This document shows positions 1 through 64,000 of a stretch of 64,000 nt of DNA, in pieces. The notes beneath the pieces were generated by a model. It saw only the letters and a program-made list of their open reading frames with translations. It did no database searches and was not told the origin of the DNA. The DNA is taken from NCBI GenBank assembly GCA_019638495.1, contig JAHBTQ010000002.1, positions 248,001 to 312,000 on the forward strand. Reading direction: 5' to 3'. The stretch is from Taibaiella sp. Lineage in GTDB: Bacteria; Bacteroidota; Bacteroidia; Chitinophagales; Chitinophagaceae. Both the position numbers and the translations under genes were made by a program. Numbering within the stretch: position 1 is the stretch's first letter; every line of letters begins with the position of its first letter.

Positions 1-2
1 CC

Positions 3-1544
3 CTAAATGTATTCCCGATACCCGGGACAGATTCATCGTCGTTTCTGCCGCCGGCGCTTACATTCGGGCAGGGTAAGGGCCTGGTTAATCCCTTTTTCTT
101 CGCAAGCGAAATTACCGACCTCACAGGCAACCGGCTTTATAATTATTATGTACCTTTTTATACATGGTTCCTCGGTTTTTGGGTGGCCATCATACCGGGC
201 ATAAAGACCATATTTGTTGTGGGGGCCTTGCTTACTACGCTGGCACTGCTCTTGTACAGGCGGATTATTATTAACGGGACTCCTGCTTCTGCCGGCAAGC
301 TTTTTACTGCCACAATATTGCTTTCCATTCCCTACCTGGCCACCTACTCGCTACCCACCATCGGCAGGCCCGAGCAGCTTACTGCTCTTTTGCTGCTGGT
401 GTTGTTCGTGCTATACCGCAACAGGGCACGTATTGGCTTCTGGCTATACAACCCATTACTGGTCGCAATATTTGCGGTGCTGCTGGCCACGCAGATCATT
501 GGTTTTTATTTCGCGTTCCTTGTGTTTCTCATCATCGAATTCGTGCAGCAAGGCGATGCCGGGCGGGTTTTGGTAGTGAATGTAGTACGTGCAATTGGCG
601 TGCTACTTCTGTTCTACCTTATCCTGGAGGCCAGCCCCAATGGTTTCAGAGTCACTATTGAAGGCATTTTAAGTGTATCCCCGATGATCTTCATGAGAAC
701 CGATACCGGTATCCGCTCATTTGTGTTCTTTTGGCTATTGAGCCCGTTCAATATTGGTTTCGCAGTAGTATTCCTGGCTTGCATTCGTTATTGGCTCCTC
801 TACATGCGCCAGTCTCTTCCGGCTGTGGCCCCTATAAATAAGTTCTTCATAATATGCCTGCATATAGCCCTGGTCGCCGGCATTTTTGCATTTCTCCTTC
901 ATAGGCCTCCTACCGTGTACAATGCTACACAGTACATTTACGTTTTTGTGCTTTTCCTGCTGCTGAACTATGATAAATACCGTGGCAGTAAGTATCATTT
1001 CTTTATTCTGCCTTCATTGATGTTTTGTTTCCTGGCAGGCAGCCTGCTGTTTTTACGTACCCTCGTATTGTTTATCGACACAAAGGCCGATGGCAAGGAT
1101 TACGCTGCGGCGAGGAATAAACTGGCGGAAGTAGAAAGGAAATATGGCAGGTGCTATACACAGCTCAACTTATGGCCTTTATACGACGACCCATACAACG
1201 TGTTGACCCTGGAAAAGAGATACATGCGCCCGCCAACCCCTACTGCGCACCCCGGCGAAATAATTGTGATGCCGAAAACCAATGAAGGTACCCCGCAAGA
1301 TGTGCCCGCCAGCCCGGAGTTGGCTGAAGCGCTTGACGTTTATGACACGCGCAACTTCTTCTATATAGTACATTCCGGCGATATCATAGTAATGCCGCAG
1401 GCAAATAAGGATATCCCCAGGAGTTTGCTGGACAGGAGCGAAATACTGGAAGACTGGCGCACCACCAACGTACGCACCTTTATGCATATACCCATAGCAC
1501 GCCACCCATTCGGATATAGCTTTGTAGTGCTGAGGGTGAAATAG
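3..1544 (+). CDS. Membrane GT-C-like glycosyltransferase, 5' end outside the window
   Basis: The frame is open from the first bases of the window (it reads NPFFFASEITDLTGNRLYNY before the first in-frame ATG at 183), so I annotate a 5'-truncated gene with 513 visible residues rather than starting at 183. The visible part holds about ten hydrophobic segments in the first 350 residues and a soluble C-terminal domain of about 150 residues. The GRPEQL motif after a hydrophobic helix resembles the short loop motifs of GT-C integral-membrane glycosyltransferases, which use lipid-linked sugar donors at the cytoplasmic membrane. That family call is inference; the catalytic DD/DE loop would be in the missing N-terminus. 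Other polytopic envelope proteins remain possible. No clear terminator follows. Confidence 0.6.
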   Translation, partial: LNVFPIPGTDSSSFLPPALTFGQGKGLVNPFFFASEITDLTGNRLYNYYVPFYTWFLGFWVAIIPGIKTIFVVGALLTTLALLLYRRIIINGTPASAGKLFTATILLSIPYLATYSLPTIGRPEQLTALLLLVLFVLYRNRARIGFWLYNPLLVAIFAVLLATQIIGFYFAFLVFLIIEFVQQGDAGRVLVVNVVRAIGVLLLFYLILEASPNGFRVTIEGILSVSPMIFMRTDTGIRSFVFFWLLSPFNIGFAVVFLACIRYWLLYMRQSLPAVAPINKFFIICLHIALVAGIFAFLLHRPPTVYNATQYIYVFVLFLLLNYDKYRGSKYHFFILPSLMFCFLAGSLLFLRTLVLFIDTKADGKDYAAARNKLAEVERKYGRCYTQLNLWPLYDDPYNVLTLEKRYMRPPTPTAHPGEIIVMPKTNEGTPQDVPASPELAEALDVYDTRNFFYIVHSGDIIVMPQANKDIPRSLLDRSEILEDWRTTNVRTFMHIPIARHPFGYSFVVLRVK

Positions 1545-1683
1545 CGAATTGGGAGTAAGCCCTGCCTGCTAGTGTTCTTCACCAACGCAAAATGTATGAT
1601 TAGAAGCAATCGCTCTATACTAGTGCGAAAATGAAGGTTACAAAGATTTTTTGCTCGTAGGCTTTGATGGTTTTTTGCGGTTC

Positions 1684-1776
1684 ATGCCCGAAGGGCATAC
1701 CTGTTAATAGCCCCCGGTGTAACCGGGGGTAGGTAACAACCTCAACACACGCACCCCGTAGGTGGTGCACCCGTCG
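1684..1776. repeat. 93-bp dispersed hairpin repeat, copy 1
   Basis: This copy aligns without gaps to 2195-2287, with about five mismatches in 93 bp. It begins with the stem ATGCCC-GAA-GGGCAT. A perfect 8-bp stem CCCCCGGT-GTA-ACCGGGGG follows, and the repeat ends in GCACCCCGTAGGTGGTGC, which can also fold. Both stems survive in both copies, which suggests a structured element rather than decayed coding sequence. Confidence 0.8.
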
Positions 1777-1880
1777 AGGTACATGATACCTGAACATCGA
1801 TTTTGCGCGACCGGATCATTTATGGGTGGGCTGAAATGCTTGCCTGTATTGGTTATGGTGTTTTTCTTTAACTTCTACGC

Positions 1881-1970
1881 GGTGCTAAACGCTTCTAAAA
1901 GTTGCTAAAAGTTGCGCAGGAACTGCTGCCAATTGCTAAGGATTGCTAAAAACTGCTACCAACTGCTGAA
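1881..1970. repeat. Degenerate 10-nt tandem repeat (TGCTAAA core)
   Basis: Nine consecutive 10-nt blocks carry a TGCT(A/G)-like core at nearly fixed phase, for example GTTGCTAAAA, AATTGCTAAG, GATTGCTAAA and AACTGCTACC, with one 1-nt slip after the fourth block. No reading frame fits it. Its role is unknown. Confidence 0.65.
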
Positions 1971-2015
1971 ACCCTACCGGGGAGAGCTTACTTCGTAGGG
2001 ACAACCAAAATTCCT

Positions 2016-2033
2016 TCCCGATAGCTATCGGGA
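2016..2033. repeat. 18-bp perfect palindrome
   Basis: TCCCGATAGCTATCGGGA is its own reverse complement. It could be a protein-binding site or a dispersed palindrome; no adjacent gene start explains it as an operator. Confidence 0.7.
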
Positions 2034-2194
2034 CGATTACCGAATTCCCCAAAGTCACCATAAAGGTGCGCCAACAATGTCAAAACGACAAAACAATAAT
2101 CTATGACAAGACGCAAGCGTTCTGTGATAGGGTGGAAATGAGGGTTTCATTGATTTTTTTGGCGGACGGCTTCGGAGGCTTTTTTTGACAATAA

Positions 2195-2287
2195 ATGCCC
2201 GAAGGGCATACCTGTTAATAGCCCCCGGTGCAACCGGGGGGCGGTAACAACCTCAACACACGCACCCCGTAGGTGGTGCAACTGTCG
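2195..2287. repeat. 93-bp dispersed hairpin repeat, copy 2
   Basis: Second copy of the element at 1684-1776, same orientation, 511 bp downstream. The CCCCCGGT/ACCGGGGG stem is intact and its loop differs by one base (GCA instead of GTA). Confidence 0.8.
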
Positions 2288-2529
2288 CCGAGCAAACTAT
2301 GTGGTATTGATTCAGTAGGTGATGAGTTGAGATTGTGCATTAAGATAAAGATGTTCGGAGTTCCGATGGTTATCTGAAGGGATTTATTCCGCGCTCCGGT
2401 TCACACCCTCTGGAAGAAGCGGAACAACGGGGGCGACTCCAATATGGAGATTGATTACCGCCGGGACGTAGTCGGGAGACTACGCCCAACGGGGGCTTTA
2501 TATATCTTTTTTCGCCGGATGGACCTGGC

Positions 2530-2537
2530 TATCTTTG
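2530..2537 (+). promoter_or_regulatory. Candidate -7 box TATCTTTG upstream of AlbA_2 operon
   Basis: TATCTTTG matches the Bacteroidota TAnnTTTG -7 consensus and lies about 150 nt upstream of the AlbA_2 start. A second box is at 2613-2620, so two start sites are possible. Confidence 0.45.
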
Positions 2538-2612
2538 ACCGGAGACGAATTGTATCGTCTATTGGCTGTAATTACATTTTTCAAAAATGAAATAAGCTAT
2601 GGCGTTTCAGTT

Positions 2613-2620
2613 TACCTTTG
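2613..2620 (+). promoter_or_regulatory. Candidate -7 box TACCTTTG for AlbA_2-ParA operon
   Basis: TACCTTTG matches TAnnTTTG and would give a leader of about 65 nt before the ATG at 2691. It is the closest match to the gene and the more likely operon promoter. Confidence 0.5.
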
Positions 2621-2690
2621 AAGTGGAATTTTTGAATGTCTTTTTTAATTGGCGCGAATTCCTACTTGCAACGGCTAATAGCTCCTAGAA

Positions 2691-3896
2691 ATGATAACGA
2701 GAGACCAAGCAATAGCTCTTATGAGCGATATGGAAAGTGATTGGATTGAGAGGACCGTCTCAATTCGTGAAGATAAATTGGGGCCTGCTGTATGCGCATA
2801 TTCAAATGACTTTCCTAATCACAAACAACCTGGGTATATCCTTTTGGGTGTTAACGACGATGGAAAGATCGCGGGAATGACTTGGACGGATGATCAATTG
2901 CAGGCAATTGGCAATATTAAAAGTAATGGAAAGATTCTACCTCAACCTTCTCTGGTGGTGAGTCAAGTGTTTAAGTTTCCTGCAGGTGAGATAGTCGTTG
3001 TTGAGGTTCTACCCTCGCCATATCCTCCAGTTCGATTCGACGGAAGATGTTGGATACGGGTGGGTCCCCGCAGGGACAGAGCAAACCTTGAAGAAGAGAG
3101 AATTCTAATTGAGAGACGGGCAGGTCACGCAAAAACCTATGATCTTGTTCCTTCGTTTGGGGCGACCGTTGAGGATTTAAGTGTTGAACTTTTTAGAATG
3201 AGTTATCTTCCAAATGCGATTGACAAAGCAACGCTAATCGAAAATGGCAGGACCGTAGAACAACAACTTGCTTCATTGCGTTTCTTCGACACAAGAGAAA
3301 ATTGTCCTACCGTAGCGGGTATATTATTGTTTGGTCTGAATCCTGAGTTCTATATCCCTGGCTCTTATATTCAATTCGTCAAATTCGTCGGAGAAGAAAT
3401 GACCTCTGATGTAGAGTATCAAAAGAAATTTTCAGGTGCATTGATTACCGAGTTAGGATTATTGGATGAGTTTATAAAGACAAATATTATAAAAGACAGA
3501 CCGACGAAAAAGGATGCATTTATTGAAGAGATTATTCGTAACTATTCATATTGGGCATTGAGGGAACTTTTGATGAATGCAGTTATGCATAGAAATTATG
3601 AGTCGAACGCGCCGATATATATATATGAGTTTTCAAATCGGATTGAAATCATAAATCCAGGTGGCTTATATGGAGAAGCAACTCCACAAAATTTTCCCAA
3701 TGCCAGTGATTACCGTAACGTGGTTTTAGCGGAGGCTATGAAGGTGTTAGGTTACGTGAACCGCTTCAATTATGGGGTGAAACGAGCCATTGACGAGCTT
3801 CAACGAAACGGCAATGGTAAACCGGAATTTGACCTTTCTTTAACGACAAAATTTAAAGTTACAATATTGATTAATTCACAATGGCAACGAGGGTAA
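2691..3896 (+). CDS. Schlafen-type AlbA_2 domain protein with C-terminal HATPase_c_4 domain
   Basis: 401 residues. Residues ~12-140 match the AlbA_2 (Schlafen-fold) layout: an ESDWIERT start, then GYILLGVNDDGKIAG, then a VRFDGRCWIRVGPRR strand pair. Residues ~275-385 look like the GHKL-type ATP-binding domain found at the C-terminus of many AlbA_2 proteins: ALRELLMNAVMHRNY carries the N-box-like E, N and HR residues and INPGGL is a G1-like loop. The usual glycine-rich second loop is replaced by NRFNYGVKRA, so ATP binding is not certain. The stop overlaps the ParA-like gene by 16 nt, so the two are probably co-translated. AlbA_2 proteins are often labelled transcriptional regulators on thin evidence, and some related proteins are nucleases or immunity factors. 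Function here is not known. The gene is visibly A/T-richer than the sdh region. Confidence 0.8.
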   Translation: MITRDQAIALMSDMESDWIERTVSIREDKLGPAVCAYSNDFPNHKQPGYILLGVNDDGKIAGMTWTDDQLQAIGNIKSNGKILPQPSLVVSQVFKFPAGEIVVVEVLPSPYPPVRFDGRCWIRVGPRRDRANLEEERILIERRAGHAKTYDLVPSFGATVEDLSVELFRMSYLPNAIDKATLIENGRTVEQQLASLRFFDTRENCPTVAGILLFGLNPEFYIPGSYIQFVKFVGEEMTSDVEYQKKFSGALITELGLLDEFIKTNIIKDRPTKKDAFIEEIIRNYSYWALRELLMNAVMHRNYESNAPIYIYEFSNRIEIINPGGLYGEATPQNFPNASDYRNVVLAEAMKVLGYVNRFNYGVKRAIDELQRNGNGKPEFDLSLTTKFKVTILINSQWQRG

Positions 3897-4861
3897 TTAC
3901 TTTTTTCAATAATAAAGGAGGAGTTGGTAAAACAACTACCGTCTATCATGTTGCATGGATGCTATCGCAACTAGGAGTAAGAACACTTGCATTCGATTTA
4001 GATCCGCAATCGAATCTCACTTCCATGTTTTTAACAAACGAAAGGCTTGAAGATATTTATGAATCAAATGCGCCAATAACAATACTCGATGCAATAACTC
4101 CAATCGTAAATGGAGATCAGGCTGTGCCAGTACATATAGAACGGATCACTGATAATCTTGGATTAATATTGGGTAACCTGGCATTGTCAACTTTTGAGGA
4201 TACTCTGAGTGATGCATGGTTAAAGTGCTTGAATGGCGAAATCTATTCCTTTAGAATTACCAGCATTTTCAAGACGATTATCGACGAGTCGGTAATTAGG
4301 TTCGATGCCGACGTGGTATTGGTTGACGTTGGACCAAATCTGGGTGCAATAAACAGGGCAATTACAATCAGTTCCGATTATATTATCATGCCAGTAGCTT
4401 CTGACCTATTTTCGATTCAAGGCATAAAGAACCTAGGAACAACACTGAATTTGTGGAAAAAACAATGGCAACAAAGAAAGGATTTAAAACCGCAGCAGCT
4501 AACTGTCCGAATACCCGAAAATTACTCGAATCCTATAGGGTATATTGTAATGCAATACTCCGCAAAGGAGAGCAGACCGGTTAAGTCCTATTTGAAATGG
4601 GCAGAACGGATACCTAGAATATTTGCTCAATATGTATTGAATCTTGATGTACTTAATGTTAACTCAACCGAGGCTGATCCTAATTGTATAGCATTATTGA
4701 AGCACTATAGAAGTTTAGCGCCGATGTCTATGGAAGTACACAAACCAATATTTCTATTAAAACCAGGAGATGGCGCTATAGGGGCACACGTATATGCGGT
4801 ACAGAAAAGCTATGACGATTTCAAGCTCCTTGCAACAAAGATATTAGAACGGTGTCTTTAA
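3881..4861 (+). CDS. ParA/MinD-like deviant Walker ATPase
   Basis: 326 residues. The N-terminus carries the deviant Walker A motif NNKGGVGKTTT (about residues 10-20), with both the signature and catalytic lysines, then AFDLDPQSN (Walker A' region) and VVLVDVGPNLG (Walker B). Such ATPases dimerise on ATP and position DNA or protein cargo. No ParB gene or parS-like array is visible nearby, and the only partner is the overlapping AlbA_2/HATPase gene. The C-terminal third (from about residue 200) is longer than in a minimal ParA and could hold the partner-specific part. The ATG is set by the motif lying 10 residues in, as is usual. It looks like an accessory, chromosomally carried stand-alone ParA rather than the chromosome-segregation ParA, which pairs with ParB. 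Confidence 0.85.
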   Translation: MATRVITFFNNKGGVGKTTTVYHVAWMLSQLGVRTLAFDLDPQSNLTSMFLTNERLEDIYESNAPITILDAITPIVNGDQAVPVHIERITDNLGLILGNLALSTFEDTLSDAWLKCLNGEIYSFRITSIFKTIIDESVIRFDADVVLVDVGPNLGAINRAITISSDYIIMPVASDLFSIQGIKNLGTTLNLWKKQWQQRKDLKPQQLTVRIPENYSNPIGYIVMQYSAKESRPVKSYLKWAERIPRIFAQYVLNLDVLNVNSTEADPNCIALLKHYRSLAPMSMEVHKPIFLLKPGDGAIGAHVYAVQKSYDDFKLLATKILERCL

Positions 4862-4888
4862 GCCCATCCCACCTAGTTGAATGCCTAG

Positions 4889-5012
4889 CTTCCGAAACTA
4901 AAAATGTGAATATCTCTTTTCACCCGCCCACCAATCACTCCTGCCTTTGTGCCTTTCCAAACCCTTTCTGTAGGCTCATTTCATCTTTGCGTTCATAGAC
5001 GCATTTTATGAA
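4889..5012. repeat. ~125-bp direct repeat, copy A (upstream of secreted-protein gene)
   Basis: This copy aligns over its full length with 5647-5775, with scattered substitutions and small indels. Both copies carry the run AACTAAAAATGTGAATATCT and a promoter-like (T)GCCTTTG/TACCTTTG box, and both end in ACGCATTT(T)ATGAA. Copy A is the 5' region of the gene at 5061. Confidence 0.75.
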
Positions 5013-5060
5013 AAGAATTTCTCTGCCTTATAGTTGTCTATCTTTACGAAAAGTAGAGAA

Positions 5061-5570
5061 ATGTTCAGATGGCCGCTGGCTGTGCTATTCATGATTTTGC
5101 CATTTGGGATTCAAGCGCAGCCCATTGAAAACACAAGAACTCCATATACACTCAAACTTGTTGTTGACGAAGAAAATTTCTTTGAGAGTGAAATAGCAGC
5201 AGGTAAATATGTCAACGGGCAAAATGCAGTCCAGGTTTATCCCGGAGAAAGTATTTTATTGGAGGCAGATTTGAAAGACGGCAAAATCGGTACGCTTTCT
5301 TGCGTTAAAGAGAACTTACATCCCGAACGAACAATAACGGTAAGTTTTATGCAGCATACGACTGGGAAAAAGCATGAATTGATGATGTTAGAGGTAACCA
5401 ATCCCTTTAGTGAACGTCTTTCTTATCAGGCAGGTATCTACCTTATGAAGTCCGAGAAGTGGGTAAAAACTTCAGTTCTTCCAATATTACCAAAATTGAA
5501 GGTGTATGAGACTTGGCCAGATATGATTGTTTCTATCGCGTTGACAGATTGGGCACTCGGTGACAAGTAA
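5061..5570 (+). CDS. Small secreted protein, unknown function
   Basis: 169 residues from the ATG at 5061; an in-frame TTG at 5034 is rejected because the ATG gives a compact signal peptide (MFRWPLAVLFMILPFGIQAQ, cleaved after AQA-like residues). The mature part is mixed beta-rich sequence with no motif I recognise (PYTLKLVVDEENFFE, VQVYPGESILLEADL). A TATCTTTA box lies 15 nt upstream. The gene sits between two copies of a ~125-bp repeat, which suggests that the unit was duplicated or inserted. Probably periplasmic or surface-exposed; function unknown. Confidence 0.6.
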   Translation: MFRWPLAVLFMILPFGIQAQPIENTRTPYTLKLVVDEENFFESEIAAGKYVNGQNAVQVYPGESILLEADLKDGKIGTLSCVKENLHPERTITVSFMQHTTGKKHELMMLEVTNPFSERLSYQAGIYLMKSEKWVKTSVLPILPKLKVYETWPDMIVSIALTDWALGDK

Positions 5571-5646
5571 AATGTGGTCAGTAGTTGTTCTAATTCGTCC
5601 GCCTGGTCGAAGCGTCGGCTTCGTCCTAACCTATGCAAGCGTCTCA

Positions 5647-5775
5647 CTTCGGAAACTAAAAATGTGAATATCTCTTTTTCGCCCGCCAACCAATCAATCC
5701 TACCTTTGTGGCATCCTAAAACCCTTTCTGTATGTTCTGCAATTTAATGTCGCGTTCACTTACGCATTTAATGAA
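5647..5775. repeat. ~125-bp direct repeat, copy B
   Basis: Partner of 4889-5012, same orientation, starting about 760 bp downstream. It carries a better -7 box (TACCTTTG, 5701-5708) than copy A, yet no gene follows it, so it may be an orphaned promoter left by a lost or moved gene. Confidence 0.75.
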
Positions 5776-6097
5776 TTTTGCTGCTTCCGTCCGGCCAAAA
5801 GTTATTCACAAATTCGTGGAACATTTTTGTATACTTTTTGGTAACTTTTGCAGGGTCAAAGCCAATGCCGGCACGGATTATACTTTTTCAAAAATATTTG
5901 TGCCGAGGTGCGCATTTTTCGTGTATGACGCGTTGTGTGATGTATAAGCGCTGTCATTAGTTGCACCCGCTACGGGGTGCGTAGGGTGGCGGGTGGTGTC
6001 TTCGTGCTACAAAGCTTATATCCCTAACGGGGTAGGAAACGAATAGTGCTTATTCGGTTGCACTACGCCCGGCATGGCTACCTGCCAACTACCATCA

Positions 6098-6188
6098 CGG
6101 ATTCACAACCCGCAACCCACGACTCACAACCCACGACTAATGACTCTCGACTTACTACTCATGACTTACGACTTACGACTTACGACTC
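6098..6188. repeat. Heptanucleotide tandem repeat (ACGACTC-like), 13 units
   Basis: Thirteen consecutive 7-nt units in perfect phase, for example ACAACCC, ACGACTC, ATGACTC, ACGACTT, ACGACTT, ACGACTC. It ends about 45 nt before the TTG of the sdhC promoter. The units are degenerate but no phase shift is seen. Confidence 0.85.
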
Positions 6189-6233
6189 AATAGCGCAATT
6201 CACATCCTGTTATTATTCTATTGCGTTTACTAA

Positions 6234-6264
6234 TTGGGTTTTAAAACGTGGCGCGTTATCTTTG
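6234..6264 (+). promoter_or_regulatory. sdhC promoter (TTG-N20-TATCTTTG)
   Basis: TTG at 6234-6236 and TATCTTTG at 6257-6264, separated by 20 nt, fit the Bacteroidota sigma-ABfr promoter (TTG/TAnnTTTG). The leader to the ATG at 6306 is about 35 nt. Confidence 0.65.
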
Positions 6265-6305
6265 TGACCTCATAAGCACATACATATTAAACTTCGGCTG
6301 ATAAC

Positions 6306-6980
6306 ATGAATTGGAATAACTATTTCAGCACTTCGATAGGCAAAAAAATCATAGTAGGCGCTACAGGTCTTTTCCTGGTGCTTTTCCTGGTGGTGCATGC
6401 CTATGTAAATGCAATGATCTTCTGGATGGACGGTGGAAAGCACTTTACGGAGGCTGCCGGGTTTATGGGCGGCAACGTTGCCGTGCGTATCCTGGAAATA
6501 GGCCTTTTTGCGTTTCTGATCCTGCACATGGTGCAGGGGCTTATGCTGGCATCGCAGAATGCCAAGCGCCGTACACAGCGCTACCAGGTAAGTGCCGGCA
6601 ATGCTACCAGCAAGTGGTATAGCCGCTCCATGGGCCTGCTGGGCACGCTTATCCTGTTGTTCCTTATCCTTCACCTTTTCCACTTCTGGGCGCCAAACCG
6701 TTATGGCCAGGCTTTTGACCCTCAATGGACAGAGGAAACACTCTACAACAAGATGCTGGAAGTATTCAGTCATCTATGGGTAGTGGTAGTGTATGTGCTG
6801 GGCTGCATATCGCTGGCATGGCACCTGATGCATGGCTTTTATAGCGGCTTCCAGACGTTTGGCCTGGCTACGCACAAGTACAAAGGTATTATCCGCTCCA
6901 TAGGCGTGGCATTCGCAATTATCGTTCCGGCGATATTTGCCAGCATGCCGGTGTACCTGCACATGATAAGCAACCACTAA
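6306..6980 (+). CDS. sdhC: Succinate dehydrogenase cytochrome b subunit (membrane anchor)
   Basis: 224 residues with five hydrophobic helices, the usual architecture of the single-chain, di-heme type B anchor of Bacteroidota SQR/fumarate reductase complexes. Conserved pieces include SIGKKIIVGATGLFLVLFLVVHA near the start, ILHMVQG, and ILHLFHFW, whose histidines are likely heme ligands. It anchors SdhAB in the inner membrane and passes electrons to quinone. First gene of the operon; sdhA follows after 77 nt. Confidence 0.93.
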   Translation: MNWNNYFSTSIGKKIIVGATGLFLVLFLVVHAYVNAMIFWMDGGKHFTEAAGFMGGNVAVRILEIGLFAFLILHMVQGLMLASQNAKRRTQRYQVSAGNATSKWYSRSMGLLGTLILLFLILHLFHFWAPNRYGQAFDPQWTEETLYNKMLEVFSHLWVVVVYVLGCISLAWHLMHGFYSGFQTFGLATHKYKGIIRSIGVAFAIIVPAIFASMPVYLHMISNH

Positions 6981-7057
6981 TAATGGGCGAGGGGAGGAAG
7001 CAGTGCTGCAGTTGCAGATGACAAACAATAACAACCTGATTATTTTATAGAATTGAT

Positions 7058-9034
7058 ATGGCGTTGAATTCTAAAATACCGGCAGGTCCTCTGGACCAGA
7101 AATGGGAAAAGTATAAATCTACCTGTAAGCTGGTGAATCCTGCCAACAAACGGCAGATAGAGATAATAGTAGTGGGTACCGGCCTGGCCGGCGCTTCGGC
7201 TGCTGCATCTCTGGGTGAGATGGGGTATAAGGTAAAGGCGTTCTGTTTTCAGGATAGCCCGCGCCGCGCTCACTCCATTGCCGCGCAGGGTGGCATCAAT
7301 GCTGCCAAGAACTATCAGAACGATGGTGACAGCACTTACCGCCTGTTTTACGATACTATTAAAGGTGGCGACTACCGTGCGCGCGAAGGCAATGTGCATC
7401 GCCTGGCAGAGGTAAGCGCAAATATCATTGACCAGTGTGTGGCACAGGGTGTTCCGTTTGCCCGCGAATATGGCGGCCTGCTGAGCAACCGTTCGTTCGG
7501 TGGCACGCAGGTGCAGCGTACCTTCTACGCTGCCGGCCAGACCGGCCAGCAGCTGCTGATAGGTGCCTACCAGGGGCTGGAGCGCCAGGTGGCATTGGGC
7601 ACTGTAACACAGTATAGTCGCCACGAAATGCTGGAAGTAGTGACCATAGACGGCAAGGCGCGTGGCATCATAGCCCGCAACCTGGTAACAGGTGAGCTGG
7701 AGCGTCACTTTGGCCATGCTGTGCTGCTGTGCACAGGTGGTTATGGCAACGTTTTCTACCTGTCTACAAACGCCATGGGCAGCAACGTTACTGCAGCATG
7801 GAAGGCACATAAGAAAGGAGCATTCTTCGGCAACCCTTGCTTCACACAGATACACCCTACCTGTATACCGGTAAGTGGCGATCACCAGTCTAAGCTGACG
7901 CTGATGTCTGAGTCGCTACGTAATGACGGCCGCATCTGGGTGCCTAAAAAGCAGGGTGACAACCGCAAGCCTACTGAAATACCTGAAGAAGAAAGGGATT
8001 ACTACCTGGAGCGCAGGTATCCTGCCTTTGGTAACCTGGTGCCTCGCGACGTGGCCAGCCGTGCTGCCAAGGAGCGTTGCGATGCGGGCTACGGTGTGGG
8101 CTCGTCTAAGATGGCCGTGTACCTGGACTTTGCATCTGCAATAGAGCGCTATGGCAAGGTCGAGGCCAACAAGCAGGGCAAGCACGATGCCAGCAAGGCA
8201 GAGATAATAAAGATGGGTAAGGAAGTGGTGAAAGAAAAATATGGCAACCTGTTTGACATGTATGCCAAGATCACCGGTGAGAACCCATATGAAGTGCCAA
8301 TGCGTATATATCCTGCGGTACACTACACAATGGGTGGCCTTTGGGTAGACTATGAATTGATGACGACGGTACCAAACCTGTATGCACTGGGCGAGGCCAA
8401 CTTCAGTGACCACGGTGCAAACCGCCTGGGTGCCTCTGCATTGATGCAGGGCCTGGCTGATGGCTACTTCGTAATACCGTATACATTAGGTAACTCAATG
8501 GCTGACGAGATCCGTACAAAGGCAATACCAACGGATCACCCTGCATTTGTGGCGGCTGAGAAAGAGGTGGCAGACCGTATAAACCGTCTCATGAGTATCA
8601 AGGGAACAGAAAGCGTAGAAAGTTTCCACAAGCGCCTCGGCAAGATAATGTGGGACAAGTGCGGTATGGGTCGTAATGCTGAGGGTCTGCGCCAGGCTAT
8701 CACAGAGATACAGCAACTGCGCAAAGAGTTCTGGAGCAATGTGCGTATACCCGGTGAGATCACTGGCTACAACCCTGAACTGGACAAAGCGGGCCGCGTG
8801 GCCGACTTCCTGGAGCTGGGTGAGCTGATGTGTATAGACGCGCTGGATCGCAACGAAAGCTGTGGTGGTCACTTCCGCGAGGAGTCACAAACTGAGGACG
8901 GCGAAGCGCTGCGCGACGACGAAAAGTACATGTACGTAGCAGCGTGGGAATACAAAGGCGAAAGCCAGTTTGAACTGCACAAAGAGGAGCTGAAGTATGA
9001 AGTAGTTCATCCGAGTGCGCGTAGCTATAAGTAA
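7058..9034 (+). CDS. sdhA: Succinate dehydrogenase/fumarate reductase flavoprotein subunit
   Basis: 658 residues. The FAD-binding Rossmann motif [18 protein letters not shown] lies at residues ~38-55. [14 protein letters not shown] carries the histidine that binds FAD covalently in this family. The substrate and capping region is [11 protein letters not shown], the catalytic-arginine block is [12 protein letters not shown], and FAD is also contacted by [20 protein letters not shown]. It oxidises succinate to fumarate in the TCA cycle, or the reverse in anaerobes. The length is typical of the Bacteroidota long form. In this family SdhB normally follows directly; here a 114-residue S23 gene intervenes. 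Confidence 0.97.
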
Positions 9035-9104
9035 TTCGACAATTTGACAATGAGACAATTCGACAATAGTTGAATTTGGCAATTTGTGAATGAAGGAATG
9101 ATAA
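9033..9104. repeat. Octanucleotide tandem repeat, 9 units (AATTCGAC-like), left of S23 gene
   Basis: Nine consecutive 8-nt units, all starting AAT: AATTCGAC, AATTTGAC, AATGAGAC, AATTCGAC, AATAGTTG, AATTTGGC, AATTTGTG, AATGAAGG, AATGATAA. The tract begins at the sdhA stop codon and ends 1 nt before the S23 ATG. The reverse complement of its unit (AATTGTCG in rotation) matches the tract on the other side of S23. Confidence 0.9.
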
Positions 9105-9105
9105 T

Positions 9106-9450
9106 ATGGAGAATGTTATTCTTAAGAAGACGATAGAGTTTTCGCTGGAGGTGATAAGGTATGTGGAGTTGTTGGAGAGTAACAGGAAGTTTGTAATCGC
9201 GAATCAGTTGATGAAAAGCGGTACGTCGATTGGAGCAAACGTTCATGAGGCACAGAATGCAGAGAGTAAGGGAGATTTTATACACAAGTTTAAGATCGCA
9301 GCGAAGGAGATAGAAGAAACGAAGTATTGGTTAGTTCTTTGTAAAAACTCAAACAGTTATCCGGATTGTGCTCATTTGGAGCAACGGCTTTCTGAAATTG
9401 ATAAAATAGTAACTAAAATAATTTCAACGAGCAAGATGACAGCAGCTTAA
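9106..9450 (+). CDS. S23-family four-helix-bundle protein inserted in the sdh operon
   Basis: 114 residues and almost entirely helical. SLEVIRYVE, the core QLMKSGTSIGANVHEAQNAE and FIHKFKIAAKEIEETKYWL are the hallmark of the S23/four-helix-bundle family (TIGR02436). This family was first seen in intervening sequences inside 23S rRNA genes, and its fold is shared with the Avd accessory protein of diversity-generating retroelements. These small basic proteins form pentameric barrels that can bind nucleic acid; the role of stand-alone copies is unresolved. The gene is same-strand with sdhA and sdhB and bounded on both sides by 8-nt repeat tracts in opposite orientation, with no terminator, so it is transcribed with the operon. 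It looks like an insertion. Confidence 0.93.
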   Translation: MENVILKKTIEFSLEVIRYVELLESNRKFVIANQLMKSGTSIGANVHEAQNAESKGDFIHKFKIAAKEIEETKYWLVLCKNSNSYPDCAHLEQRLSEIDKIVTKIISTSKMTAA

Positions 9451-9496
9451 TTGCCGAATTGTCAAATTGCCGAATTGGCTAATTCTAGAATTATGC
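9449..9496. repeat. Octanucleotide tandem repeat, 6 units (AATTGCCG-like), right of S23 gene
   Basis: Six phased 8-nt units, all starting AATT: AATTGCCG, AATTGTCA, AATTGCCG, AATTGGCT, AATTCTAG, AATTATGC. The first unit overlaps the S23 stop codon and the last contains the ATG at 9493 used for SdhB. The unit is the approximate reverse complement of the left tract. Confidence 0.9.
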
Positions 9497-10263
9497 AACA
9501 TTATTCAATGAACCTTAACCTTAAGGTTTGGCGTCAGAAAAACAATAAGTCACAAGGTCATTTTGAAACTTTCAAAGTGAAGGACATTTCGTCCGAAATG
9601 TCTTTCCTGGAAATGTTCGATGTGCTGAACGAGCAACTCGTGTCTGAAGGCAAGGAGCCAATCGCATTCGATCATGACTGCCGCGAGGGTATCTGCGGTA
9701 TGTGTAGCATGCACATCAACGGTCGCGCGCATGGTCCGTGGAATGAGACGACCACTTGCCAGCTCCACATGAGGGAGTATAAGGATGGTGATACTATCGT
9801 GGTAGAGCCATGGCGTGCAGAAGCCTTCCCTGTTATCAAAGACCTGGTGGTAGACCGTACTTCGTTTGACCGTATTATAGCAGCAGGTGGCTATGTATCC
9901 GTAAACACCGGTAACGCGGTAGACGCAAACGCCCTGCCTATTGAAAAGCAACGCGCTGATGAGTCTTTTGCAGCAGCGTCTTGCATTGGTTGCGGTGCGT
10001 GCGTGGCGGCTTGTCCTAATGCATCGGCTATGCTCTTCGTATCGGCTAAGGTGTCTCACCTGGCACTACTGCCACAGGGCGAGCCCGAGCGTAAGGTACG
10101 TGCCGTGAATATGGTGCGCCAGATGGATACAGAGGGCTTCGGTAGCTGTACTAATATCGGCGCATGCGAAGCTGAATGTCCTAAAGGTATCTCACTCGAG
10201 AACATTGCCCGCCTGAACCGCGAGTATATCGGCGCGGTATTCTCAGGTAGTGCACAAGGCTAA
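9493..10263 (+). CDS. sdhB: Succinate dehydrogenase/fumarate reductase iron-sulfur subunit
   Basis: 256 residues from the ATG at 9493; an ATG at 9508 ([10 protein letters not shown]) is equally plausible, while the TTG at 9451 would translate repeat DNA and is rejected. The [2Fe-2S] ferredoxin domain has CREGICGMC plus a later Cys (TTTCQL). The [4Fe-4S] site is [13 protein letters not shown] and the third cluster region is [14 protein letters not shown]. It carries electrons from FAD in SdhA to the SdhC quinone site. The gene ends in a strong bidirectional terminator. The 5' end is built from an octamer repeat tract, so its translation signals may differ from those of relatives. Confidence 0.95.
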
Positions 10264-10282
10264 TTTATCAAGTCATCAAAAT

Positions 10283-10315
10283 AAAGAGAGGCTACCTTAT
10301 GGGTAGCCTCTCTTT
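10283..10315. terminator. Bidirectional terminator between sdhB and ABC exporter
   Basis: A perfect 14-bp stem AAAGAGAGGCTACC/GGTAGCCTCTCTTT with a 5-nt loop (TTATG), with A and T tracts on both sides. It serves the sdh operon on + and the ABC exporter on -. Confidence 0.9.
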
Positions 10316-10366
10316 GGTTATAGCGATAAATTTTTTGTTTGTTGCTTTGCCCGGGGTTTGGAAATG

Positions 10367-12178
10367 CTACTCTTCGAACATCTGTAACTTATTCATACTA
10401 CGGTATAGCCCATCCTCTATTGAGATAAGCTCCTGGTGTGTGCCACTTTCCTTGATGTATCCGTCTTCCAGCACCAGTATCTGGTCGGCACTGCGAATAG
10501 TGGACAGGCGGTGAGCTATGACAAATGAGGTGCGGTTCTTCATTAGGTTCTGCAGTGCATCCTGCACCAGCGCTTCCGATTCGGAGTCGAGAGAGCTGGT
10601 AGCCTCATCCAGTAGCAATATCACAGGGTCTTTGAGTATGGCACGTGCTATCGCGATGCGCTGCCTTTGTCCGCCGGATAGTTTCACGCCGCGCTCACCT
10701 ACAACAGTTTTGTAACCCTCAGGGAAGCGGTTAATAAATTCGTGTGCGTTTGCCTTTTTTGCGGCATCAATTACTTGCGCTTCAGTTGCATCCGGCTGGC
10801 CATAGGCTATGTTCTCAAAGATAGTGCCGCCGAAAAGAAGGATGTCCTGTGGAACGAGGGCCATTTGTTTGCGCAACTGTGAAAGCGGAATATTGCTCGC
10901 GTCCTTACCGTCAAATAGTATCTTTCCTTTGTCAGGCTCATAGTAGCGCAGCAAAAGCGACACTATGGTACTCTTACCAGCGCCACTTGGCCCTACAATG
11001 GCAATCTGTTGTCCTGATCTGGCATTTAGCGTCAGGTCCTTGATCACGTTTATCTCCTTACGCGATGGATAGCTAAAGCCTACGTGTTGTAGGCTCACGT
11101 TGCCCTGCAGCTTAAATTCAGGTAGTAGTTCAGACTTTTCGATAGTCACATCTTCCACGTCTTCCCGCAGCAGTTCTCGCACGCGCTGTGTGGCGCCGAT
11201 GGTCTTTTGCAATTGGCTGAATGTCTCTGCAAAGCCCGCCATGGTGCCACCTACAAATACCGTGTAAACAACAAACGCTATAAGGTCTCCGTAGGAAAGC
11301 AGGTTCTGCTGCATCAATCCAACGCCATACCATGCAACGAGTACGATGGCGCCGAAAACGCTGGCTATCATGAATGATACGAACAGTCCACGGAACCGAC
11401 CATTGCGAATGGAAAGGTCGACAAGAGACCTGACATTCAGGTGGTAACGGGATACTTCATACCATTCGTTGGAGAAAGCCTTTACGTTACTAATCCCTTG
11501 AAGTGTTTCCTGCACCACGGTGTTCGATTCAGCCAGTTGGTCTTGAGCCTTGCGCGACATCTTCCGGATAAACTTACCAAATACGAGTGCAACAATCACA
11601 ATTACCGGCACGACAGCCAGCATCATCGCTGTCATCTTTATGCTTATCCATGCAATAAAGCCTATCCCGATTACCAACGTTAATATGCCCCTAAGAAACT
11701 CAGCCAGCATTCCGGTTATAGCGTCCTGTATCTGGCTCACATCGGCTGTGATGCGGCTGGATAGCTCGCCTACACGGCGCTGGGCAAAAAAGTTCATAGG
11801 CATGGTTATCATGCGCTTGTAAATATCCTCGCGCATATCAGCGACCGCATTTTCGCCAACATAGGTAAACAAGTATATACGCAGGAAAGAAAATACCATT
11901 TGCACAGCCAACACACCCAGCAGCATCAGGGCAATTGTATCCGGGCTAAAAGCAAACGGCTCTTTTGCTGTGCCATGTGCACTATCTACCAACAGCTTCA
12001 TGAGGTAGGGGTAAGCCATGATAGTGCCGCTGGATAGCGTAATGAAAACGAGTCCGGCAACGAAAGTGCCACGGTAAGGGCGCAGATACTTAAATATTAT
12101 CAGCGCCTCTTTAAGGGACTCTTTTGTGATTTTTGCCTTAGGTATGTCTTCTCCGCCTATGTCTCTGCGCCTTGCCAT
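10367..12178 (-). CDS. MsbA-type ABC exporter (fused permease and ATPase)
   Basis: 603 residues. Six transmembrane helices span residues ~30-320, followed by the nucleotide-binding domain from ~345: Walker A GPSGAGKSTI, Q-loop LVPQDILLFGG, signature LSGGQRQRIAIARAIL, Walker B ILLLDEATSSLD and the H-loop IAHRLST. Half-transporters of this type dimerise in the inner membrane and export lipids, drugs or peptides. MsbA-like lipid flipping is possible but the substrate cannot be read from the sequence. A TACCTTTG box lies 15 nt upstream of the start. Confidence 0.92.
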   Translation of the reverse strand: MARRRDIGGEDIPKAKITKESLKEALIIFKYLRPYRGTFVAGLVFITLSSGTIMAYPYLMKLLVDSAHGTAKEPFAFSPDTIALMLLGVLAVQMVFSFLRIYLFTYVGENAVADMREDIYKRMITMPMNFFAQRRVGELSSRITADVSQIQDAITGMLAEFLRGILTLVIGIGFIAWISIKMTAMMLAVVPVIVIVALVFGKFIRKMSRKAQDQLAESNTVVQETLQGISNVKAFSNEWYEVSRYHLNVRSLVDLSIRNGRFRGLFVSFMIASVFGAIVLVAWYGVGLMQQNLLSYGDLIAFVVYTVFVGGTMAGFAETFSQLQKTIGATQRVRELLREDVEDVTIEKSELLPEFKLQGNVSLQHVGFSYPSRKEINVIKDLTLNARSGQQIAIVGPSGAGKSTIVSLLLRYYEPDKGKILFDGKDASNIPLSQLRKQMALVPQDILLFGGTIFENIAYGQPDATEAQVIDAAKKANAHEFINRFPEGYKTVVGERGVKLSGGQRQRIAIARAILKDPVILLLDEATSSLDSESEALVQDALQNLMKNRTSFVIAHRLSTIRSADQILVLEDGYIKESGTHQELISIEDGLYRSMNKLQMFEE

Positions 12179-12192
12179 AATATAGAAAAATG

Positions 12193-12200
12193 CAAAGGTA
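12193..12200 (-). promoter_or_regulatory. -7 box TACCTTTG for the ABC exporter
   Basis: The reverse complement of CAAAGGTA matches TAnnTTTG and lies 14 nt before the start codon on the minus strand. Confidence 0.55.
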
Positions 12201-12274
12201 AGCCCCCGGAATAGGTGGGAACATGATTTTCGGCAAACGTTTGTCTTTTGTCGGTAAAAAGACCGGCAAAGACG

Positions 12275-12745
12275 TTAGTCAATCGTGTGTTTTTGCTTTT
12301 TAGTATAGCAGCAGAGGGTTGGACGGCTATAGAGGAAATACTCTATACTGTCAGCGTCGTGATAATAGGTCGCTGTAGTCGAGTCAAAGGCCGTGATTCC
12401 TTTGAACGAGAGTGAATGGGTTACAAATGAATAACCCTGGAGGTATAAGGTGTCGGTCTCTATCTTAATGGCACTATCGCTTATTACGACAATGGTATAG
12501 TCTGAGGTGTCCGCGTTGCCGGCTAAAGGAAAAAAGCCGGTGCTATCCGTCCCGGCAAACTTTCTCGTTCCAGCCATTCGCCAGGCATAAAGTTGTGGGT
12601 TTGTGGCAGTATCTATTACCGCTACTGTGTCCGTAATGTGAACCGGCGGCTGGGGTGTGTCATAACACACTCGTTTTTTACAACTTGATGCAGAAACGGC
12701 GGTGATTGCAGCCAGGAAGATTGAAAAGGGTCTTAAGCAGCGCAT
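12275..12745 (-). CDS. Small lipoprotein, unknown function
   Basis: 156 residues. The N-terminus is a lipoprotein signal: a hydrophobic run followed by VSASSC, giving a lipidated Cys at residue 22. The mature part is rich in T, D and Y with no motif I recognise; a late CCY pair is present. It probably sits in the outer or inner membrane facing the periplasm. It is separated from the ABC gene by a short gap and may have its own promoter. Function unknown. Confidence 0.65.
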   Translation of the reverse strand: MRCLRPFSIFLAAITAVSASSCKKRVCYDTPQPPVHITDTVAVIDTATNPQLYAWRMAGTRKFAGTDSTGFFPLAGNADTSDYTIVVISDSAIKIETDTLYLQGYSFVTHSLSFKGITAFDSTTATYYHDADSIEYFLYSRPTLCCYTKKQKHTID

Positions 12746-12840
12746 ATAGGCGGGATTTGTTTTGCAAACTTAGCGAAAAGAGCCGGACGCAAGACGACAT
12801 CTGCAATTGAAAGTTGAGAACAAAACGACAACTTTGCATA

Positions 12841-13308
12841 ATGGAAACGAATGCAACGGAGAAAATAGCACAGCTATACCAGGCGCTTCTGCAACAGTGG
12901 AATAAACGGAGTGCAGAAGGAATGACAGGTTTGTTCGCAAAGAATGGTACGCTTATAGGATTTGACGGCAGCCAACTAAACGGACAGGCTGAAATCTATT
13001 CGGTGCTGGATGAGATCTTTTCCAATTTTCCCACCGCTGCATACGTATCTATCATAAAGGATGTCAGGATGTTGGGTGAGGGTGCAGCATTGTTGCTGGG
13101 AGTTGCTGGGATGGTGGCACAAGGACAGTCTGATATAAGCCCGGAGGTAAACGTGATTCACAGCCTAACCGCGGTGTTAGAGGACGGTAACTGGCGCGTT
13201 GCCTTGTTTCAGAATACGCCCGCAGCATTTCATGGTCGCCCGGAACTGGCGGAAAAGCTTTCTGCAGATCTGCGTCAGGTATTGAGTGCAGCCGTGTCGC
13301 AGAACTAG
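12841..13308 (+). CDS. SgcJ/EcaC-type (DUF4440/SnoaL-like) NTF2-fold protein
   Basis: 155 residues from the ATG at 12841; the in-frame TTG at 12814 is rejected because CAACTTTGCATA just before the ATG looks like promoter sequence. The pattern IAQLYQALLQQWNKRSAEGM, LFAKNGTLIGFDG, GQAEIYSVLDEIF, and a late HSLTAVLEDGNWRVALFQNT follows the cone-shaped NTF2 fold of SgcJ/EcaC family proteins. These are small cytosolic proteins of mostly unknown activity. The stop codon abuts the stop of the convergent gene, sharing the palindrome CTAGCTAG. Confidence 0.75.
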   Translation: METNATEKIAQLYQALLQQWNKRSAEGMTGLFAKNGTLIGFDGSQLNGQAEIYSVLDEIFSNFPTAAYVSIIKDVRMLGEGAALLLGVAGMVAQGQSDISPEVNVIHSLTAVLEDGNWRVALFQNTPAAFHGRPELAEKLSADLRQVLSAAVSQN

Positions 13309-13926
13309 CTAGCTCTTGAGGCAAAGGGATAGGATAATGGCGTGCATTTTTACGGAATTAATGCCGTAAATGTTCTGCATGTTAGTTATACCATGGGAAT
13401 AGCGTATCTCCGGTGCCAATGTAAAATGCCTGTAGTGTTTTTCGATACCCAATCCCACGTCTGCTGCCAGAGTTCCGTGTGCCATTTGTATAACAGTTGC
13501 AGAGGCATCACCTATTGGTTGCCTGTAAGACATACCTCCCAGAATGAAAGGCAGTGATTTGCCCCAGAACCATTTATATACACCTCGGGCTGCACATTCC
13601 AACATCAGTGATTGTCCATATGCCTCCTGGCTTAAGTTGTTGCGGGTGATACCAAGTTTACTGTCATTAAAGGCCAGAGAAGGGTTCAGCTCAATAGCAA
13701 AACGCCTTGACATCTGCCACCCTCCAAGTAAACCGAGCCTGTACCCAAGTCCATTTACGACGGTTACTTCTTTCACATCACCCCCGTTGGTGGTTTCGGC
13801 TGCTAGTCTTGTGCTGTTTATGCCTATTGTAATACCGGGGTATAGCTCACCTGCCCGCCTCGCAGATTGCGCATTCGCGACAATTGAGGTCAGGATCAAG
13901 AGCAACAAGGCCGGTGCATTTTTCAT
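13309..13926 (-). CDS. PorT-like outer-membrane beta-barrel protein
   Basis: 205 residues. The signal peptide (MKNAPALLLLILTSIVANAQ) is followed by alternating amphipathic strands with glycine-rich turns (YPGITIGINSTRL, GYRLGLLGGWQMSRRFAIEL, LPFILGGMSYRQPIG), the pattern of the outer_membrane_beta-barrel family common in Bacteroidota. The protein ends in a strand (HAIILSLCLKS). It likely resides in the outer membrane; ligand and role unknown. Confidence 0.75.
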   Translation of the reverse strand: MKNAPALLLLILTSIVANAQSARRAGELYPGITIGINSTRLAAETTNGGDVKEVTVVNGLGYRLGLLGGWQMSRRFAIELNPSLAFNDSKLGITRNNLSQEAYGQSLMLECAARGVYKWFWGKSLPFILGGMSYRQPIGDASATVIQMAHGTLAADVGLGIEKHYRHFTLAPEIRYSHGITNMQNIYGINSVKMHAIILSLCLKS

Positions 13927-14004
13927 CCTTTGGTAAAGTTTGGAGAGATTACAACTATGGAAGAATCGGTAAGGAATAGTTTATAAACGCGGGTTTGACC
14001 GAGT

Positions 14005-14871
14005 TTATTGCCTTGCCTCTTGCCTGAACATCCGCGCGCCTTGCCGGTGAAAGTCGAGGCTTTCATCAAAATCGATCGAGCAATTCGGGCAGTTTCCCGC
14101 ATGGCCAAAGAGGTAGGGGATACCATTGTCGCCATATGACCATACGTGCCGGCCCCTGGAGTCCAGGCCAGCAATGAAAATAGTCGTTTCATAAGCGAGG
14201 GGCTTATAGCCGAGGTAAAACTGGAGATATTGCACGTGTGGATTACGGCGCAGGTAGTCGTGGATGTCGTCTGCATTCATTATAAAAGACTCCGTTTCAA
14301 GCGACCCCGGCTTTTTGCCGACGCCGTTGCAATCATTAACCTGGAATGCCTTTATAGCTGCCGAAGCCTCGGCACGTGATACAACACCGGCGCCAATATG
14401 CTCCAGGTCGGGCTGATCGCCATCATATTCATCATACAAGTCGAAGTCGCTATCGAACGGAATACAGCCGGCTGGTTCGTTTGCCTGTGTTATCCATACG
14501 GGGCTGTGCTGCCAGTCGTTTGAAAGGTGTTTTCGTCCTGTATTATAGTTTGTAGTATAGCCTGCACCTGTGATCACTAATACTTGTTGGTTCTCGTTAT
14601 TGCCCAGTTCTTTCTCTCCGATATAGATATGGAGAAAACGATTTCCGGGTGTGCAATAGGTATGGGTCAGGTAGTCGCCTATGCCGGTTCCATCCGCGCT
14701 ATGCGCTCTGATTACAAAAGAGCTGGGATGTATTTGACAGCAATCCTGTAGGTGATGCACCTGGGGGCGGGCGTGTGCAACCGGTACAGCCGCATGTTTT
14801 GAGGGGATCTGTGCAAAGGAGTAAGAGGTAAAAGTTGCCAGAATGGCTGCGAAAACGAGCAGTTTTTTCAT
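14005..14871 (-). CDS. Secreted protein, unknown function
   Basis: 288 residues with a clear signal peptide (MKKLLVFAAILATFTSYSFAQ). The mature protein has several cysteines (DCCQIH, TYCTPGN, DCNGVG, GNCPNC) and many aromatic residues but no motif I recognise. A GNCPNC pair near the C-terminus could bind metal or form a disulfide. Shared orientation with the upstream barrel gene suggests a common envelope role, but no operon spacing supports it. Function unknown. Confidence 0.6.
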   Translation of the reverse strand: MKKLLVFAAILATFTSYSFAQIPSKHAAVPVAHARPQVHHLQDCCQIHPSSFVIRAHSADGTGIGDYLTHTYCTPGNRFLHIYIGEKELGNNENQQVLVITGAGYTTNYNTGRKHLSNDWQHSPVWITQANEPAGCIPFDSDFDLYDEYDGDQPDLEHIGAGVVSRAEASAAIKAFQVNDCNGVGKKPGSLETESFIMNADDIHDYLRRNPHVQYLQFYLGYKPLAYETTIFIAGLDSRGRHVWSYGDNGIPYLFGHAGNCPNCSIDFDESLDFHRQGARMFRQEARQ

Positions 14872-15020
14872 GTTGGTTAGGTTTTGATGAGTTAAAATTA
14901 GGAAGCCATTATAGTAAGTAGGTGGTCACCTGTGAAACTTATAATAGACGGGCTTCTCTATGTAATGCGAGCCTGTGTGATGCTCTTGAACTTTGTAAGG
15001 AGTAAAAAAAGTCAAAAGCT

Positions 15021-15212
15021 ATGAAAGAGACAAAGCGCAAGTATGCAGAATTGCCGCGCTCTGAACGCGAGGCTGACAAAGGACGGGTTGCAATGGCAAT
15101 CGGTATGGATGACGCAAACAAGAAACATGAATTGGTAGTTACGTTGTTGAGTATGCTGCAAGCCCCCGCAGCGTCGGTTGTACTACCGTCATTTGGAGAT
15201 CGAAACCTTTAA
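15021..15212 (+). CDS. Small protein, unknown function (63 aa)
   Basis: A 63-residue frame with a strongly charged N-terminus (KETKRKYAELPRSEREADKG) and a short hydrophobic helix (LVVTLLSMLQAPAASVVL). An AAGGAG run lies about 20 nt before the ATG, too far for a normal ribosome-binding site. It is kept because it is followed within 4 nt by another small gene in the same orientation. Coding status is uncertain. Confidence 0.4.
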   Translation: MKETKRKYAELPRSEREADKGRVAMAIGMDDANKKHELVVTLLSMLQAPAASVVLPSFGDRNL

Positions 15213-15216
15213 AAAA

Positions 15217-15342
15217 ATGAGACAGAAAGTGATAGTAGTGGTTATGATCTCCTGCACATTGCTGGCGATTGCTTTGTCTGAGCATATCCCTCAGAGAATT
15301 GCCCGGTCGGCAGGTGTGGGTGAGATTCTAAATAAGAAATGA
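15217..15342 (+). CDS. Single-pass small membrane protein (41 aa)
   Basis: ATG at 15217, stop at 15340-15342. One hydrophobic helix (VIVVVMISCTLLAIAL) is followed by a basic/polar tail. It begins 4 nt after the previous small gene and ends 1 nt before the next, consistent with a translationally coupled run. It was found by reading the gap and is below usual gene-finder length limits. Confidence 0.4.
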   Translation: MRQKVIVVVMISCTLLAIALSEHIPQRIARSAGVGEILNKK

Positions 15343-15343
15343 A

Positions 15344-15694
15344 ATGCTTTACTATATAGTATCTGCCTTGTCATTGGCAGTGATCCTTGCGTTTTCATTT
15401 GTATCATTTGTATTGCGCGCTCACCAGCCGAACATAGTTGTGACGCTTCTACACGGTTTGCTTATGTCTGGCGCAACCGTATTGTTATGGCTGTTCCTGG
15501 TACGAAACAGGCCAGGGGCAACAGAGGCGGTGGTTCTTTTAATGGTAGCGTGCGGAAGTGCCCTTATTTTATTTGCAAGGGAATTTGGACTGTTCCGGGT
15601 GCCTCGTTGGCTGGTGGTTACCCATAGTGTTTTTTCAATAATCGGGCTGATGTTGCTCCTTGTTGTTGAGTGTAGCAGACACCTTAATATGTGA
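15344..15694 (+). CDS. Four-helix small membrane protein, unknown function
   Basis: 116 residues with four hydrophobic segments (starting at about residues 3, 33, 60 and 88) and short loops, and no motif I recognise. It starts 1 nt after the preceding 41-residue gene. Integral inner-membrane protein; may act with the small proteins upstream. Function unknown. Confidence 0.6.
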   Translation: MLYYIVSALSLAVILAFSFVSFVLRAHQPNIVVTLLHGLLMSGATVLLWLFLVRNRPGATEAVVLLMVACGSALILFAREFGLFRVPRWLVVTHSVFSIIGLMLLLVVECSRHLNM

Positions 15695-15791
15695 AACCTA
15701 CAAGCCATTGGCAAACACGTGTAATAGTATAGGGGGCAAATAGTCTGACCTTTACAGTAGCCTATCTGAAAAACACTTTAAATCTTTAGTT

Positions 15792-16343
15792 ATGGAAAGC
15801 CAAGCCCTAAATAACGTATCATTCAAAGGTGAAACCCGTTTGATCACAGGCCTTTTTGCCAACCATGATGTAGCAGAAGCGGCCTATACGGCTTTAATGG
15901 AAAAAGGATATTCAAGGGAGGAGATAAGCCTGGTGATGTCTGATGATACCCGGGAGAAGTATTTTCCTTCAGATACTGTTTTGAAGGATCCGGCCATAGC
16001 AGTGAAAGATTCTGCAAGCATCGTGCTGGAGGATGCCGCTGTTGGCACTGCGATTGGCAGCTCTATTGGTGCAATAATCGCGGCAATTGCTGCAATCGGT
16101 ACCAGTGTTGTCATTCCTGGTTTTGGGGTGGTGATAGCAGGACCAATTGCGGCCGGGCTAGCGGGTGCCGGTGCGGGCGGTATTGCCGGGAGCATTCTAG
16201 GTGCGCTTGAAGGTGCAGGCATAGCTGAGAACAGAGCAAAACTTGAGAAGAAATTGGAGAAGGGGTATATAATTATCGGATTTCACCCCCATAATGAGGA
16301 AGATGCCCGACATTTTGAGCAGGCCTGGCGGGAGTTCAGGTAA
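15792..16343 (+). CDS. YflT/DUF1269-like general stress protein with glycine zipper
   Basis: 183 residues. The N-terminal part (TRLITGLFANHDVAEAAYTA, then LMEKGYSREEISLVMSD) is the fold seen in YflT-type general stress proteins, in which the helix after NHDVAEAAY predicts a small ferredoxin-like domain. Residues ~75-140 are a glycine/alanine zipper that could span or insert into a membrane (GTAIGSSIGAIIAAIAAIG). The C-terminus returns to the domain fold (GYIIIGFHPHNEEDARHFEQ). Stress-linked by family; direct role unknown. Confidence 0.75.
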   Translation: MESQALNNVSFKGETRLITGLFANHDVAEAAYTALMEKGYSREEISLVMSDDTREKYFPSDTVLKDPAIAVKDSASIVLEDAAVGTAIGSSIGAIIAAIAAIGTSVVIPGFGVVIAGPIAAGLAGAGAGGIAGSILGALEGAGIAENRAKLEKKLEKGYIIIGFHPHNEEDARHFEQAWREFR

Positions 16344-16464
16344 TGTATAAAAAGAGTCCACAAACAGTTCGCCGACCTGGCTGTATTCATTTCATGGGCG
16401 TGTGCCGGCAGTAGCCTACCAAAACGCATGGTGCGTGCCTCACAGGATCGGGCGAACCGTACAG

Positions 16465-16497
16465 GAGTACCGGGTCATCACCTGGTACTCTTTTTTA
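16465..16497 (+). terminator. Rho-independent terminator
   Basis: An 11-bp stem from GAGTACC to GGTACTC (with an inner GGT/ACC and one G-U pair), loop CATC, then a T-rich run (TTTTTTATTT). It lies about 120 nt past the stress-protein gene, so it ends either that transcript or a separate short RNA. Confidence 0.75.
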
Positions 16498-16510
16498 TTT
16501 CTGAAAAAGA

Positions 16511-16541
16511 AAAAGGGTTGCAACAGATGTGCAACCCTTTT
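16511..16541. terminator. Bidirectional terminator at the rpmE 3' end
   Basis: A perfect 12-bp stem AAAAGGGTTGCA/TGCAACCCTTTT with a 7-nt loop, A- and T-rich on both sides. It lies just past the rpmE stop on the minus strand. Confidence 0.85.
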
Positions 16542-16559
16542 TTAAGTAATGTGATATTA

Positions 16560-16811
16560 TTACGCTTTCTTCTCGTAGCGCTTTTTGAACTTTTCGATAC
16601 GGCCTGCTGTATCCACGAACACAGATTTACCAGTATAGAATGGGTGTGAAGTGTTTGAAATTTCCACTTTTACCACAGGGTATTCTTTGCCATCTTCCCA
16701 AACAATGGTTTCCTTGCTAGGCGCTGCAGAGCGTGTGAGGAAAGTGGTTTCGTTTGATGTGTCTTTGAACACTACGAGACGATACGCTTCAGGATGAATT
16801 CCTTTTTTCAT
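16560..16811 (-). CDS. rpmE: 50S ribosomal protein L31 type B
   Basis: 83 residues. [20 protein letters not shown], the [11 protein letters not shown] block and the basic tail [10 protein letters not shown] are diagnostic of bacterial L31. The zinc-binding cysteines of the C+ paralog are absent, so this is the type B (zinc-independent) form. In many bacteria the two forms swap with zinc supply; no other L31 is in this window. A hairpin and a promoter sit in the leader. Confidence 0.97.
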
Positions 16812-16827
16812 TTTATTAGTTTTTACG

Positions 16828-16868
16828 CATGGATTTTGCCATGCCTGTTATTGAAGGGTGCAAAGATA
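16828..16868 (-). promoter_or_regulatory. rpmE leader: TATCTTTG promoter and GCATGG hairpin
   Basis: On the minus strand a TATCTTTG box (16861-16868) is followed by an RNA hairpin GGCATGGCAAAATCCATGC (16828-16846) and then the start at 16811. The hairpin in a short ribosomal-protein leader may be regulatory. Confidence 0.5.
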
Positions 16869-16899
16869 GCGTTTTTTACTATCAAAAGCATATTTTAGC

Positions 16900-17427
16900 C
16901 TACTTCTGTACAAATTTGTCAAGGTCTGCCCGAGCTTCTTCACTGCGGGAATACTTGCCAATGATCTTGCCGTCAGGGCCGATAAGCACAGCCTGAGGGA
17001 TGAACTCGACACCATATACGCTCACCGCCTTGGAATTCCATCCGGCCAGGTCGCTCATGTGATATGGCCAATCCAGTCCATCTTTGGCTATTGCGCCAGT
17101 CCAGGCATCTTTTTTCTGGTCTAATGAAACGTTTACAACGGCAAAACCTTTTTTAGCGCCTTTGTATTTCTTAGCCGAATATTCCTTTTGCATTGCAACC
17201 AGGCCGGGGTTTGACATGCGACAGGGCCCGCACCATGATGCCCAGAAGTCCACAAGGATATATCTACCTTTATTTAATTCGGATAGTTTCATGGCCTTAC
17301 CTGCGGGGTCTTCCATAGCCAGGTCAGGTGCCTGCTGGCCAACCTTGATGTGGGTATTTTCGTATTGTGCGCTTGCAGAGAAAATTACGCCCGCTGCCAG
17401 CGACAGTGTTGCAATCAGTTTCTTCAT
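16900..17427 (-). CDS. TlpA-family thioredoxin-like protein
   Basis: 175 residues. Signal peptide MKKLIATLSLAAGVIFSASA. The active site is WCGPC at residues 65-69 and the cis-proline is in GVEFIPQAVLIGPDG (FIP). This is the periplasmic TlpA/ResA/AhpC-TSA fold, which reduces disulfides in secreted proteins. Such proteins often serve cytochrome c maturation or redox repair. It is divergent from the HYC_CC_PP gene with 117 nt between them, a promoter-sized gap. Confidence 0.9.
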   Translation of the reverse strand: MKKLIATLSLAAGVIFSASAQYENTHIKVGQQAPDLAMEDPAGKAMKLSELNKGRYILVDFWASWCGPCRMSNPGLVAMQKEYSAKKYKGAKKGFAVVNVSLDQKKDAWTGAIAKDGLDWPYHMSDLAGWNSKAVSVYGVEFIPQAVLIGPDGKIIGKYSRSEEARADLDKFVQK

Positions 17428-17532
17428 TTTTTATTGCTATTGTGCATGTAAAAATAAGGGAACTATATCAAAACAAATTCATAAGGTTGGCCGGAATTGC
17501 ATTCGCTTTTGTGGTGCGGTTTGCAGTTTGTG

Positions 17533-17540
17533 TATCTTTG
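17533..17540 (+). promoter_or_regulatory. -7 box TATCTTTG almost at the GTG start
   Basis: TATCTTTG ends 4 nt before the GTG start of the HYC_CC_PP gene, so the transcript would be nearly leaderless if both calls hold. Confidence 0.5.
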
Positions 17541-17544
17541 CGCT

Positions 17545-17937
17545 GTGAAAAGGATAATAGCCACGATAGTATTGGTTGCATATACTGCAGCTGCTATCAG
17601 TTTTTCCTTTTCTGTCCACTATTGTGGTGGCAGTCTTCAGGGCGTTTATCTGACTGCAGGTCATGAAGCAGGCTGCTGTGACGACGAGGAAGAGGCTGAT
17701 GGCTGCTGCGAGGATAGGGTGGTGAGTGCCAAGACAAATGCCGACCATAACTTTCAGACGCACGATTTTGTACTTAAGCCTGTTGTTAGCGCAGCTCCTT
17801 TGCCACTTTCGTGGATATCGCATATACCACTTCTACCCAGGGCCTACGCAAATATCGTATCTGTAATACATGGCCCTGCGCCTCCGCTCATTTGCGGAGT
17901 TCCTCTATTTGTTCTACATAGGAATTTCAGGATATGA
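17545..17937 (+). CDS. HYC_CC_PP family small secreted protein, metal-linked
   Basis: 130 residues from the GTG at 17545; the 48 nt upstream in frame are promoter sequence and are excluded. A signal-anchor stretch (VKRIIATIVLVAYTAAAISF) is followed by HYCGG, a cysteine cluster CCDDEEEADGCCED and a late PP motif (APPLICGVPLF), the pattern that names this Bacteroidota family. The acidic cysteine cluster looks suited to metal binding. It heads a run of metal-relay genes on the same strand. Confidence 0.8.
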   Translation: MKRIIATIVLVAYTAAAISFSFSVHYCGGSLQGVYLTAGHEAGCCDDEEEADGCCEDRVVSAKTNADHNFQTHDFVLKPVVSAAPLPLSWISHIPLLPRAYANIVSVIHGPAPPLICGVPLFVLHRNFRI

Positions 17938-17968
17938 TACCTTCTTTTTTTAAAGGAGGCGATTTGTA

Positions 17969-18013
17969 ATGCCGGGTGTTAATATTCCGGTTCTTTATTT
18001 TATTCAATCATAA
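17969..18013 (+). other. Possible 14-codon leader ORF with strong Shine-Dalgarno
   Basis: AAAGGAGG (17952-17959) lies 9 nt before ATG at 17969, reading MPGVNIPVLYFIQS then stop. It ends 12 nt before the HMA gene. Strong Shine-Dalgarno sequences are rare in this window, so it may be a regulatory leader peptide, or chance. Confidence 0.3.
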
Positions 18014-18025
18014 TATCAATTCGAA

Positions 18026-18379
18026 ATGAAAAGCATTAAAAAAATAGTGCTGGTAGCTATGATGCTGCCGGCTTTTGGAGTAGCGATGGCGCAAACAGTT
18101 GCGGAGAAAATAACGGTGTCCGGAAACTGCGGCATGTGTAAAAAGAAAATAGAATCGGCTGCCAAAGAGGCTGGAGCAAAAAAAGCTGAATGGGATGCAG
18201 ATTCAAAGGTGCTTACCGTAAAGTATAACCAGAAAGAGACTAGCAATGACGCCATCCAAAAAAAGGTGGCAGAGACCGGCTACGATACGGAAAAGTACAC
18301 GGCAACTATGGATGCATATAATAGGTTGCACTCCTGCTGCCAGTATGATAACAAGCGCAAGCCTGTGGGCGATAAGTAA
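18026..18379 (+). CDS. Secreted heavy-metal-associated (HMA) domain protein 1
   Basis: 117 residues. Signal peptide (MKSIKKIVLVAMMLPAFGVA), then an HMA-type fold: VAEKITVSGNCGMCKKKIES has the CxxC metal site (CGMC), and VLTVKYNQKETSNDAIQKKV matches the second half. The methionine normally two residues before the first Cys is replaced by N. A second cysteine pair (SCCQYD) lies near the C-terminus. It is likely a periplasmic carrier of copper or a similar soft metal. Next gene after 19 nt. Confidence 0.85.
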   Translation: MKSIKKIVLVAMMLPAFGVAMAQTVAEKITVSGNCGMCKKKIESAAKEAGAKKAEWDADSKVLTVKYNQKETSNDAIQKKVAETGYDTEKYTATMDAYNRLHSCCQYDNKRKPVGDK

Positions 18380-18398
18380 ACTAAAATCATATAATAAA

Positions 18399-18941
18399 AT
18401 GAGGAAACTAATTGCAATAATCACACTTGCACTTGCGGCAGTGTGCCCGGCTGTGGCCCAACCGCAGTCTGCTAAGCTTGTGGCCAGTGGGCTCACATGC
18501 AGCATGTGTAGCAAGGCCATTTACAAGGCGCTTGAAAAGGTGTCGTATATATCGGCAATCGATGTTGACATCGAAAAATCGAGCTACGAGATCAGGTTTA
18601 AACCGGGAGTGGATATAGAACCGGACGAAATGAAGAAGGCGGTGGAAGATGCGGGATTTTTTGTGGCATCGCTGCAGCTAGAAGTAAAGATGGACGGGGT
18701 GCCGGTAAAGAACGACGCACATGTGACCATGGGGGGGGCCACCTATCATTTTGTGAAGGTGCCGGAGAAAACCCTGAATGGCGACGTGAAGTTGACCCTG
18801 ATAGACAAAAACTATATGCCGGCAAAGGCAAGGAAGAAGTTTGATAAGTACACGAACATGAAATGCTACGAAACGGGCGTAGCAGAGGCATGTTGCGTGC
18901 ACAGTGGAAAAACCAATAGGATTTACCATGTTACGATGTAA
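18399..18941 (+). CDS. Secreted HMA-domain protein 2
   Basis: 180 residues from the ATG at 18399; an in-frame ATG at 18246 lies inside the preceding gene and is rejected. Signal peptide MRKLIAIITLALAAVCPAVA, then LVASGLTCSMCSKAIYKALE with the CSMC metal site, and a C-terminal beta-rich domain (residues ~100-175) not found in HMA protein 1. Paralog of the gene upstream with an added domain. It likely passes metal to the outer-membrane protein encoded next, whose start overlaps this gene by 14 nt. Confidence 0.85.
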   Translation: MRKLIAIITLALAAVCPAVAQPQSAKLVASGLTCSMCSKAIYKALEKVSYISAIDVDIEKSSYEIRFKPGVDIEPDEMKKAVEDAGFFVASLQLEVKMDGVPVKNDAHVTMGGATYHFVKVPEKTLNGDVKLTLIDKNYMPAKARKKFDKYTNMKCYETGVAEACCVHSGKTNRIYHVTM

Positions 18942-19764
18942 ATGGATCGTGGCTGCGTCATTAGTACTTGGGTTAGGACGTGCAACGGCGCAGGAGTTGT
19001 TTGTATATTCCGAACCGGCCAGTAACATGCCGGCGGGGTCTACCGGTTTGCGCCTGTCTAACTGGATAATGGACGAACCGGCCGCCAACCGTATCAATTA
19101 CCACCTCATACCCGAAATAATGTGGGGTGTAAACCGTGACCTGATGGTTCATGCCGAGGGCTTTTTCAGCAATCGTAACGGGCAGCTTGTAGCCGAAGGA
19201 GCAGGTGTCTATGCCAAATACCGATTCTTCAGCCGGGATGAAGTGTTTCATCACTTCCGTATGGCGGCGTTTGGCAGGGTAGCAAGTAACAATGCCGATA
19301 TACACCAGGAAGCGATAATGACCAATGGTCATAATACAGGTTACCAGGTGGGGCTGGTGGCTACGCAGTTGCTGCATAAGCTGGCGTTGTCGGCCACCGG
19401 GTACTATGAGTATGCGGCTGACAACTTTGGCAAGCACGAGATACCGGTAGGACAACCGCGACAGGCGCTGAACTACATACTCTCTGCCGGAAAGCTGATG
19501 CTGCCTAAACACTACAAGAGCTATAACCAGACAAACCTGAACTTGATGCTGGAGGTGATAGGGCAGGAACTGCCTGAAACCGGGCAGCGGACACTGGATA
19601 TAGCGCCGTCAATTCAGCTGATATTTCATAGCCAGGCCCGGCTTGATATTGGCTACAGACAGGAATTATATAGCAATGCCCTGCGAACTGCGCCCAATGG
19701 AATGCTGGTGAGGTTTGAATATTTGTTATTCAAATCGCCATTTACAAGAAAGGGTGATGCCTAG
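18928..19764 (+). CDS. Outer-membrane protein at the end of the metal operon
   Basis: 278 residues from the ATG at 18928; a GTG at 18904 is possible but MLRCKWIVAASLVLGLG gives a better signal peptide. The body is a run of amphipathic strands with glycine/asparagine turns and many aromatic residues, as in an outer-membrane beta-barrel (HLIPEIMWGVNRDLMVHAEG, YQVGLVATQLLHKLALSATG). The overlap with HMA protein 2 points to translational coupling and a shared role in metal handling. No channel family is recognised. Confidence 0.7.
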   Translation: MLRCKWIVAASLVLGLGRATAQELFVYSEPASNMPAGSTGLRLSNWIMDEPAANRINYHLIPEIMWGVNRDLMVHAEGFFSNRNGQLVAEGAGVYAKYRFFSRDEVFHHFRMAAFGRVASNNADIHQEAIMTNGHNTGYQVGLVATQLLHKLALSATGYYEYAADNFGKHEIPVGQPRQALNYILSAGKLMLPKHYKSYNQTNLNLMLEVIGQELPETGQRTLDIAPSIQLIFHSQARLDIGYRQELYSNALRTAPNGMLVRFEYLLFKSPFTRKGDA

Positions 19765-19771
19765 TAATGAA

Positions 19772-19799
19772 CCGCCACGGTTTTTAAAGACCGTGGCGG
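19772..19799. terminator. Likely terminator after the metal operon
   Basis: A 10-bp stem CCGCCACGGT/ACCGTGGCGG with loop TTTTAAAG. The T tract after it is weak, so efficiency is uncertain. Confidence 0.6.
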
Positions 19800-19892
19800 A
19801 TTCTCACTGATATGGGGTCTAACGTCTGACTATTAACTGCGGCTTTAACCAATTCAATTCCAGCGGAAATGTGCTAACTTGCCGCCTTTCTT

Positions 19893-20591
19893 ATGAATCG
19901 TAAGTATACGAATATTATTCGTTATGTGATGGACGAATGGTTGCCGCCGAGTATCCGCGACGCCCGTTGGTTCATGTATCCGTTTTTCTGGTATTGGTTT
20001 AAGGGCAAGAACATTGAGCTCTATATGGAACTGAAGAAGAAGATCGTGAACATGACGGACGATGATGTGAGTAACATGTATCGCGAGCTGGACTGCAGGG
20101 CAGGAGACAGGCCTACGGACTCCAGCGAGGAGAGCCTGGACTACTGTATCGCCAACTTTGCACCGGGCGCAAAGACGCTGCTTGACGTGGGTTGTGGTCG
20201 CGGCTACTTCATAAAGAAGGTGGCAAAAGATGCTCCGGGGCTGGCTCTTACTGGTTGTGACGTGAAGGAACATGTGGACCTGGGCAGCGCTGCTTATACA
20301 AAAGGGTCTATATTTAAGCTACCCTTTGAAGATGGTGCCTTTGATATTGTTACTTGCCAGCACACGATAGAACACCTTGTGGACGTGCAGTCTGCAATGA
20401 ATGAACTCAAGCGTGTATGCAAAAAGCAGCTCATTATCATCACTCCCCGTCAGCGCTATTATTACTATACGCTGGACCTGCATCTGAATTTTTATCCTGA
20501 AGCCTATTATTTACTAAAAGAGGTGAACATGCCCGGTGCTGACTGCAAAGAGATAAGCGGCGACTGGGTGTGTTTTGCAAATAAGAACTAA
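19893..20591 (+). CDS. Class I SAM-dependent methyltransferase 1
   Basis: 232 residues. Residues ~95-200 hold the Methyltransf_11 pattern: motif I LLDVGCGRGYFIKK, then LTGCDVKEH, IFKLPFEDGAFDIVTCQHTI (motif post-I to IV) and ELKRVCKKQLIIITP. The N-terminal 90 residues are specific to this protein. Its substrate cannot be read; the pairing with a second methyltransferase suggests small-molecule or lipid modification. The stop overlaps the next start (TAATG). Confidence 0.88.
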   Translation: MNRKYTNIIRYVMDEWLPPSIRDARWFMYPFFWYWFKGKNIELYMELKKKIVNMTDDDVSNMYRELDCRAGDRPTDSSEESLDYCIANFAPGAKTLLDVGCGRGYFIKKVAKDAPGLALTGCDVKEHVDLGSAAYTKGSIFKLPFEDGAFDIVTCQHTIEHLVDVQSAMNELKRVCKKQLIIITPRQRYYYYTLDLHLNFYPEAYYLLKEVNMPGADCKEISGDWVCFANKN

Positions 20592-21415
20592 TGAAGCCAG
20601 CCAAGACCGAGATACACGGGATACCATGCTATGCACCCGACCTGGCCATTGAAAATGATGGGTATCCTTCTACAGGATTTGAAAACTACTTTAAGTATGA
20701 GGAAGGCAGCTTTTGGTTTCGCACGCGTAACCAACTGATAGAGTACCTTTTCAAAAAGTATACCGACCAGTCGGTGAAGCAGACCTTTATGGAGATAGGC
20801 TGCGGAACCGGTTATGTACTGAAGGGTCTGTCAAAGCTGCCCAATGCTGAGCTGATAGGTTCTGAGATATACGTGAACGGATTAACGTTTGCACAGAAGC
20901 GCCTGCCAAATGTAAAGTTTGTGCAGCTTGATGCGCGTGATATGCCGTTTGAGAATGAGATAGACAACATAGGTGCATTTGATGTGCTGGAGCACATAGA
21001 GGAAGATGAGGCTGTGATGAAGTCGGTATTTACAGCATTAAAGCCCGGCGGTAAATTCTATATCTCTGTTCCCCAGCACCAGTTCCTTTGGAGTAATATT
21101 GACGAATATCTATGCCACAAGCGCAGGTACTCGCGTAGCGAGATGGTGGGCAAGCTCAAAGCGGCCGGGTTTGAGATCAAGTGGGTTTCATCATACGTGT
21201 TTACTCTTTTCCCTGCAATGGCCATATCGCGCCTGCTAAAGAAAAAGGCTCCGGAAACCAATACCTATAACAAGACAGTGCAAACAGAAATCGTGTTGCC
21301 AAAATTCCTGGACTCGATAATGGATGGGCTCATGGGAATAGACAAGCTGCTGATAAAGATGGGGGTTTCATTGCCCGTTGGCGGCAGTTTGTATGTGGTA
21401 GCGGTTAAGAAGTAG
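20591..21415 (+). CDS. Class I SAM-dependent methyltransferase 2
   Basis: 274 residues. Motif I FMEIGCGTGYVLKGL, then LIGSEIYVNGL, FVQLDARDMPFENEID and AFDVLEHIEEDEAV (motif IV). A later SVPQHQFLWSNIDEYLCHKR block and a hydrophobic patch near residue 200 resemble the ubiquinone/polyprenyl and lipid-linked methyltransferase subset, but the substrate is unproven. It is translationally coupled to methyltransferase 1. Confidence 0.88.
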   Translation: MKPAKTEIHGIPCYAPDLAIENDGYPSTGFENYFKYEEGSFWFRTRNQLIEYLFKKYTDQSVKQTFMEIGCGTGYVLKGLSKLPNAELIGSEIYVNGLTFAQKRLPNVKFVQLDARDMPFENEIDNIGAFDVLEHIEEDEAVMKSVFTALKPGGKFYISVPQHQFLWSNIDEYLCHKRRYSRSEMVGKLKAAGFEIKWVSSYVFTLFPAMAISRLLKKKAPETNTYNKTVQTEIVLPKFLDSIMDGLMGIDKLLIKMGVSLPVGGSLYVVAVKK

Positions 21416-21421
21416 TAGGTA

Positions 21422-22063
21422 TCAGAACTTTATGAGCATTCTGCACTGATAGGTGCCCCAGAATATCATGTGGTTATATTCTCTAGGTTGTGGTATGAGC
21501 CATTGGCTGGCCGGAATTTCAGAAACAAGTCTTACTGCTTCTGCATCCAGCATCGGATTGAGAGAATGTATGATGCGGAGATTCTTTGCCGTTTCACCCG
21601 ATTTAATGGTAAACCCAACTGTAACGTAACCATGTATTCTCTTACTTAAGTTTTCTGGATATTTCAGGTTGTGCTTGATGTAGTTGTATGGCTCCTTTAT
21701 CATCGCTAGTACTATACGGGCGTAGGCCTCAGTTCCAAGGACTTCACATTTCTCTGCGGCATAGTAAATAAGCGTATCATACGCTACAACTTCACTGTCC
21801 GGTATTGTGGAATTGTATGGAGCATAAACGCCTTCTGGTAATCTTGTTTGAGGAATGCGATACACAGCCCCCACACTATATGGGTTAAAGAGAAAGACCG
21901 TGTCGCGGGTGCCATTGTTCTCTTTGCAATTGAGAATATGAATGTATTGTGCTGAAGTTCTTGCCGGAATGAATAACGACATTATGAGACCTATGACGAA
22001 CGACATCTGCGATTTTGTTTTAAGCCTGTACGGATTCAACTTTTGGTCGCTTGTCTTATTCAT
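21422..22063 (-). CDS. TonB C-terminal domain protein, secreted
   Basis: 213 residues from the ATG at 22063; an in-frame upstream ATG at 22111 adds only a poor hydrophobic run. A signal-like helix (MSFVIGLIMSLFIPARTSAQ) sits at residues ~20-40. The C-terminal 90 residues follow the TonB/energy-transducer fold: LKYPENLSKRIHGYVTVGFT, then IKSGETAKNLRIIHSLNPML and ASQWLIPQ. It lacks the proline-rich linker of a full TonB, so it may be a periplasmic TonB-like protein rather than an energy transducer. Function uncertain. Confidence 0.7.
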   Translation of the reverse strand: MNKTSDQKLNPYRLKTKSQMSFVIGLIMSLFIPARTSAQYIHILNCKENNGTRDTVFLFNPYSVGAVYRIPQTRLPEGVYAPYNSTIPDSEVVAYDTLIYYAAEKCEVLGTEAYARIVLAMIKEPYNYIKHNLKYPENLSKRIHGYVTVGFTIKSGETAKNLRIIHSLNPMLDAEAVRLVSEIPASQWLIPQPREYNHMIFWGTYQCRMLIKF

Positions 22064-22177
22064 GATCCAATTAAGCGTGTTTAGCAAATATATTTCGATA
22101 TTGGATTGCATGCATTATGCTGGTAATTAGTGTGTAGATGGTAGCGATACTATTTCTCTATTGCCACTTAAGAATTA

Positions 22178-22189
22178 ATGTACGTACAT
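22178..22189 (+). promoter_or_regulatory. Perfect palindrome in the Old Yellow Enzyme promoter
   Basis: ATGTACGTACAT is its own reverse complement. It lies about 65 nt before the start of the enzyme gene and about 10 nt before a TAATTTTGC box, a likely operator position for a redox or electrophile sensor. The regulator is not in this window. Confidence 0.45.
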
Positions 22190-22254
22190 GCAAAATTTGA
22201 CTGCCTAATTTTGCGTGCTCAAGATCTACTGAAATTATAAAAACAATAAGAACG

Positions 22255-23322
22255 ATGCAGACAAACGAGATTCTTTTCAGCGAATACAAATTAGGTCCTA
22301 TTAATCTGAAGAATAGGGTCGTGATGGCCCCAATGACTCGCAGCAGAGCAATTGGAAATGTACCCAACGAGTTAATGGCGCAATATTATTCCGACAGGGC
22401 AGAAGCAGGGTTGATAATTACCGAAGGTGTTTCTCCCTCGCCAAATGGATTGGGATACTCACGTATACCGGGGGCGTTTAATGATGCACAAGTGGCAGGC
22501 TGGAAGGCAATAACAGAGGCAGTGCATGCTAAGGGTGGCAAGATATTCATGCAATTGATGCATACCGGCAGGGTAGCGCATGCAGCAAACATGCCGGAGG
22601 GTGCTAAAGTAGTAGGGCCCTCACCTATAGCCGCTGCAGGTGATATGTGGACGGATGCACAGGGCATGCAGCCGATGCCGGTACCCGAGGAAATCCCAAC
22701 CGCTGAAATACCTGCACTGATACAAGAATACGTTGATGCTGCTAAGAATGCGATGGCAGCGGGATTTGACGGAGTGGAGATACATGCTGCTAACGGTTAT
22801 CTTCCCATGCAGTTTTTGAACATAGCATCAAATCAGCGTACTGACGAATATGGTGGTAGCTACGAGAATCGCAATCGATTTGTGATAGAACTTGCTAAGG
22901 CTATGGTAGCAGCAGTAGGGAAAGAACATGTGGGCATTCGCCTTTCTCCATTTAATCCATTCAACAGCATGACGCCTGATCCGCAGCATGAAGAGGCGCA
23001 GTTTACGGCACTTGCAAAAGGATTGAATGAGGCAGGAGTGTGTTACATACATATGCTTGGTTTTGCCCTGCCCGATTCACTCTTGCAGTCAATGAAGAAG
23101 GAATATAGCGGCCCAATTATGCTGAATGGCGGCTACACTGCAGACCGTGCCGCCGCTGATATAACAGCAGGCAAAGCCGATCTTATTTCATTTGGCAATA
23201 CATTCCTCAGCAATCCGGACCTTGTGACACGCATGAAACAGGGAGCTGCGCTGACACCTGCTGATCAGAATACATTTTATACACCGGGTGCCGTGGGGTA
23301 CAATGACTATCCGACGCTTTAG
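22255..23322 (+). CDS. Old Yellow Enzyme family alkene reductase
   Basis: 355 residues. NLKNRVVMAPMTRSRA lies near the N-terminus. The active-site pair is in FDGVEIHAANGYLPMQFL (HxxN, substrate binding) and GGSYENR follows. LNGGYTADRAAADI and FGNTFLSNPDLVTRM are the FMN-binding end of the barrel. These FMN-dependent TIM barrels reduce activated C=C bonds and nitro compounds using NAD(P)H, usually for detoxification. The length is typical. A strong terminator follows, and a palindrome sits in the promoter. Confidence 0.93.
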   Translation: MQTNEILFSEYKLGPINLKNRVVMAPMTRSRAIGNVPNELMAQYYSDRAEAGLIITEGVSPSPNGLGYSRIPGAFNDAQVAGWKAITEAVHAKGGKIFMQLMHTGRVAHAANMPEGAKVVGPSPIAAAGDMWTDAQGMQPMPVPEEIPTAEIPALIQEYVDAAKNAMAAGFDGVEIHAANGYLPMQFLNIASNQRTDEYGGSYENRNRFVIELAKAMVAAVGKEHVGIRLSPFNPFNSMTPDPQHEEAQFTALAKGLNEAGVCYIHMLGFALPDSLLQSMKKEYSGPIMLNGGYTADRAAADITAGKADLISFGNTFLSNPDLVTRMKQGAALTPADQNTFYTPGAVGYNDYPTL

Positions 23323-23342
23323 GTGACTATTAGTTGAACGAT

Positions 23343-23377
23343 AAAGGGCTGTCTTAGGATAAATAAGACAGCCCTTT
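23343..23377. terminator. Bidirectional terminator after the Old Yellow Enzyme gene
   Basis: A perfect 14-bp stem AAAGGGCTGTCTTA/TAAGACAGCCCTTT with a 7-nt loop and a long T run. It also ends the convergent dideoxyhexose operon on the minus strand. Confidence 0.9.
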
Positions 23378-23406
23378 TTTTGAGATTTTCTGAGATTGAA
23401 ATTGCA

Positions 23407-24429
23407 TCAGGATGCTTGCAACCACTCAAGCATTTTGGTCACCCCGGCTTCCTTGCTTACTTGCGGCTTCCAGCCAGCCATCTTGCTTATCTTGTCAATG
23501 TTGGCCACAAAAACTTTCTGATCGCTTTCTCGCGGTGGCAATTGCGTGTAGTTCATTTTGATGCCCAGGAAAGATTCAAGCATATGAAACAGCTCCAGCA
23601 ACGAGAGACTGTTCTCCATACTGCCGCCTACGTTGTATGCTTGTCCTTTCAGCGTGTCTGCGAGTTCTATGCAGGATGCATAGAGCCTCACAGCATCATC
23701 TACATGCAGCACATCACGCACCTGCTTGCCGTTGCCTGAGATAGTGAATGCTTCTCTACCAGGGTTAGCCTTGATCTCCAAAGCTTGCTGGCAAAACCAA
23801 CCGATCCAGCCCTGGTCGTAAGTTGCAAATTGGCGACCACCATAGATGGTCGAATGGCGGAACACAATACCCTTGATTCCGAAGAGCCTGGAAAAATCGA
23901 GGATATATTGGTCAGCGCTTCCTTTTGAGCAACCGTAGGGGGAATGAAAGTTCAATCGTTCGTTCTCGTCAAATCCCCTTGGCATGTCAGGTACCTGGTA
24001 GCGGGTAGTCGTTTCTTCAAAGTGGTATTGCTCCAGGTCGCCATATACCTTGTTAGTTGATGAATAGACGATGGTGCAGTCCTTGTTATATTTTCTGATA
24101 GCCTCGAGCATATTGAGCGTGCCCAGTGCATTTATCTCAAAGTCAAGACGGGGGTTTGCTATGGAGGTTGTCATAGCCACCTGGCCCGCAAGGTGGAAAA
24201 CAGCGTCGGGCATCACCTGCTGGAACACCGATTCTACATCATTCTGGATTCGGACATCGCCCTTGAAGAACTCAACCGGGAATATGGACTGCAGCCAAGC
24301 CAGGTTCTTTTCGCTACCTACACGGCTCAGGTTGTCCATGACGCAAATTCTATATCCTTTGTCGCGAAGGTGATAAGCTATGTTGCTGCCGAGGAAGCCA
24401 CAGCCCCCGGATATCAGTACTGTCTTCAT
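23407..24429 (-). CDS. CDP-tyvelose (CDP-paratose 2-) epimerase-like SDR
   Basis: 340 residues of extended short-chain dehydrogenase. NAD binding: LISGGCGFLGSNIAYHL. Catalytic pieces: VYSSTNKVYGDLEQY and SPYGCSKGSADQY (YxxxK). The blocks PRGFDENERLNFHSPYG and YDQGWIGWFCQQALE match the CDP-paratose 2-epimerase family (RfbE), which makes CDP-tyvelose for O-antigens. It is third in a minus-strand operon with ATGA start/stop overlaps. The earlier pathway enzymes (RfbF, RfbG, RfbH) are not in the window. Confidence 0.88.
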   Translation of the reverse strand: MKTVLISGGCGFLGSNIAYHLRDKGYRICVMDNLSRVGSEKNLAWLQSIFPVEFFKGDVRIQNDVESVFQQVMPDAVFHLAGQVAMTTSIANPRLDFEINALGTLNMLEAIRKYNKDCTIVYSSTNKVYGDLEQYHFEETTTRYQVPDMPRGFDENERLNFHSPYGCSKGSADQYILDFSRLFGIKGIVFRHSTIYGGRQFATYDQGWIGWFCQQALEIKANPGREAFTISGNGKQVRDVLHVDDAVRLYASCIELADTLKGQAYNVGGSMENSLSLLELFHMLESFLGIKMNYTQLPPRESDQKVFVANIDKISKMAGWKPQVSKEAGVTKMLEWLQAS

Positions 24430-25319
24430 AAATTCTCTGTCAGTCTCTTTTTTTCAATGTTAATTGTATATCGAAGCCCTTCTTCGAGATCTGTGCGCGG
24501 TAGCCAACCGAGTGCCTTCATGGCAGAGATGTCTACGCTGGACTCCATGATCTCATTTGGACGGAAGGGCAGCGCCCCGAAATTGAGTTTAGTGACTTCA
24601 TTTCCACACCACTCTTTCAGTTTAAATACCAGTTCCTTTATAGACAGCGTCTGCTGAGAGGCGATAAAGAATTCGTAAAAGCCGGATTGGGACTCGAAGT
24701 TGTGCTGCAATACTGTGTTGAATGCTTCTACAACATCGTCAATGAAAATGAAGTTGCGTTTTTGAGTGCCCGGAGTAAATTGGATCTCAGGTTTATTGTT
24801 GAGCAGTTCGTTGATCACAAACGAGACAAATTTTGTTTTGTCGTCAAACGGACCATAGAAATGTTCAAGCACCATGTTGACGCAGATCGTTTCAGCACTA
24901 AAAGTTCTGAACCATTCTTTGAATTGCTTCTTTGAAAGGCTATAGTGATTGATGCCTTTATCCAGAAAAGTATCTGTATTGATAAACATCTTAAGCCCGT
25001 GGTGGCTTGCTGCCTGCATGAGCTTGAGGGGTAGAATCAGGTTGGCCTCTATAACCTGTATGGGAGGCACAGACTTGCGTCCGTAGTCAGTGGCACAGTG
25101 AATGATTATTTCAGGTTTGAAACGTTCGATGATGTCATTCACATTATCGCCTTCCAAAACGAAGTTGGTAAACTGCGCACTAAGTGCGGTTATTTTGGAG
25201 AGGTTTGACGATGGTCTGGTGAGTATAGCAACATCGTTTTCCGAGACAATTCGGCTAAGAATATTACTGCCCAGGAATCCTGTAGCGCCGGTAACCAATA
25301 TTTTATGCCGAGTACTCAT
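24426..25319 (-). CDS. SDR sugar-nucleotide reductase (CDP-abequose/paratose synthase-like)
   Basis: 297 residues from the ATG at 25319, chosen over the ATG at 25340 because its ATGA overlaps the upstream gene's stop. ILVTGATGFLGSNILSR is the NAD(P)-binding motif. FINTDTFLDKGINHYSLSKK contains the YxxxK catalytic pair and is typical of the RfbJ/RfbS-like subgroup that reduces 4-keto-3,6-dideoxyhexoses. With the tyvelose-type epimerase this fits a dideoxyhexose pathway, but the exact sugar is inferred. Confidence 0.8.
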   Translation of the reverse strand: MSTRHKILVTGATGFLGSNILSRIVSENDVAILTRPSSNLSKITALSAQFTNFVLEGDNVNDIIERFKPEIIIHCATDYGRKSVPPIQVIEANLILPLKLMQAASHHGLKMFINTDTFLDKGINHYSLSKKQFKEWFRTFSAETICVNMVLEHFYGPFDDKTKFVSFVINELLNNKPEIQFTPGTQKRNFIFIDDVVEAFNTVLQHNFESQSGFYEFFIASQQTLSIKELVFKLKEWCGNEVTKLNFGALPFRPNEIMESSVDISAMKALGWLPRTDLEEGLRYTINIEKKRLTENL

Positions 25320-26212
25320 CACTTCATGAAAAGGCTGCACATAAATAAGAAATCTGTTCTAATGTGGCGCATATCGGCAAGCATATTTTTGAAAACGCCC
25401 TTGTAGCGGTAGTTACGTATCCAGGTTATAGCCTTTAGTTTAGGTAAATAGCCGGGGAGATAGTTTTTTACAAAGTGGTATTTTGCCCAGTCATAGTGAA
25501 GTTTTAGCCCCGCTGATTTGTTCTCCATAACGGTAATGGACGATGGGTGGCTCCTGAAGAGGGCCAGGTGGTCGGGCAACACCTTAATGTATGGATATTT
25601 GGCAGAGGTGATCAGGAAGGTGAGCACATCTGGCCCGGCGCCTGTACGGTTGAAGTCTATACCATCAGCATTGGGAATAACATCCAGGATGCAGCCACGA
25701 AGATCCTCAGTGCGGAACAAAGCGCAGGAAGGAGATACAGGCAGGCCATTCTTGTTTTTGAATAGAATCTGATCGTAATACCTTTCTTTCTGAACTTTTC
25801 CTTGCATACCAAAGTTGCTGGAGTAGTAGACGCCCTGGTCTGAAAACTCCTCTACACCACACATTACAAAGGCAACATCGTCCTCAAATGCAGCGACACA
25901 CTTTTCTACAAAGGTATCTTTCACCAGGTCGTCAGACCATAAGATCAATGCATACTTTCCCGTGGCGTGTGCCATTACTCTTTGCCAGTTCCTTACTGCG
26001 CCAAGGTTTGAGTCATTGCGGAATATCTTTAAGCGGACATCCTTTGCTGCAAGGCTTTCTAAAAGCGGCCAACTGTCGTCGGTGCTGCAGTTGTCGTTCA
26101 CAATCACTTCCACATTGTGGTATGATTGCGCCAATGCGCTACTGATGGTTTCCTCAATAAGGTCGGCACGGTTGTATGAAGGGATACAAATGCTGACTAA
26201 AGGTTGGCTCAT
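25319..26212 (-). CDS. GT-A family 2 glycosyltransferase
   Basis: 297 residues. VSICIPSYNRADLIEETISS begins the GT2 fold; NDNCSTDDSW and KYALILWSDDLV supply the DxD-like acidic site. Inverting transferase using a nucleotide sugar, cytoplasmic or membrane-associated. First gene of the dideoxyhexose operon, so it may add that sugar to a surface polysaccharide. The stop overlaps the next gene's start (ATGA). A TACCTTTG box lies 78 nt upstream. Confidence 0.9.
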   Translation of the reverse strand: MSQPLVSICIPSYNRADLIEETISSALAQSYHNVEVIVNDNCSTDDSWPLLESLAAKDVRLKIFRNDSNLGAVRNWQRVMAHATGKYALILWSDDLVKDTFVEKCVAAFEDDVAFVMCGVEEFSDQGVYYSSNFGMQGKVQKERYYDQILFKNKNGLPVSPSCALFRTEDLRGCILDVIPNADGIDFNRTGAGPDVLTFLITSAKYPYIKVLPDHLALFRSHPSSITVMENKSAGLKLHYDWAKYHFVKNYLPGYLPKLKAITWIRNYRYKGVFKNMLADMRHIRTDFLFMCSLFMK

Positions 26213-26289
26213 GATACTTTTAGGTCATGCCCGATTTGTTTCTATTTGCCGGGCAATGACAGGCGATTCCCACATGGGCGGGACGCCTC

Positions 26290-26297
26290 CAAAGGTA
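26290..26297 (-). promoter_or_regulatory. -7 box TACCTTTG for the dideoxyhexose operon
   Basis: The reverse complement of CAAAGGTA matches TAnnTTTG and lies 78 nt upstream of the glycosyltransferase start. Confidence 0.5.
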
Positions 26298-26331
26298 AAT
26301 TAATGAGTCGATTTTTGTAGCTGATCGCAGG

Positions 26332-26847
26332 CTAATGTGCTGTATCTCTTTCTTTTTTCAATTTGTGCTTTTGAATGAGCAGGCCTGCACCGGCCCCTAA
26401 TGCGGCCCCCACGCCTGCTCCTATGGCCGCGTTTTCGCGTTTGAAATGGGGGTCCTTGTTAGAGAGCGCGCCTCCTATAGCCCCTACGCCCGCTCCTACA
26501 CCTGCCCCTATTGCTGCGCTTTTCGCTTTCTTTCGATTGTCAGCTTTTCTTTGGGCCTCATAGTCTGCGTAAGTAGGGCCAGAAGGGGCTGCTGCCGGAG
26601 TTGCTGCTGGTTCGGAGGTATTGCCGGTGTAGGTGTTGGCGTGTTCATGCTCGTATGACGCGCCATTTGAGCCTCCCGATTGCCTCCCCGACCCTGAAGA
26701 GACTGCGTTCATAGAGTCTACTATATGCTGTCTCAAAAGTGCTTGCGATATAGAGTCTATAGCTCTTTGTTTGTCTGCGTCTGCAGTGCGGTTGCCACAT
26801 GAGGCACAAAAGAGTGCAATTGCGGCGAAAATCATTCTCTTTTTCAT
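26332..26847 (-). CDS. Glycine-zipper lipoprotein
   Basis: 171 residues. The lipoprotein signal is MKKRMIFAAIALFCASC, with the lipid Cys at residue 17. A Ser/Thr/Gly/Pro-rich linker follows, then two glycine-zipper segments (AAIGAGVGAGVGAIGGAL and AAIGAGVGAALGAGAGLL) flanking NKDPHFKRE. Such zippers pack tightly in membranes or oligomers. A TAATTTTG box (26879-26886, minus) precedes the gene. Likely outer-membrane anchored; precise role unknown. Confidence 0.75.
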   Translation of the reverse strand: MKKRMIFAAIALFCASCGNRTADADKQRAIDSISQALLRQHIVDSMNAVSSGSGRQSGGSNGASYEHEHANTYTGNTSEPAATPAAAPSGPTYADYEAQRKADNRKKAKSAAIGAGVGAGVGAIGGALSNKDPHFKRENAAIGAGVGAALGAGAGLLIQKHKLKKERDTAH

Positions 26848-27027
26848 GTGTAGTAGTTTTTGGGGTAACTATCTACATCAAAATTAGATCAGGGTAAACT
26901 GCAGACTGATGTACATATGTAGGTGATATTTGTAACAATCGCAGGTGTTATGCCCGGCGCCAACTTCGTGCATAGCATAATATTTTCATTGAAGTAACAT
27001 CTTCTTTTATCAACGAAGAAGACAATA

Positions 27028-28371
27028 CTAGTGAATCAGATGTAATGCAAAGTTCAACACAGTGTCTTTTCCTTTCACAATGTCATCAACTCCGGGTGTA
27101 ATAATATAGTCGGGAACTATGCCATTGCCGCGCTTAATGCCGGTAGTGGCGACTGTATAGGTAGATCCGGGGCACTGAAAAATCAGCCTGGTATTGGGGA
27201 GTGTGTATGGCCGCCCGTTATCGTTGCAGGAGAACGATCCGCAGGATTCTTCACCAATCATAGTGCCTATCTTATGATACCTGGCCATTGCGAGGAAGTG
27301 GCCGGTTGATGATCTGCAACCTCCATCCACAAGAAAATACACTCGTCCATCAAACCGATTTTGTGCTATGTCTGTGGGCTTTTTATAATCATCATATCCA
27401 TTTCCCTCCCTGAAGTAAATAAACGGACTTTTCAGAAGATGTGCCAATAGCTCTACAGTTTCTTCGGGGATGCCTCCCAGGTTGCCTCTCAAGTCGATAA
27501 CCAGGTTGGCGATCTTTTGTGTTTTTAGCGTTGCAAAGACACTATCAATAAAATTGTGAAATTCAGGATAAGGCACAGAAAAGGAAGCTATTGTCATAAT
27601 GCCCGTTTTGTCGGCAATACGAAAATCGATTTTCTTCTTCCTGGCACTTTCCAAAACAGGCGGGTAGTCATCGTAGCGCATTGCGGCCAGCCTCGTGGTG
27701 GCAACCGTTTTACTGCCCGGGTTTATATACGATACTGTGTAAGAATCAATGGTAGGGTAGTCGCCGATGCCCGGAAAGAAGCCATACAGGCCATTCTTAG
27801 GCCACACTGCTGCATTCATCCTATTGTAGATAAAGGTTGTATTGCGGCCTTCCTGCGTCATTCTTGCCATGAAATTCTTTGTGATCTCAGTAGTCGCGAT
27901 GCCGTTTACCGATACCAATTCTGCACCGGGCTTAATGGTGGTATCGGCCGTGAAGTTATCAGTTATATATGCTTTCCTGGCTGTGAAATATGCCCTTACG
28001 GGAGGCGCGGTGCAGTATTCATTTATGTGGTCCAGCAGGTATTGTGACGGCAAGAGCTTGGTATGGGAACAGTGAACCATGCCAATGACAGGCAGTAGAA
28101 AGAATTGAAACTCCCTTTCGGTCATTTCACGATCTATTAGCAAGTATAGGCTATCCAGAAACTTATTAAATCGAATTTTTGAGGTGTATTCATATAGCCT
28201 GGGATGCTTATGCGCTAGTGTGTCACGCAGAAATCGAAAGTCAGTTCTTAACTGCGCTACTGTGTACTTTCTATCAAAGTTGTACTGCGAAACTTCATTT
28301 GTTTTTTCTGCGATTTGTGGTTTTGCGGTATTGCAGAGGAGTAGGAAAAGGAAAGCACACGTATATCTCAT
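27028..28371 (-). CDS. S41 family (C-terminal processing-like) peptidase
   Basis: 447 residues with a signal peptide (MRYTCAFLFLLLCNTAKPQ). The S41 core is at residues ~275-420: NLVIDLRGNLGGIPEETVE, YFLVDGGCRSSTGHFLAMAR (likely nucleophile serine) and GTMIGEESCGSF. The N-terminal 150 residues resemble the helical cap of Tsp/Tri-type peptidases. Serine/lysine-dyad peptidase of the periplasm or outer membrane, cleaving C-termini. Substrate unknown; the lysine of the dyad is not obvious by eye. Confidence 0.85.
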   Translation of the reverse strand: MRYTCAFLFLLLCNTAKPQIAEKTNEVSQYNFDRKYTVAQLRTDFRFLRDTLAHKHPRLYEYTSKIRFNKFLDSLYLLIDREMTEREFQFFLLPVIGMVHCSHTKLLPSQYLLDHINEYCTAPPVRAYFTARKAYITDNFTADTTIKPGAELVSVNGIATTEITKNFMARMTQEGRNTTFIYNRMNAAVWPKNGLYGFFPGIGDYPTIDSYTVSYINPGSKTVATTRLAAMRYDDYPPVLESARKKKIDFRIADKTGIMTIASFSVPYPEFHNFIDSVFATLKTQKIANLVIDLRGNLGGIPEETVELLAHLLKSPFIYFREGNGYDDYKKPTDIAQNRFDGRVYFLVDGGCRSSTGHFLAMARYHKIGTMIGEESCGSFSCNDNGRPYTLPNTRLIFQCPGSTYTVATTGIKRGNGIVPDYIITPGVDDIVKGKDTVLNFALHLIH

Positions 28372-28694
28372 TAACTTGTTTTTGTTGATCAGGCGGTTAT
28401 TGCTTTTGATAGGACGGGTATTCAGGCAAAGGTGTTAGAATTTTGCCGTTCGTGAATTTCCATGCTGCTAAATATTAGAGCGAGGAACAGAGCGAGAAAG
28501 AGGTAAAATAAGAGCGGGAGGGCATCGCTCTTCGCTCGCCGCTCCCGCTCTTATTTTTTGTGCCCCTAACTGACAAAACTTCGAACCAAATCAGACAATT
28601 TTTTCAGGAAATTTATCATCTCAGAAAATATACAGCTAAGACAACATGACAAATTATAAGTGGACAATTGGACATTCAGTAGAATAAATAGCAT
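28372..28694. other. Gap holding the left direct repeat of the metal island
   Basis: Apart from the repeat at 28475-28566 I see no gene. The last 130 bp before the P-type ATPase stop are A/T-rich and featureless. Confidence 0.6.
28475..28566. repeat. ~92-bp direct repeat, left end of metal island
   Basis: Matches 34387-34477 with about four differences, same orientation. It holds AGAGCGAGGAACAGAGCGAG and a long GAGCGGGAG/CTCCCGCTC hairpin, and ends TTTTTTGTGCCCC, whose last six bases equal the 3' edge of tRNA-Leu at the other copy. Candidate attachment or recombination site. Confidence 0.85.
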
Positions 28695-30668
28695 TTATTT
28701 AAACGCCATTCGTTGGATGCGTATTGCATTTAGAATGGCGAGAAACGCCACTCCAACATCTGCAAAAACCGCCTCCCACATAGTCGCTATTCCCCATGCT
28801 CCAAGTATCATAACGATTGCTTTAACTCCAAAAGCTAAAGCGATGTTTTGCCAAACTACTTTTTTTGTCGCCTTTCCAATTTTGATAGCTGTAGCTATTT
28901 TTGAGGGCTGATCCGTTTGTATAATAACATCTGCCGTCTCAATTGCGGCATCGCTGCCAAGTCCCCCCATTGCAATCCCTACATGACTTAATGCGAGTAC
29001 GGGAGCATCATTAATACCATCGCCTACAAATGCAACCTTTCGTCCTTTTTCCCTTATTATTTCTTCTACCTTTTCTACTTTCTGTTCAGGTAATAAATCT
29101 CCAAATGCATGTGCGATACCTATATCCTTTGCTACCTTTTCAGCAACCGCAGATTTGTCACCCGATAACATGATTGTATATTCTATGCCTAAATTACGTA
29201 ATGAGCTTATTGCTTCTTTGGCATCATCCTTTATCTCATCTGCAATGGTAAAAAAGCCAGCATATTTTTTATCTATTGACACTAACACTACAGTTTCCGT
29301 AATATCTTCAACAGACTTGTCAAATTCGATATTGAATTTTTTCAGCAGTTTCAGATTTCCAACTAATACGTCTCTGCCGTCCACTACGCCTTTTAATCCA
29401 TGCCCGGCAATTTCCTCCACATGCGTTACATTCCGGCTTTTATATGATACATTTTTGCTGTCTGCGTAGTCTCTGACGGCTGTAGCAGTTGGGTGTGTAC
29501 TTTTCGTTTCTATTGCAGCGGCAACACCTGTAAGCTCATCTTCCCCAATAATGTTCGTTGTAATACTCTGCACTTTGAATACCCCCTTTGTCAGCGTACC
29601 CGTTTTATCCATTACTACGGTATTTATCTCTGTCATTAAATCAAGATAACTTGATCCTTTGAACAAAATCCCGTTTCGTGAAGCTGCTCCAATGCCTCCA
29701 AAATATCCAAGAGGTATAGAAACAACCAATGCACAAGGACATGATATGACGAGGAAAATAAGTGCTCGATATAACCATTCGCTAAAAACATAGTTTTCTT
29801 TAAAAAAGTATGGTAAAAATGTGAGAAACAGCGCAAGTAATACTACAATTGGAGTGTAGAAACGTGCAAATTTTCGAATGAACAGTTCTGTAGGTGCTTT
29901 ACGTCCTGATGCATGTTCAACCAAATATAGGATGCGGGAAATAGAACTGTCAGAGAACTTTTTACTCACCTCAATATCGACGACCTTATCTATGTTGATC
30001 ATTCCTGCCAAAACTGTTTCTCCTTTCCTGTATGTTTTAGGTCGGCTTTCTCCAGTTAGCGCCGAAGTATTAAAGGAGCTTGCTTCGCTGACAAGCATTC
30101 CATCAAGAGGTACTTTTTCTCCTGGCTTAACCTGTATTTTCTCTCCTATTTGTACCGTATCTGGAGAAATTTGCGCAAAAGTGCCGTTACGCGATACTGT
30201 CGCTGTATCAGGGCGAACGTCAAGCAACGCTTTAATATTTCGTTTTGCTCTGTTTACTGCCATTTCTTGAAATAATTCGCCAACCGAGTAGAACAACATA
30301 ACAGCCACGCCCTCCGGAAATTCTTTGATAGCGAATGCGCCCAACGTTGCAATACTCATTAAAAGAAATTCTGTAAATATTTCGCCTTTTCCTATCAGTT
30401 TTAAAGCTTTGCTTAAAACTGGCAACCCAACAGGTATGTATGCGACTATATACCAAATTGCTCGCAACCATTCGGTAAAAAAAACTGGTTTGGAAAAAAA
30501 GTCGAACAAAAGTCCGGTCATTAGTAAAAGGAAGCTAACGCTTGCCGGACCGTATCTGCTAAAGAAACCGGATTTCGGCTTGTCTTTCACGGTTTTATCA
30601 GTTTGTGCAATATGAGTGCTACAGCACTCGTTCGCTGCCGTATCGCTGTCATTCTTTATTTCACTCAT
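28695..30668 (-). CDS. P1B-type heavy-metal ATPase (Zn/Cd/Pb class)
   Basis: 657 residues. The actuator TGES is in SALTGESRPK, the CPC metal motif is in VISCPCALVVSIPLG, and the phosphorylation site is MDKTGTLTKG. An HP motif (KSTHPTATAV), MLSGDK and VGDGINDAPVLA complete the ATP domain. The last helix reads FADVGVAFLAILNAI, the D/G pair of the P1B-2 group, which exports zinc, cadmium or lead. There is no N-terminal HMA domain; only a CC pair (ANECCSTH). Inner membrane. Last gene of a minus-strand operon. Confidence 0.93.
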   Translation of the reverse strand: MSEIKNDSDTAANECCSTHIAQTDKTVKDKPKSGFFSRYGPASVSFLLLMTGLLFDFFSKPVFFTEWLRAIWYIVAYIPVGLPVLSKALKLIGKGEIFTEFLLMSIATLGAFAIKEFPEGVAVMLFYSVGELFQEMAVNRAKRNIKALLDVRPDTATVSRNGTFAQISPDTVQIGEKIQVKPGEKVPLDGMLVSEASSFNTSALTGESRPKTYRKGETVLAGMINIDKVVDIEVSKKFSDSSISRILYLVEHASGRKAPTELFIRKFARFYTPIVVLLALFLTFLPYFFKENYVFSEWLYRALIFLVISCPCALVVSIPLGYFGGIGAASRNGILFKGSSYLDLMTEINTVVMDKTGTLTKGVFKVQSITTNIIGEDELTGVAAAIETKSTHPTATAVRDYADSKNVSYKSRNVTHVEEIAGHGLKGVVDGRDVLVGNLKLLKKFNIEFDKSVEDITETVVLVSIDKKYAGFFTIADEIKDDAKEAISSLRNLGIEYTIMLSGDKSAVAEKVAKDIGIAHAFGDLLPEQKVEKVEEIIREKGRKVAFVGDGINDAPVLALSHVGIAMGGLGSDAAIETADVIIQTDQPSKIATAIKIGKATKKVVWQNIALAFGVKAIVMILGAWGIATMWEAVFADVGVAFLAILNAIRIQRMAFK

Positions 30669-30680
30669 GGGTTACATTAT

Positions 30681-31301
30681 TTAATTATAGAAAAATGAGA
30701 GTATGCCGGTTCCCACCAATATACTTCCCGTTATTATGCCTGAATTATGTTCAAGTCTATGCCAATTAAGTTTCATCATACCCATATACCCAAGCCTTAC
30801 CCAAATAGCAATGCCACTAATTGTTGTAATGGCATAAACCAAAATAAGTAACATTACCAATGGCCAACCGTAGCTTCCTGCCATAAAAAAATACGCTTCG
30901 ATTTCAAGACATGGTGATAGGAACATAATTATGACCAGAGCTGCTATTATTTTACTGCGAGACTGATGTGTATCTACCTGCCCATGCAAATGGAAATGCT
31001 TATGTATATAGTGCCTGTAAATCAAAACGCTTCCCAAAATTACCATCAATACTGCCGACACAACATGAAAGTATGTTTCCCATTGTTCGTGTGTTTTAAG
31101 TCCGATGACTGCCAACAATAAGCCTATTACTATGGTGCTCATCGCGTGTGCAGCTCCACACCATACGGCTACTTTAGTTACCTGCGCTATATTCCATTGT
31201 TCCTTTCGACCAATGGCAATTATTGGAAGCCAATGATTAGGGATTAGACCATGTAACAAACTCAATAATATTGTCGCAGTAATGATAACTTCTCGTGTCA
31301 T
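30681..31301 (-). CDS. NicO/RcnA-like multi-pass metal membrane protein
   Basis: 206 residues, six hydrophobic helices. A histidine-rich loop (HYIHKHFHLHGQVDTH, about residues 100-116) and the helix motifs LLHGLIPNHWLPI and CGAAHAMSTIVIGLL resemble the nickel/cobalt NicO-RcnA and related LysE-fold exporters. It lies 12 nt before the P-type ATPase in an operon, so metal transport is likely; the metal is not determined. Family call is tentative. Confidence 0.65.
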   Translation of the reverse strand: MTREVIITATILLSLLHGLIPNHWLPIIAIGRKEQWNIAQVTKVAVWCGAAHAMSTIVIGLLLAVIGLKTHEQWETYFHVVSAVLMVILGSVLIYRHYIHKHFHLHGQVDTHQSRSKIIAALVIIMFLSPCLEIEAYFFMAGSYGWPLVMLLILVYAITTISGIAIWVRLGYMGMMKLNWHRLEHNSGIITGSILVGTGILSFFYN

Positions 31302-31321
31302 GGTTAGCGTTGCTTGAATTA

Positions 31322-33490
31322 TTAAATCCGAATTTTCAACCCGCCATTTATTACGAAGCCGTCCAATGGAGCATAAATCTCTCTAAATTGAGGGTTGTTC
31401 AATGCTCCTGTATAAATAGTATCGAAACGTGTTTGCCGTGCGTCCAAGAAGTTTTCGAAATTGATATATAGAGAGAATTTTTTCCATGATTTCTCAGCCA
31501 TAAATCCCATAATCCAATAGTCCTTGCCTGTCGTCCCATCGCTAAGGCGTTGCGGGGAAAAATAGTATGCCTCTAACCCCACCTTCCATTTGTCTTCTAC
31601 CTCATACATGACCACAGAGTTTATCCTGTGCTTTGGTGTCAATGGATTTTCTGTTTTCAGCCCGTTTAGATGTAAGTATGCGTCAGTATAAGTGTACCCG
31701 ATAAACACGTGAAAATCCTTGTAACCAAGCTTTATATTAGTTTCCGTTCCCTTGCTATCCATGTGACCATTGATATTGCTGAATCGGTATTTACCTGCTG
31801 TTGGTATGAGTGTAAGGGGATTGTTTAAATGCGTATAGTAAAATAGATGGTTAATACTAAAGGTAATGCTATGGTCCGCAAAGCTTGTTCGGTAGTTTAT
31901 ATCCCAATTTGCACCGTAGCTTTTTTCTAACTTGTTACTGTCGGCACTAATAGCAAGCACATTTTGGTATTGAATACGCTCACTTTCTTCTGTAAAAATT
32001 GTCGGTGCCTTATAGCCTAATCCGCCACCCAGCCGAGAGCTTATTTTCAAATTTGGCTTATAAAGAACCGAGACACGCGGTAAAAATGCAAACCCGTAGT
32101 TTATTACATAATCCTCCCTTATACCGCTTTCAACTATTAGTTTTTCATGAACCTTCCACGTATTTTGTATGAATGCACCAAATGTTGTTTGCACATAATT
32201 GCGCACAGGTACATTCGTAACTTTAAGTTCTTTAAATCCATCAGTCCATAAATTTAACCCACCAATCCACTCCAATTTTTCATTGCCAGTTGCGTAATTG
32301 AGTTCTGTAAATGTACTATGCTGTATTCCGTCAAATTTATAACCTGGAATAGTGATTCCTCTGTCAAAGTAGCTATAACTGTTTTTTAGCGTTAACTTAC
32401 TATGCTCTGTCACTGTATGACTTAGTGATAGTTGTGTGCTAAACCGTTTCGTCACATTTTGTTCATAATAACTGTTTGAAGTGTCATAGTTGCCTTTGAT
32501 ATAAGGCATACTGCCCCCGATCCTATTCTCCCATGTAGTATTAATTCCTAAAATGACAGTTGTTTTCTGTGTAGGGTATAAGAAAAGCTTCGGATTAAAT
32601 GTATAGCGTTCAAATTTTGGAATAGCAGAAAGCCCGATATTGGCAGGGTCATAAGCAAAGTTGCTATTTCTTGAAGCGAAAAGAGTAGTTCCAATTTTAC
32701 CAAAACGTTGCCCATAATAACCGTTTATATCCAGTCCTCCGGCACTGGTACCATTAACGTGAAAACGAATTTCCCTTATTGTAGAAGGTGTCTTAGATAT
32801 GAGATTTACCAGGCCTGCTATCGCCCCGCCACCAAAAAGTGTGGAAGAAGAGCCTTTAATTACCTCAACCTGCTTTAAATCTAATGGTGGTGTTTGCAAT
32901 AGCCCTAAACCGCTTGCTGCCCCTGAATAGAGGGGGAAACCATCTTTTAATATCTGTGTATAACGCCCGTCCATACCTTGAATACGAATAGAGGCGTTTG
33001 CCGAGGTGGCAGAAGTCTGTTGTGTCTGAATACCTGTGCTTTCTGCAAGCAACATCCGTATATCACCCGGCTTCATATTTCCTTTTTCCTCCAGTTCTTC
33101 CCCTGAAATTAGCTCTATTCGTGTCGGAACGTCACTTATTGTGCGGGTGCTGCGAGTGGAATTTACGGTTATAGCCTCCAACTCTTCGCCTTCAGAACGT
33201 TCCATATACACAACAATAGAATCTCTGCTATTCAAAGGAAAAGTAAGTGAATCTATGTGTTCATTATAACCTAAATATTTGCAGGAGACTATTTGTTGCC
33301 CAGTCGGAATGTTAGAAAGTATTACGATGCCATCTGCATCGGAACTGCCTCCAAAAGACGTCCCTTCGACATGAACTATTGCACCAATTATTGGTTCTTT
33401 ATTATTCTTGTCCTTAACTACTATTACTGTAGTAGTTTGGCTATATGCATTACATGATATAGCTATTAAAGCCAGCAATAAATACTTCAT
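31322..33490 (-). CDS. TonB-dependent outer-membrane receptor of the metal operon
   Basis: 722 residues. After the signal peptide, residues ~20-105 form a carboxypeptidase-regulatory-like domain (KNNKEPIIGAIVHVEG). A plug domain follows (ISDVPTRIELISGEEL, VIKGSSSTLFGGGAIAGLVN), then a 22-strand-type barrel rich in aromatic residues ending in FVINGGLKIRI. These proteins import metal complexes across the outer membrane using TonB. An importer in an efflux operon is common in Bacteroidota metal loci. Spacing is 20 nt to the next gene and 51 nt from the previous. Confidence 0.93.
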   Translation of the reverse strand: MKYLLLALIAISCNAYSQTTTVIVVKDKNNKEPIIGAIVHVEGTSFGGSSDADGIVILSNIPTGQQIVSCKYLGYNEHIDSLTFPLNSRDSIVVYMERSEGEELEAITVNSTRSTRTISDVPTRIELISGEELEEKGNMKPGDIRMLLAESTGIQTQQTSATSANASIRIQGMDGRYTQILKDGFPLYSGAASGLGLLQTPPLDLKQVEVIKGSSSTLFGGGAIAGLVNLISKTPSTIREIRFHVNGTSAGGLDINGYYGQRFGKIGTTLFASRNSNFAYDPANIGLSAIPKFERYTFNPKLFLYPTQKTTVILGINTTWENRIGGSMPYIKGNYDTSNSYYEQNVTKRFSTQLSLSHTVTEHSKLTLKNSYSYFDRGITIPGYKFDGIQHSTFTELNYATGNEKLEWIGGLNLWTDGFKELKVTNVPVRNYVQTTFGAFIQNTWKVHEKLIVESGIREDYVINYGFAFLPRVSVLYKPNLKISSRLGGGLGYKAPTIFTEESERIQYQNVLAISADSNKLEKSYGANWDINYRTSFADHSITFSINHLFYYTHLNNPLTLIPTAGKYRFSNINGHMDSKGTETNIKLGYKDFHVFIGYTYTDAYLHLNGLKTENPLTPKHRINSVVMYEVEDKWKVGLEAYYFSPQRLSDGTTGKDYWIMGFMAEKSWKKFSLYINFENFLDARQTRFDTIYTGALNNPQFREIYAPLDGFVINGGLKIRI

Positions 33491-33541
33491 ATTTACCTGT
33501 TTAACTGTAAAAAATAAATGAAAAAATGTGTAGCGAAAAAG

Positions 33542-33853
33542 CTAAACAGGTTTTGGAGGCTGGAATATATCAATAGCTATTCCCTTGACTAAGGAAGATT
33601 GATATGTAGGTTTCGGCTTACAAAGAACCGTAATAATACAGCCTCGTTCCGGTAACGAAATTCTGGAGATAGAAATATTATTATGACAACATGAGCAAAT
33701 ACAAAAAGGAGTGCATTTCTTCTTATTATGTTCATGAAGCGGCGTTTCGTTCTTTACAAGCTCTTTCAATTCATCGCAATCTCCGGCATCAGCACATGGC
33801 ATTATGCTAAGGAGTAATATGTAGATACTTAATATGAGTGTTAGAATTTTCAA
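33542..33853 (-). CDS. DUF6660-like small secreted protein of the metal operon
   Basis: 103 residues from a TTG at 33853 (no ATG fits). A signal helix (MKILTLILSIYILLLSIMPC) is followed by ADAGDCDE and a cysteine/histidine-rich stretch (LHEHNKKKCTPFCICSCCHN), then a proline end (FQPPKPV). This is the usual layout of DUF6660, found at the head of Bacteroidota metal-efflux operons. The Cys/His cluster could bind the metal or sense it. A TATCTTTG box ends 5 nt upstream. Confidence 0.7.
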   Translation of the reverse strand: MKILTLILSIYILLLSIMPCADAGDCDELKELVKNETPLHEHNKKKCTPFCICSCCHNNISISRISLPERGCIITVLCKPKPTYQSSLVKGIAIDIFQPPKPV

Positions 33854-33858
33854 CGCTG

Positions 33859-33866
33859 CAAAGATA
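33859..33866 (-). promoter_or_regulatory. -7 box TATCTTTG of the metal-island operon
   Basis: The reverse complement of CAAAGATA, 5 nt upstream of the TTG start. It gives a nearly leaderless operon transcript. Confidence 0.5.
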
Positions 33867-33954
33867 GTGATTAGTAACTGGCAATAAAAAAAGCCAGCCT
33901 GAAAACAGACCAGCCCCTATAAACCCTATCACCATGAAAACAATATAAATGTAC

Positions 33955-34386
33955 CTAAAATATCCGCATTTCACCTCCAGCATTAAATCTGCCGTATTGA
34001 ACCGCTTTTCCCTTTTCCGGCAGTTCAACCACGCTATCTACATCATGCTGGAATGTATTTGCCCCTCTGAATTTACCCTCCTTTGTGGTCTGGAAGATGA
34101 AAACAAATGACTTATCCGGGTACATAGCCTTTAGCTTGTTCAAATCCTCCGGTTTCAATCCCAAGCGGTTAACACTATCCAGAAAGATGAAATCATAAAA
34201 GGTCAGGCTTGCAGGTATGTTTGCGGCAACGTACAAGTTTGGATGTTTGACCTCCTTATCGTTCAACTTATCCTGTAGCGTTTTGTCCAGCCCTTCTTCC
34301 CTTGCAACGTATAATACCTTTCCGTGGTTACGAGCCAGGTAGCCAGCGAAATCAACGCACAAGTATCACTTACTCCAACATTCTTT
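33955..34386 (-). pseudogene. Remnant of a RecA/DnaB-fold ATPase, cut at Walker A
   Basis: The 135-codon frame (33955-34362) reads CVDFAGYLARNHGKVLYVA and the Walker B-like FYDFIFLDSVNRLGL, the C-terminal part of a RecA-fold ATPase such as those on plasmids and phages. The ATP-binding loop should lie just before it. Upstream of the first codon is a stop in frame, and in the next frame NVGVSDT precedes the point where a 1-nt shift would restore TLCVDF; the K of a GKT loop is gone. The island's right direct repeat cuts the gene right there. It is a frameshifted, truncated remnant. Confidence 0.7.
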
Positions 34387-34477
34387 TTAGAGCGAGGAAC
34401 AGAGCGAGAAAGCGGTAAAATAAGAGCGGGAGGGCATCGTTCTTCGCTCGCCGCTCCCGCTCTCATTTTTGTGCCCC
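34387..34477. repeat. ~92-bp direct repeat, right end of metal island, abutting tRNA-Leu
   Basis: Copy of 28475-28566 in the same orientation. It ends TTTTTGTGCCCC, overlapping the 3' end of the minus-strand tRNA-Leu by about six bases. It contains the GAGCGGGAG/CTCCCGCTC hairpin and may serve as terminator of the tRNA. Confidence 0.85.
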
Positions 34478-34557
34478 AGACGGGAATCGAACCCGTACTC
34501 GCCTTGCGGCAAACAGGATTTTAAGTCCTGCGCGTCTACCTATTCCGCCACCAGGGC
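34472..34557 (-). tRNA. tRNA-Leu (anticodon UAA)
   Basis: 86 nt. The acceptor strands GCCCTGG/CTGGGGC pair with two wobbles. The anticodon arm CAGGA-CTTAAAA-TCCTG gives UAA. A class II variable arm (TTTGCCGCAAGGCGAGTAC region) and the T arm GGGTTCGATTCCC are present. CCA is not encoded. Its 3' end abuts the right repeat of the metal island. Confidence 0.95.
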
Positions 34558-34568
34558 CGGTGGTGTGG

Positions 34569-34576
34569 CAAAGATA
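34569..34576 (-). promoter_or_regulatory. tRNA-Leu promoter -7 box TATCTTTG
   Basis: The reverse complement of CAAAGATA, 11 nt before the tRNA 5' end. Confidence 0.6.
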
Positions 34577-34591
34577 AGGTTGCCACAAACA

Positions 34592-34623
34592 AAAAATTCC
34601 AAACCTTAAGGCCTGGAATTTTT
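34592..34623 (-). terminator. Hairpin between tRNA-Gly and tRNA-Leu
   Basis: A 10-bp stem AAAAATTCCA/TGGAATTTTT with an inner CCTTAAGG. It has T tracts on both sides and lies just past the tRNA-Gly 3' end, so it likely ends that transcript. Confidence 0.65.
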
Positions 34624-34628
34624 CAATG

Positions 34629-34701
34629 AGCAGAAGACGAGACTCGAACCCGCGACCCCAACCTTGGCAAGGTTGTGCTCTACCAACTGAGCTACTTCTG
34701 C
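34629..34701 (-). tRNA. tRNA-Gly (anticodon GCC)
   Basis: 73 nt. Acceptor GCAGAAG/CTTCTGC, D arm AGCTCAGTTGGTAGAGC, anticodon loop CTTGCCAAG reading GCC, T arm CGGGTTCGAGTCTCG. CCA is not encoded. Confidence 0.96.
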
Positions 34702-34748
34702 ATGTGTTTTTAAGAACTATCCCGCTGCTCTGTCGCGCTTTGGGATTG

Positions 34749-34756
34749 CAAATATA
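34749..34756 (-). promoter_or_regulatory. tRNA-Gly promoter -7 box TATATTTG
   Basis: The reverse complement of CAAATATA, 47 nt upstream of the tRNA, with TTG 20 nt further upstream on the minus strand. Confidence 0.55.
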
Positions 34757-34863
34757 GAAGCAGGAAAATAAAAAAACAAAATCCTGAACAAAAAAAAGTT
34801 ATCGTTATGTCATGCTAATGCTTTGGCGCACAAGATGAAAGCGTACAGTAGTGGCCAGACGGT

Positions 34864-34871
34864 TATCTTTG
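34864..34871 (+). promoter_or_regulatory. -7 box TATCTTTG for ccmB
   Basis: Matches TAnnTTTG and gives a leader of about 25 nt to the ATG at 34901. Confidence 0.5.
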
Positions 34872-34900
34872 CGCACACAAAAGCTCAGATAGGGGACTAA

Positions 34901-35548
34901 ATGTCGTTTGCAACACTGGTAAAAAAAGACCTGGTAATGGAGTGGCGCCAAAAACATGCTTTGTTTGGCGTGTTCGTATACGTTGGGGCTACTGTCTTCG
35001 TGGTGTATATGATGAACGGGCAGCCGGATGCGCGGGTTTGGAATGCCCTTTTCTGGCTTACACAGCTGTTTGTCTCTGTAAATACCATGGCGAAGAGCTT
35101 TTTACAGGAGCACCCCAATCGTTTCCGGTATTACTATACAATCACGCGGCCTTCCACATTTTTGCTGGCGAAACTGGTATATAGCCTGGTGCTGATGGTG
35201 GTGATGTGTACCATTAGCTTACTCCTATATGGGCTCATGCTGGGGTGGCCACCGGTACAGGCGGGCTTGTACATTGCCATTGCCTTTACCGGAAGCCTGA
35301 GCCTCTCAGTGGTCTTCACTTTCCTCTCGGCCATAGCGGCAAGGGCTCAGCAGAATGCGTCCCTGATGGCGATACTGGGTTTTCCGCTGGTGACACCTGT
35401 GCTGATGATGCTGAGCAAGCTGGCTCAGTCTGGCCTTAGTCCTGTGTACATGCCGGGATGGTGGGGGCTGGCGCTGGTGTTGCTGGCTCTCGATGCTGTA
35501 ATAGTAGGCCTTGGACTTATTTTGTTCCCTTTTCTGTGGAAGGAATAA
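34901..35548 (+). CDS. ccmB: Heme exporter protein B (CcmB)
   Basis: 215 residues with six transmembrane helices. The N-terminal VKKDLVMEWRQKHALFGVFV and the ITRPSTFLLAKLVYSLVLM block are typical of CcmB, the membrane subunit of the cytochrome c maturation ABC complex. The usual neighbours ccmC and ccmA are not adjacent here. Inner membrane; acts in delivery of heme to CcmE. The next gene on + is a small secreted protein 65 nt downstream. Confidence 0.9.
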   Translation: MSFATLVKKDLVMEWRQKHALFGVFVYVGATVFVVYMMNGQPDARVWNALFWLTQLFVSVNTMAKSFLQEHPNRFRYYYTITRPSTFLLAKLVYSLVLMVVMCTISLLLYGLMLGWPPVQAGLYIAIAFTGSLSLSVVFTFLSAIAARAQQNASLMAILGFPLVTPVLMMLSKLAQSGLSPVYMPGWWGLALVLLALDAVIVGLGLILFPFLWKE

Positions 35549-35585
35549 AATCACTGCATTTTGGACTGTATTGGAAGGTTTTCCT

Positions 35586-35593
35586 TATATTTG
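35586..35593 (+). promoter_or_regulatory. -7 box TATATTTG for the lysine/alanine-rich protein
   Basis: Matches TAnnTTTG, 20 nt before the ATG at 35614. Confidence 0.5.
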
Positions 35594-35613
35594 TTATCTA
35601 AATTGATCGTGTT

Positions 35614-35883
35614 ATGAAAAAGGTGATTTTCCTTTCAACCCTTGCGCTGGCAGCGGTAACAACGTTTGCACAAAGCCAGAATACTACTACAAAGAGCACC
35701 TCACAGACGAATGCTGCGCCGGTGCAGAACATCAGTGCCACTATGCATGACCTAAAGAAGAACGAGGCAGCGCAGAATGCACAAAAGCAGCCTGCAAAGA
35801 AAACAGATGCAAAGAAGGCAGATGCAAACAAAACATCTAATGCTGCTGCTGCAACTAAGACCAGTACAAACGCTACTAAATAG
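35614..35883 (+). CDS. Small secreted lysine/alanine/threonine-rich protein
   Basis: 89 residues. Signal peptide MKKVIFLSTLALAAVTTFAQ, then low-complexity sequence with repeated KKxDAKKADA-like motifs (NAQKQPAKKTDAKKADANKT). It has no domain and resembles disordered, basic periplasmic proteins. It has its own promoter and a terminator 25 nt downstream, so it is a single-gene unit. Function unknown. Confidence 0.6.
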   Translation: MKKVIFLSTLALAAVTTFAQSQNTTTKSTSQTNAAPVQNISATMHDLKKNEAAQNAQKQPAKKTDAKKADANKTSNAAAATKTSTNATK

Positions 35884-35909
35884 TTATTAGCGCCTACAGA
35901 TATTTATCG

Positions 35910-35937
35910 GCTGCCTCTTATCGGGGCAGCTTTTTTA
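35910..35937 (+). terminator. Rho-independent terminator
   Basis: GCTGCC/GGCAGC stem with extra pairs inside, followed by a T run (TTTTTT). Confidence 0.75.
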
Positions 35938-35957
35938 TGATATATCGTGTTTGCCAG

Positions 35958-35965
35958 TATCTTTG
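35958..35965 (+). promoter_or_regulatory. -7 box TATCTTTG for the YD-like secreted protein
   Basis: Matches TAnnTTTG, 33 nt before the ATG at 35999. Confidence 0.5.
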
Positions 35966-35998
35966 CGCACGGTGAATAAACGTAAGTAACAGCCCGGT

Positions 35999-36907
35999 AT
36001 GAGAAAATTTGTGTTTATGGTATTGCTGGCCTCCATGGCATTTGCATCTGAGGGGCAAATGGTGTGTAAGGTGTACCAGCAATTTGAGGGAATGGAAAGC
36101 AGGCGTTGTGTACTCACCCGAAAATTTGATGATGCCGGCAGGCTCATACAGGAAAAGGTAAACGGATATGCCGTATGCCTTACGGACCCCAACACTATGT
36201 ATTGTTGTAAGGAGGATGGCTTGTATGATTACCTCTATGACGATACCGTACTCTATAAGATGGTGATGACAGAGTTTGACGATGTGACGAAGCGCCCATT
36301 CGATTCCAGCAAGATATTTTACCATTATGACAGCCAATCAGGGGTGTTGTCAGATGAGTTGGCTGTGAAGCATCTGAACATAAGGCTGCCGGGGATGAAG
36401 CCTGGCGGGTATCGGAACGTGGTACGGTATGCGTACAACGAAGACGGGGGCATAGCGCGCAAGGACGACGCTTGTGGTAAGAACACCGGTGAGTACATTA
36501 AATATGATGATGAAGGCAGGGTAGTGAGCGATAGTATCAGCTACTTTGCGGATGGCTTTTGTATGGTGAGTCGCTATGAATATACAGACGATGGCTATCG
36601 TAAATATTCATGGACTAATGAACGCAGGTATCCGGAGGTTACCGTGTATAAGACGGATAATGAGGGGAGGATCATAGCCAAAGAAAATTGGTACCATAAG
36701 AATGAGGAGGTAGATGGCGAGCACAGAACCCGCGTTTTCAAATGGTCGACTTATATGGGGAAGGGTTTGAAGGACTTTAAGCAGTTCGACAAGACAACAA
36801 CCACTTATGACGAGAGTGGGAGGGTGCTGGAGACAAAATATTTTTACGAGGGCAAGCACACCACTACGCATCGCTATGAATATGAGCGCGGCGTGGCTAA
36901 GGGCTGA
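35999..36907 (+). CDS. Secreted protein with degenerate YD-like repeats
   Basis: 302 residues with a signal peptide (MRKFVFMVLLASMAFASEG). The body repeats short strand pairs of the type RKFDDAGRLIQEKVN, IKYDDEGRVVSDSI, TVYKTDNEGRIIAKEN and TTTYDESGRVLETKYF. This echoes the Y-D/G-R pattern of RHS/YD-repeat proteins, but without the toxin core or signature cage. Probably a surface or periplasmic protein with a small beta structure. Function unknown. Confidence 0.65.
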   Translation: MRKFVFMVLLASMAFASEGQMVCKVYQQFEGMESRRCVLTRKFDDAGRLIQEKVNGYAVCLTDPNTMYCCKEDGLYDYLYDDTVLYKMVMTEFDDVTKRPFDSSKIFYHYDSQSGVLSDELAVKHLNIRLPGMKPGGYRNVVRYAYNEDGGIARKDDACGKNTGEYIKYDDEGRVVSDSISYFADGFCMVSRYEYTDDGYRKYSWTNERRYPEVTVYKTDNEGRIIAKENWYHKNEEVDGEHRTRVFKWSTYMGKGLKDFKQFDKTTTTYDESGRVLETKYFYEGKHTTTHRYEYERGVAKG

Positions 36908-36913
36908 GGCCGT

Positions 36914-37465
36914 TTACCATAGTTTCCACCAGGGTTTCTTTCTTCTTATCTGTTCGCGCTTCACAGGCGCCACGCCTGCACGGCGCAGATATACCAATAA
37001 ACTATCAAAGTCGGCTAGCGACGGGTCGTAGACGTAGCCTGTTTGCGGGTCATAAACAAAGTAGCCTGCTACCCGGCGAATAACCTTGGTATAGGCATCC
37101 ACATTTTTAAATACTGCCTCGGCCTCCTCATCCTTATACCATAGCGGCACAGTAATGATAACTATGTTGTCGAAAATGGTGATTTGCGTAGATAGCTCGC
37201 CTTCGGGGGTGTGAAGCTCAACCTGGTTAAATTCCCGTTCCGCCTCCTCTATTGATATGCCCTGCATTTCTGCCAGCTCTTCAATGTCAATTTCCGGGCT
37301 CTCCAGGGTAGGATTATTCTGCATGAGTGCGTTGGCTATTGTACGCTTTATCTTGTCATTTGCCACGCGCTGCTGGTCGCCCTCCTTTACATCCACCACC
37401 TTTTTGGCTTCTTTGAGGTCGGGCCAGCCCAGTTCGGACTTGTAGCAGTAAAGGAAGTAACTCAT
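36914..37465 (-). CDS. Hypothetical cytosolic protein (183 aa)
   Basis: 183 residues, no signal peptide. The N-terminal region is helical and charged (DLKEAKKVVDVKEGDQQR, IDIEELAEMQGISIEEAERE); the rest is beta-rich with QITIFDNIVIITVPLWYKDE. The tail is unusually basic and tryptophan-rich (REQIRRKKPWWKLW). I recognise no family. Convergent with the preceding gene, 6 nt apart. Confidence 0.6.
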   Translation of the reverse strand: MSYFLYCYKSELGWPDLKEAKKVVDVKEGDQQRVANDKIKRTIANALMQNNPTLESPEIDIEELAEMQGISIEEAEREFNQVELHTPEGELSTQITIFDNIVIITVPLWYKDEEAEAVFKNVDAYTKVIRRVAGYFVYDPQTGYVYDPSLADFDSLLVYLRRAGVAPVKREQIRRKKPWWKLW

Positions 37466-37607
37466 GTTATATGCGAAGGTACAATAAGGAAATTACCGAA
37501 GTATTATACTGGTTCCCAGGAGTTAAGGTTTGGGGGCAATTTGTTTTTTCAGAAAAACTGTAACAAAACTTGTACTTTAACGATACACTACATACAAATA
37601 CATCGGC

Positions 37608-38468
37608 ATGTTACAGATTTCTAATTTATCAAAGACCTATCCTAACGGCGTGCAGGCGCTGAAGGATGTGAATCTCAATATTTCAAACGGCATGTTTGGC
37701 CTGCTTGGGCCTAATGGTGCGGGGAAATCTTCGCTGATGCGAACTATTGCAACCCTGCAGGATGCGGATAGTGGTAGTATTATGTTCAATGGCATAGATG
37801 TCTTTGCCCAAAAACAGGAATTGAGGAAAACGCTGGGCTATCTGCCCCAGGAGTTTGGCGTGTATCCAAAGGTTTCGGCAGAGGAAATGCTGCATTACAT
37901 TGCCCGGCTAAAGGGCATACACAATGACAAAGAGCGCTCAGAACTCGTAAAGGCATTGCTGGAGCAGGTGAACCTTTACAATCACCGTACCAAATACCTG
38001 GGTGGCTATTCCGGTGGTATGAAACAGCGCTTTGGCATTGCCCAGGCACTGATAGGCAACCCCAAACTTATAATAGTGGACGAGCCGACGGCGGGACTTG
38101 ACCCTGCAGAGCGACTACGTTTCAATAACCTGCTTAGCGAAATAGGGGAAAACATTGTTGTGATCCTATCTACACACATTGTAGATGACGTGAGTGAACT
38201 GTGTAACGACATGGCCATCATTGCTGCCGGCAGGGTAGTGCAGCGCGGCAACCCCGAGGAAATGCTAAATAGCTACAGGGGGAAGATATGGAGCAAACGA
38301 GTGGCTAAGGAAGATGTGGCGCGCTACCAGGAGGAAAAAAAGCTTGTGCTGTCAAAGCTATCCGGTGGCAAAATGGTAGTGCACATATACAGCGATGACG
38401 ATCCGGGCGATGGATTTGAACAGGAGCGCGCTACGCTTGAGGATATCTATTTTGCCAATATCGGGTAG
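37608..38468 (+). CDS. ABC transporter ATP-binding protein, partner of the permease/peptidase fusion
   Basis: 286 residues. Walker A GPNGAGKSSL, Q-loop YLPQEFGVYP, signature GGYSGGMKQRFGIAQAL, Walker B LIIVDEPTAGLDP and the H-loop THIVDD. It is an ABC-2-type ATPase. The next gene (54 nt away) encodes the permease fused to an M1 peptidase, so the two form one export or processing machine. Cytoplasmic face of the inner membrane. Confidence 0.93.
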   Translation: MLQISNLSKTYPNGVQALKDVNLNISNGMFGLLGPNGAGKSSLMRTIATLQDADSGSIMFNGIDVFAQKQELRKTLGYLPQEFGVYPKVSAEEMLHYIARLKGIHNDKERSELVKALLEQVNLYNHRTKYLGGYSGGMKQRFGIAQALIGNPKLIIVDEPTAGLDPAERLRFNNLLSEIGENIVVILSTHIVDDVSELCNDMAIIAAGRVVQRGNPEEMLNSYRGKIWSKRVAKEDVARYQEEKKLVLSKLSGGKMVVHIYSDDDPGDGFEQERATLEDIYFANIG

Positions 38469-38522
38469 GTTTTCTGCCGCCCGAATTGTCAACTGGTTTT
38501 CTGACCATTTAAATCTTTCAAA

Positions 38523-41500
38523 ATGTTTGCTTCTATATTTTCTTTCGAGGTGAGGCGCCTTGTACGCACACTTTCTACATATGTTTATTTCCTGGTGCTG
38601 GTCCTGGTGACTTTTTTCGTTGCCCTGCTGGCAGGTGGCGCCATACCCGAGGCCAAGTTCGATACGGCCGGTGAAAAAATATTTGCCAATTCGCCGCTGG
38701 TCATTGATGCTTTCTTTGGGCAGATCAATAACTACATCGGCCTCATAATACTCGTGGCAATGGTGGGTAATGCGGTATTGAAAGATTTCAAGTTCAATAC
38801 CTACACGATGATCTTTACCACGCCGGTGTCCCGGTTCAACTATTTGCTGGGGCGTTTCAGTGGGTCTATGCTCATTGCCATATTGGTTCTTTCCGGTCCC
38901 GCTTTCGGATTGATGCTGGGTTATGCATCTCCATGGGTGCGGCCGGAAAGGGTAGAGGCCTTTATGCTGGCGCCCTACATTTACACGTACCTGCATACAG
39001 TAATCCCGAATGCTATCGTTTTTGGAACGATCTTCTTTTCGGTAAGCCTCATTTCTCGAGACATTTTCGTTATCTGGCTATCGCTCATAGTTTTCTTCGT
39101 GGCCAACGGTGTTGCAAGTTCTATGTTTGGCAAGCTGGAACACCAGTCCATCGCTGCTCTTGCTGACCCAATGGGCAACTTTGCAAAGCGGGCACTGACG
39201 AAGTACTGGAGCACTTTTGATAAGAATGCGCGCGTCATTCCATTATCAGGATACTTTCTTACAAATCGCCTGTTGTGGCTGGGTATAGCAGCAGGTATAT
39301 GGGCACTAGGGTACTCATTGTTTTCCTTTTCAGCTGCCCCTCGCAGAATTTCGTTTAAGAAAGTGCAGCCGATAGTTGCAGGAAAGCTATCGTTTATCCC
39401 CTCATTTTTCAGGAGGAGTGCATTGCCTGATGTGCACCCCGTCTATACCGGTAAGGCAATGTTTGCGGGTCTGTGGAACCTGGCTGTAAGCGAGTGCCGT
39501 ACGTTGCTCAGGAATGTTTATTTCCGCATCATTATCCTGTTTGGTATGTTGTTGTTGTTTGTTGCCTCGCTACAGTTAGGCCAGCTTTATGAAACAACAA
39601 CCTTCCCTGTTACATACATCGTGGCAGAGCAGTTTGGGGGCACGTTCACATTGTTTATTGTCATTCTCACCATACTGTTTGGCGGTGAGTTGGTTTGGCG
39701 AGACAGGGAGATGCGCATGAGTAATATCATAGATGCACTGCCCGTGCCAAACTGGGTGTTCTTCTTAAGCAAGCTTATTGGTCTCATGTTTATGCAGGTA
39801 TTACTGGTAACAGTGATAATAGTATGTGGCATTCTTGTGCAGCTTAGCAAGGGCTATACGCACCTGGAGCTGGGTGTTTACGCCAAGTATCTATATGGAT
39901 TTACATTGCCCGATATGCTGATGCTTGCGGTGATGTCGGTCTTTGTACAGACGCTGGTTCGCAATAAATTCCTGGGCTACTTTATCGTTTCGCTTTTCTA
40001 CTTCTGGAATTCCACATTTGCGATTCTCGTGCTAAAGCATTCGTTGTTCGTATTTGGCTCTAATCCCACTGTTATCTACTCTGAAATGAACCATTTCGGA
40101 CATCTCACATGGCCATTCTTTGTGTTCAAGCTTTATTGGGGCGCTTTCTGCATAATGCTTGCGGCCTTGTCTAGTCTTTTGTGGGCACGTGGCACAGAGC
40201 GCAGCCTGAAGCAAAGATTGGCGGATGCCATGCTGAAAGCAAACAGGAGATCCTGGATGTTGACTGCTGGGTCGCTTGTTGTCTTTATTGTCTGCGGCGG
40301 GTTCATCTATTACAACACCAATACCCTGAATCACTTCCGCACGAGTTACCAGGACGAAGAACTGCAGGTGCAGTATGAAAAGCAATATGGCAAGTTCAAG
40401 GATATACCACAGCCGCGTATTACTGGTGTGAAGCTGGATGTTGACATCTTTCCTGAGCGACGTGCTCTGTATGCTTCCGGTACATATATGCTTCAGAATA
40501 AAACGGGGGTTGCAATTGACTCGATTCACGTAATGGTGCCTGAGAATATATTGGTAAGTAAAATGGCGCTGGACAAGCCCGGGAAATTAGTGCTCAATGA
40601 TAGCAGTGTAGCCTATCGTATTTATAAGCTGGAGCAACCTTTGCAGCCGGGGGATAGTACAATATTATCGTTTAATGTAAGGCTCATTACTAAGGGATTC
40701 ACCCACAACTTTATGGGGCTCGGGGAGCCGCTGGAGAATGGAACCTTCGTGAATAACACAGTTTTCCTGCCGTCTATCGGTTACAATTCCCAGTTTGAGT
40801 TGTCCGGAAACAATGACAGGAAGAAACATGGCCTTGGCTACAGGGCTACCGCTAATGCTATCACTGATACGGCAGCACTGCAGCGAAATCTCTTTACGCA
40901 TGATGCCGACTTCATAACATTTGAAGCCACAGTGAGCACATCTGCAGACCAGGTAGCAGTAGCTCCGGGATACCTGCAACGCGAGTGGACAGACAAAGGG
41001 CGTAGGTACTTTCACTACAAAATGGATAGCAAGATCATGAATTTCTTCTCGTTCCTGTCTGCGCGGTATAAAGTGAAGAAGGACAAGTGGAACGATGTGA
41101 ACATTGAGATCTACTACCAGCAGGGGCATGAGTACAACCTGGATAGAATGATACATGGTATTAAGCAGTCGCTGGCTTACTACACGCCTTCGTTCTCAAA
41201 CTATCAGCATAAGCAGGTACGCATACTTGAGTTCCCAAGGTATTCTTCTTTTGCTCAGTCCTTCCCCAATACAATACCGTTCTCCGAAGGTATTGGCTTC
41301 ATTGCAGACATATCTGATACGAGTGAGAATAAGGTTGACTATCCGTTCTATGTGACGGCGCATGAGGTGGCGCACCAGTGGTTTGCTCACCAGGTTGTGG
41401 GTGGCGACGTTGAGGGCTCTAATGTATTGTCAGAGTCGCTGGCGCAATATGGTGCCATATCTGTGCTGGAGCGCGAATACGGTGAAGAGAAACTGCGTAA

Positions 41501-42179
41501 GTTCCTGAAGATAGAAATGGATAACTATCTGCGCTCTCGATCAAGTGAATCGGAGAAAGAAAAACCATGGGCTTTTGCCGATGCCGGCCAGGGATATATC
41601 CTGTACCAGAAAGGCGGAATACAGATGCACGCGCTTGGCAAGTACCTGGGCGAGGATAGCCTGAACCTTGCGCTTAAGAGGTTTATTCAGAAGTATGGCT
41701 TCCAGGGTCCTCCATATCCTTCCACGTTAGATCTCATCTCTTCAATAAGGGCGGTGACACCGGATTCGATGCAATATTTTGTTACGGATGCCTTCGAGAA
41801 GATCACTATTTATGATAACAAACTCACGGGCGCAAAAGTGCGCAAGGACGGCGCTCAGACATTTGTAGATCTGACAGTGAACATGGTGAAGAACTATGCG
41901 GATAGTACTGGTAAGGAGACGCGGGCAACGGGCGATAGCTACGTGGAAATAGCTATGTATAGGGATAGGAAGACGATGGACGCCCCACATATGTATATAT
42001 TGCATCCGGGTGAAAATAAGCTGTCTATACCGGTAGAGAAGGAGCCTTATAAGGTAGTGCTGGACCCGCGTGTTTTGCTCATCGATAGGAAGCTGGACGA
42101 CAATGAGCAGAAGATTGGCAAGGATTCTCCGGTGGCCTCGGCTACCCGCAAGTCTGCGGTAAAGGTTAAGAAGGGTTAG
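38523..42179 (+). CDS. ABC-2 permease fused to M1 aminopeptidase
   Basis: 1218 residues. Residues ~1-620 form two blocks of about six transmembrane helices each, as in an ABC-2 permease. Residues ~650-1180 are a gluzincin peptidase: HEVAHQWF at ~947-954 supplies two zinc ligands, with the third in NVLSESLAQYG and the NTIPFSEGIGF block in place of the usual GAMEN exopeptidase motif. The M1 domain follows the last helix and faces the periplasm. ABC permease/M1 fusions occur in Bacteroidota; the substrate is unknown. The ATPase is encoded just upstream. Confidence 0.92.
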   Translation: MFASIFSFEVRRLVRTLSTYVYFLVLVLVTFFVALLAGGAIPEAKFDTAGEKIFANSPLVIDAFFGQINNYIGLIILVAMVGNAVLKDFKFNTYTMIFTTPVSRFNYLLGRFSGSMLIAILVLSGPAFGLMLGYASPWVRPERVEAFMLAPYIYTYLHTVIPNAIVFGTIFFSVSLISRDIFVIWLSLIVFFVANGVASSMFGKLEHQSIAALADPMGNFAKRALTKYWSTFDKNARVIPLSGYFLTNRLLWLGIAAGIWALGYSLFSFSAAPRRISFKKVQPIVAGKLSFIPSFFRRSALPDVHPVYTGKAMFAGLWNLAVSECRTLLRNVYFRIIILFGMLLLFVASLQLGQLYETTTFPVTYIVAEQFGGTFTLFIVILTILFGGELVWRDREMRMSNIIDALPVPNWVFFLSKLIGLMFMQVLLVTVIIVCGILVQLSKGYTHLELGVYAKYLYGFTLPDMLMLAVMSVFVQTLVRNKFLGYFIVSLFYFWNSTFAILVLKHSLFVFGSNPTVIYSEMNHFGHLTWPFFVFKLYWGAFCIMLAALSSLLWARGTERSLKQRLADAMLKANRRSWMLTAGSLVVFIVCGGFIYYNTNTLNHFRTSYQDEELQVQYEKQYGKFKDIPQPRITGVKLDVDIFPERRALYASGTYMLQNKTGVAIDSIHVMVPENILVSKMALDKPGKLVLNDSSVAYRIYKLEQPLQPGDSTILSFNVRLITKGFTHNFMGLGEPLENGTFVNNTVFLPSIGYNSQFELSGNNDRKKHGLGYRATANAITDTAALQRNLFTHDADFITFEATVSTSADQVAVAPGYLQREWTDKGRRYFHYKMDSKIMNFFSFLSARYKVKKDKWNDVNIEIYYQQGHEYNLDRMIHGIKQSLAYYTPSFSNYQHKQVRILEFPRYSSFAQSFPNTIPFSEGIGFIADISDTSENKVDYPFYVTAHEVAHQWFAHQVVGGDVEGSNVLSESLAQYGAISVLEREYGEEKLRKFLKIEMDNYLRSRSSESEKEKPWAFADAGQGYILYQKGGIQMHALGKYLGEDSLNLALKRFIQKYGFQGPPYPSTLDLISSIRAVTPDSMQYFVTDAFEKITIYDNKLTGAKVRKDGAQTFVDLTVNMVKNYADSTGKETRATGDSYVEIAMYRDRKTMDAPHMYILHPGENKLSIPVEKEPYKVVLDPRVLLIDRKLDDNEQKIGKDSPVASATRKSAVKVKKG

Positions 42180-42267
42180 TCACGCTCATATATCAGCGTA
42201 AAGTGGAAAGCATATTGGGTTAAAAGGCTTATTTTTAGCCCATCTATACTTCTATAACTTACTCTGT

Positions 42268-45200
42268 ATGAAACTATCGAGGCTCTGCGCCGGACTGGCG
42301 TGGTCATTGATTGCTATGTCTTTGCCTGCTCATGCCCAGGTTGCCAACGCCGGGACCGTGCTCTCCCGGGAACGTAATGTTGCTGATAACACGCCGAAGT
42401 TTATCTCCTTTTTGCCGTCTGCTGACGTGCGGATGGATAACCCTGACGGGATTTTTAATGAATATCTTGGTTTGACAGCAGGCAGCAATGTAGAAATGCG
42501 CCATCGCCACACAACTACCTCAAAGGCCGGTGTTACTACCCAGAGGTTTGACGAGTATTACAAGGGCATTAAGGTAGCCTATGCTTCTTTTACCATAACC
42601 GGGAAGGAGGGGAAAGCCACTTTTATGAATGGTAACTTCTTCAATCCTGCTGCAGACCTTTCCACAACACATGCGCTAAGTGAGGAAGACGGGCTTACAG
42701 CGGCCCTGGGATTTGTAGGCGCTGAAAAATACAAATGGCAGGACGCGAATGCAGAGAAGTTTATCAGGAAATTCTACAACAAGCCGGATACGTCTTACCT
42801 ACCGCACGGAGAGCTAACGTGGATAGAAAACAGGAGGGATGCCAATAATGACCGTGTATTGCATCTTGCATACCGGTACGATATTTATGCGGAGAAGCCA
42901 CTTACCCGAAAAGAAGTGTATGTCGATGCCAATACCGGTACTATCCTTTTTGCAAACGAACTTATTCATAATACGGTGGCAACTGGAGCCTCAAGGTACA
43001 GTGGTGTAGTACCGTTTCAGACGGCTAATACCGGTGGAACCTATGTTCTGTTTGATTCAACAAGGGGAGATGGTGTGTACACCATGAACCTTGGAAACGG
43101 CACCGATTATTTTGCCGCCACTGATTTTGCGAGCCCCACGAATACCTGGCCTACAGCACCGGCTGATAATATTGCCCTGGATGCCCAGTGGGGTGGTGAA
43201 ATGGTTTACGACTATTTCCTTTCTCAGCATGGTCGCCATAGTTGGGACGACCTTGATGGGATTCTCACCCAGTTCGTTCACTATGATGTGAATTACAATA
43301 ACGCATTCTGGGATGGTAGCGTAATGACCTATGGCGACGGCACCGGCCTGGCTGCGGGTGGTTTTACTCCGCTTACCAGTCTCGATGTCACTGCTCACGA
43401 GATAGGACATGGCATATGCCAGGCGACTGCTGGACTAATTTATGAAAAGGAATCGGGAGCAATGAACGAGGCGTTCAGCGATTGCTGGGGAGCTACTGTA
43501 GAACATTGGGCAGATCCTCATGAGGTAGACGCAATGCCAAAAAGCGCGTGGGAAATGGGCGAAGAGATATCTACAGAACCACTACGCAGCATGAGTACGC
43601 CACTGCTCCAGGGGCAGCCGGACACTTATGGCGGCACCAACTGGTTTAATGTAGTAGCTTGTACTCCCACAAGTGGGAATGACCAATGTGGTGTTCATCG
43701 CAATAGCGGCCTGATGAACTATTGGTATTACCTGCTGGTAAATGGAGGTAGCGGAACAAATGACCTAAGTAACGCATATGTGGTCAATGGTATCGGCTGG
43801 ACAAAGGCCGCAAATATTCTTTATCAGACAGAGGTGTCGCTTTTTAGCACAGCTGAATACGCTGATATGCGTGCAGCGTCCATCTCCGTAGCATCTACTA
43901 TTTATGGTCCTTGTTCGCCTGAAGTACAGAGCGTAACGAGCGCCTGGTATGCCGTTGGCGTGGGCTCTAATTATGTGCCTTGCGTTACGCAGTTAGCATT
44001 TACTGCAACAGTGATTCGCACAACAGAAAAAGCGCCGTCCACTGCATGTGGTGCAAGCCACACCGTGACGATAACAGTGAAGCCCAACGGGCCACTTATA
44101 GCTGGTGGCAGCCCATTGGTGAGTATCGTTCCGGCAGCCACATCCACTGCGGTGCTAGGTGTGGACTATACTTTGAGTGCGCCCAGCATTTTGTTCCCGG
44201 TCGGCGACCCTTCGGCACGATCAATTACCATGACGGTGTTTGATAACGGCAATGTAAACGATAATAAGCATGTAGACTTTGGTCTTAGCATTCTGCCGCT
44301 GGGCAGCTCAGCGGAGATAGCACCCTACAATGACTCACTGACAGTGTATATCGACAATGATGACAGCGTGCCGCATTTGGGAGCGACCATCTTCCCAATG
44401 CTGGACCAGGGCATTCCGGTAGTGGCAGACTTCACATCACCGTTCTATGGTAAGCGCAGGCGCGCCAAGTCGCAATTCCTGCTTTATGCGTCAGAACTTG
44501 CTGCGGCAGGGGTGGTGCCGGGCGTGCCGATAGACCAGATTGCATTTAATGTACTTACAAAGAGTTCTACGGCGCCGTTTATTGGTTATACCATTAGCAT
44601 GCGCAATACCACAACGCCTGACCTGTATTCTGCTTTTGTAACAGGTATGACACAGGTGTACACCGGTGACTATACAACTACTACCGGAATGAATGCAATT
44701 GACTTCAATACCGGTACTTTCACCTGGGATGGTACAAGTAATGTGGCGGTGCAAATATGTTTCGGTATGACACCAGCGGCATTTAGTAACAATGATAAGG
44801 TAGCCGGCGTGCAGCAGGGCTCATTCATCATAGGTGACTATGATGCAACGAATGGAGGATCTGGTTCCGGGTGTTCTATAGGGTTCAATAATGGTAACAG
44901 AGTGGTAGTAAGGCCTGTAATGCGGTTCCGCCAGGTGGTGCCACCGGCGGCAATAGAAACAGCGACGGCGAGTACCCGCAATTGGAATATAAAAACCGGA
45001 GAGGAAGTTTACTTCTACAGCACGGCTGATAATGAGGTAATAGCAGGCGTAAAGAACCCGGATGCTGACCTGGGTTGTGTTACCGCTACTGTGACGCAAT
45101 CGGGTACTGGTATGACCCCTGCAATCTTCTCTGCAATAAATAGGTCACGTAAAGAAATTTCTATTACACCTACTATAGGCGCAACGGGAACGAACTATGA

Positions 45201-47457
45201 CGTTACGTTTTACATGACCACCGCCGAGCTGGCAGGGGTTGACCCGGCCACGCTCTTTATACTCAAGACAGATGCGCCAACCGATGCAACTGTAAGCACA
45301 GCCAACTCACAGGTACTTACGCCTACGCTCATAACAGCCGGTAACTACACTGGGTTCCGCGCAAGCTGCACCGGTTTCTCCCGCTTTATGCTGGTAGATG
45401 GTCCACTTTGTAACACGCCTGTTTCACACATTACCGCTGGCGGGCCTACTTCGTTCTGCCTGGGTAGTTCGGTTACGTTTAATACACCGGCAGCTTCTGC
45501 CTATAGTTATCAGTGGCAACTCGATGGGCTTGATATTCCCGGTGCCACCTCCTCAAGCTATGTTGCCACACTAGGCGGCAACTATACTGTGCTGGTAAAT
45601 GAAAGTGTGTGCGACAGCACCTCTGATCCGGTGACTGTTATACTAGACAGCGCTTATGCTGCACCAATAACCGGATTTGCGAGTATGTGTATAGGGCAGA
45701 CAACTACGCTGAGCGATGCCACGCCGGGTGGAGTATGGTCTAGCGGGTCTGCGTCCGTTGCTACGGTGAGTGCTGCAGGTGTAGTGCTTGGTGTTGCTGC
45801 CGGAACGGCAACTATCTCTTATGCAGTAACTAACCCATGCGGCACTGCTACGTCTACGTATGTAGTTAACGTAAACGCACCTTCAGCAGTAGCGCCAATA
45901 ACCGGAACATTAAATGTATGCGAAGGGCAGACGACGGCACTTGCAAATGCAACGCCGGCTGGCACCTGGAGTAGCGCCAGTCCTGCTATTGCCACCATAA
46001 GTGGCGCTGGGGTAGTGTCGGGTTTATCAGCGGGTACTGCCATAATCAGTTATGCCTCTGCAAATGCGTTTGGCTGTATTGCTTATGCTACCGCAGTCAC
46101 TACAGTAAATCCTACCCCGGTTGCAACAACAACTCCTTCTGGTGCATACGCAGTTTGTACAGGTGTGATGGGCACAATGAATGCGCTCCCCGCAACAGGC
46201 GGCCTTGGCTACCAATGGCAAAGCAGCGGGGCTGACATTCCTGGTGCCACAACCAATGTCTTTGTTTCTGGTACGCCCGGCACCTACAGAGTCGTAGTAA
46301 GTAACAGTTTCGGTTGCTCGTCTATTTCTGCAGACGTTGTGCTCACGGTTAGCGCTTCGGCGACAGTTGTGCCCACGGTAGTACTCAGCTCCGGCGCAGG
46401 CTTTAATATCTGTGCGTCGGCATCGGCTTCGCTGTTTACGGCCACGCCTACCAGCGGGGGAGTAACACCGTCGTATGCCTGGACAGTAAATGGATCACCT
46501 GTGGGTGGGACAGGAGATACCTATTCATATGTTCCTGCAAATGGAGATATCATTGCTGTGCAGTTGACAAGTAGCTACCCATGTGCAGTGCCATCAATAG
46601 CTACCACATCTCAGGTGATGACCGTTAACCCTCTGGTTGTGCCATCTGTGACTATAGCAGCTAGCCCTAACGACACTGTTTGTATTGGCACTAGCGTCAC
46701 TTATATGTCAGTTCCGGTAAACGGCGGCACAGCGCCAACTTACAGTTGGTCGGTTAACGGTATTGCGACCGGCACCGGGCCCACTTATTCCTATGTTCCT
46801 TCAAATGGAGACCTGGTTGTGTGCCAGATGAATAGTACTGCAGCATGTGTAACGACAAGTACAGTGGCAAGTAGCCCGCTCGTAATGAGTGTGCAGGCAC
46901 CTGTTACTAATGCAGTTTCAATATCTGCAAGCTCCCCTGCGGTGATACCGGGCATGCCTATCACGTTTGCAGCTATAGCGACAAACCCTGGTCCGTCACC
47001 TGTTTACCAATGGTTTATTAATACAACGCCGGTTACCGGCGCCACAACTGCTACTTTCACTACATCGGCTCTTACAGAGGGTCAATGGGTGTTCTGTAAG
47101 GTGACAACAAGTCATCCATGTGCTTTCCCATCGATAGTGATGAGCGACGGATGGAAAGTGAAGATGGCCGGTGGCGGCACTTTGGTGAATGGTGTCGAAA
47201 AGGCAGGTCTTAGCCTAACGCCGAATCCTACCAACGGTAAGTTTGTACTTGCCGGAGCAATTGCGGCAACAAGTGAATTGACAGTAACAGTTACAAATAT
47301 GCTGGGCCAGGAGGTAAGCCGTGTGGTTGTAGATGCCGCAAGTGGAGTGGTAAATAAGGAAGTAGTGATGCCGGCAAATCTTGCAGATGGCATGTACATC
47401 GTATCGGCTAACGGTGGTGAAACACGGGCCGTTTTCCACGTAGTACTGAAGAGATAA
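42268..47457 (+). CDS. Secreted M4 (thermolysin-like) metalloprotease with Ig-like modules and T9SS tail
   Basis: 1729 residues. Signal peptide and an N-terminal propeptide (FTP/PepSY-like, to about residue 230). The M4 catalytic domain has HEIGH at residues 377-381, the third zinc ligand E401 in GAMNEAFSD, and CGVHRNSGLMNYWYY. A Calx-beta-like segment follows (residues ~580-710), then a beta domain, then several Ig-like/BIG modules (~1060-1640, each with GxW and SYxWxxxG motifs). The end (LTPNPTNGKF, VTNMLGQEV) is the type A T9SS sorting domain, removed on secretion. Secreted or cell-surface protease. A terminator follows. Confidence 0.93.
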   Translation: MKLSRLCAGLAWSLIAMSLPAHAQVANAGTVLSRERNVADNTPKFISFLPSADVRMDNPDGIFNEYLGLTAGSNVEMRHRHTTTSKAGVTTQRFDEYYKGIKVAYASFTITGKEGKATFMNGNFFNPAADLSTTHALSEEDGLTAALGFVGAEKYKWQDANAEKFIRKFYNKPDTSYLPHGELTWIENRRDANNDRVLHLAYRYDIYAEKPLTRKEVYVDANTGTILFANELIHNTVATGASRYSGVVPFQTANTGGTYVLFDSTRGDGVYTMNLGNGTDYFAATDFASPTNTWPTAPADNIALDAQWGGEMVYDYFLSQHGRHSWDDLDGILTQFVHYDVNYNNAFWDGSVMTYGDGTGLAAGGFTPLTSLDVTAHEIGHGICQATAGLIYEKESGAMNEAFSDCWGATVEHWADPHEVDAMPKSAWEMGEEISTEPLRSMSTPLLQGQPDTYGGTNWFNVVACTPTSGNDQCGVHRNSGLMNYWYYLLVNGGSGTNDLSNAYVVNGIGWTKAANILYQTEVSLFSTAEYADMRAASISVASTIYGPCSPEVQSVTSAWYAVGVGSNYVPCVTQLAFTATVIRTTEKAPSTACGASHTVTITVKPNGPLIAGGSPLVSIVPAATSTAVLGVDYTLSAPSILFPVGDPSARSITMTVFDNGNVNDNKHVDFGLSILPLGSSAEIAPYNDSLTVYIDNDDSVPHLGATIFPMLDQGIPVVADFTSPFYGKRRRAKSQFLLYASELAAAGVVPGVPIDQIAFNVLTKSSTAPFIGYTISMRNTTTPDLYSAFVTGMTQVYTGDYTTTTGMNAIDFNTGTFTWDGTSNVAVQICFGMTPAAFSNNDKVAGVQQGSFIIGDYDATNGGSGSGCSIGFNNGNRVVVRPVMRFRQVVPPAAIETATASTRNWNIKTGEEVYFYSTADNEVIAGVKNPDADLGCVTATVTQSGTGMTPAIFSAINRSRKEISITPTIGATGTNYDVTFYMTTAELAGVDPATLFILKTDAPTDATVSTANSQVLTPTLITAGNYTGFRASCTGFSRFMLVDGPLCNTPVSHITAGGPTSFCLGSSVTFNTPAASAYSYQWQLDGLDIPGATSSSYVATLGGNYTVLVNESVCDSTSDPVTVILDSAYAAPITGFASMCIGQTTTLSDATPGGVWSSGSASVATVSAAGVVLGVAAGTATISYAVTNPCGTATSTYVVNVNAPSAVAPITGTLNVCEGQTTALANATPAGTWSSASPAIATISGAGVVSGLSAGTAIISYASANAFGCIAYATAVTTVNPTPVATTTPSGAYAVCTGVMGTMNALPATGGLGYQWQSSGADIPGATTNVFVSGTPGTYRVVVSNSFGCSSISADVVLTVSASATVVPTVVLSSGAGFNICASASASLFTATPTSGGVTPSYAWTVNGSPVGGTGDTYSYVPANGDIIAVQLTSSYPCAVPSIATTSQVMTVNPLVVPSVTIAASPNDTVCIGTSVTYMSVPVNGGTAPTYSWSVNGIATGTGPTYSYVPSNGDLVVCQMNSTAACVTTSTVASSPLVMSVQAPVTNAVSISASSPAVIPGMPITFAAIATNPGPSPVYQWFINTTPVTGATTATFTTSALTEGQWVFCKVTTSHPCAFPSIVMSDGWKVKMAGGGTLVNGVEKAGLSLTPNPTNGKFVLAGAIAATSELTVTVTNMLGQEVSRVVVDAASGVVNKEVVMPANLADGMYIVSANGGETRAVFHVVLKR

Positions 47458-47479
47458 ATTTTAGACTGGAGAGTTTTTT

Positions 47480-47506
47480 AAGCGGGGTGTATGCCCCGCT
47501 TTTTTA
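47480..47506. terminator. Bidirectional terminator between M4 protease and porin genes
   Basis: An 8-bp stem AAGCGGGG/CCCCGCTT with loop TGTATG and T-rich flanks on both sides. Confidence 0.85.
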
Positions 47507-49591
47507 ATTTACCATAGCCCATGTAAACCCGAACCGAATAACGAAATTCGGTGCTGCATAAACAGGAAGTATGGGTGATCCGTTGCGAATCGGTAATGGC
47601 ATGCCGGTATAGAGAATGGCGTTGCGTGCAAACGTTTGCTGCAGGTTGTCTGCAACTACAAATGCACGGAAACGTTTGATCCGGAAATTGAAGAAAGCAC
47701 GCAACTCGGGTACATTGGTTATTGTAACGGAGTCCTGGTAGTAGAATCGATTGAATAATGCGTTGTAGCCTGCCGGTGTGTATGGTGTGTTGTAGCGTGC
47801 TTCAATGCCAGTGGCTACTATCAGGGCATTCTTAAAGATGCCGTGCTCATAGCTCAATTGATGACGCCCCATTACAAGTGGCACATTCACCGGCGTATTA
47901 CCCGTTGTTACCTGGTACACCAATTCGTTGTCCAGGTAAAAGCTGCCCAACCTGAATACTTTTCGCAGCCATGCCTGTGGTAGCGTAAACGGAACAGTGT
48001 ATTGGGAGGGTTGACCATTATCGGTAAGGTATATGAAGTTGGCTATCGTGTACACGCGGGCTCCCGCATATAGCTTCACTTTGGGCAGTTCTATATTTCC
48101 ATGCACCTCGGTAATGCTCTCTTTGTCAAAGCTCCACGTTTTGTAGGCAAACATGTTTTTGTAGTTGGTAAGCGAGTAGGGTGCTGTTCCCAACTGCTGG
48201 CTGAAGCCGGCTTGTATTGCATTGCCGCCTTCGCCCAATTTCTTTTTGAGTGTTCCCGAAAGATTGAAGTTGCCGGCCCAGTCGCCCGATGTATAAAGGC
48301 GTGTAGCGGCGTTGAATTCCCAGCTACCTTTTGTCAATGCTTCTTTGCTTATCTGTCCTTCTATGTAGGTGCTGGCACGGCTATGGCGTTCATACCCCTT
48401 GTAAAAGAATGGGCTGTCAGGCATTGGGTAGCTGAGGGGCTTAAAGACAAATTGGTCATACCGCGCACCCGCACCCGCACTGAATTTTAGTTGTTGCCCT
48501 TCCTTGCCGAGAAATCCGTTGAAAAGTACCTTATTATCTGCCCACACCCATTCCTGCTGCATAAATACAGAATCGTTTCCCGCAGCATAGTATCCGCTAC
48601 CATTGTTTGCAAATGCATGGTCAAAGAGTGTAACGTATCGTACCGAGTCCGGTGCAAAGTCGGTGAAGGTATGTTTCTCTGTGCTTACGGTAGTGTTGTG
48701 CGTAATGCTGAAGCGCGGCGTAAGTGTGTAGCTATATGCAGCGGTGTCATCATCGTCAAAGGTTGTGTCAGTTTGTCCCCAGGTATAGGCGTGTTGCAGC
48801 ATGAGTGTGAAGTCTCTTTGCACATTGCTCATAGAAGACCTGGTGGTGCTGTAATTGCTTTCATAGGCGGTATTGATAGTTTTTCTGTCTATGAAGCGGT
48901 CGCTTGAGAGAAAGCTGTCACTGATGATACCACCACTTTCGTCGTGCTGTTGCTTATTGTACACCAAGCCTGCACGGAGGTTGTAGTGCTTGTTTAGGCT
49001 ACTATAGTTGGTAGAGAATGCGGCATTGTCATGATTGTTGCGTTGCAGTTTGAAGTAGCCGGGCGAGTTTAGCTTACGATACTGGATAGCGAAGTTCCAG
49101 TTTGGGCGCACGTTCTGCGTATGCATTATCTGCGCCAGGTTCTCCTGCCTGCCGGCAGACTGATAGCTAAAGAGAGAGTATGGACGGTCCGTGTTATAGT
49201 AATACAGGCTATCTACATTGAACCGAAATGGGTCGTATACATGGTAGCCGAGTGATGGACCCACACGATATTCCGGGGTGAACAGCAGGTTGTAAATGGG
49301 ACTACCCGGATTGCCCATGTCGCGCGCCCATGGTTGTATGAAGGGGCGACGATGGAACGTGTGTACCGTGGTGTCCGGGCTATAGATCCTGTCTGAATTG
49401 AGCTTAACGAACCGAACAGTTGCCTCCTGGTTTTTCCACCTGGTGTTGTTGGTCTTGTCCAGCGTGGTGTCTCTTGCCGGTTTATTGGAAAGATTGGAGA
49501 ACTGTGCTCTCGCCGGTGTGGCCGGTAATAACGCCACTACCGCACAGCAGCAGGTAACGAGTATATGGGAAAAGTGCTTTAAGTGTAGCAA
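47504..49591 (-). CDS. Porin_10-family putative porin
   Basis: 695 residues from a TTG at 49591 (no ATG is available before the signal peptide HILVTCCCAVVALLPATPARA). A long run of amphipathic strands and aromatic-rich turns (YNLLFTPEYRVGPSLGYHVY, NFAIQYRKLNSPGYFKL) and a terminal strand FVIRFGFTWAMVN mark a large outer-membrane barrel. The order matches the Bacteroidota putative porin family (PF14121). Function beyond channel formation is unknown. Confidence 0.85.
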   Translation of the reverse strand: MLHLKHFSHILVTCCCAVVALLPATPARAQFSNLSNKPARDTTLDKTNNTRWKNQEATVRFVKLNSDRIYSPDTTVHTFHRRPFIQPWARDMGNPGSPIYNLLFTPEYRVGPSLGYHVYDPFRFNVDSLYYYNTDRPYSLFSYQSAGRQENLAQIMHTQNVRPNWNFAIQYRKLNSPGYFKLQRNNHDNAAFSTNYSSLNKHYNLRAGLVYNKQQHDESGGIISDSFLSSDRFIDRKTINTAYESNYSTTRSSMSNVQRDFTLMLQHAYTWGQTDTTFDDDDTAAYSYTLTPRFSITHNTTVSTEKHTFTDFAPDSVRYVTLFDHAFANNGSGYYAAGNDSVFMQQEWVWADNKVLFNGFLGKEGQQLKFSAGAGARYDQFVFKPLSYPMPDSPFFYKGYERHSRASTYIEGQISKEALTKGSWEFNAATRLYTSGDWAGNFNLSGTLKKKLGEGGNAIQAGFSQQLGTAPYSLTNYKNMFAYKTWSFDKESITEVHGNIELPKVKLYAGARVYTIANFIYLTDNGQPSQYTVPFTLPQAWLRKVFRLGSFYLDNELVYQVTTGNTPVNVPLVMGRHQLSYEHGIFKNALIVATGIEARYNTPYTPAGYNALFNRFYYQDSVTITNVPELRAFFNFRIKRFRAFVVADNLQQTFARNAILYTGMPLPIRNGSPILPVYAAPNFVIRFGFTWAMVN

Positions 49592-49685
49592 TATGGTATT
49601 CTTACGGCCCGCGCAAAATTAACTACTGACGCCCGATTTATGCGGAATAAAGAATGTAATTTATCATTTTTGCAGGCTTTAGCCG

Positions 49686-50546
49686 ATGTCTCGTTTCCCA
49701 CATATTGTTATTGCCTGTCTTTTGTGCTGCATGGCCAATCGGTCTTTTGCGCAGCCACAACTGCCCAATTTGGCCGGGGCAAGCGAAAAGGGTATCGTAC
49801 TCCTGTCATGGGTGTGCCAGTATGATCATGTTAAGACAATTGCCGTAAAACGTTCGAGGGAGGCTGGTTACAATTACAAGATCATTGGGTACGTAAAGAA
49901 ACTGGATAGGGGCCAACAGGCATTTGCGGACGGGCACCCGGAGCCCGGGAAGAACTTCTATAAACTAAATATTGTTTTCGGATCAGGTCTTGAATGGAGC
50001 AGTAATTATTGCGAGGTGGATGTAGATACAGCGGTGCTCGAATCTCGATCGATTACGATGCCGTCAAACGATACACTCCAGAAATACCTTGATATTACCG
50101 GCGCACCTGTGCGGCCGCTGCATGGCTTTAGTCATGACAGTGCCCGCATGCCGACGGGCAACGTAGTCTCGGTCTCTTTTGATACTAAGGGTGTCGTGCC
50201 CCGTGAACTTGCGGGTGAAGTGGAAGCTGAAATTCGGCGCAGCCAGATAAGACTCATTTTGCCAAAGGAGGAGATGAGCGAACCAACTTTTATCCGTTCC
50301 AGGTTTGTGTCATTGCTTGGCGCAACTGGTCATGTAGAAGTGAAGCTGCCATCTGACTATAAAGGGCACAATTTTTCGCTGAAATTCTACAATGAGCGGG
50401 GCAGGGTGCGGGTTGATATTCCTGATCTGAAAGAACCTATCGTTATCATTGATAAACGTAACTTTCAGAAGAGAGGCACTTACCATTTTGTGCTGAAGCG
50501 TGATGGTGTGGAATTTGAATCGGGCTATGTGAATGTAGCTCCCTGA
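49686..50546 (+). CDS. Secreted protein, unknown function
   Basis: 286 residues. The signal peptide is HIVIACLLCCMANRSFAQ. A fibronectin-like beginning (KGIVLLSWVCQYDHVKTIAV) is followed by beta-rich sequence to VFESGYVNVAP-like strands at the end. It may contain FnIII-type folds but I do not assign a family. Divergent from the porin gene with 94 nt between. The stop is 3 nt from that of a convergent gene. Confidence 0.6.
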   Translation: MSRFPHIVIACLLCCMANRSFAQPQLPNLAGASEKGIVLLSWVCQYDHVKTIAVKRSREAGYNYKIIGYVKKLDRGQQAFADGHPEPGKNFYKLNIVFGSGLEWSSNYCEVDVDTAVLESRSITMPSNDTLQKYLDITGAPVRPLHGFSHDSARMPTGNVVSVSFDTKGVVPRELAGEVEAEIRRSQIRLILPKEEMSEPTFIRSRFVSLLGATGHVEVKLPSDYKGHNFSLKFYNERGRVRVDIPDLKEPIVIIDKRNFQKRGTYHFVLKRDGVEFESGYVNVAP

Positions 50547-50548
50547 TC

Positions 50549-51187
50549 TTAGTTGCCGTTCGGGTCGTCTGTCTCTTGTTCCTGTAGCATTTCTTTCCAC
50601 TCGGGGCCCAACTTTAATGATGAGCCCGTGTATAGGGTCATCATCTGCACCATGCGCTCCGCATCCCAGGAATAAACACCCGGCGCAAAATAGAAACGGC
50701 TACCATCCATCGTGTCGAAATATAAGTTGCCGTCGTGATGAAGGCTTTGGATGAGGTTTTCGTGCGTTTCAAATCCGAAGTAGTCGAAACTTTTTCCTTT
50801 AAGTGGATGATCTGTCTTTGTCCCCTTTCCCTCGTAATGGAGTTCACCAATGTGGCGCCAATTAAAACGCGAAACCTTCCGGGACAGAAGCGTTTTGCGA
50901 ACAATGGTAATGTGGTTTGAATCCAGTATCAACTGCTCGCTGAAGAATATGCGCGCAAGGAATCGGTGGGCAGCAAGAATGTAGAGTAGGGAAGCGCCCA
51001 CGGTGGCTACCCAGCTTACTATACCCTGCCTGAAAGGTACGGACTGTACCAGGAAGATGGTGGCCATAGCAGCGGTGAATACCAACTCGGCAATGTATAG
51101 TGCACGAATCCTTTTGTTCACGCGGTTGCCTAGCGTGATGAGTAGCGTCTTGTCGCCCCAGTGATATGTTATGTTACGCTTTGACAA
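50549..51187 (-). CDS. Two-helix membrane protein, unknown function
   Basis: 212 residues. Two transmembrane helices at ~32-52 and ~60-75 (LYIAELVFTAAMATIFLVQS, IVSWVATVGASLLYILAA), then a cytoplasmic or periplasmic beta domain with conserved-looking RFYFAPGVYSWDAERMVQM. The layout resembles the PH-like domain membrane proteins of Bacteroidota, but this is tentative. It overlaps lipB by 14 nt, so they are likely co-transcribed. Confidence 0.6.
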   Translation of the reverse strand: MSKRNITYHWGDKTLLITLGNRVNKRIRALYIAELVFTAAMATIFLVQSVPFRQGIVSWVATVGASLLYILAAHRFLARIFFSEQLILDSNHITIVRKTLLSRKVSRFNWRHIGELHYEGKGTKTDHPLKGKSFDYFGFETHENLIQSLHHDGNLYFDTMDGSRFYFAPGVYSWDAERMVQMMTLYTGSSLKLGPEWKEMLQEQETDDPNGN

Positions 51188-51902
51188 CTTCTTGAATTAT
51201 CTCTGCCTCAAACACTGCTTCGAAATGTTCTACCAGCAGATTTTTTACCTCAGCCTCATCCACTGCATAGCCAAGTTCTTTTGCAATAGAGGTGACGCTT
51301 TTATCAGTAATACCGCATGGCACTATGTAGTCGAAGTATTTAAGGTCCGTATTCACATTCAGCGCAAAGCCGTGCATAGTGACCCAGCGACTGCAACGCA
51401 CGCCCATGGCGCATATCTTCCTTGCTCGTCCTTTTACCTCAGGGTCTAGCCACACGCCGGTAGAGCCCTGCAGCCTGCCTGCCTCAATACCGTAATGCGC
51501 CACGGTTCTGATGATCACTTCTTCCAGGTTGCGCATGTATTTACCCAGGTCGGTCGCAAAATATTCCAGGTCAAGAATGGGGTAGCCAACTACCTGCCCC
51601 GGACCATGATAGGTAATATCGCCTCCACGGTTTGTCTTGTAAAAAGCAACATTCAATTCTTTTAGCCTGTTGTCATTGACCAGCAGGTTTTCCATGTGGC
51701 CGCTCTTGCCCAGCGTATAGACGTGGGGATGCGTACAAAAGAGCAGATGATGTTGTGTAGCTACGTTATAGGGTGCATTATTTCCTTGCGCACTATACCA
51801 TTCAGATTTGAGGTCCAGGTTAGCCTTTAGCAAGCGTTCCTGGTAATCCCATGCGGCATCATATGCAGTCTCTCCAAGATCTTCAAATAAGATGGTCTTC
51901 AT
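51174..51902 (-). CDS. lipB: Octanoyltransferase (lipoate biosynthesis)
   Basis: 242 residues from the ATG at 51902 (MKTILFED). RGGDITYHGPGQVVGYPIL is the conserved substrate block. ICAMGVRCSRWVTMHGFALN carries the active-site lysine region (ARKICAMG) and YIVPCGITDKSVTS contains the catalytic cysteine. LipB moves octanoyl groups from ACP to lipoyl domains of 2-oxoacid dehydrogenases. First gene of a two-gene minus operon. Confidence 0.95.
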   Translation of the reverse strand: MKTILFEDLGETAYDAAWDYQERLLKANLDLKSEWYSAQGNNAPYNVATQHHLLFCTHPHVYTLGKSGHMENLLVNDNRLKELNVAFYKTNRGGDITYHGPGQVVGYPILDLEYFATDLGKYMRNLEEVIIRTVAHYGIEAGRLQGSTGVWLDPEVKGRARKICAMGVRCSRWVTMHGFALNVNTDLKYFDYIVPCGITDKSVTSIAKELGYAVDEAEVKNLLVEHFEAVFEAEIIQEVVKA

Positions 51903-52206
51903 AAAACGGATATGCAATTTACGAATAATCGAGTAAGAAATGTTAAGCGAACATTATGAATTTTGAGCGGGTGTATCCCTGTAGGTGGTTCCTGGTTTGT
52001 CAATTAAAATAATGTAAAGGCATAATGTTTCGTCGCCTTTAACATATGTATTACGGCGATGCATGTATTACCTAAAGTTAAAAAGTCTATTTTTAAGGGG
52101 GTTTTATAGAATTATTTGTTAAAAAATGCGGTGTGATTGGGCTTCCAACACAGAGGAATCCTGTATGCATCAGACTATTTTGGTTTTCTAGAGTAAAATG
52201 TTCCGT
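51903..52206. other. Divergent A/T-rich promoter gap between lipB and giant adhesin
   Basis: No gene or RNA is recognised in these 304 bases. It is A/T-rich and probably carries promoters for both divergent genes, though no clear TAnnTTTG box stands out before the giant gene. Confidence 0.55.
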
Positions 52207-55200
52207 ATGAAAAGATTTTTAGCCGTTTTGTTTCTTACTGCAATTGGTGCGGTTTCTGCAATGAGCCAGACGATTAGCTCGACAAAATATCCTCTCACCA
52301 CGACTACCGGAGTTAGCCTTGAAAATATGTCTTCGGGTACCACATCATTGGTCGGGTCAGGTTCTGATGATGGTACATCTGGTGTTAAGACGATAGGATT
52401 CGATTTCTGGTATGTTGGCACCAGGTATACCCAATTTTCGGTTAACGCAAACGGCCTTGTTCGTTTGGGCGCTAGTGCTGCAACTAGTTCCTGGACAAAC
52501 AGTTTTACGGAAACCACTAACAATCCAAAGATCATGCCCTATTGGGATGATATAGCAACCGGGACAAACGGTGGAGTCCGCTACAAAGTTATTGGCTCTG
52601 CACCGAACCGGAAGCTTGTAATTGACTGGTATAATATGACGATACCGCGGTCGGTGGGTAGCACAGGTGCGGGTAATTTCCAATGCTGGCTTAATGAATC
52701 TACCGGTGTAATAGAATTTGTATATGGATCTGGGGTTGTGACTAATACTTCAAATAGTGGGGCCTCGATTGGTCTGGCTACAGGCACTACAGTGTATGCT
52801 TCAATAAATGCCAGTACCGACGCTGTTACTTATGGCACCGGTGCGTTGAATACAAATACAGTTGCCATATCAAGTGGTAAAAAATACGCATTCACACCTA
52901 TAATACCTGCTGCGCCTACTGCAGTGACTTTTGGCACGGTTACTAACACCTCAATGTTTGTTAACTGGACACCTGCCAGTCCAACAACTAATATCTACGG
53001 CTATGTCCTATACCGCTCTACAGATGGCGGCGCAACCTACACTTATGTAGGCTCATATACCGGAGCTTCTACCAGTACTGCGGGTAACCAAACCGGTTTG
53101 ACCACTGGAGTTACCTACACTTGGAAAGTAATGGCATATACCGAAGGTGGTCTTAGTAGCCCCGCGGTGGGCAGCCAGGTGGCGAGCTCAACAACATGCT
53201 CGGGAACACCAACCGCCGGCACTGTTACGGCCAGCACCACATCGGCTTGCGCAGACTTCACATCAAACCTCGGGCTTTCGGGTACTACTAGCGACGCTGG
53301 GATCCAATATCAATGGCAATCGTCACCAGATAACGCTACATGGAGTAACGTTACAGGCGCAACAAATAGTACCTATTCAGCTTCAGTTACAGCAACCGTA
53401 TATTACCGTGCCAATATTACATGTTCTGTTAGTAGTTTAAGTGCTGCCACCAGTGGCCAGCTCTTAGCGCGAAATTCGAACCCTGCAGCAATAACAGGTA
53501 CTGCAAGCATATGCCCCGGCGCCACGGCAACACTGTCCTGCGCTACTTCAGGTGGTACCTGGAGTAGTAGCAACACCGCGGTGGGCACTGTGAACTCAAG
53601 CACTGGTGTAGTTGGCGGCGTTTCTTCCGGAACAACTACGATCTCTTACATAATTACAGCAACCGGATGCTATGCTGTAACTACAGCAACGATAAATGCC
53701 GGTCCTTCCACTGTATCGATTACTCCATCTTCCTCAGCTACTATTTGCCAGGGTGAGACTGCCGGCTTCACTGCTTCGTCTACCGCCGGCACCGTTGTGT
53801 TGCTAGATCAGAACTGGAATAGTGGTATGACTGGCGCTATAGGTGGTACATGGACCATCACGAATACTTCCGGCGTATCAACCAGTTATTTCCAGTTGCG
53901 TACGTCTCCGGGATACAATTCAGTAGTGGCGGGAGACGGTTCTCAATATATTGAAGCAGCACCAGATGCTACGACCTCTACGACGAGTACGCTGTTTACC
54001 TCGCCAGCATTTTCATTGTCTGGGTATGCATCAGCAACACTTACCTTAAATCAATATTACCTTTCATATAGCGCCGATGCTACGGTGGCAATAGAATATT
54101 CTACCAACGGCGGTTCCACATGGTCCACACTTCAGAGTTTCCTGGGTACTACCACCGGTTCTACCACATGGACGACTTCCACACCCACAACTACTATTTC
54201 ACTTGCTTCCCTTGTAGGACAATCCAGCGTTATGCTCAGGTGGAACTACATCAGTACATGGGGTTTTTATTGGGCAGTTGATAATATTAAGGTCGTCGGT
54301 ACCCCCAATGTCAGCTACGCCTGGACTGGTGTTTCCGGAGCTACAGGCCTCTCTTGCAGCACCTGCGCAAATCCGACTATAGCGACGACGGTGACCGGTA
54401 CCAATATATATAGTGTCAGTGCTACTGCTTCTGGCTGCGCAAACGGAACAACGGTTACAGTAAACGTAAACCCCTCTCCAACGGCACTGGCAGGGACCTT
54501 GAGTGCTTGTGCGGGAGCGACCAGCGTCCTGATAAGTACACCTGGTGGCGGTGCCTGGAGTACAAGCTCGGGAACAGCGAGTGTCACCGGAGGTACTGTT
54601 ACTGCCGGAGGCTCGGCCGGCACAACCATTGTCAGCTATACAGTGGCCGGTTGTTCTGCTACTGCAGAATTTACGGTTAATGCAAACCCGGGGTCCACTT
54701 CGGGAACACTTACTGTGTGCAGCGGTCAGACAACAGCGCTCTCGAATCCCGGCGGTTTCGGTACGTGGACGAGCAGTAATACCGGAGTTGCAACCGTTGG
54801 GTCCAATTCCGGTGTTGTGACCGGCGTAGCGGCAGGCACTGCAGCTATTTCGTATGCTAATGGATGTGGGTCGCCGGTGGGAGTAGTTGTGACAGTTAGT
54901 CAGACTCCGGGAGCAATAACGGGCTCTACAATTGTTTGCGAAGGTTCTACGACTACGCTGGGGAATGCAAATGGCGGAGGAACATGGACCAGTAGCAGTA
55001 CATCAAATGCTACAGTCGGTGCATCTACAGGTGTTGTTACCGGTGTTTCGGCCGGCACAACTATAATATCTTATGACCTTGGCAACGGCTGCCCGGCTGC
55101 CACGCGGACTCAAACCGTGAATATTGCACCTCCTGCAATATCCATAAGTCCTTCAACGGCTACTACAATTTGTCTCACGGCAAACAGTGCATTCACAGCA

Positions 55201-58200
55201 TCAACGGTTCCGACGGTAGCTATTGTGGACCAGGATTGGAACTCCGGAATGACTGGCGCAACGGGCGGCACATGGACTATAACGAATACTGCCGGTACAT
55301 CTACCAGTTATTTCCAGATTCGTACGTCTCCGGGATATACAGGTTTCGTAACGGGTGACGGCTCGGCTTATATGGAGGCGGCTCCTGACGCTACAACCGG
55401 GCTCACCAGCACAATATTTACTTCACCTGTATTTTCATTGGCGGGTTATGCTTCGGCCTCTCTTACACTGAATCAATACTACCAGTCATACAGTGCAGAT
55501 GCAACGGTAGCCGTTGAATATTCTACAGATGGCGGCAGTACGTGGGCCACATTATCCAGTATTTTGGGCTCAAGCATTACTGCTTCTAGCTCCTGGACGG
55601 CGGCGTCGCCTACATCCACTATTTCACTTGCTGCTTTAGTCGGTCAGTCAAATGTAAGGTTGAGGTGGAACTATATCAGTACCTGGGGCTATTACTGGAT
55701 TATAGATAATATTAAGGTAGTTGCAACTTATGCTACACCGACATTTGCCTGGTCTGGTATCTCGGGTGCTACAGGGCTATCTTGTTCTGCATGTGCGGCA
55801 ACTACAATCACGCCGACAGCACTCGGAGACAACGTTTATAGTGTATCTGCTACTGCCAATGGTTGCTCTTCAACAAATGGTGTTACCGTCACAACCGAAG
55901 AGGCCGGCTTGGTTACAGTAACCGGCGGCGGCACAGCATGTGGCTCGGCTACCCTGGCAGCATCAGGCGGCTCCGGCGGTACTATATATTATCAGGGTAC
56001 TACATCAAATGGTACTTCCATCGCAACTCCGTCTTCTTCGGAGGTTGTGACATCTTCAGGTACCTACTACTTCCGTGCACGCACTGCTACCGCCATGTGT
56101 TGGGGAACGCAGGGTAGCGCAACGGTTACTATTAATACAGTGCCAACTGCGGCGCCAACAAACGATGGCCCTATTTGTAATGGTGGCACGGTGAACCTGG
56201 ATGCGCATGGCGCAAACGGTGCTTCCGTTTATAGCTGGAGTGGTCCGGGCTTGTCTGCATCTACCGGTGCTACGCCAACTGCTACGCCAACTGTTACCAC
56301 TGTGTATTCTGTGACTGTTTCTGATGGCAGTGGCAACCCCGGTTGCAGTCCATCGACAGTTTATACAACACAGGTTACGGTTAACAGTACGCCAACAGCT
56401 TCCCCTTCAAATAGCGGGCCGATCTGTAATGGTGGTACGGTGACACTTACTGCCAACCCTGCAGGAGGAGCAACAACTTTTACTTGGAGTGGACCGGGTT
56501 TATCGTCGACATCGGTGGCAAACCCTACTGCCACTCCTACCGCCACAACCACATATTCTCTCACAGTTGGCAATGGTACTTCGGCTTCAGGTTGTAACCC
56601 GTCTACTGTATACACTACAACGGTCACCGTTCGTCCAACACCAGGTGCCGCACCAACTAACGACGGCCACATATGCATAGGCGGAACTGTGAATCTTGCA
56701 GCTAATCCTGTGAACAGTGCAAGCGTATTCACCTGGAGCGGTGCATCACTCGGTGCCACTACCGGCGCTACGCCAACCGCCACACCTACATCTACTTCAG
56801 TTTATTCACTGACGGTGAGCGATGGAACAGGCCAGAGTGGCTGTAGCCCTTCTACTGTGTACACGACTTCGGTTACAGTAAATGCAGTGCCTACCGCAGC
56901 GCCTACCAATAGCGGTCCGATTTGTAATGGCGGAACGGTAACACTTACCGGCAATGGAGCAAATGGTGCGAGCGCTTACAACTGGAGCGGTTCAAATCTC
57001 GTGGCCACTACTGGTTCACCCACCACTGCTACGCCTGCATCTACTGCAGTCTATTCTTTAACTGTAACCGACGGTAGCGGTCACTCCGGCTGCAGTCCGT
57101 CAACAGTATATACAACATCTGTTACAGTAAATCCAACGCCTACTGCAGCGCCCACTAACAACGGACCAATGTGTAACGGTGGCACTGTAACACTGACGGC
57201 AAACCCATCAGGTGGCGCCTCTGTTTATAACTGGAGCGGTTCGAACTTGTCTTCTTCTACTTTGGCCAACCCAACTGCAACCCCTACAACCACAACCACA
57301 TATTCACTCACAGTTAGTGATGGTAGTGGATTCAGCGGTTGTAGCCCATCTACGGTATATACTACCCAGGTAACAGTTAGGCCAACACCATCAGCGGCAC
57401 CTACTAACAATGGACATGTCTGTCTTGGAGGCACTGTTACATTAGCTGCTAATCCTGCGAACGCTGCTAGCGTGTTTACATGGAGTGGCCCGGTATTATC
57501 GGCGACTACTGCGCAGAATCCGACAGCTGTCCCAACGACTACAAGTACTTATTCACTCGTAGTATCCGACGGTACAGGTCAGAGCGGATGTAGTCCTTCA
57601 ACAGTCTATACAACAAGTGTTACCGTAAATTCTGTTCCTACTGCGGCGCCTACCAACAGTGGCCCGATCTGTAACGGCGGTACAGTAACACTTACGGCAA
57701 ATGGTGCAAACGGCGCTGCTACGTATTCATGGAGCGGTCCGGGGCTTGTTGCGTCAACAGGTGCAGTTACGACAGCCACACCAACCGTTACGAGCGTCTA
57801 CTCACTAACTGTAACAGACGGAAGCGGTAAGCCGGGCTGCTCGCCGGCTACGGTTTATACTACTTCAGTTACGGTTAACAGTACGCCAATAGCCTCACCC
57901 TCAAATAATGGTCACATATGCGTGGGTGGTACAGTGAATCTTGCTGCTAATCCATCGGGTGGTGCAACTGTGTTTAACTGGAGCGGACCATCGCTTTCCT
58001 CATCTACTGTGGCCAACCCAACTGCAACGCCAACTGTTACCAGTGTATACTCACTTACAGTGAGCGATGGTAGTGGGTTGTCTGGCTGTAGTCCGTCCAC
58101 GGTGTACACCACATCAGTTACAGTAAACAATGCGCCAACGGCATCGCCATCAAACAACGGTTACATTTGTAATGGCGGTACTGTAGCGCTTACAGCTAAC

Positions 58201-61200
58201 GGTGCGAATGGCGCCAGCACATATGCATGGAGTGGATCTTCGCTTTCTGCTACTACAGGGTCAAGCACAACTGCAACACCAACGTCGACCAGTGTGTATT
58301 CATTGACGGTAACGGATGGCTCAGGTCATTCAGGTTGTAGCCCATCAACAGTTTACACTACTTCTGTAACAGTTAATCCTAAGCCTACGGCTGCACCAAC
58401 CAACAGTAGCCCTATCTGTAACGGTGGCACGGTGACGCTCACGGCTAATCCTGCAGGTGGAGCCTCTACCTATGCATGGAGCGGACCGTCACTTTCTTCG
58501 TCTACCGCTGCTAACCCAACTGCTACTCCTACCGTAACAGTATCTTATTCTCTTACGGTAACGGATGGCAGCAGCCAGCCTGGTTGTACTCCGTCAACAG
58601 TTTACACAACAACAGTTAGTGTGAACCCAACGCCGGCGGCTGCCCCTACCAATAACGGTTATATATGTAATGGTGGCACGGTTACACTTTCTGCAAATCC
58701 TTCAGGCGGAGCTACGGTGTTTACATGGAGTGGTTCTTCTCTCGCCTCTACAACGGCGCAGAACCCTACTGCGACACCAACAAGTACAAATGTGTACTCG
58801 CTTACGGTAAGCGACGGTACAGGAAACTCAGGTTGTAGCCCGGCTACTATCTATACAACATCGGTTACCGTTAATAGTGCTCCTACGGCAGCACCGACTA
58901 ATACCGGAATTATTTGTGTTGGTGGAACTGTAACGCTTAATGCGAATCCGGCGAATGGTGCTAACACATACACATGGAGCGGATCTTCTTTGTCTGCATC
59001 TACAGCACAGAATCCTACAGCTACACCAACGGTGACATCGGTGTACTCGCTAACAGTGAGCGATGGTAGTGGAAAGCCTGGTTGTAGCCCGGCTACTGTT
59101 TACACTACCTCGGCATCTGTGAAGAACGCTCCGTCTGTTACCAGCGCATCTAATAATGGTCCGGCTTGCGAGGGCGCTACTTTAACGCTTACAGCAAATA
59201 GTCCGGCAGATGTTACCGACTATGCATGGACGGGTCCTGTGAGTATTACCGGTGCAGCTACTGCCTCTGCAAGCGTTCCGGGAGCGACAACGGCTGCAAC
59301 CGGAGTGTACACGCTTACTATCAACAATGGAACAGAATCCGGCTGTACAAAGGTTTACACTACATCAGCTACTGTGAATACAATACCAACCGTGGCTAGT
59401 ATCACACCGTCTTCTACCTTGCTTTGTAGTGGCGCTACACTTGGTCTGAACGCTGGTTCAGTTTCAGGTTCCGGTTCGCTGGTTTCATACAACTGGAGCG
59501 GTCCTAACGGATTTAGCACGACAACCAGTGGCACTTCAACTAACCTTACGGTGTCAACGGCTTCTTCCGGTATTTACACACTTTCAGTCACTTATACAGG
59601 TGTTGGTTGTAACAGCAATCCGGTGACATCGTCTGATGTTACAGTAAATGCGTTGCCTACTATGGTAAGCCTGGGTGCTACGCCAACTGTGCTTTGTGCT
59701 GGTGCTTCTCTGTCGCTTAGCGGCAATGGCGCAACCGGTACCGGTTCTCTTGTTTCTTATAACTGGAGTGGACCAGGTGGTTATTCAAGTACCACAGCAA
59801 CCTCTACGCAGGTATATGCAACTCCAAATTCTGGTGCATCTGGTGTTTACAGCGTGACAGCGACTTATCCTGGCACGGGTTGTACCAGTACGCCAGTGGT
59901 TTCCACTGCTGTGACTGTAAATCCAATACCGGTACAATTTAACATTACTGGTGGTGGCTTCTATTGTTCCGGTGGTACAGGTGTATCAATGGGACTTGAT
60001 AATTCTGAAGTCGGCGTAAACTACCAATTGTATCAGGGTAGCTCGGCAGTGGGCAGTCCACTTGCGGGCACTGGTGCTGCTCTTGACTTTGGTATGCAAA
60101 CTGCGGCCGGTACCTACTCCGTGGGTGCTACTAATGCTACTACTTCTTGCACCAACAGCATGTTGGGTACCACAACAGTTACTATTGGGGCAGTTCCAAT
60201 TGCTTACAACGTTACAGGTGGTGGTAGCTTCTGTGCCGGTGGCACAGGAGTGTCAGTAGGTATCTCAAACTCACAGTCGAGCGTGAGCTACCAACTGCGC
60301 AGGGATGGTGTTGATGTTGGTTCGTTGGTAACTGGTACCGGGGCTGCATTTAGCTTTGGCCTGGTAACTGATCCTGGTGTATATACTGTAATGGCAAACC
60401 CTAGCGCAACCTGCGCACAGGCCATGACGGGATCTGCCACAGTTTATGTCAATCCGCTGCCTAGTGCTTACACAGTTTCAGGCGGTGGCACATACTGTGC
60501 AGGTGGTACAGGATTCCATATTACGCAAGACTTCTCCATTACGGGTATCAATTACCAGCTCTATAACGGTGCTTCTACAGTGGGTAGTCCTGCTCCTGGG
60601 TCTAACTCAGGTATTGATTACGGATTGCAGACTGCAGCAGGTACTTATAGCGTTCTGGCTACAAACGCGACAACAGGCTGTACAAATGTGATGTCCGGAA
60701 TGCCAACCATTACCGTGAATTCTCTGCCTACAGTTTATACTGTGACCGGTGGTGGTAATTTCTGCGCAGGTGGAGCCGGTGTAGGAATAGGTTTAAGTAA
60801 CTCATCTACCGGTATCAACTACCAGGTTTATAATGGCAGCTCTGCAGTAGGTAGCCCTGTAGCTGGTACAGGTAGTGCGCTGAGTCTCGGCACATTCACT
60901 GCTGCGGGAACATACACAGTTCGTGCTACTAACACGAGTACATCTTGTTCTGCCGGTATGAGTGGAAGCGCGGCGGTTGTTGTGAACGCACTTCCGGCGG
61001 CTTATTCTGTAACAGGCGGCGGAAACTACTGTACGGGTGGCTCAGGTGTGCATGTTGGTTTAGGTAGCTCTGAAACTGGCGTAAATTACCAGTTATATAA
61101 TGGCTCTACCGCGGTGGGCTCACCTGTATCCGGTTCGGGCGCCGGTCTTGACTTTGGTCTTATTACATCAGCAGGTACCTATACAGTGCGTGGTACCAAC

Positions 61201-64000
61201 TTTACTACGGGTTGTGTAAATAATATGAGTGGTAGTGCTACAGTAGGTACGAATCCGCTTCCTACCGCACAGACTGTAACAGGTGGTGGCACGATATGTG
61301 GTGGAAGTTCTACACCTGTTGGTCTTAACGGATCACAAACCGGTGTTAACTATCAATTGTATAATGGCTCGTCAGTTGTTGGTAGTGCCGTTGCCGGTAC
61401 TGGTTCAGCACTTAGCTTTGGCTCGATGACAGCAGCCGGTACTTATACAGTTAGGGCTACGAATACTTCTACTAGCTGTATCAATGGCATGACCGGCAGC
61501 GCTGTGATAAGCATAAACGCAGCTCCAACAGCCTACACAGTTACCGGTGGCGGCGCCTACTGCAGCGGCTCGTCGGGTAGCACTGTGGGACTCAACGGTT
61601 CTGAAAGCGGCGTGAATTACCAACTCTACAATGGTGGATCTGCTGTGGGAAGTGTTGTTTCTGGCACGGGTAGCGCTATCAGCTTTGGTTCATACACAGC
61701 GGCTGGTACTTATTCAGTGCTCGCTACAAACACTACCACTACATGTACAAATGCCATGACCGGTTCGGTAGCTATTTCTATTAATAGCCTGCCGACTGCA
61801 TACACGGTTACAGGCGGTGGCGGATACTGCAGCGATGGATCAGGCGTGCATGTAGGCCTCAGTAACTCAAATACAGGTATTAGCTATCAGCTATACAATG
61901 GCGGCAGCGCTGTTGGTAGCCCAATGGCTGGTACCGGATACTCACTCGATTTCGGCTATCAGACTGCAGCAGGTACATACACAGTTCTCGCTACAAATTC
62001 ATCCACAGCGTGTCCAAATGCTATGAGTGGTTCTGCAACTGTTACCGTAAACACTGCTCCATCTGTATACAACGTTACCGGTGGTGGTAACTATTGCTCT
62101 GGCACTGGTGGCTTACCGGTTGGCCTGGACAACTCGGCTTCCGGCATCAACTACCAGTTGTTCCGTGGTTCTACACCAATAGGTAGCCCGGTTGCAGGTA
62201 CAGGGTCTTCAATTTCATTTGGCAATCAGACTACAGCTGGTACTTATTCTGTGGTCGCTACAAATGGTAGTACGTCTTGCACGTCAAACATGGCAGGCAC
62301 TGCAGTAATTGGTATTTACTCGGTTCCTTCTGCATACGCAGTTACAGGCGGTGGCAACTATTGCGCCGGCGGTTCCGGTATGGCTGTAGGTTTGTTTAGT
62401 TCGCAGACAGGCGTTAACTATCAACTCTATAATGACGCGACAGCAGTTGGTAGCGTTGTAGCAGGTACCGGTTCATCGCTTTCATTTGGCACATACACAG
62501 CAGCAGGTACCTATACGGTGCTCGCTACTGATGCCACCAACGCTTGTACTAAACCAATGACCGGAAATGCTGTAATCGGTATTAATCCGTTACCTACAGC
62601 ATATAACGTGTCTGGTGGTGGTGCGTACTGCGCGGGTGGTACAGGTGTTCATGTTGGTATGGGCTTCACTAATGCTGGTATCAACTACCAGCTTTACAGG
62701 GATGGCTCCGCCGTAGGTAGCCCAATGGCGGGTACTGCGGCCAGCATCGACTTCGGTCTGCAGACTGTAGCTGGTACCTATACAGTACAGGCAACCAATG
62801 CAACTACATCATGTGTGAATGATATGACAGGAAGCGCTGTAGTGGTGATCAACCCACTACCGGTTACTTACTCAATGACAGGTGGCGGCAACTATTGTGC
62901 AGGTGGCAGCGGAGTGGCTGTTGGCTTGTCAGGTTCCGAAACAGGTATAAGCTACCAGTTGTATAATGGCTCCACACTTATTGGCAGTGCCACTACTTCG
63001 GGCACAGGTTCAGCCATCTCATTTGGTACGTTTACTGCGGCTGGTACGTATTCTGTATTTGCTACGAATACTACTACTACATGTACTCAAAACATGAGCG
63101 GTACTTCAACTGTTGTGATCGATCCTCTGCCAACAGTATACAGTGTAACCGGAGGTGGTACACTTTGTGTGGGTCAGACAGGTTACCATGTTGGGCTTGC
63201 AAACTCACAGTCTGGAGTTAACTATCAGCTTTACAACGGATCTGCTACAGTAGGTAGCGCAGTTGCGGGCACGGGTTCGGCCATCGACTTTGGTGTGTTC
63301 ACAGTTGCAGGTACCTACACCGTACATGCAGTAAATGCCTCTACGGGTTGTCAGAATAATATGTCGGGCAATGCAATAGTAGTGGTGAATCCACTGCCAG
63401 CCGTACAGACTATGACAGGTGGTGGTGCATACTGCGCGGGAGGTAGTGGTGTTGCAATAGGTCTTGCAAGTTCTGTAACTGGTATCGACTACCAGCTTTA
63501 CCGCGGCACAACTCCATACGGAACTGCATTGGCCGGCACAGGCTCTGCAGTGAGCTATGGAATGATAACAGATGCCGGTACCTATACTGTACTTGCTACA
63601 AATGCGACAACAGGCTGCCATGAGAATATGAGTGGTGCCAAGACGATAGTGATCAATCCGCTCCCAACTGTATACACAGTTAGCGGTGGTGGTAGCTACT
63701 GCTCTGGTGGCGCAGGTGTCAATGCATACCTGTCAGGTAGCCAGTTCGGTGTCTTCTATCAGCTTTATCTCGGTTCATCAACATACGGCACATTGCTTAG
63801 CGGTGCAGGAATCGCGATTGACTTTGGTGCCCTTGCTACCGCGGGTACATATACAGTTAGAGCAACTAATGGCTCTACCGGTTGTGTAAGCGATATGTCA
63901 GGTGCAGCATATATATCCATCAACCCACTTCCGAATTCATACACTGTTACCGGTGGTGGTTCGTTCTGCGCGGGTACAGGTGGAGTTAACGTTTCATTGA
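52207..64000 (+). CDS. Giant tandem-repeat surface protein, 3' end outside the window
   Basis: A single open frame of 3931 codons from the ATG at 52207 (MKRFLAVLFLTAIGAVSAMS) to the window edge. N-terminal beta domain (~25-230, with GFDFWYVGTRYTQFSVNANG), FnIII domain (~235-320), Ig/BIG modules, and two ~250-residue copies of a jelly-roll-like module (each with DQxWNSGMTGA, TSYFQxRTSPGY, RWNYISTWG). Next comes a perfect 83-residue array (12 units, residues 1313-2308), about 270 residues of divergent units, and an 89-residue array (TGGGxYC...NYQLYNGSxAVGS) with at least 15 full units to the end. Each 83-residue unit has two Cys (PICNGG, SGCSPST). Likely a T9SS-exported adhesin, filament or matrix protein; the C-terminal sorting domain lies beyond the window. 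Confidence 0.93.
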   Translation, partial: MKRFLAVLFLTAIGAVSAMSQTISSTKYPLTTTTGVSLENMSSGTTSLVGSGSDDGTSGVKTIGFDFWYVGTRYTQFSVNANGLVRLGASAATSSWTNSFTETTNNPKIMPYWDDIATGTNGGVRYKVIGSAPNRKLVIDWYNMTIPRSVGSTGAGNFQCWLNESTGVIEFVYGSGVVTNTSNSGASIGLATGTTVYASINASTDAVTYGTGALNTNTVAISSGKKYAFTPIIPAAPTAVTFGTVTNTSMFVNWTPASPTTNIYGYVLYRSTDGGATYTYVGSYTGASTSTAGNQTGLTTGVTYTWKVMAYTEGGLSSPAVGSQVASSTTCSGTPTAGTVTASTTSACADFTSNLGLSGTTSDAGIQYQWQSSPDNATWSNVTGATNSTYSASVTATVYYRANITCSVSSLSAATSGQLLARNSNPAAITGTASICPGATATLSCATSGGTWSSSNTAVGTVNSSTGVVGGVSSGTTTISYIITATGCYAVTTATINAGPSTVSITPSSSATICQGETAGFTASSTAGTVVLLDQNWNSGMTGAIGGTWTITNTSGVSTSYFQLRTSPGYNSVVAGDGSQYIEAAPDATTSTTSTLFTSPAFSLSGYASATLTLNQYYLSYSADATVAIEYSTNGGSTWSTLQSFLGTTTGSTTWTTSTPTTTISLASLVGQSSVMLRWNYISTWGFYWAVDNIKVVGTPNVSYAWTGVSGATGLSCSTCANPTIATTVTGTNIYSVSATASGCANGTTVTVNVNPSPTALAGTLSACAGATSVLISTPGGGAWSTSSGTASVTGGTVTAGGSAGTTIVSYTVAGCSATAEFTVNANPGSTSGTLTVCSGQTTALSNPGGFGTWTSSNTGVATVGSNSGVVTGVAAGTAAISYANGCGSPVGVVVTVSQTPGAITGSTIVCEGSTTTLGNANGGGTWTSSSTSNATVGASTGVVTGVSAGTTIISYDLGNGCPAATRTQTVNIAPPAISISPSTATTICLTANSAFTASTVPTVAIVDQDWNSGMTGATGGTWTITNTAGTSTSYFQIRTSPGYTGFVTGDGSAYMEAAPDATTGLTSTIFTSPVFSLAGYASASLTLNQYYQSYSADATVAVEYSTDGGSTWATLSSILGSSITASSSWTAASPTSTISLAALVGQSNVRLRWNYISTWGYYWIIDNIKVVATYATPTFAWSGISGATGLSCSACAATTITPTALGDNVYSVSATANGCSSTNGVTVTTEEAGLVTVTGGGTACGSATLAASGGSGGTIYYQGTTSNGTSIATPSSSEVVTSSGTYYFRARTATAMCWGTQGSATVTINTVPTAAPTNDGPICNGGTVNLDAHGANGASVYSWSGPGLSASTGATPTATPTVTTVYSVTVSDGSGNPGCSPSTVYTTQVTVNSTPTASPSNSGPICNGGTVTLTANPAGGATTFTWSGPGLSSTSVANPTATPTATTTYSLTVGNGTSASGCNPSTVYTTTVTVRPTPGAAPTNDGHICIGGTVNLAANPVNSASVFTWSGASLGATTGATPTATPTSTSVYSLTVSDGTGQSGCSPSTVYTTSVTVNAVPTAAPTNSGPICNGGTVTLTGNGANGASAYNWSGSNLVATTGSPTTATPASTAVYSLTVTDGSGHSGCSPSTVYTTSVTVNPTPTAAPTNNGPMCNGGTVTLTANPSGGASVYNWSGSNLSSSTLANPTATPTTTTTYSLTVSDGSGFSGCSPSTVYTTQVTVRPTPSAAPTNNGHVCLGGTVTLAANPANAASVFTWSGPVLSATTAQNPTAVPTTTSTYSLVVSDGTGQSGCSPSTVYTTSVTVNSVPTAAPTNSGPICNGGTVTLTANGANGAATYSWSGPGLVASTGAVTTATPTVTSVYSLTVTDGSGKPGCSPATVYTTSVTVNSTPIASPSNNGHICVGGTVNLAANPSGGATVFNWSGPSLSSSTVANPTATPTVTSVYSLTVSDGSGLSGCSPSTVYTTSVTVNNAPTASPSNNGYICNGGTVALTANGANGASTYAWSGSSLSATTGSSTTATPTSTSVYSLTVTDGSGHSGCSPSTVYTTSVTVNPKPTAAPTNSSPICNGGTVTLTANPAGGASTYAWSGPSLSSSTAANPTATPTVTVSYSLTVTDGSSQPGCTPSTVYTTTVSVNPTPAAAPTNNGYICNGGTVTLSANPSGGATVFTWSGSSLASTTAQNPTATPTSTNVYSLTVSDGTGNSGCSPATIYTTSVTVNSAPTAAPTNTGIICVGGTVTLNANPANGANTYTWSGSSLSASTAQNPTATPTVTSVYSLTVSDGSGKPGCSPATVYTTSASVKNAPSVTSASNNGPACEGATLTLTANSPADVTDYAWTGPVSITGAATASASVPGATTAATGVYTLTINNGTESGCTKVYTTSATVNTIPTVASITPSSTLLCSGATLGLNAGSVSGSGSLVSYNWSGPNGFSTTTSGTSTNLTVSTASSGIYTLSVTYTGVGCNSNPVTSSDVTVNALPTMVSLGATPTVLCAGASLSLSGNGATGTGSLVSYNWSGPGGYSSTTATSTQVYATPNSGASGVYSVTATYPGTGCTSTPVVSTAVTVNPIPVQFNITGGGFYCSGGTGVSMGLDNSEVGVNYQLYQGSSAVGSPLAGTGAALDFGMQTAAGTYSVGATNATTSCTNSMLGTTTVTIGAVPIAYNVTGGGSFCAGGTGVSVGISNSQSSVSYQLRRDGVDVGSLVTGTGAAFSFGLVTDPGVYTVMANPSATCAQAMTGSATVYVNPLPSAYTVSGGGTYCAGGTGFHITQDFSITGINYQLYNGASTVGSPAPGSNSGIDYGLQTAAGTYSVLATNATTGCTNVMSGMPTITVNSLPTVYTVTGGGNFCAGGAGVGIGLSNSSTGINYQVYNGSSAVGSPVAGTGSALSLGTFTAAGTYTVRATNTSTSCSAGMSGSAAVVVNALPAAYSVTGGGNYCTGGSGVHVGLGSSETGVNYQLYNGSTAVGSPVSGSGAGLDFGLITSAGTYTVRGTNFTTGCVNNMSGSATVGTNPLPTAQTVTGGGTICGGSSTPVGLNGSQTGVNYQLYNGSSVVGSAVAGTGSALSFGSMTAAGTYTVRATNTSTSCINGMTGSAVISINAAPTAYTVTGGGAYCSGSSGSTVGLNGSESGVNYQLYNGGSAVGSVVSGTGSAISFGSYTAAGTYSVLATNTTTTCTNAMTGSVAISINSLPTAYTVTGGGGYCSDGSGVHVGLSNSNTGISYQLYNGGSAVGSPMAGTGYSLDFGYQTAAGTYTVLATNSSTACPNAMSGSATVTVNTAPSVYNVTGGGNYCSGTGGLPVGLDNSASGINYQLFRGSTPIGSPVAGTGSSISFGNQTTAGTYSVVATNGSTSCTSNMAGTAVIGIYSVPSAYAVTGGGNYCAGGSGMAVGLFSSQTGVNYQLYNDATAVGSVVAGTGSSLSFGTYTAAGTYTVLATDATNACTKPMTGNAVIGINPLPTAYNVSGGGAYCAGGTGVHVGMGFTNAGINYQLYRDGSAVGSPMAGTAASIDFGLQTVAGTYTVQATNATTSCVNDMTGSAVVVINPLPVTYSMTGGGNYCAGGSGVAVGLSGSETGISYQLYNGSTLIGSATTSGTGSAISFGTFTAAGTYSVFATNTTTTCTQNMSGTSTVVIDPLPTVYSVTGGGTLCVGQTGYHVGLANSQSGVNYQLYNGSATVGSAVAGTGSAIDFGVFTVAGTYTVHAVNASTGCQNNMSGNAIVVVNPLPAVQTMTGGGAYCAGGSGVAIGLASSVTGIDYQLYRGTTPYGTALAGTGSAVSYGMITDAGTYTVLATNATTGCHENMSGAKTIVINPLPTVYTVSGGGSYCSGGAGVNAYLSGSQFGVFYQLYLGSSTYGTLLSGAGIAIDFGALATAGTYTVRATNGSTGCVSDMSGAAYISINPLPNSYTVTGGGSFCAGTGGVNVSL
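53704..54470 (+). repeat. ~250-residue jelly-roll-like module, copy 1
   Basis: Aligns closely in protein with 55135-55890: TSYFQLRTSPGY, GDGSQYIEAAPDATT, LTLNQYYLSYSADATVAIEY and VMLRWNYISTWGFYWAVDN are all matched in the second copy. Likely a carbohydrate- or ligand-binding beta sandwich. Confidence 0.85.
55135..55890 (+). repeat. ~250-residue jelly-roll-like module, copy 2
   Basis: Second copy of the module at 53704-54470, separated from it by three Ig/BIG-like units. Strong protein similarity (TSYFQIRTSPGY, YMEAAPDATTG, VRLRWNYISTWGYYWIIDN) with many nucleotide differences. Confidence 0.85.
56143..59130 (+). repeat. Twelve 249-bp tandem coding repeats, exact phase
   Basis: Units begin at 56143 and every 249 bp after that to 58882. 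Every unit is exactly 83 codons with no indel. The consensus runs PTAAPTNxGPICNGGTVTLT, ANPxGGASxxxWSGPxLS, NPTATPTxTTTYSLTVSDG, SGCSPSTVYTTSVTVN. Units differ in many synonymous and some replacement positions. Confidence 0.95.
59947..64000 (+). repeat. At least fifteen ~267-bp tandem coding repeats
   Basis: The motif (T/S)GGG begins at 59947 and recurs at 60214, 60478, 60745, 61012, 61279, 61543, 61810, 62077, 62344, 62611, 62878, 63148, 63415, 63682 and 63949. Spacing is mostly 267 bp (89 codons), with two of 264 and one of 270. The array runs off the window. Confidence 0.95.

Follow-up and report, generated by a model that had tools for sequence, protein, structure and literature searches.

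ParA ATPases are DNA- and cargo-positioning motors, and the question raised by this locus is what such an ATPase does when it has no ParB beside it and its gene overlaps that of a Schlafen-type protein. Within the window (the whole 64-kb stretch of DNA analysed here) both genes lie on the forward strand. The first, at 2691..3896, encodes a Schlafen-type protein of 401 residues with AlbA_2 and HATPase_c_4 domains, a putative RNase effector; the second, at 3881..4861, encodes a ParA/Soj-like ATPase of 326 residues, a putative regulator or sensor switch. The two open reading frames share 16 nt (3881..3896, + strand), as an earlier note on this DNA had stated. The same note credited the block with its own promoter boxes and an A/T-rich composition, and both observations hold. 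Two Bacteroidota-type -7 boxes (TAnnTTTG) are present at 2530 and 2613, making 2530..2620 (+) a candidate promoter by consensus match only, with 19 such boxes on this strand in the whole 64 kb. The GC content of the block is 39.8% against 47.1% for the window, a real but modest A/T enrichment given that 15 of 248 windows of the block's size are equally low in GC. The contig carrying the window is 1.0 Mb long and appears to be chromosomal DNA from a Chitinophagaceae-like member of the Bacteroidota, and the genome holds one copy of each gene.

The pair had also been described as sitting between repeat elements. Repeats are found on both sides: a 106-nt repeat upstream (1671-1776 and 2182-2287, 90% identical), of which the genome has four full or partial copies, and a longer repeat downstream (4889-5010 and 5647-5768) with a 32-nt core that is 97% identical. 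Neither repeat coincides with a boundary of the pair, and both were rejected as its insertion ends because the pair is not bracketed by them. A portion of the 106-nt repeat recurs inverted at 5959-5982. The downstream copies flank an open reading frame (5034-5570) whose start is signal-peptide-like, and the second of them carries a TACCTTTG box. No Rfam families were detected within window positions 1-8000.

Domain searches of the first protein with Pfam identified SLFN_AlbA_2 (E=1.3e-13, residues 15-131) and HATPase_c_4 (E=2.9e-16, residues 307-392). Its AlphaFold model is of middling confidence (pLDDT 68); residues 1-119 of the model match SLFN5, 11, 12, 13 and 14 and the SAMD9 tRNase domain with Z-scores of 8.0-10.2, while residues 218-401 match the catalytic (CA) domains of histidine kinases with Z of about 8. 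Three acidic residues, Glu15, Glu20 and Asp56, are invariant in all 33 Schlafen proteins aligned. The catalytic triad of rat SLFN13 is E205, E210 and D248 (PMC5862951), a spacing of 5 + 38 compared with 5 + 36 here, and on spacing and fold range, by which the residues were matched, Glu15, Glu20 and Asp56 may form a Schlafen-like catalytic triad. The earlier description of the AlbA_2 domain as simply nucleic-acid-interacting is unsupported, since the acidic residues together with the fold point to a predicted RNase. That note further read the altered G2 loop of the HATPase domain (NRFNYGVKRA) as specialisation. The alteration is genuine, but the reading as specialisation is unsupported: it is drift within the close clade, to which it is confined, as position 360 is Asn in 19 of the 33 proteins and the usual Gly in the other 14. 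No HEPN match was found in this protein by Pfam. The chain stops at residue 401, just past the HATPase_c_4 domain, and has no Pfam match to a winged helix-turn-helix (wHTH).

The second protein matches AAA_31 (E=3.3e-30) and carries the Walker A' motif KGGVGKT, and its model is of good quality (pLDDT 84.5). The best structural match is 3pg5 (DIP2308, Z 26.4), followed by Soj/ParA. The Walker lysine (position 17) is substituted in three of 33 ParAs. NCBIfam and PHROGs return generic ParA and helicase-type names only. No ParB-like gene adjoins the window pair, which distinguishes it from the ParABS partition system and agrees with the earlier account of a deviant-Walker ParA lacking ParB. The ParA fold and deviant Walker A motif could nonetheless serve a non-canonical partition or anchoring system, in which the AlbA_2 protein would replace ParB as the DNA adaptor and ParA would position DNA; AlbA_2 domains are indeed termed DNA-binding in work on pAgo proteins (PMC6299218). 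We regard this as highly improbable. The cassette is only a few kilobases long and chromosomal, with replication genes absent nearby, and the host encodes its own Soj-ParB pair on a different contig, its Soj falling far outside the studied ParA in the tree. The three acidic residues are invariant, and the partners of sister ParAs, described below, are enzymes.

Scanning the Schlafen-protein alignment against 84,980 species genomes recovered 22 close relatives, and scanning the ParA alignment against 395 genomes of the same phylum recovered further relatives. The conservation of the pair had been proposed as the point to check; after removal of duplicates, both genes stand side by side, effector first, at 37 distinct loci, and the pairing is far beyond chance. 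Only two ParA orthologues (L007 and L050) have no visible partner, because each starts at base 3 of a contig that ends there. Junctions in 18 tabulated loci range from the 16-nt overlap of the window to a 1-nt gap; among the 17 besides the window the longest overlap is 10 nt. Such tight junctions suggest translational coupling. The two proteins also co-diverge, with a mirror correlation of r = 0.979 for 32 pairs, a value reached in 0 of 5000 permutations. Including the window gives 0.978 (33 pairs), and the value within a close clade of 14 is 0.69 (0 of 5000 permutations). These values include the shared descent of whole loci and therefore speak for co-inheritance, not contact. Some records bear unexpected names (Altiarchaeales, Clostridiaceae, Beijerinckiaceae and Chloroherpeton); most of them come from draft or metagenome assemblies, and contamination is possible. 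No relatives of the Schlafen protein were found among viral contigs.

The genomic context of the pair had been put forward as a second check. Many copies stand isolated between housekeeping genes that differ by locus, and a clear minority lie within or next to defence genes, those of restriction systems among them. In two loci (L011 and L014) the pair lies between the mod and res genes of a type III restriction system, all in one direction and with close junctions; Pfam identifies the L014 mod as N6_N4_Mtase and its res as ResIII plus RE_endonuc, and the mod and res copies of the other loci group with those of L014 by BLAST. Two more loci, both cut by contig ends, fit the mod-pair-res order, one reading pair-res (L021) and the other HTH-mod-effector (L025). 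Elsewhere the pair follows an HmaA helicase by 10 nt, with PD-Lambda-4_A upstream and HEC-01A/B downstream (L082), or neighbours HsdR and HsdM (L083), or a type IIG enzyme and an HKD-Snf2 helicase (L085). These neighbourhoods, taken as a by-locus tally and not as an enrichment statistic, point to defence. Among the roles that the earlier note had considered for an AlbA_2 protein coupled to an ATPase, phage defence is favoured because the pair is conserved and is found in this minority of loci in or beside defence genes, while plasmid interference and DNA positioning are unsupported, because replicon genes and ParB are both lacking and the partners of related ParAs are toxic effectors instead of DNA adaptors.

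Position within restriction operons would also suit a regulatory pair without killing activity, which might for example control transcription of neighbouring genes or of those operons. Annotations frequently label AlbA_2/HATPase proteins as regulators, and a helix-turn-helix gene lies upstream in two loci (L030 and L025). Most copies, however, have no shared neighbour that could be a common target, and the protein ends after its HATPase domain with no winged helix matched by Pfam, so that we consider this reading improbable.

One insertion of the pair can be delimited. Synteny between the window and a same-genus genome (G098) breaks at sdhC and no insertion boundary could be set for the window pair, for which reason a Chitinophaga locus was used for an empty site. 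In this locus (L018) a 3.09-kb insertion comprising the pair and one more open reading frame lies exactly at the 3' end of a tRNA-Arg gene: the sequence matches that of a relative (L123) up to base 9805, the final base of tRNA-Arg(TCT) (9731-9805), and again from base 12893. In a congener (L126) the same tRNA is flanked by a gene for a 1550-residue protein matching PADLOC PDC-S37 (2129 bits) and Hhe. This variable slot (L018:9731-12892; L123:6613-6761; L126:2686-7797) is therefore a hotspot that the pair shares with a candidate defence gene. In another locus (L019) a tRNA-Ala gene lies 144 nt from the start of the effector. The two genes move as one mobile cassette.

Related ParAs, equal in length and about 30% identical, also adjoin enzymes, here located downstream. 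The partners belong to three classes: SIR2 (L054, L060, L061, L063, L068, L069 and L070), HEPN (L067, L072, phage WX-TY L074, phage Pf1 L075 and L147) and RelA/SpoT (L008 and L053). In most cases the partner keeps its catalytic motifs. In the ParA tree, which left out L147, the clades are partner-specific, with support of 100/99 for Schlafen, 100/100 for HEPN, 100/99 for RelA/SpoT and 91/99 for SIR2; the ParAs of this wider family were picked from top matches and do not constitute a census. Some related ParAs have no evident partner, for instance copies in P22-like phage immunity regions.

Several details of these loci were noted in passing. The ParA-like genes of Salmonella phage ST160 (L066:2995-4068) and E. 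coli KE47 (L064:3998-5074), which have no evident partner, lie beside a phage repressor, a neighbourhood that is a typical site of superinfection-exclusion genes. In Pf1 (AY324828.1) an open reading frame straight after the annotated ParA-like gene and overlapping its end (L075:3525-4052) is similar to the HEPN partner found in phage WX-TY. It contains RRNSIVH, and the record lists no CDS at this place. The RelA/SpoT loci share a conserved three-gene cassette (L008:725-3076 and L053:888-3221) encoding a protein of ~195 residues, the ParA-like ATPase and the RelA/SpoT-domain protein; the L053 copy of the ~195-residue protein has no Pfam match. A 236-residue open reading frame overlapping a related ParA gene (L073:3992-4702), without a Pfam match and cyclase-like by eye, may be a further partner type. 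A search for E. coli relatives of the ParA-SIR2 DNA from Salmonella found none.

One branch of this family has been described before: a ParA/Soj-like ATPase gene together with a HEPN gene, for which a toxin-antitoxin role was proposed (Anantharaman et al., 2013; PMC3710099). The ParA/Soj-HEPN dyad (MAE_18760) resembles the studied pair in that a ParB-less ParA/Soj of the same wider family, with examples here from phage Pf1, Burkholderia and Bacteroidota, shares an operon with a predicted RNase effector. It differs in that HEPN lies downstream of its ParA, whereas the effector studied here is a Schlafen-HATPase protein encoded upstream, and the studied ParA, about 30% identical or less, forms its own clade.

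By extension, the pair could be an addiction module in which a Schlafen toxin and a ParA-like antitoxin maintain the cassette and do not sense phage. The operon is tight and mobile as such modules are, the sister clades carry toxic-type partners (HEPN, SIR2 and RelA/SpoT), and the role would be the one already predicted for the ParA-HEPN dyad (PMC3710099). Against this, the effector is intact, including its triad, in three loci (L017, L019 and L026) that show no ParA; neither a degenerate ParA downstream of the effector nor a ParA of the clade elsewhere in these three genomes was found when sought. Survival of this kind is unexpected for a constitutively active toxin. The genomes are metagenome-assembled, so the absence of ParA is not certain, and the three cases mean either that the partnership is not obligate or that they are remnants. 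In addition, the effector gene comes first, and a DNA-binding autoregulator is not obvious. We therefore judge the addiction module unlikely. The persistence of the effector in genomes where ParA was not found also leads us to favour, weakly, a ParA that activates the effector over one that neutralises it.

Comparison with other known systems places the pair near, and apart from, several of them. Schlafen RNases that combine with a minimal histidine kinase and a wHTH are common beside BREX genes, as effectors, according to PMC12839542, which also cites a preprint reporting bacterial Schlafens as anti-phage (Taboada et al., 2025). The studied protein shares with these RNases the combination of AlbA_2 with a histidine-kinase-type ATPase and the adjoining defence genes; unlike them, it has no C-terminal wHTH seen by Pfam, and a ParA partner is nearly always present. 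The best whole-protein structural match of the Schlafen protein is 3lmm (DIP2311, Z 15.4). DIP2308 and DIP2311, the best solved matches of the ParA and the Schlafen protein, are both from Corynebacterium diphtheriae and of unknown function, with low identities of 26% and 19%. Within a single genome the two locus tags differ by three, and this alone suggests a related pair in Corynebacterium. IbfA (PMC12111858) was considered as a ParA-linked case and rejected as unrelated.

No named system in PADLOC-DB 2.0.0 is matched over the full length of either protein: the Schlafen protein gives partial matches only, to pAgo and SIR2-pAgo models, and the ParA matches PDC-M28B over about 45 residues only. 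The earlier note knew of no described system with exactly this pair, and our searches concur. No description of a Schlafen-ParA pair, and none of a ParA-SIR2 or ParA-RelA/SpoT dyad, was found in full-text searches of open-access papers, which covered the titles and abstracts ranked highest and passages of some papers. The ParA-HEPN dyad (as a prediction from 2013) and solo Schlafen effectors are already known, and the Schlafen-ParA pair is most likely an uncharacterised module.

Taken together, these results favour, with a probability of about 0.6, a mobile immunity cassette of two genes that would act through abortive infection or dormancy, consisting of a Schlafen RNase and a ParA switch. 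In the proposed mechanism the AlbA_2 domain of the Schlafen-family effector, with its three invariant acidic residues, is predicted to cleave RNA, the probable substrate being tRNA or rRNA, while the HATPase domain probably binds ATP and would drive assembly. The ParB-less ParA would act as a nucleotide- and probably DNA-dependent switch that licenses or restrains the effector once infection is sensed. What is inferred here is the RNase activity and its target, whether ParA activates or restrains the effector, and that phage sets the system off. PrrC is an NTP-controlled tRNase (anticodon nuclease) that acts as a second line within a type I restriction operon, and inside a type III operon the cassette could play a similar part. 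The likeness is one of logic only, as the nucleases are unrelated, the operons differ in type (I versus III), and regulator and nuclease are fused in PrrC.

More tentatively, the ParB-less ParAs may be a common infection switch for a class of immunity modules whose toxic effectors (Schlafen RNase, SIR2 NADase, HEPN RNase or RelA/SpoT-type synthetase) are interchangeable. Such modules would occur in Bacteroidota, on plasmids and in phages, Pf1 among them, and the Schlafen branch would be a tRNase system serving also as a second line in type III restriction operons; we consider this whole reading possible, short of an even chance. If this ParA branch does control exchangeable killing enzymes, it would be a new regulatory core for bacterial immunity. 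The mod-pair-res arrangement would offer a direct test case for 'restriction guarded by an RNase', and two distant crystal structures of unknown function, 3pg5 and 3lmm, would be explained.

Follow-up and report, generated by a model that had tools for sequence, protein, structure and literature searches.

Anatomy of the island at tRNA-Leu(UAA)

The window, i.e. the whole stretch of 64,000 nucleotides of Taibaiella sp. DNA analysed here, holds an island of 5.9 kb enclosed between two terminator hairpins beside a tRNA-Leu(UAA) gene (Table 1). All enclosed genes are on the minus strand, as is tRNA-Leu, and read on that strand they follow one another as AAA ATPase fragment, DUF6660 protein, TonB-dependent receptor, NicO-like protein and P1B ATPase. 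The first-pass annotation had described the enclosed genes as A/T-rich and free of any integrase. Both remarks hold, with a GC content of 0.38-0.41 inside compared to mostly 0.45-0.50 outside, and with no integrase found within the island. Its assignments of the P1B ATPase, the TonB-dependent receptor and the DUF6660 protein are likewise sound, while that of the NicO-like protein is weak. The top homologues of the TonB-dependent receptor in the genus reach 58-61%, and none of them is located at tRNA-Leu. A fifth ORF, absent from the earlier list (33955-34362), represents the C-terminal end of an AAA ATPase of ~490 aa. It shares 99% aa identity (87.6% at the nt level) with the 488-491-aa AAA ATPase of the related genome G006, and the homology ends at 34373, 14 nt short of the right terminator.

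Table 1. Features of the island and its boundaries in the window
Feature	Position	Strand	Evidence or remark
Left terminator hairpin T1 (left copy of the 92-bp repeat minus core)	28475..28559	.	96% to T2; fold -36.4 kcal/mol
Left 7-bp core GTGCCCC	28560..28566	+	Identical to 34471-34477; common to genus sites
Putative attP-type half-site (P'): TAACTGACAAAACT, then TCGAACC (28581-28587), then conserved tail	28567..28625	+	Profile matches, spacing
P1B heavy-metal ATPase, cargo	28695..30668	-	TIGR01525 548 bits, cut-off 346
NicO-like (RcnA-like) membrane protein, cargo, weak assignment	30681..31301	-	NF007454 E 6e-4; no Pfam match
TonB-dependent receptor, cargo	31322..33490	-	Plug and CarbopepD_reg_2 domains
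DUF6660 protein, cargo	33542..33853	-	PF20365 E 4.5e-10
Short stretch common to ATPase-bearing islands, terminator-like	33887..33941	-	98% in G012 (L069), 94.5% in G015 (L071)
Mobile-element AAA ATPase gene, 3' fragment, 5' end truncated by the right repeat	33955..34373	-	G006 homology
Right terminator hairpin T2, terminator of tRNA-Leu	34387..34470	.	Fold -33.3 kcal/mol
Core GTGCCCC at tRNA 3' end	34471..34477	+	ARAGORN; identity to left core
tRNA-Leu(UAA), putative integration target (attB-type half-site)	34471..34557	-	ARAGORN; TCGAACC 34487-34493, 9 nt from core

Segments 28475-28558 and 34387-34470 form an ungapped direct repeat of 84 nt with 96% identity. Together with the adjoining GTGCCCC, the repeat comprises 92 nt at 95.7% (28475-28566 and 34387-34477), in line with the ~92 bp and ~96% initially judged by eye, and the overlap with the tRNA-Leu 3' end, read as six bases, is 6-7 nt according to ARAGORN. 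No other direct-repeat family of at least 25 nt was detected within 26-38 kb of the window. In the whole genome, two near-identical copies of the 92-nt repeat are accompanied by one copy of 76% and one 26-nt match.

The repeat is composed of a terminator hairpin (84-85 nt, with flanking A/T runs) followed by GTGCCCC, which corresponds to the last 6-7 nt of tRNA-Leu(UAA). The 84-85-nt part is the terminator of tRNA-Leu (T2) and its left copy (T1). GTGCCCC is the only sequence common to both island boundaries, and the 92-bp repeat, previously considered to bound the island, is not the attachment core. Among 15 compared tRNA-side islands, terminators of the two ends are clearly alike (72-98%) in six. 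Conspecific transfer, gene conversion, or repeated reuse of one terminator would all fit the likeness of the two terminators.

A dispersed half-site and its arrays in the genus

Directly inside the left core lies TAACTGACAAAACTTCGAACCAAAT, and the left end of the island as a whole carries a dispersed site of the form GTGCCCC-TAACNGACAAAACT-TCGAACC. A pattern search with up to 3 mismatches disclosed 27 copies of this site in 14 of 35 genomes of the genus, and 0 in the backwards control. The comparison genomes are mostly draft MAGs, and a profile built from 30 copies gave strong matches in most of the better ones. The half-site in the window matches the profile with an E-value of 7e-18, and model R1 with 70.6 bits (E 2.7e-19). 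The same profile, applied to 248 genomes of the order, matched in two, the window's own and a weak one. Matches to model positions 27-73 (E ~0.002), seen in many genomes with nearly the same bit score, were regarded as shared unrelated sequence.

In addition, an exact pattern search through ~85,000 species returned 22 stretches, all in Flavipsychrobacter-type Bacteroidota. They are labelled as Flavipsychrobacter, Taibaiella, Chitinophagaceae, Sphingobacteriales or uncultured Bacteroidetes, and include F. stenotrophus RB1R16. The site was not found in viral contigs (IMG/VR). To the left of the core, the P half, which would be expected to relate to P' as an inverted repeat, is made of variable terminator sequence.

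Sites form direct arrays in which they are spaced by 0.6-3.6 kb. As an illustration, four sites are found in G013:C150, and three in each of G009:C32 and G007:C142. Anchors within reach are tRNA-Leu genes (UAA, CAA or CAG) or degenerate tRNA-Leu ends, and they always follow on the right when the site is read in its own orientation. A few left-hand anchors appeared in a loose scan and were dismissed as single chance matches to the degenerate pattern. Contents of the units are unrelated, and include YCII with an ECF sigma factor, guanylate/adenylate cyclase, 23S rRNA IVP, Sel1, DUF4272 and others. By crude ORF calls, 36 of the 52 genes that come first on the right of a site are oriented toward it (p = 0.008). 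A motif scan detected no recombinase within site-bounded arrays, except for the classical islands that flank them, and the genome G013 holds about nine clear sites yet no close integrase. These arrays are suggestive of small integrase-less gene cassettes brought to tRNA-Leu by a serine integrase encoded elsewhere.

Motif spacing, exchange at GTGCCCC and candidate recombinases

We have also addressed the distance between the core and the TCGAACC motif. Searching the genus for GTGCNCC-N(4-24)-TCGAACC gave 97 matches, counted as genomic copies and not as independent events; spacing is 9 in 40 of them, nearly all tRNA-Leu-type ends, and 14 in another 40, nearly all sites, while any other spacing is represented by at most four matches. 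The half-site in the window, with 14 nt, has the same spacing as the second class, in which at least two sequence types, TAACNGACAAAACT and AGACGGGAARGTTA, can be distinguished. In large serine integrases, the distance from the crossover to the zinc-ribbon motif is 5 bp shorter in attB than in attP (PMC3783163), and here the motif is likewise 5 bp farther from the crossover in the element-side than in the attB half-site. As the difference between the 14-nt and 9-nt spacings equals the published 5-bp shift, the sites resemble attP-type half-sites and the T-arm of the tRNA resembles the attB half-site, the crossover apparently falling inside GTGCCCC. The two spacings point to a large serine integrase. 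A search of tRNA-Arg ends, performed as an independent check of the 5-bp shift, yielded only one convincing case, at G026:C66:26787-26814; the T-arm motif of this tRNA-Arg-like end is shifted by 5 bp, and the genome concerned also has a serine recombinase at tRNA-Arg(CCG).

Comparisons between species place exchange junctions at GTGCCCC. The tRNA-Leu of G034 and a site of G021 are identical in 70 of 70 nt to the left of GTGC(C/A)CC and unrelated to the right of it. Two sites, with the sequence GTGCCCCAGAC(G/A)GACAAAACTTCGAACC, resemble the tRNA in their left part and the other sites in their right part. A homologous block in G011 and G006 starts at the core (87.7% over 1507 nt, as opposed to 69.5% in a linked core gene), and so does a block in G017 and G009 (71%). 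The unit with YCII and the sigma factor, 94% identical over 1782 nt, lies at tRNA-Leu UAA in G017 and inside an array at another anchor in G009, and its homologous block ends 140-210 nt before the cores at both ends. Overall, species with 69-78% identity in the linked core gene share blocks of 88-94% identity.

Candidate enzymes are serine recombinases of ~520 aa with resolvase, recombinase and zinc-ribbon domains. In G006 and G014 their genes overlap tRNA-Leu(UAA) at its 3' end, and in G017 and G034 they do so with tRNA-Leu(CAA); these four genomes carry related islands with an integrase at the same target. Related serine recombinases reside at tRNA-Arg(CCG), tmRNA-like and tRNA-Leu(CAG) ends. 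Integrase copies of G006, G009, G017 and G034 share 91-97% DNA identity, while a linked CcmB-like gene shows 69-78% between species, indicating recent movement of the integrases. In the genome of the window no close serine integrase was found, its homologues reaching only 27%.

In G006, ~37 kb separate tRNA-Leu from the first site, and this segment contains both the serine integrase and the ATPase family of the fragment in the window. This island is the only well-resolved case in which an integrase and the type-1 site are joined; G009:C8 is less clear. The element core of relatives is ordered as ATPase, helicase, many small genes and serine integrase at the tRNA, with variable cargo after the ATPase, and the distance from the ATPase to a 14-nt-type site is 4-5 kb in G020 and G012. 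At L071 (13744-18420), a 1558-aa strawberry-notch-type helicase is adjacent to the AAA ATPase, a conserved pair in such islands. Conjugation genes were not identified in the serine-recombinase island, which for this reason we do not call an ICE.

The tRNA-Leu(UAA) gene is also occupied by islands of another kind. Duplications of 59-61 nt of the tRNA-Leu 3' end flank tyrosine-integrase islands at L025 (7571-12311) and L026 (7255-11433). The gene is therefore a hotspot for recombinases of two types, tyrosine and serine. In one relative (L044 7426-8220, G027:C21), a group I intron of 707 nt splits tRNA-Leu(UAA); it matches RF00028 with 53.2 bits, which exceeds the gathering score. To our knowledge, a group I intron in tRNA-Leu(UAA) is unexpected in Bacteroidota.

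Proposed origin of the island and comparison with known systems

In our reading, the island is probably a deletion remnant, or cassette, that goes back to a large-serine-integrase island inserted into tRNA-Leu(UAA) at its 3' end. It is unlikely that it derives instead from a tyrosine-recombinase IME or CIME with a classical tRNA 3'-end repeat and a lost integrase. Tyrosine integrases do adjoin tRNA-Leu(UAA) in G008, where a weak site is present 12.6 kb from the integrase, and in G025, and classical duplications of 59-61 nt surround integrase islands in G011 and G020. However, classical repeats reach from the anticodon loop as far as the 3' end of the tRNA. Here only 6-7 nt of the tRNA are shared, with no tRNA 3' segment rebuilt by a repeat with an internal crossover. 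Moreover, a motif displaced by 5 bp is expected of serine and not of tyrosine integrases.

Lower still is the probability that dispersed terminator repeats gave rise to the repeat pair through homologous recombination or gene conversion, without any site-specific integration. The first-pass annotation had offered recombination between the repeats as one option, and T1 and T2, about 95-96% alike, belong to a terminator family with several copies in G009 and six in tandem at L083. Nevertheless, such recombination leaves the conserved half-site, the one-sided tRNA anchoring and the 9/14-nt spacing unaccounted for, and the two ends are clearly alike in only the six islands mentioned above. The concern that the repeat could be an abundant dispersed element applies to the terminator family in the genus, but not to the window's own genome, in which the family is nearly absent elsewhere. 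At L083, a tyrosine integrase gene (6928-7977, minus strand) adjoins a degenerate tRNA-Leu end and has the tandem repeats (8166-8739) upstream of it. A chromosomal integron-like array with attC sites is highly improbable. It would agree with the small cassettes, the direct tandem sites and the tendency of the neighbouring gene to have its end facing the site, but the 30 aligned site copies have 0 predicted pairs and, lacking a conserved fold, are not attC. No palindromic partner box was seen, nor, in scans not aimed at it, an integron integrase.

Returning to the serine-integrase origin, the window follows the order found in relatives, with site, cargo and the ATPase end, and then jumps to the tRNA; the simplest account would be insertion followed by loss of the element core. 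An attP circle would have joined attB (T-GTGCCCC-tRNA T-arm) through exchange within GTGCCCC, creating a left junction T1-GTGCCCC-P' with the attP-type half-site and a right junction T2-GTGCCCC-B' with the tRNA. The element core between the ATPase and T2 would have been lost later, while the metal cargo and the left end stayed in place. The cognate integrase and the deletion are what we infer here, as is mobility: excision or movement in trans could take place if a matching integrase and a directionality factor entered the cell. Since the island has no integrase and the close family is absent from the genome, it is regarded as a remnant or cassette and not as an autonomous member. No empty site was found, and no relative examined has the left flank gene next to tRNA-Leu. 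The first-pass annotation had already suggested a decayed, possibly trans-mobilised element at tRNA-Leu. This part of its interpretation is supported by the recurring attachment-type site on the left and by the right end that truncates a gene of a mobile-element family.

By analogy, the island appears to be a variant of known tRNA/tmRNA-targeted serine-recombinase islands, the closest being the ssrA-specific islands of Dehalococcoides, which have the serine recombinase DsiB and of which 15 of 31 have no integration module (PMC3146451). Common to both are a serine recombinase overlapping the 3' end of a tRNA-like gene and downstream tandem islands bounded by short end repeats with an adjacent conserved motif. 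The genus studied here, in Bacteroidota, differs in using several tRNA-Leu genes as targets, in units that can be <1 kb, in a conserved half-site of ~60 nt with the motif displaced by 5 bp, and in terminators that adjoin the core. SCC and cis-mobilisable elements (CIMEs) are similar as islands that keep attachment sites without an integrase, but they differ in target and recombinase, and trans mobilisation of the island described here is hypothetical. Tycheposons are likewise tRNA-anchored cargo islands, of freshwater and marine bacteria; they were described with tyrosine recombinases (XerD; PMC10872708), unlike the serine candidate here. Chromosomal integrons are comparable in their arrays of small cassettes, each ending in a recombination site, but here the site has no attC-like fold, the anchor is a tRNA and the candidate enzyme is a serine integrase.

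Tentatively, and with more doubt than confidence, the genus might possess a serine-integrase counterpart of the integron, in the form of open-ended arrays of integrase-less cassettes with one or a few genes at several tRNA-Leu genes; integrases encoded by co-resident islands would act in trans to acquire these cassettes and shuffle them from species to species. The sites and tRNA ends described here make up a natural, sequence-readable catalogue of serine-integrase half-sites from both sides of the reaction, ~40 each, in which the 5-bp attP/attB rule derived from crystallography becomes visible in genomes. If small cassettes indeed move in trans, serine integrases, and not integrons alone, would support cassette arrays, and such arrays would spread niche genes, here those for metal efflux, in freshwater Bacteroidota.
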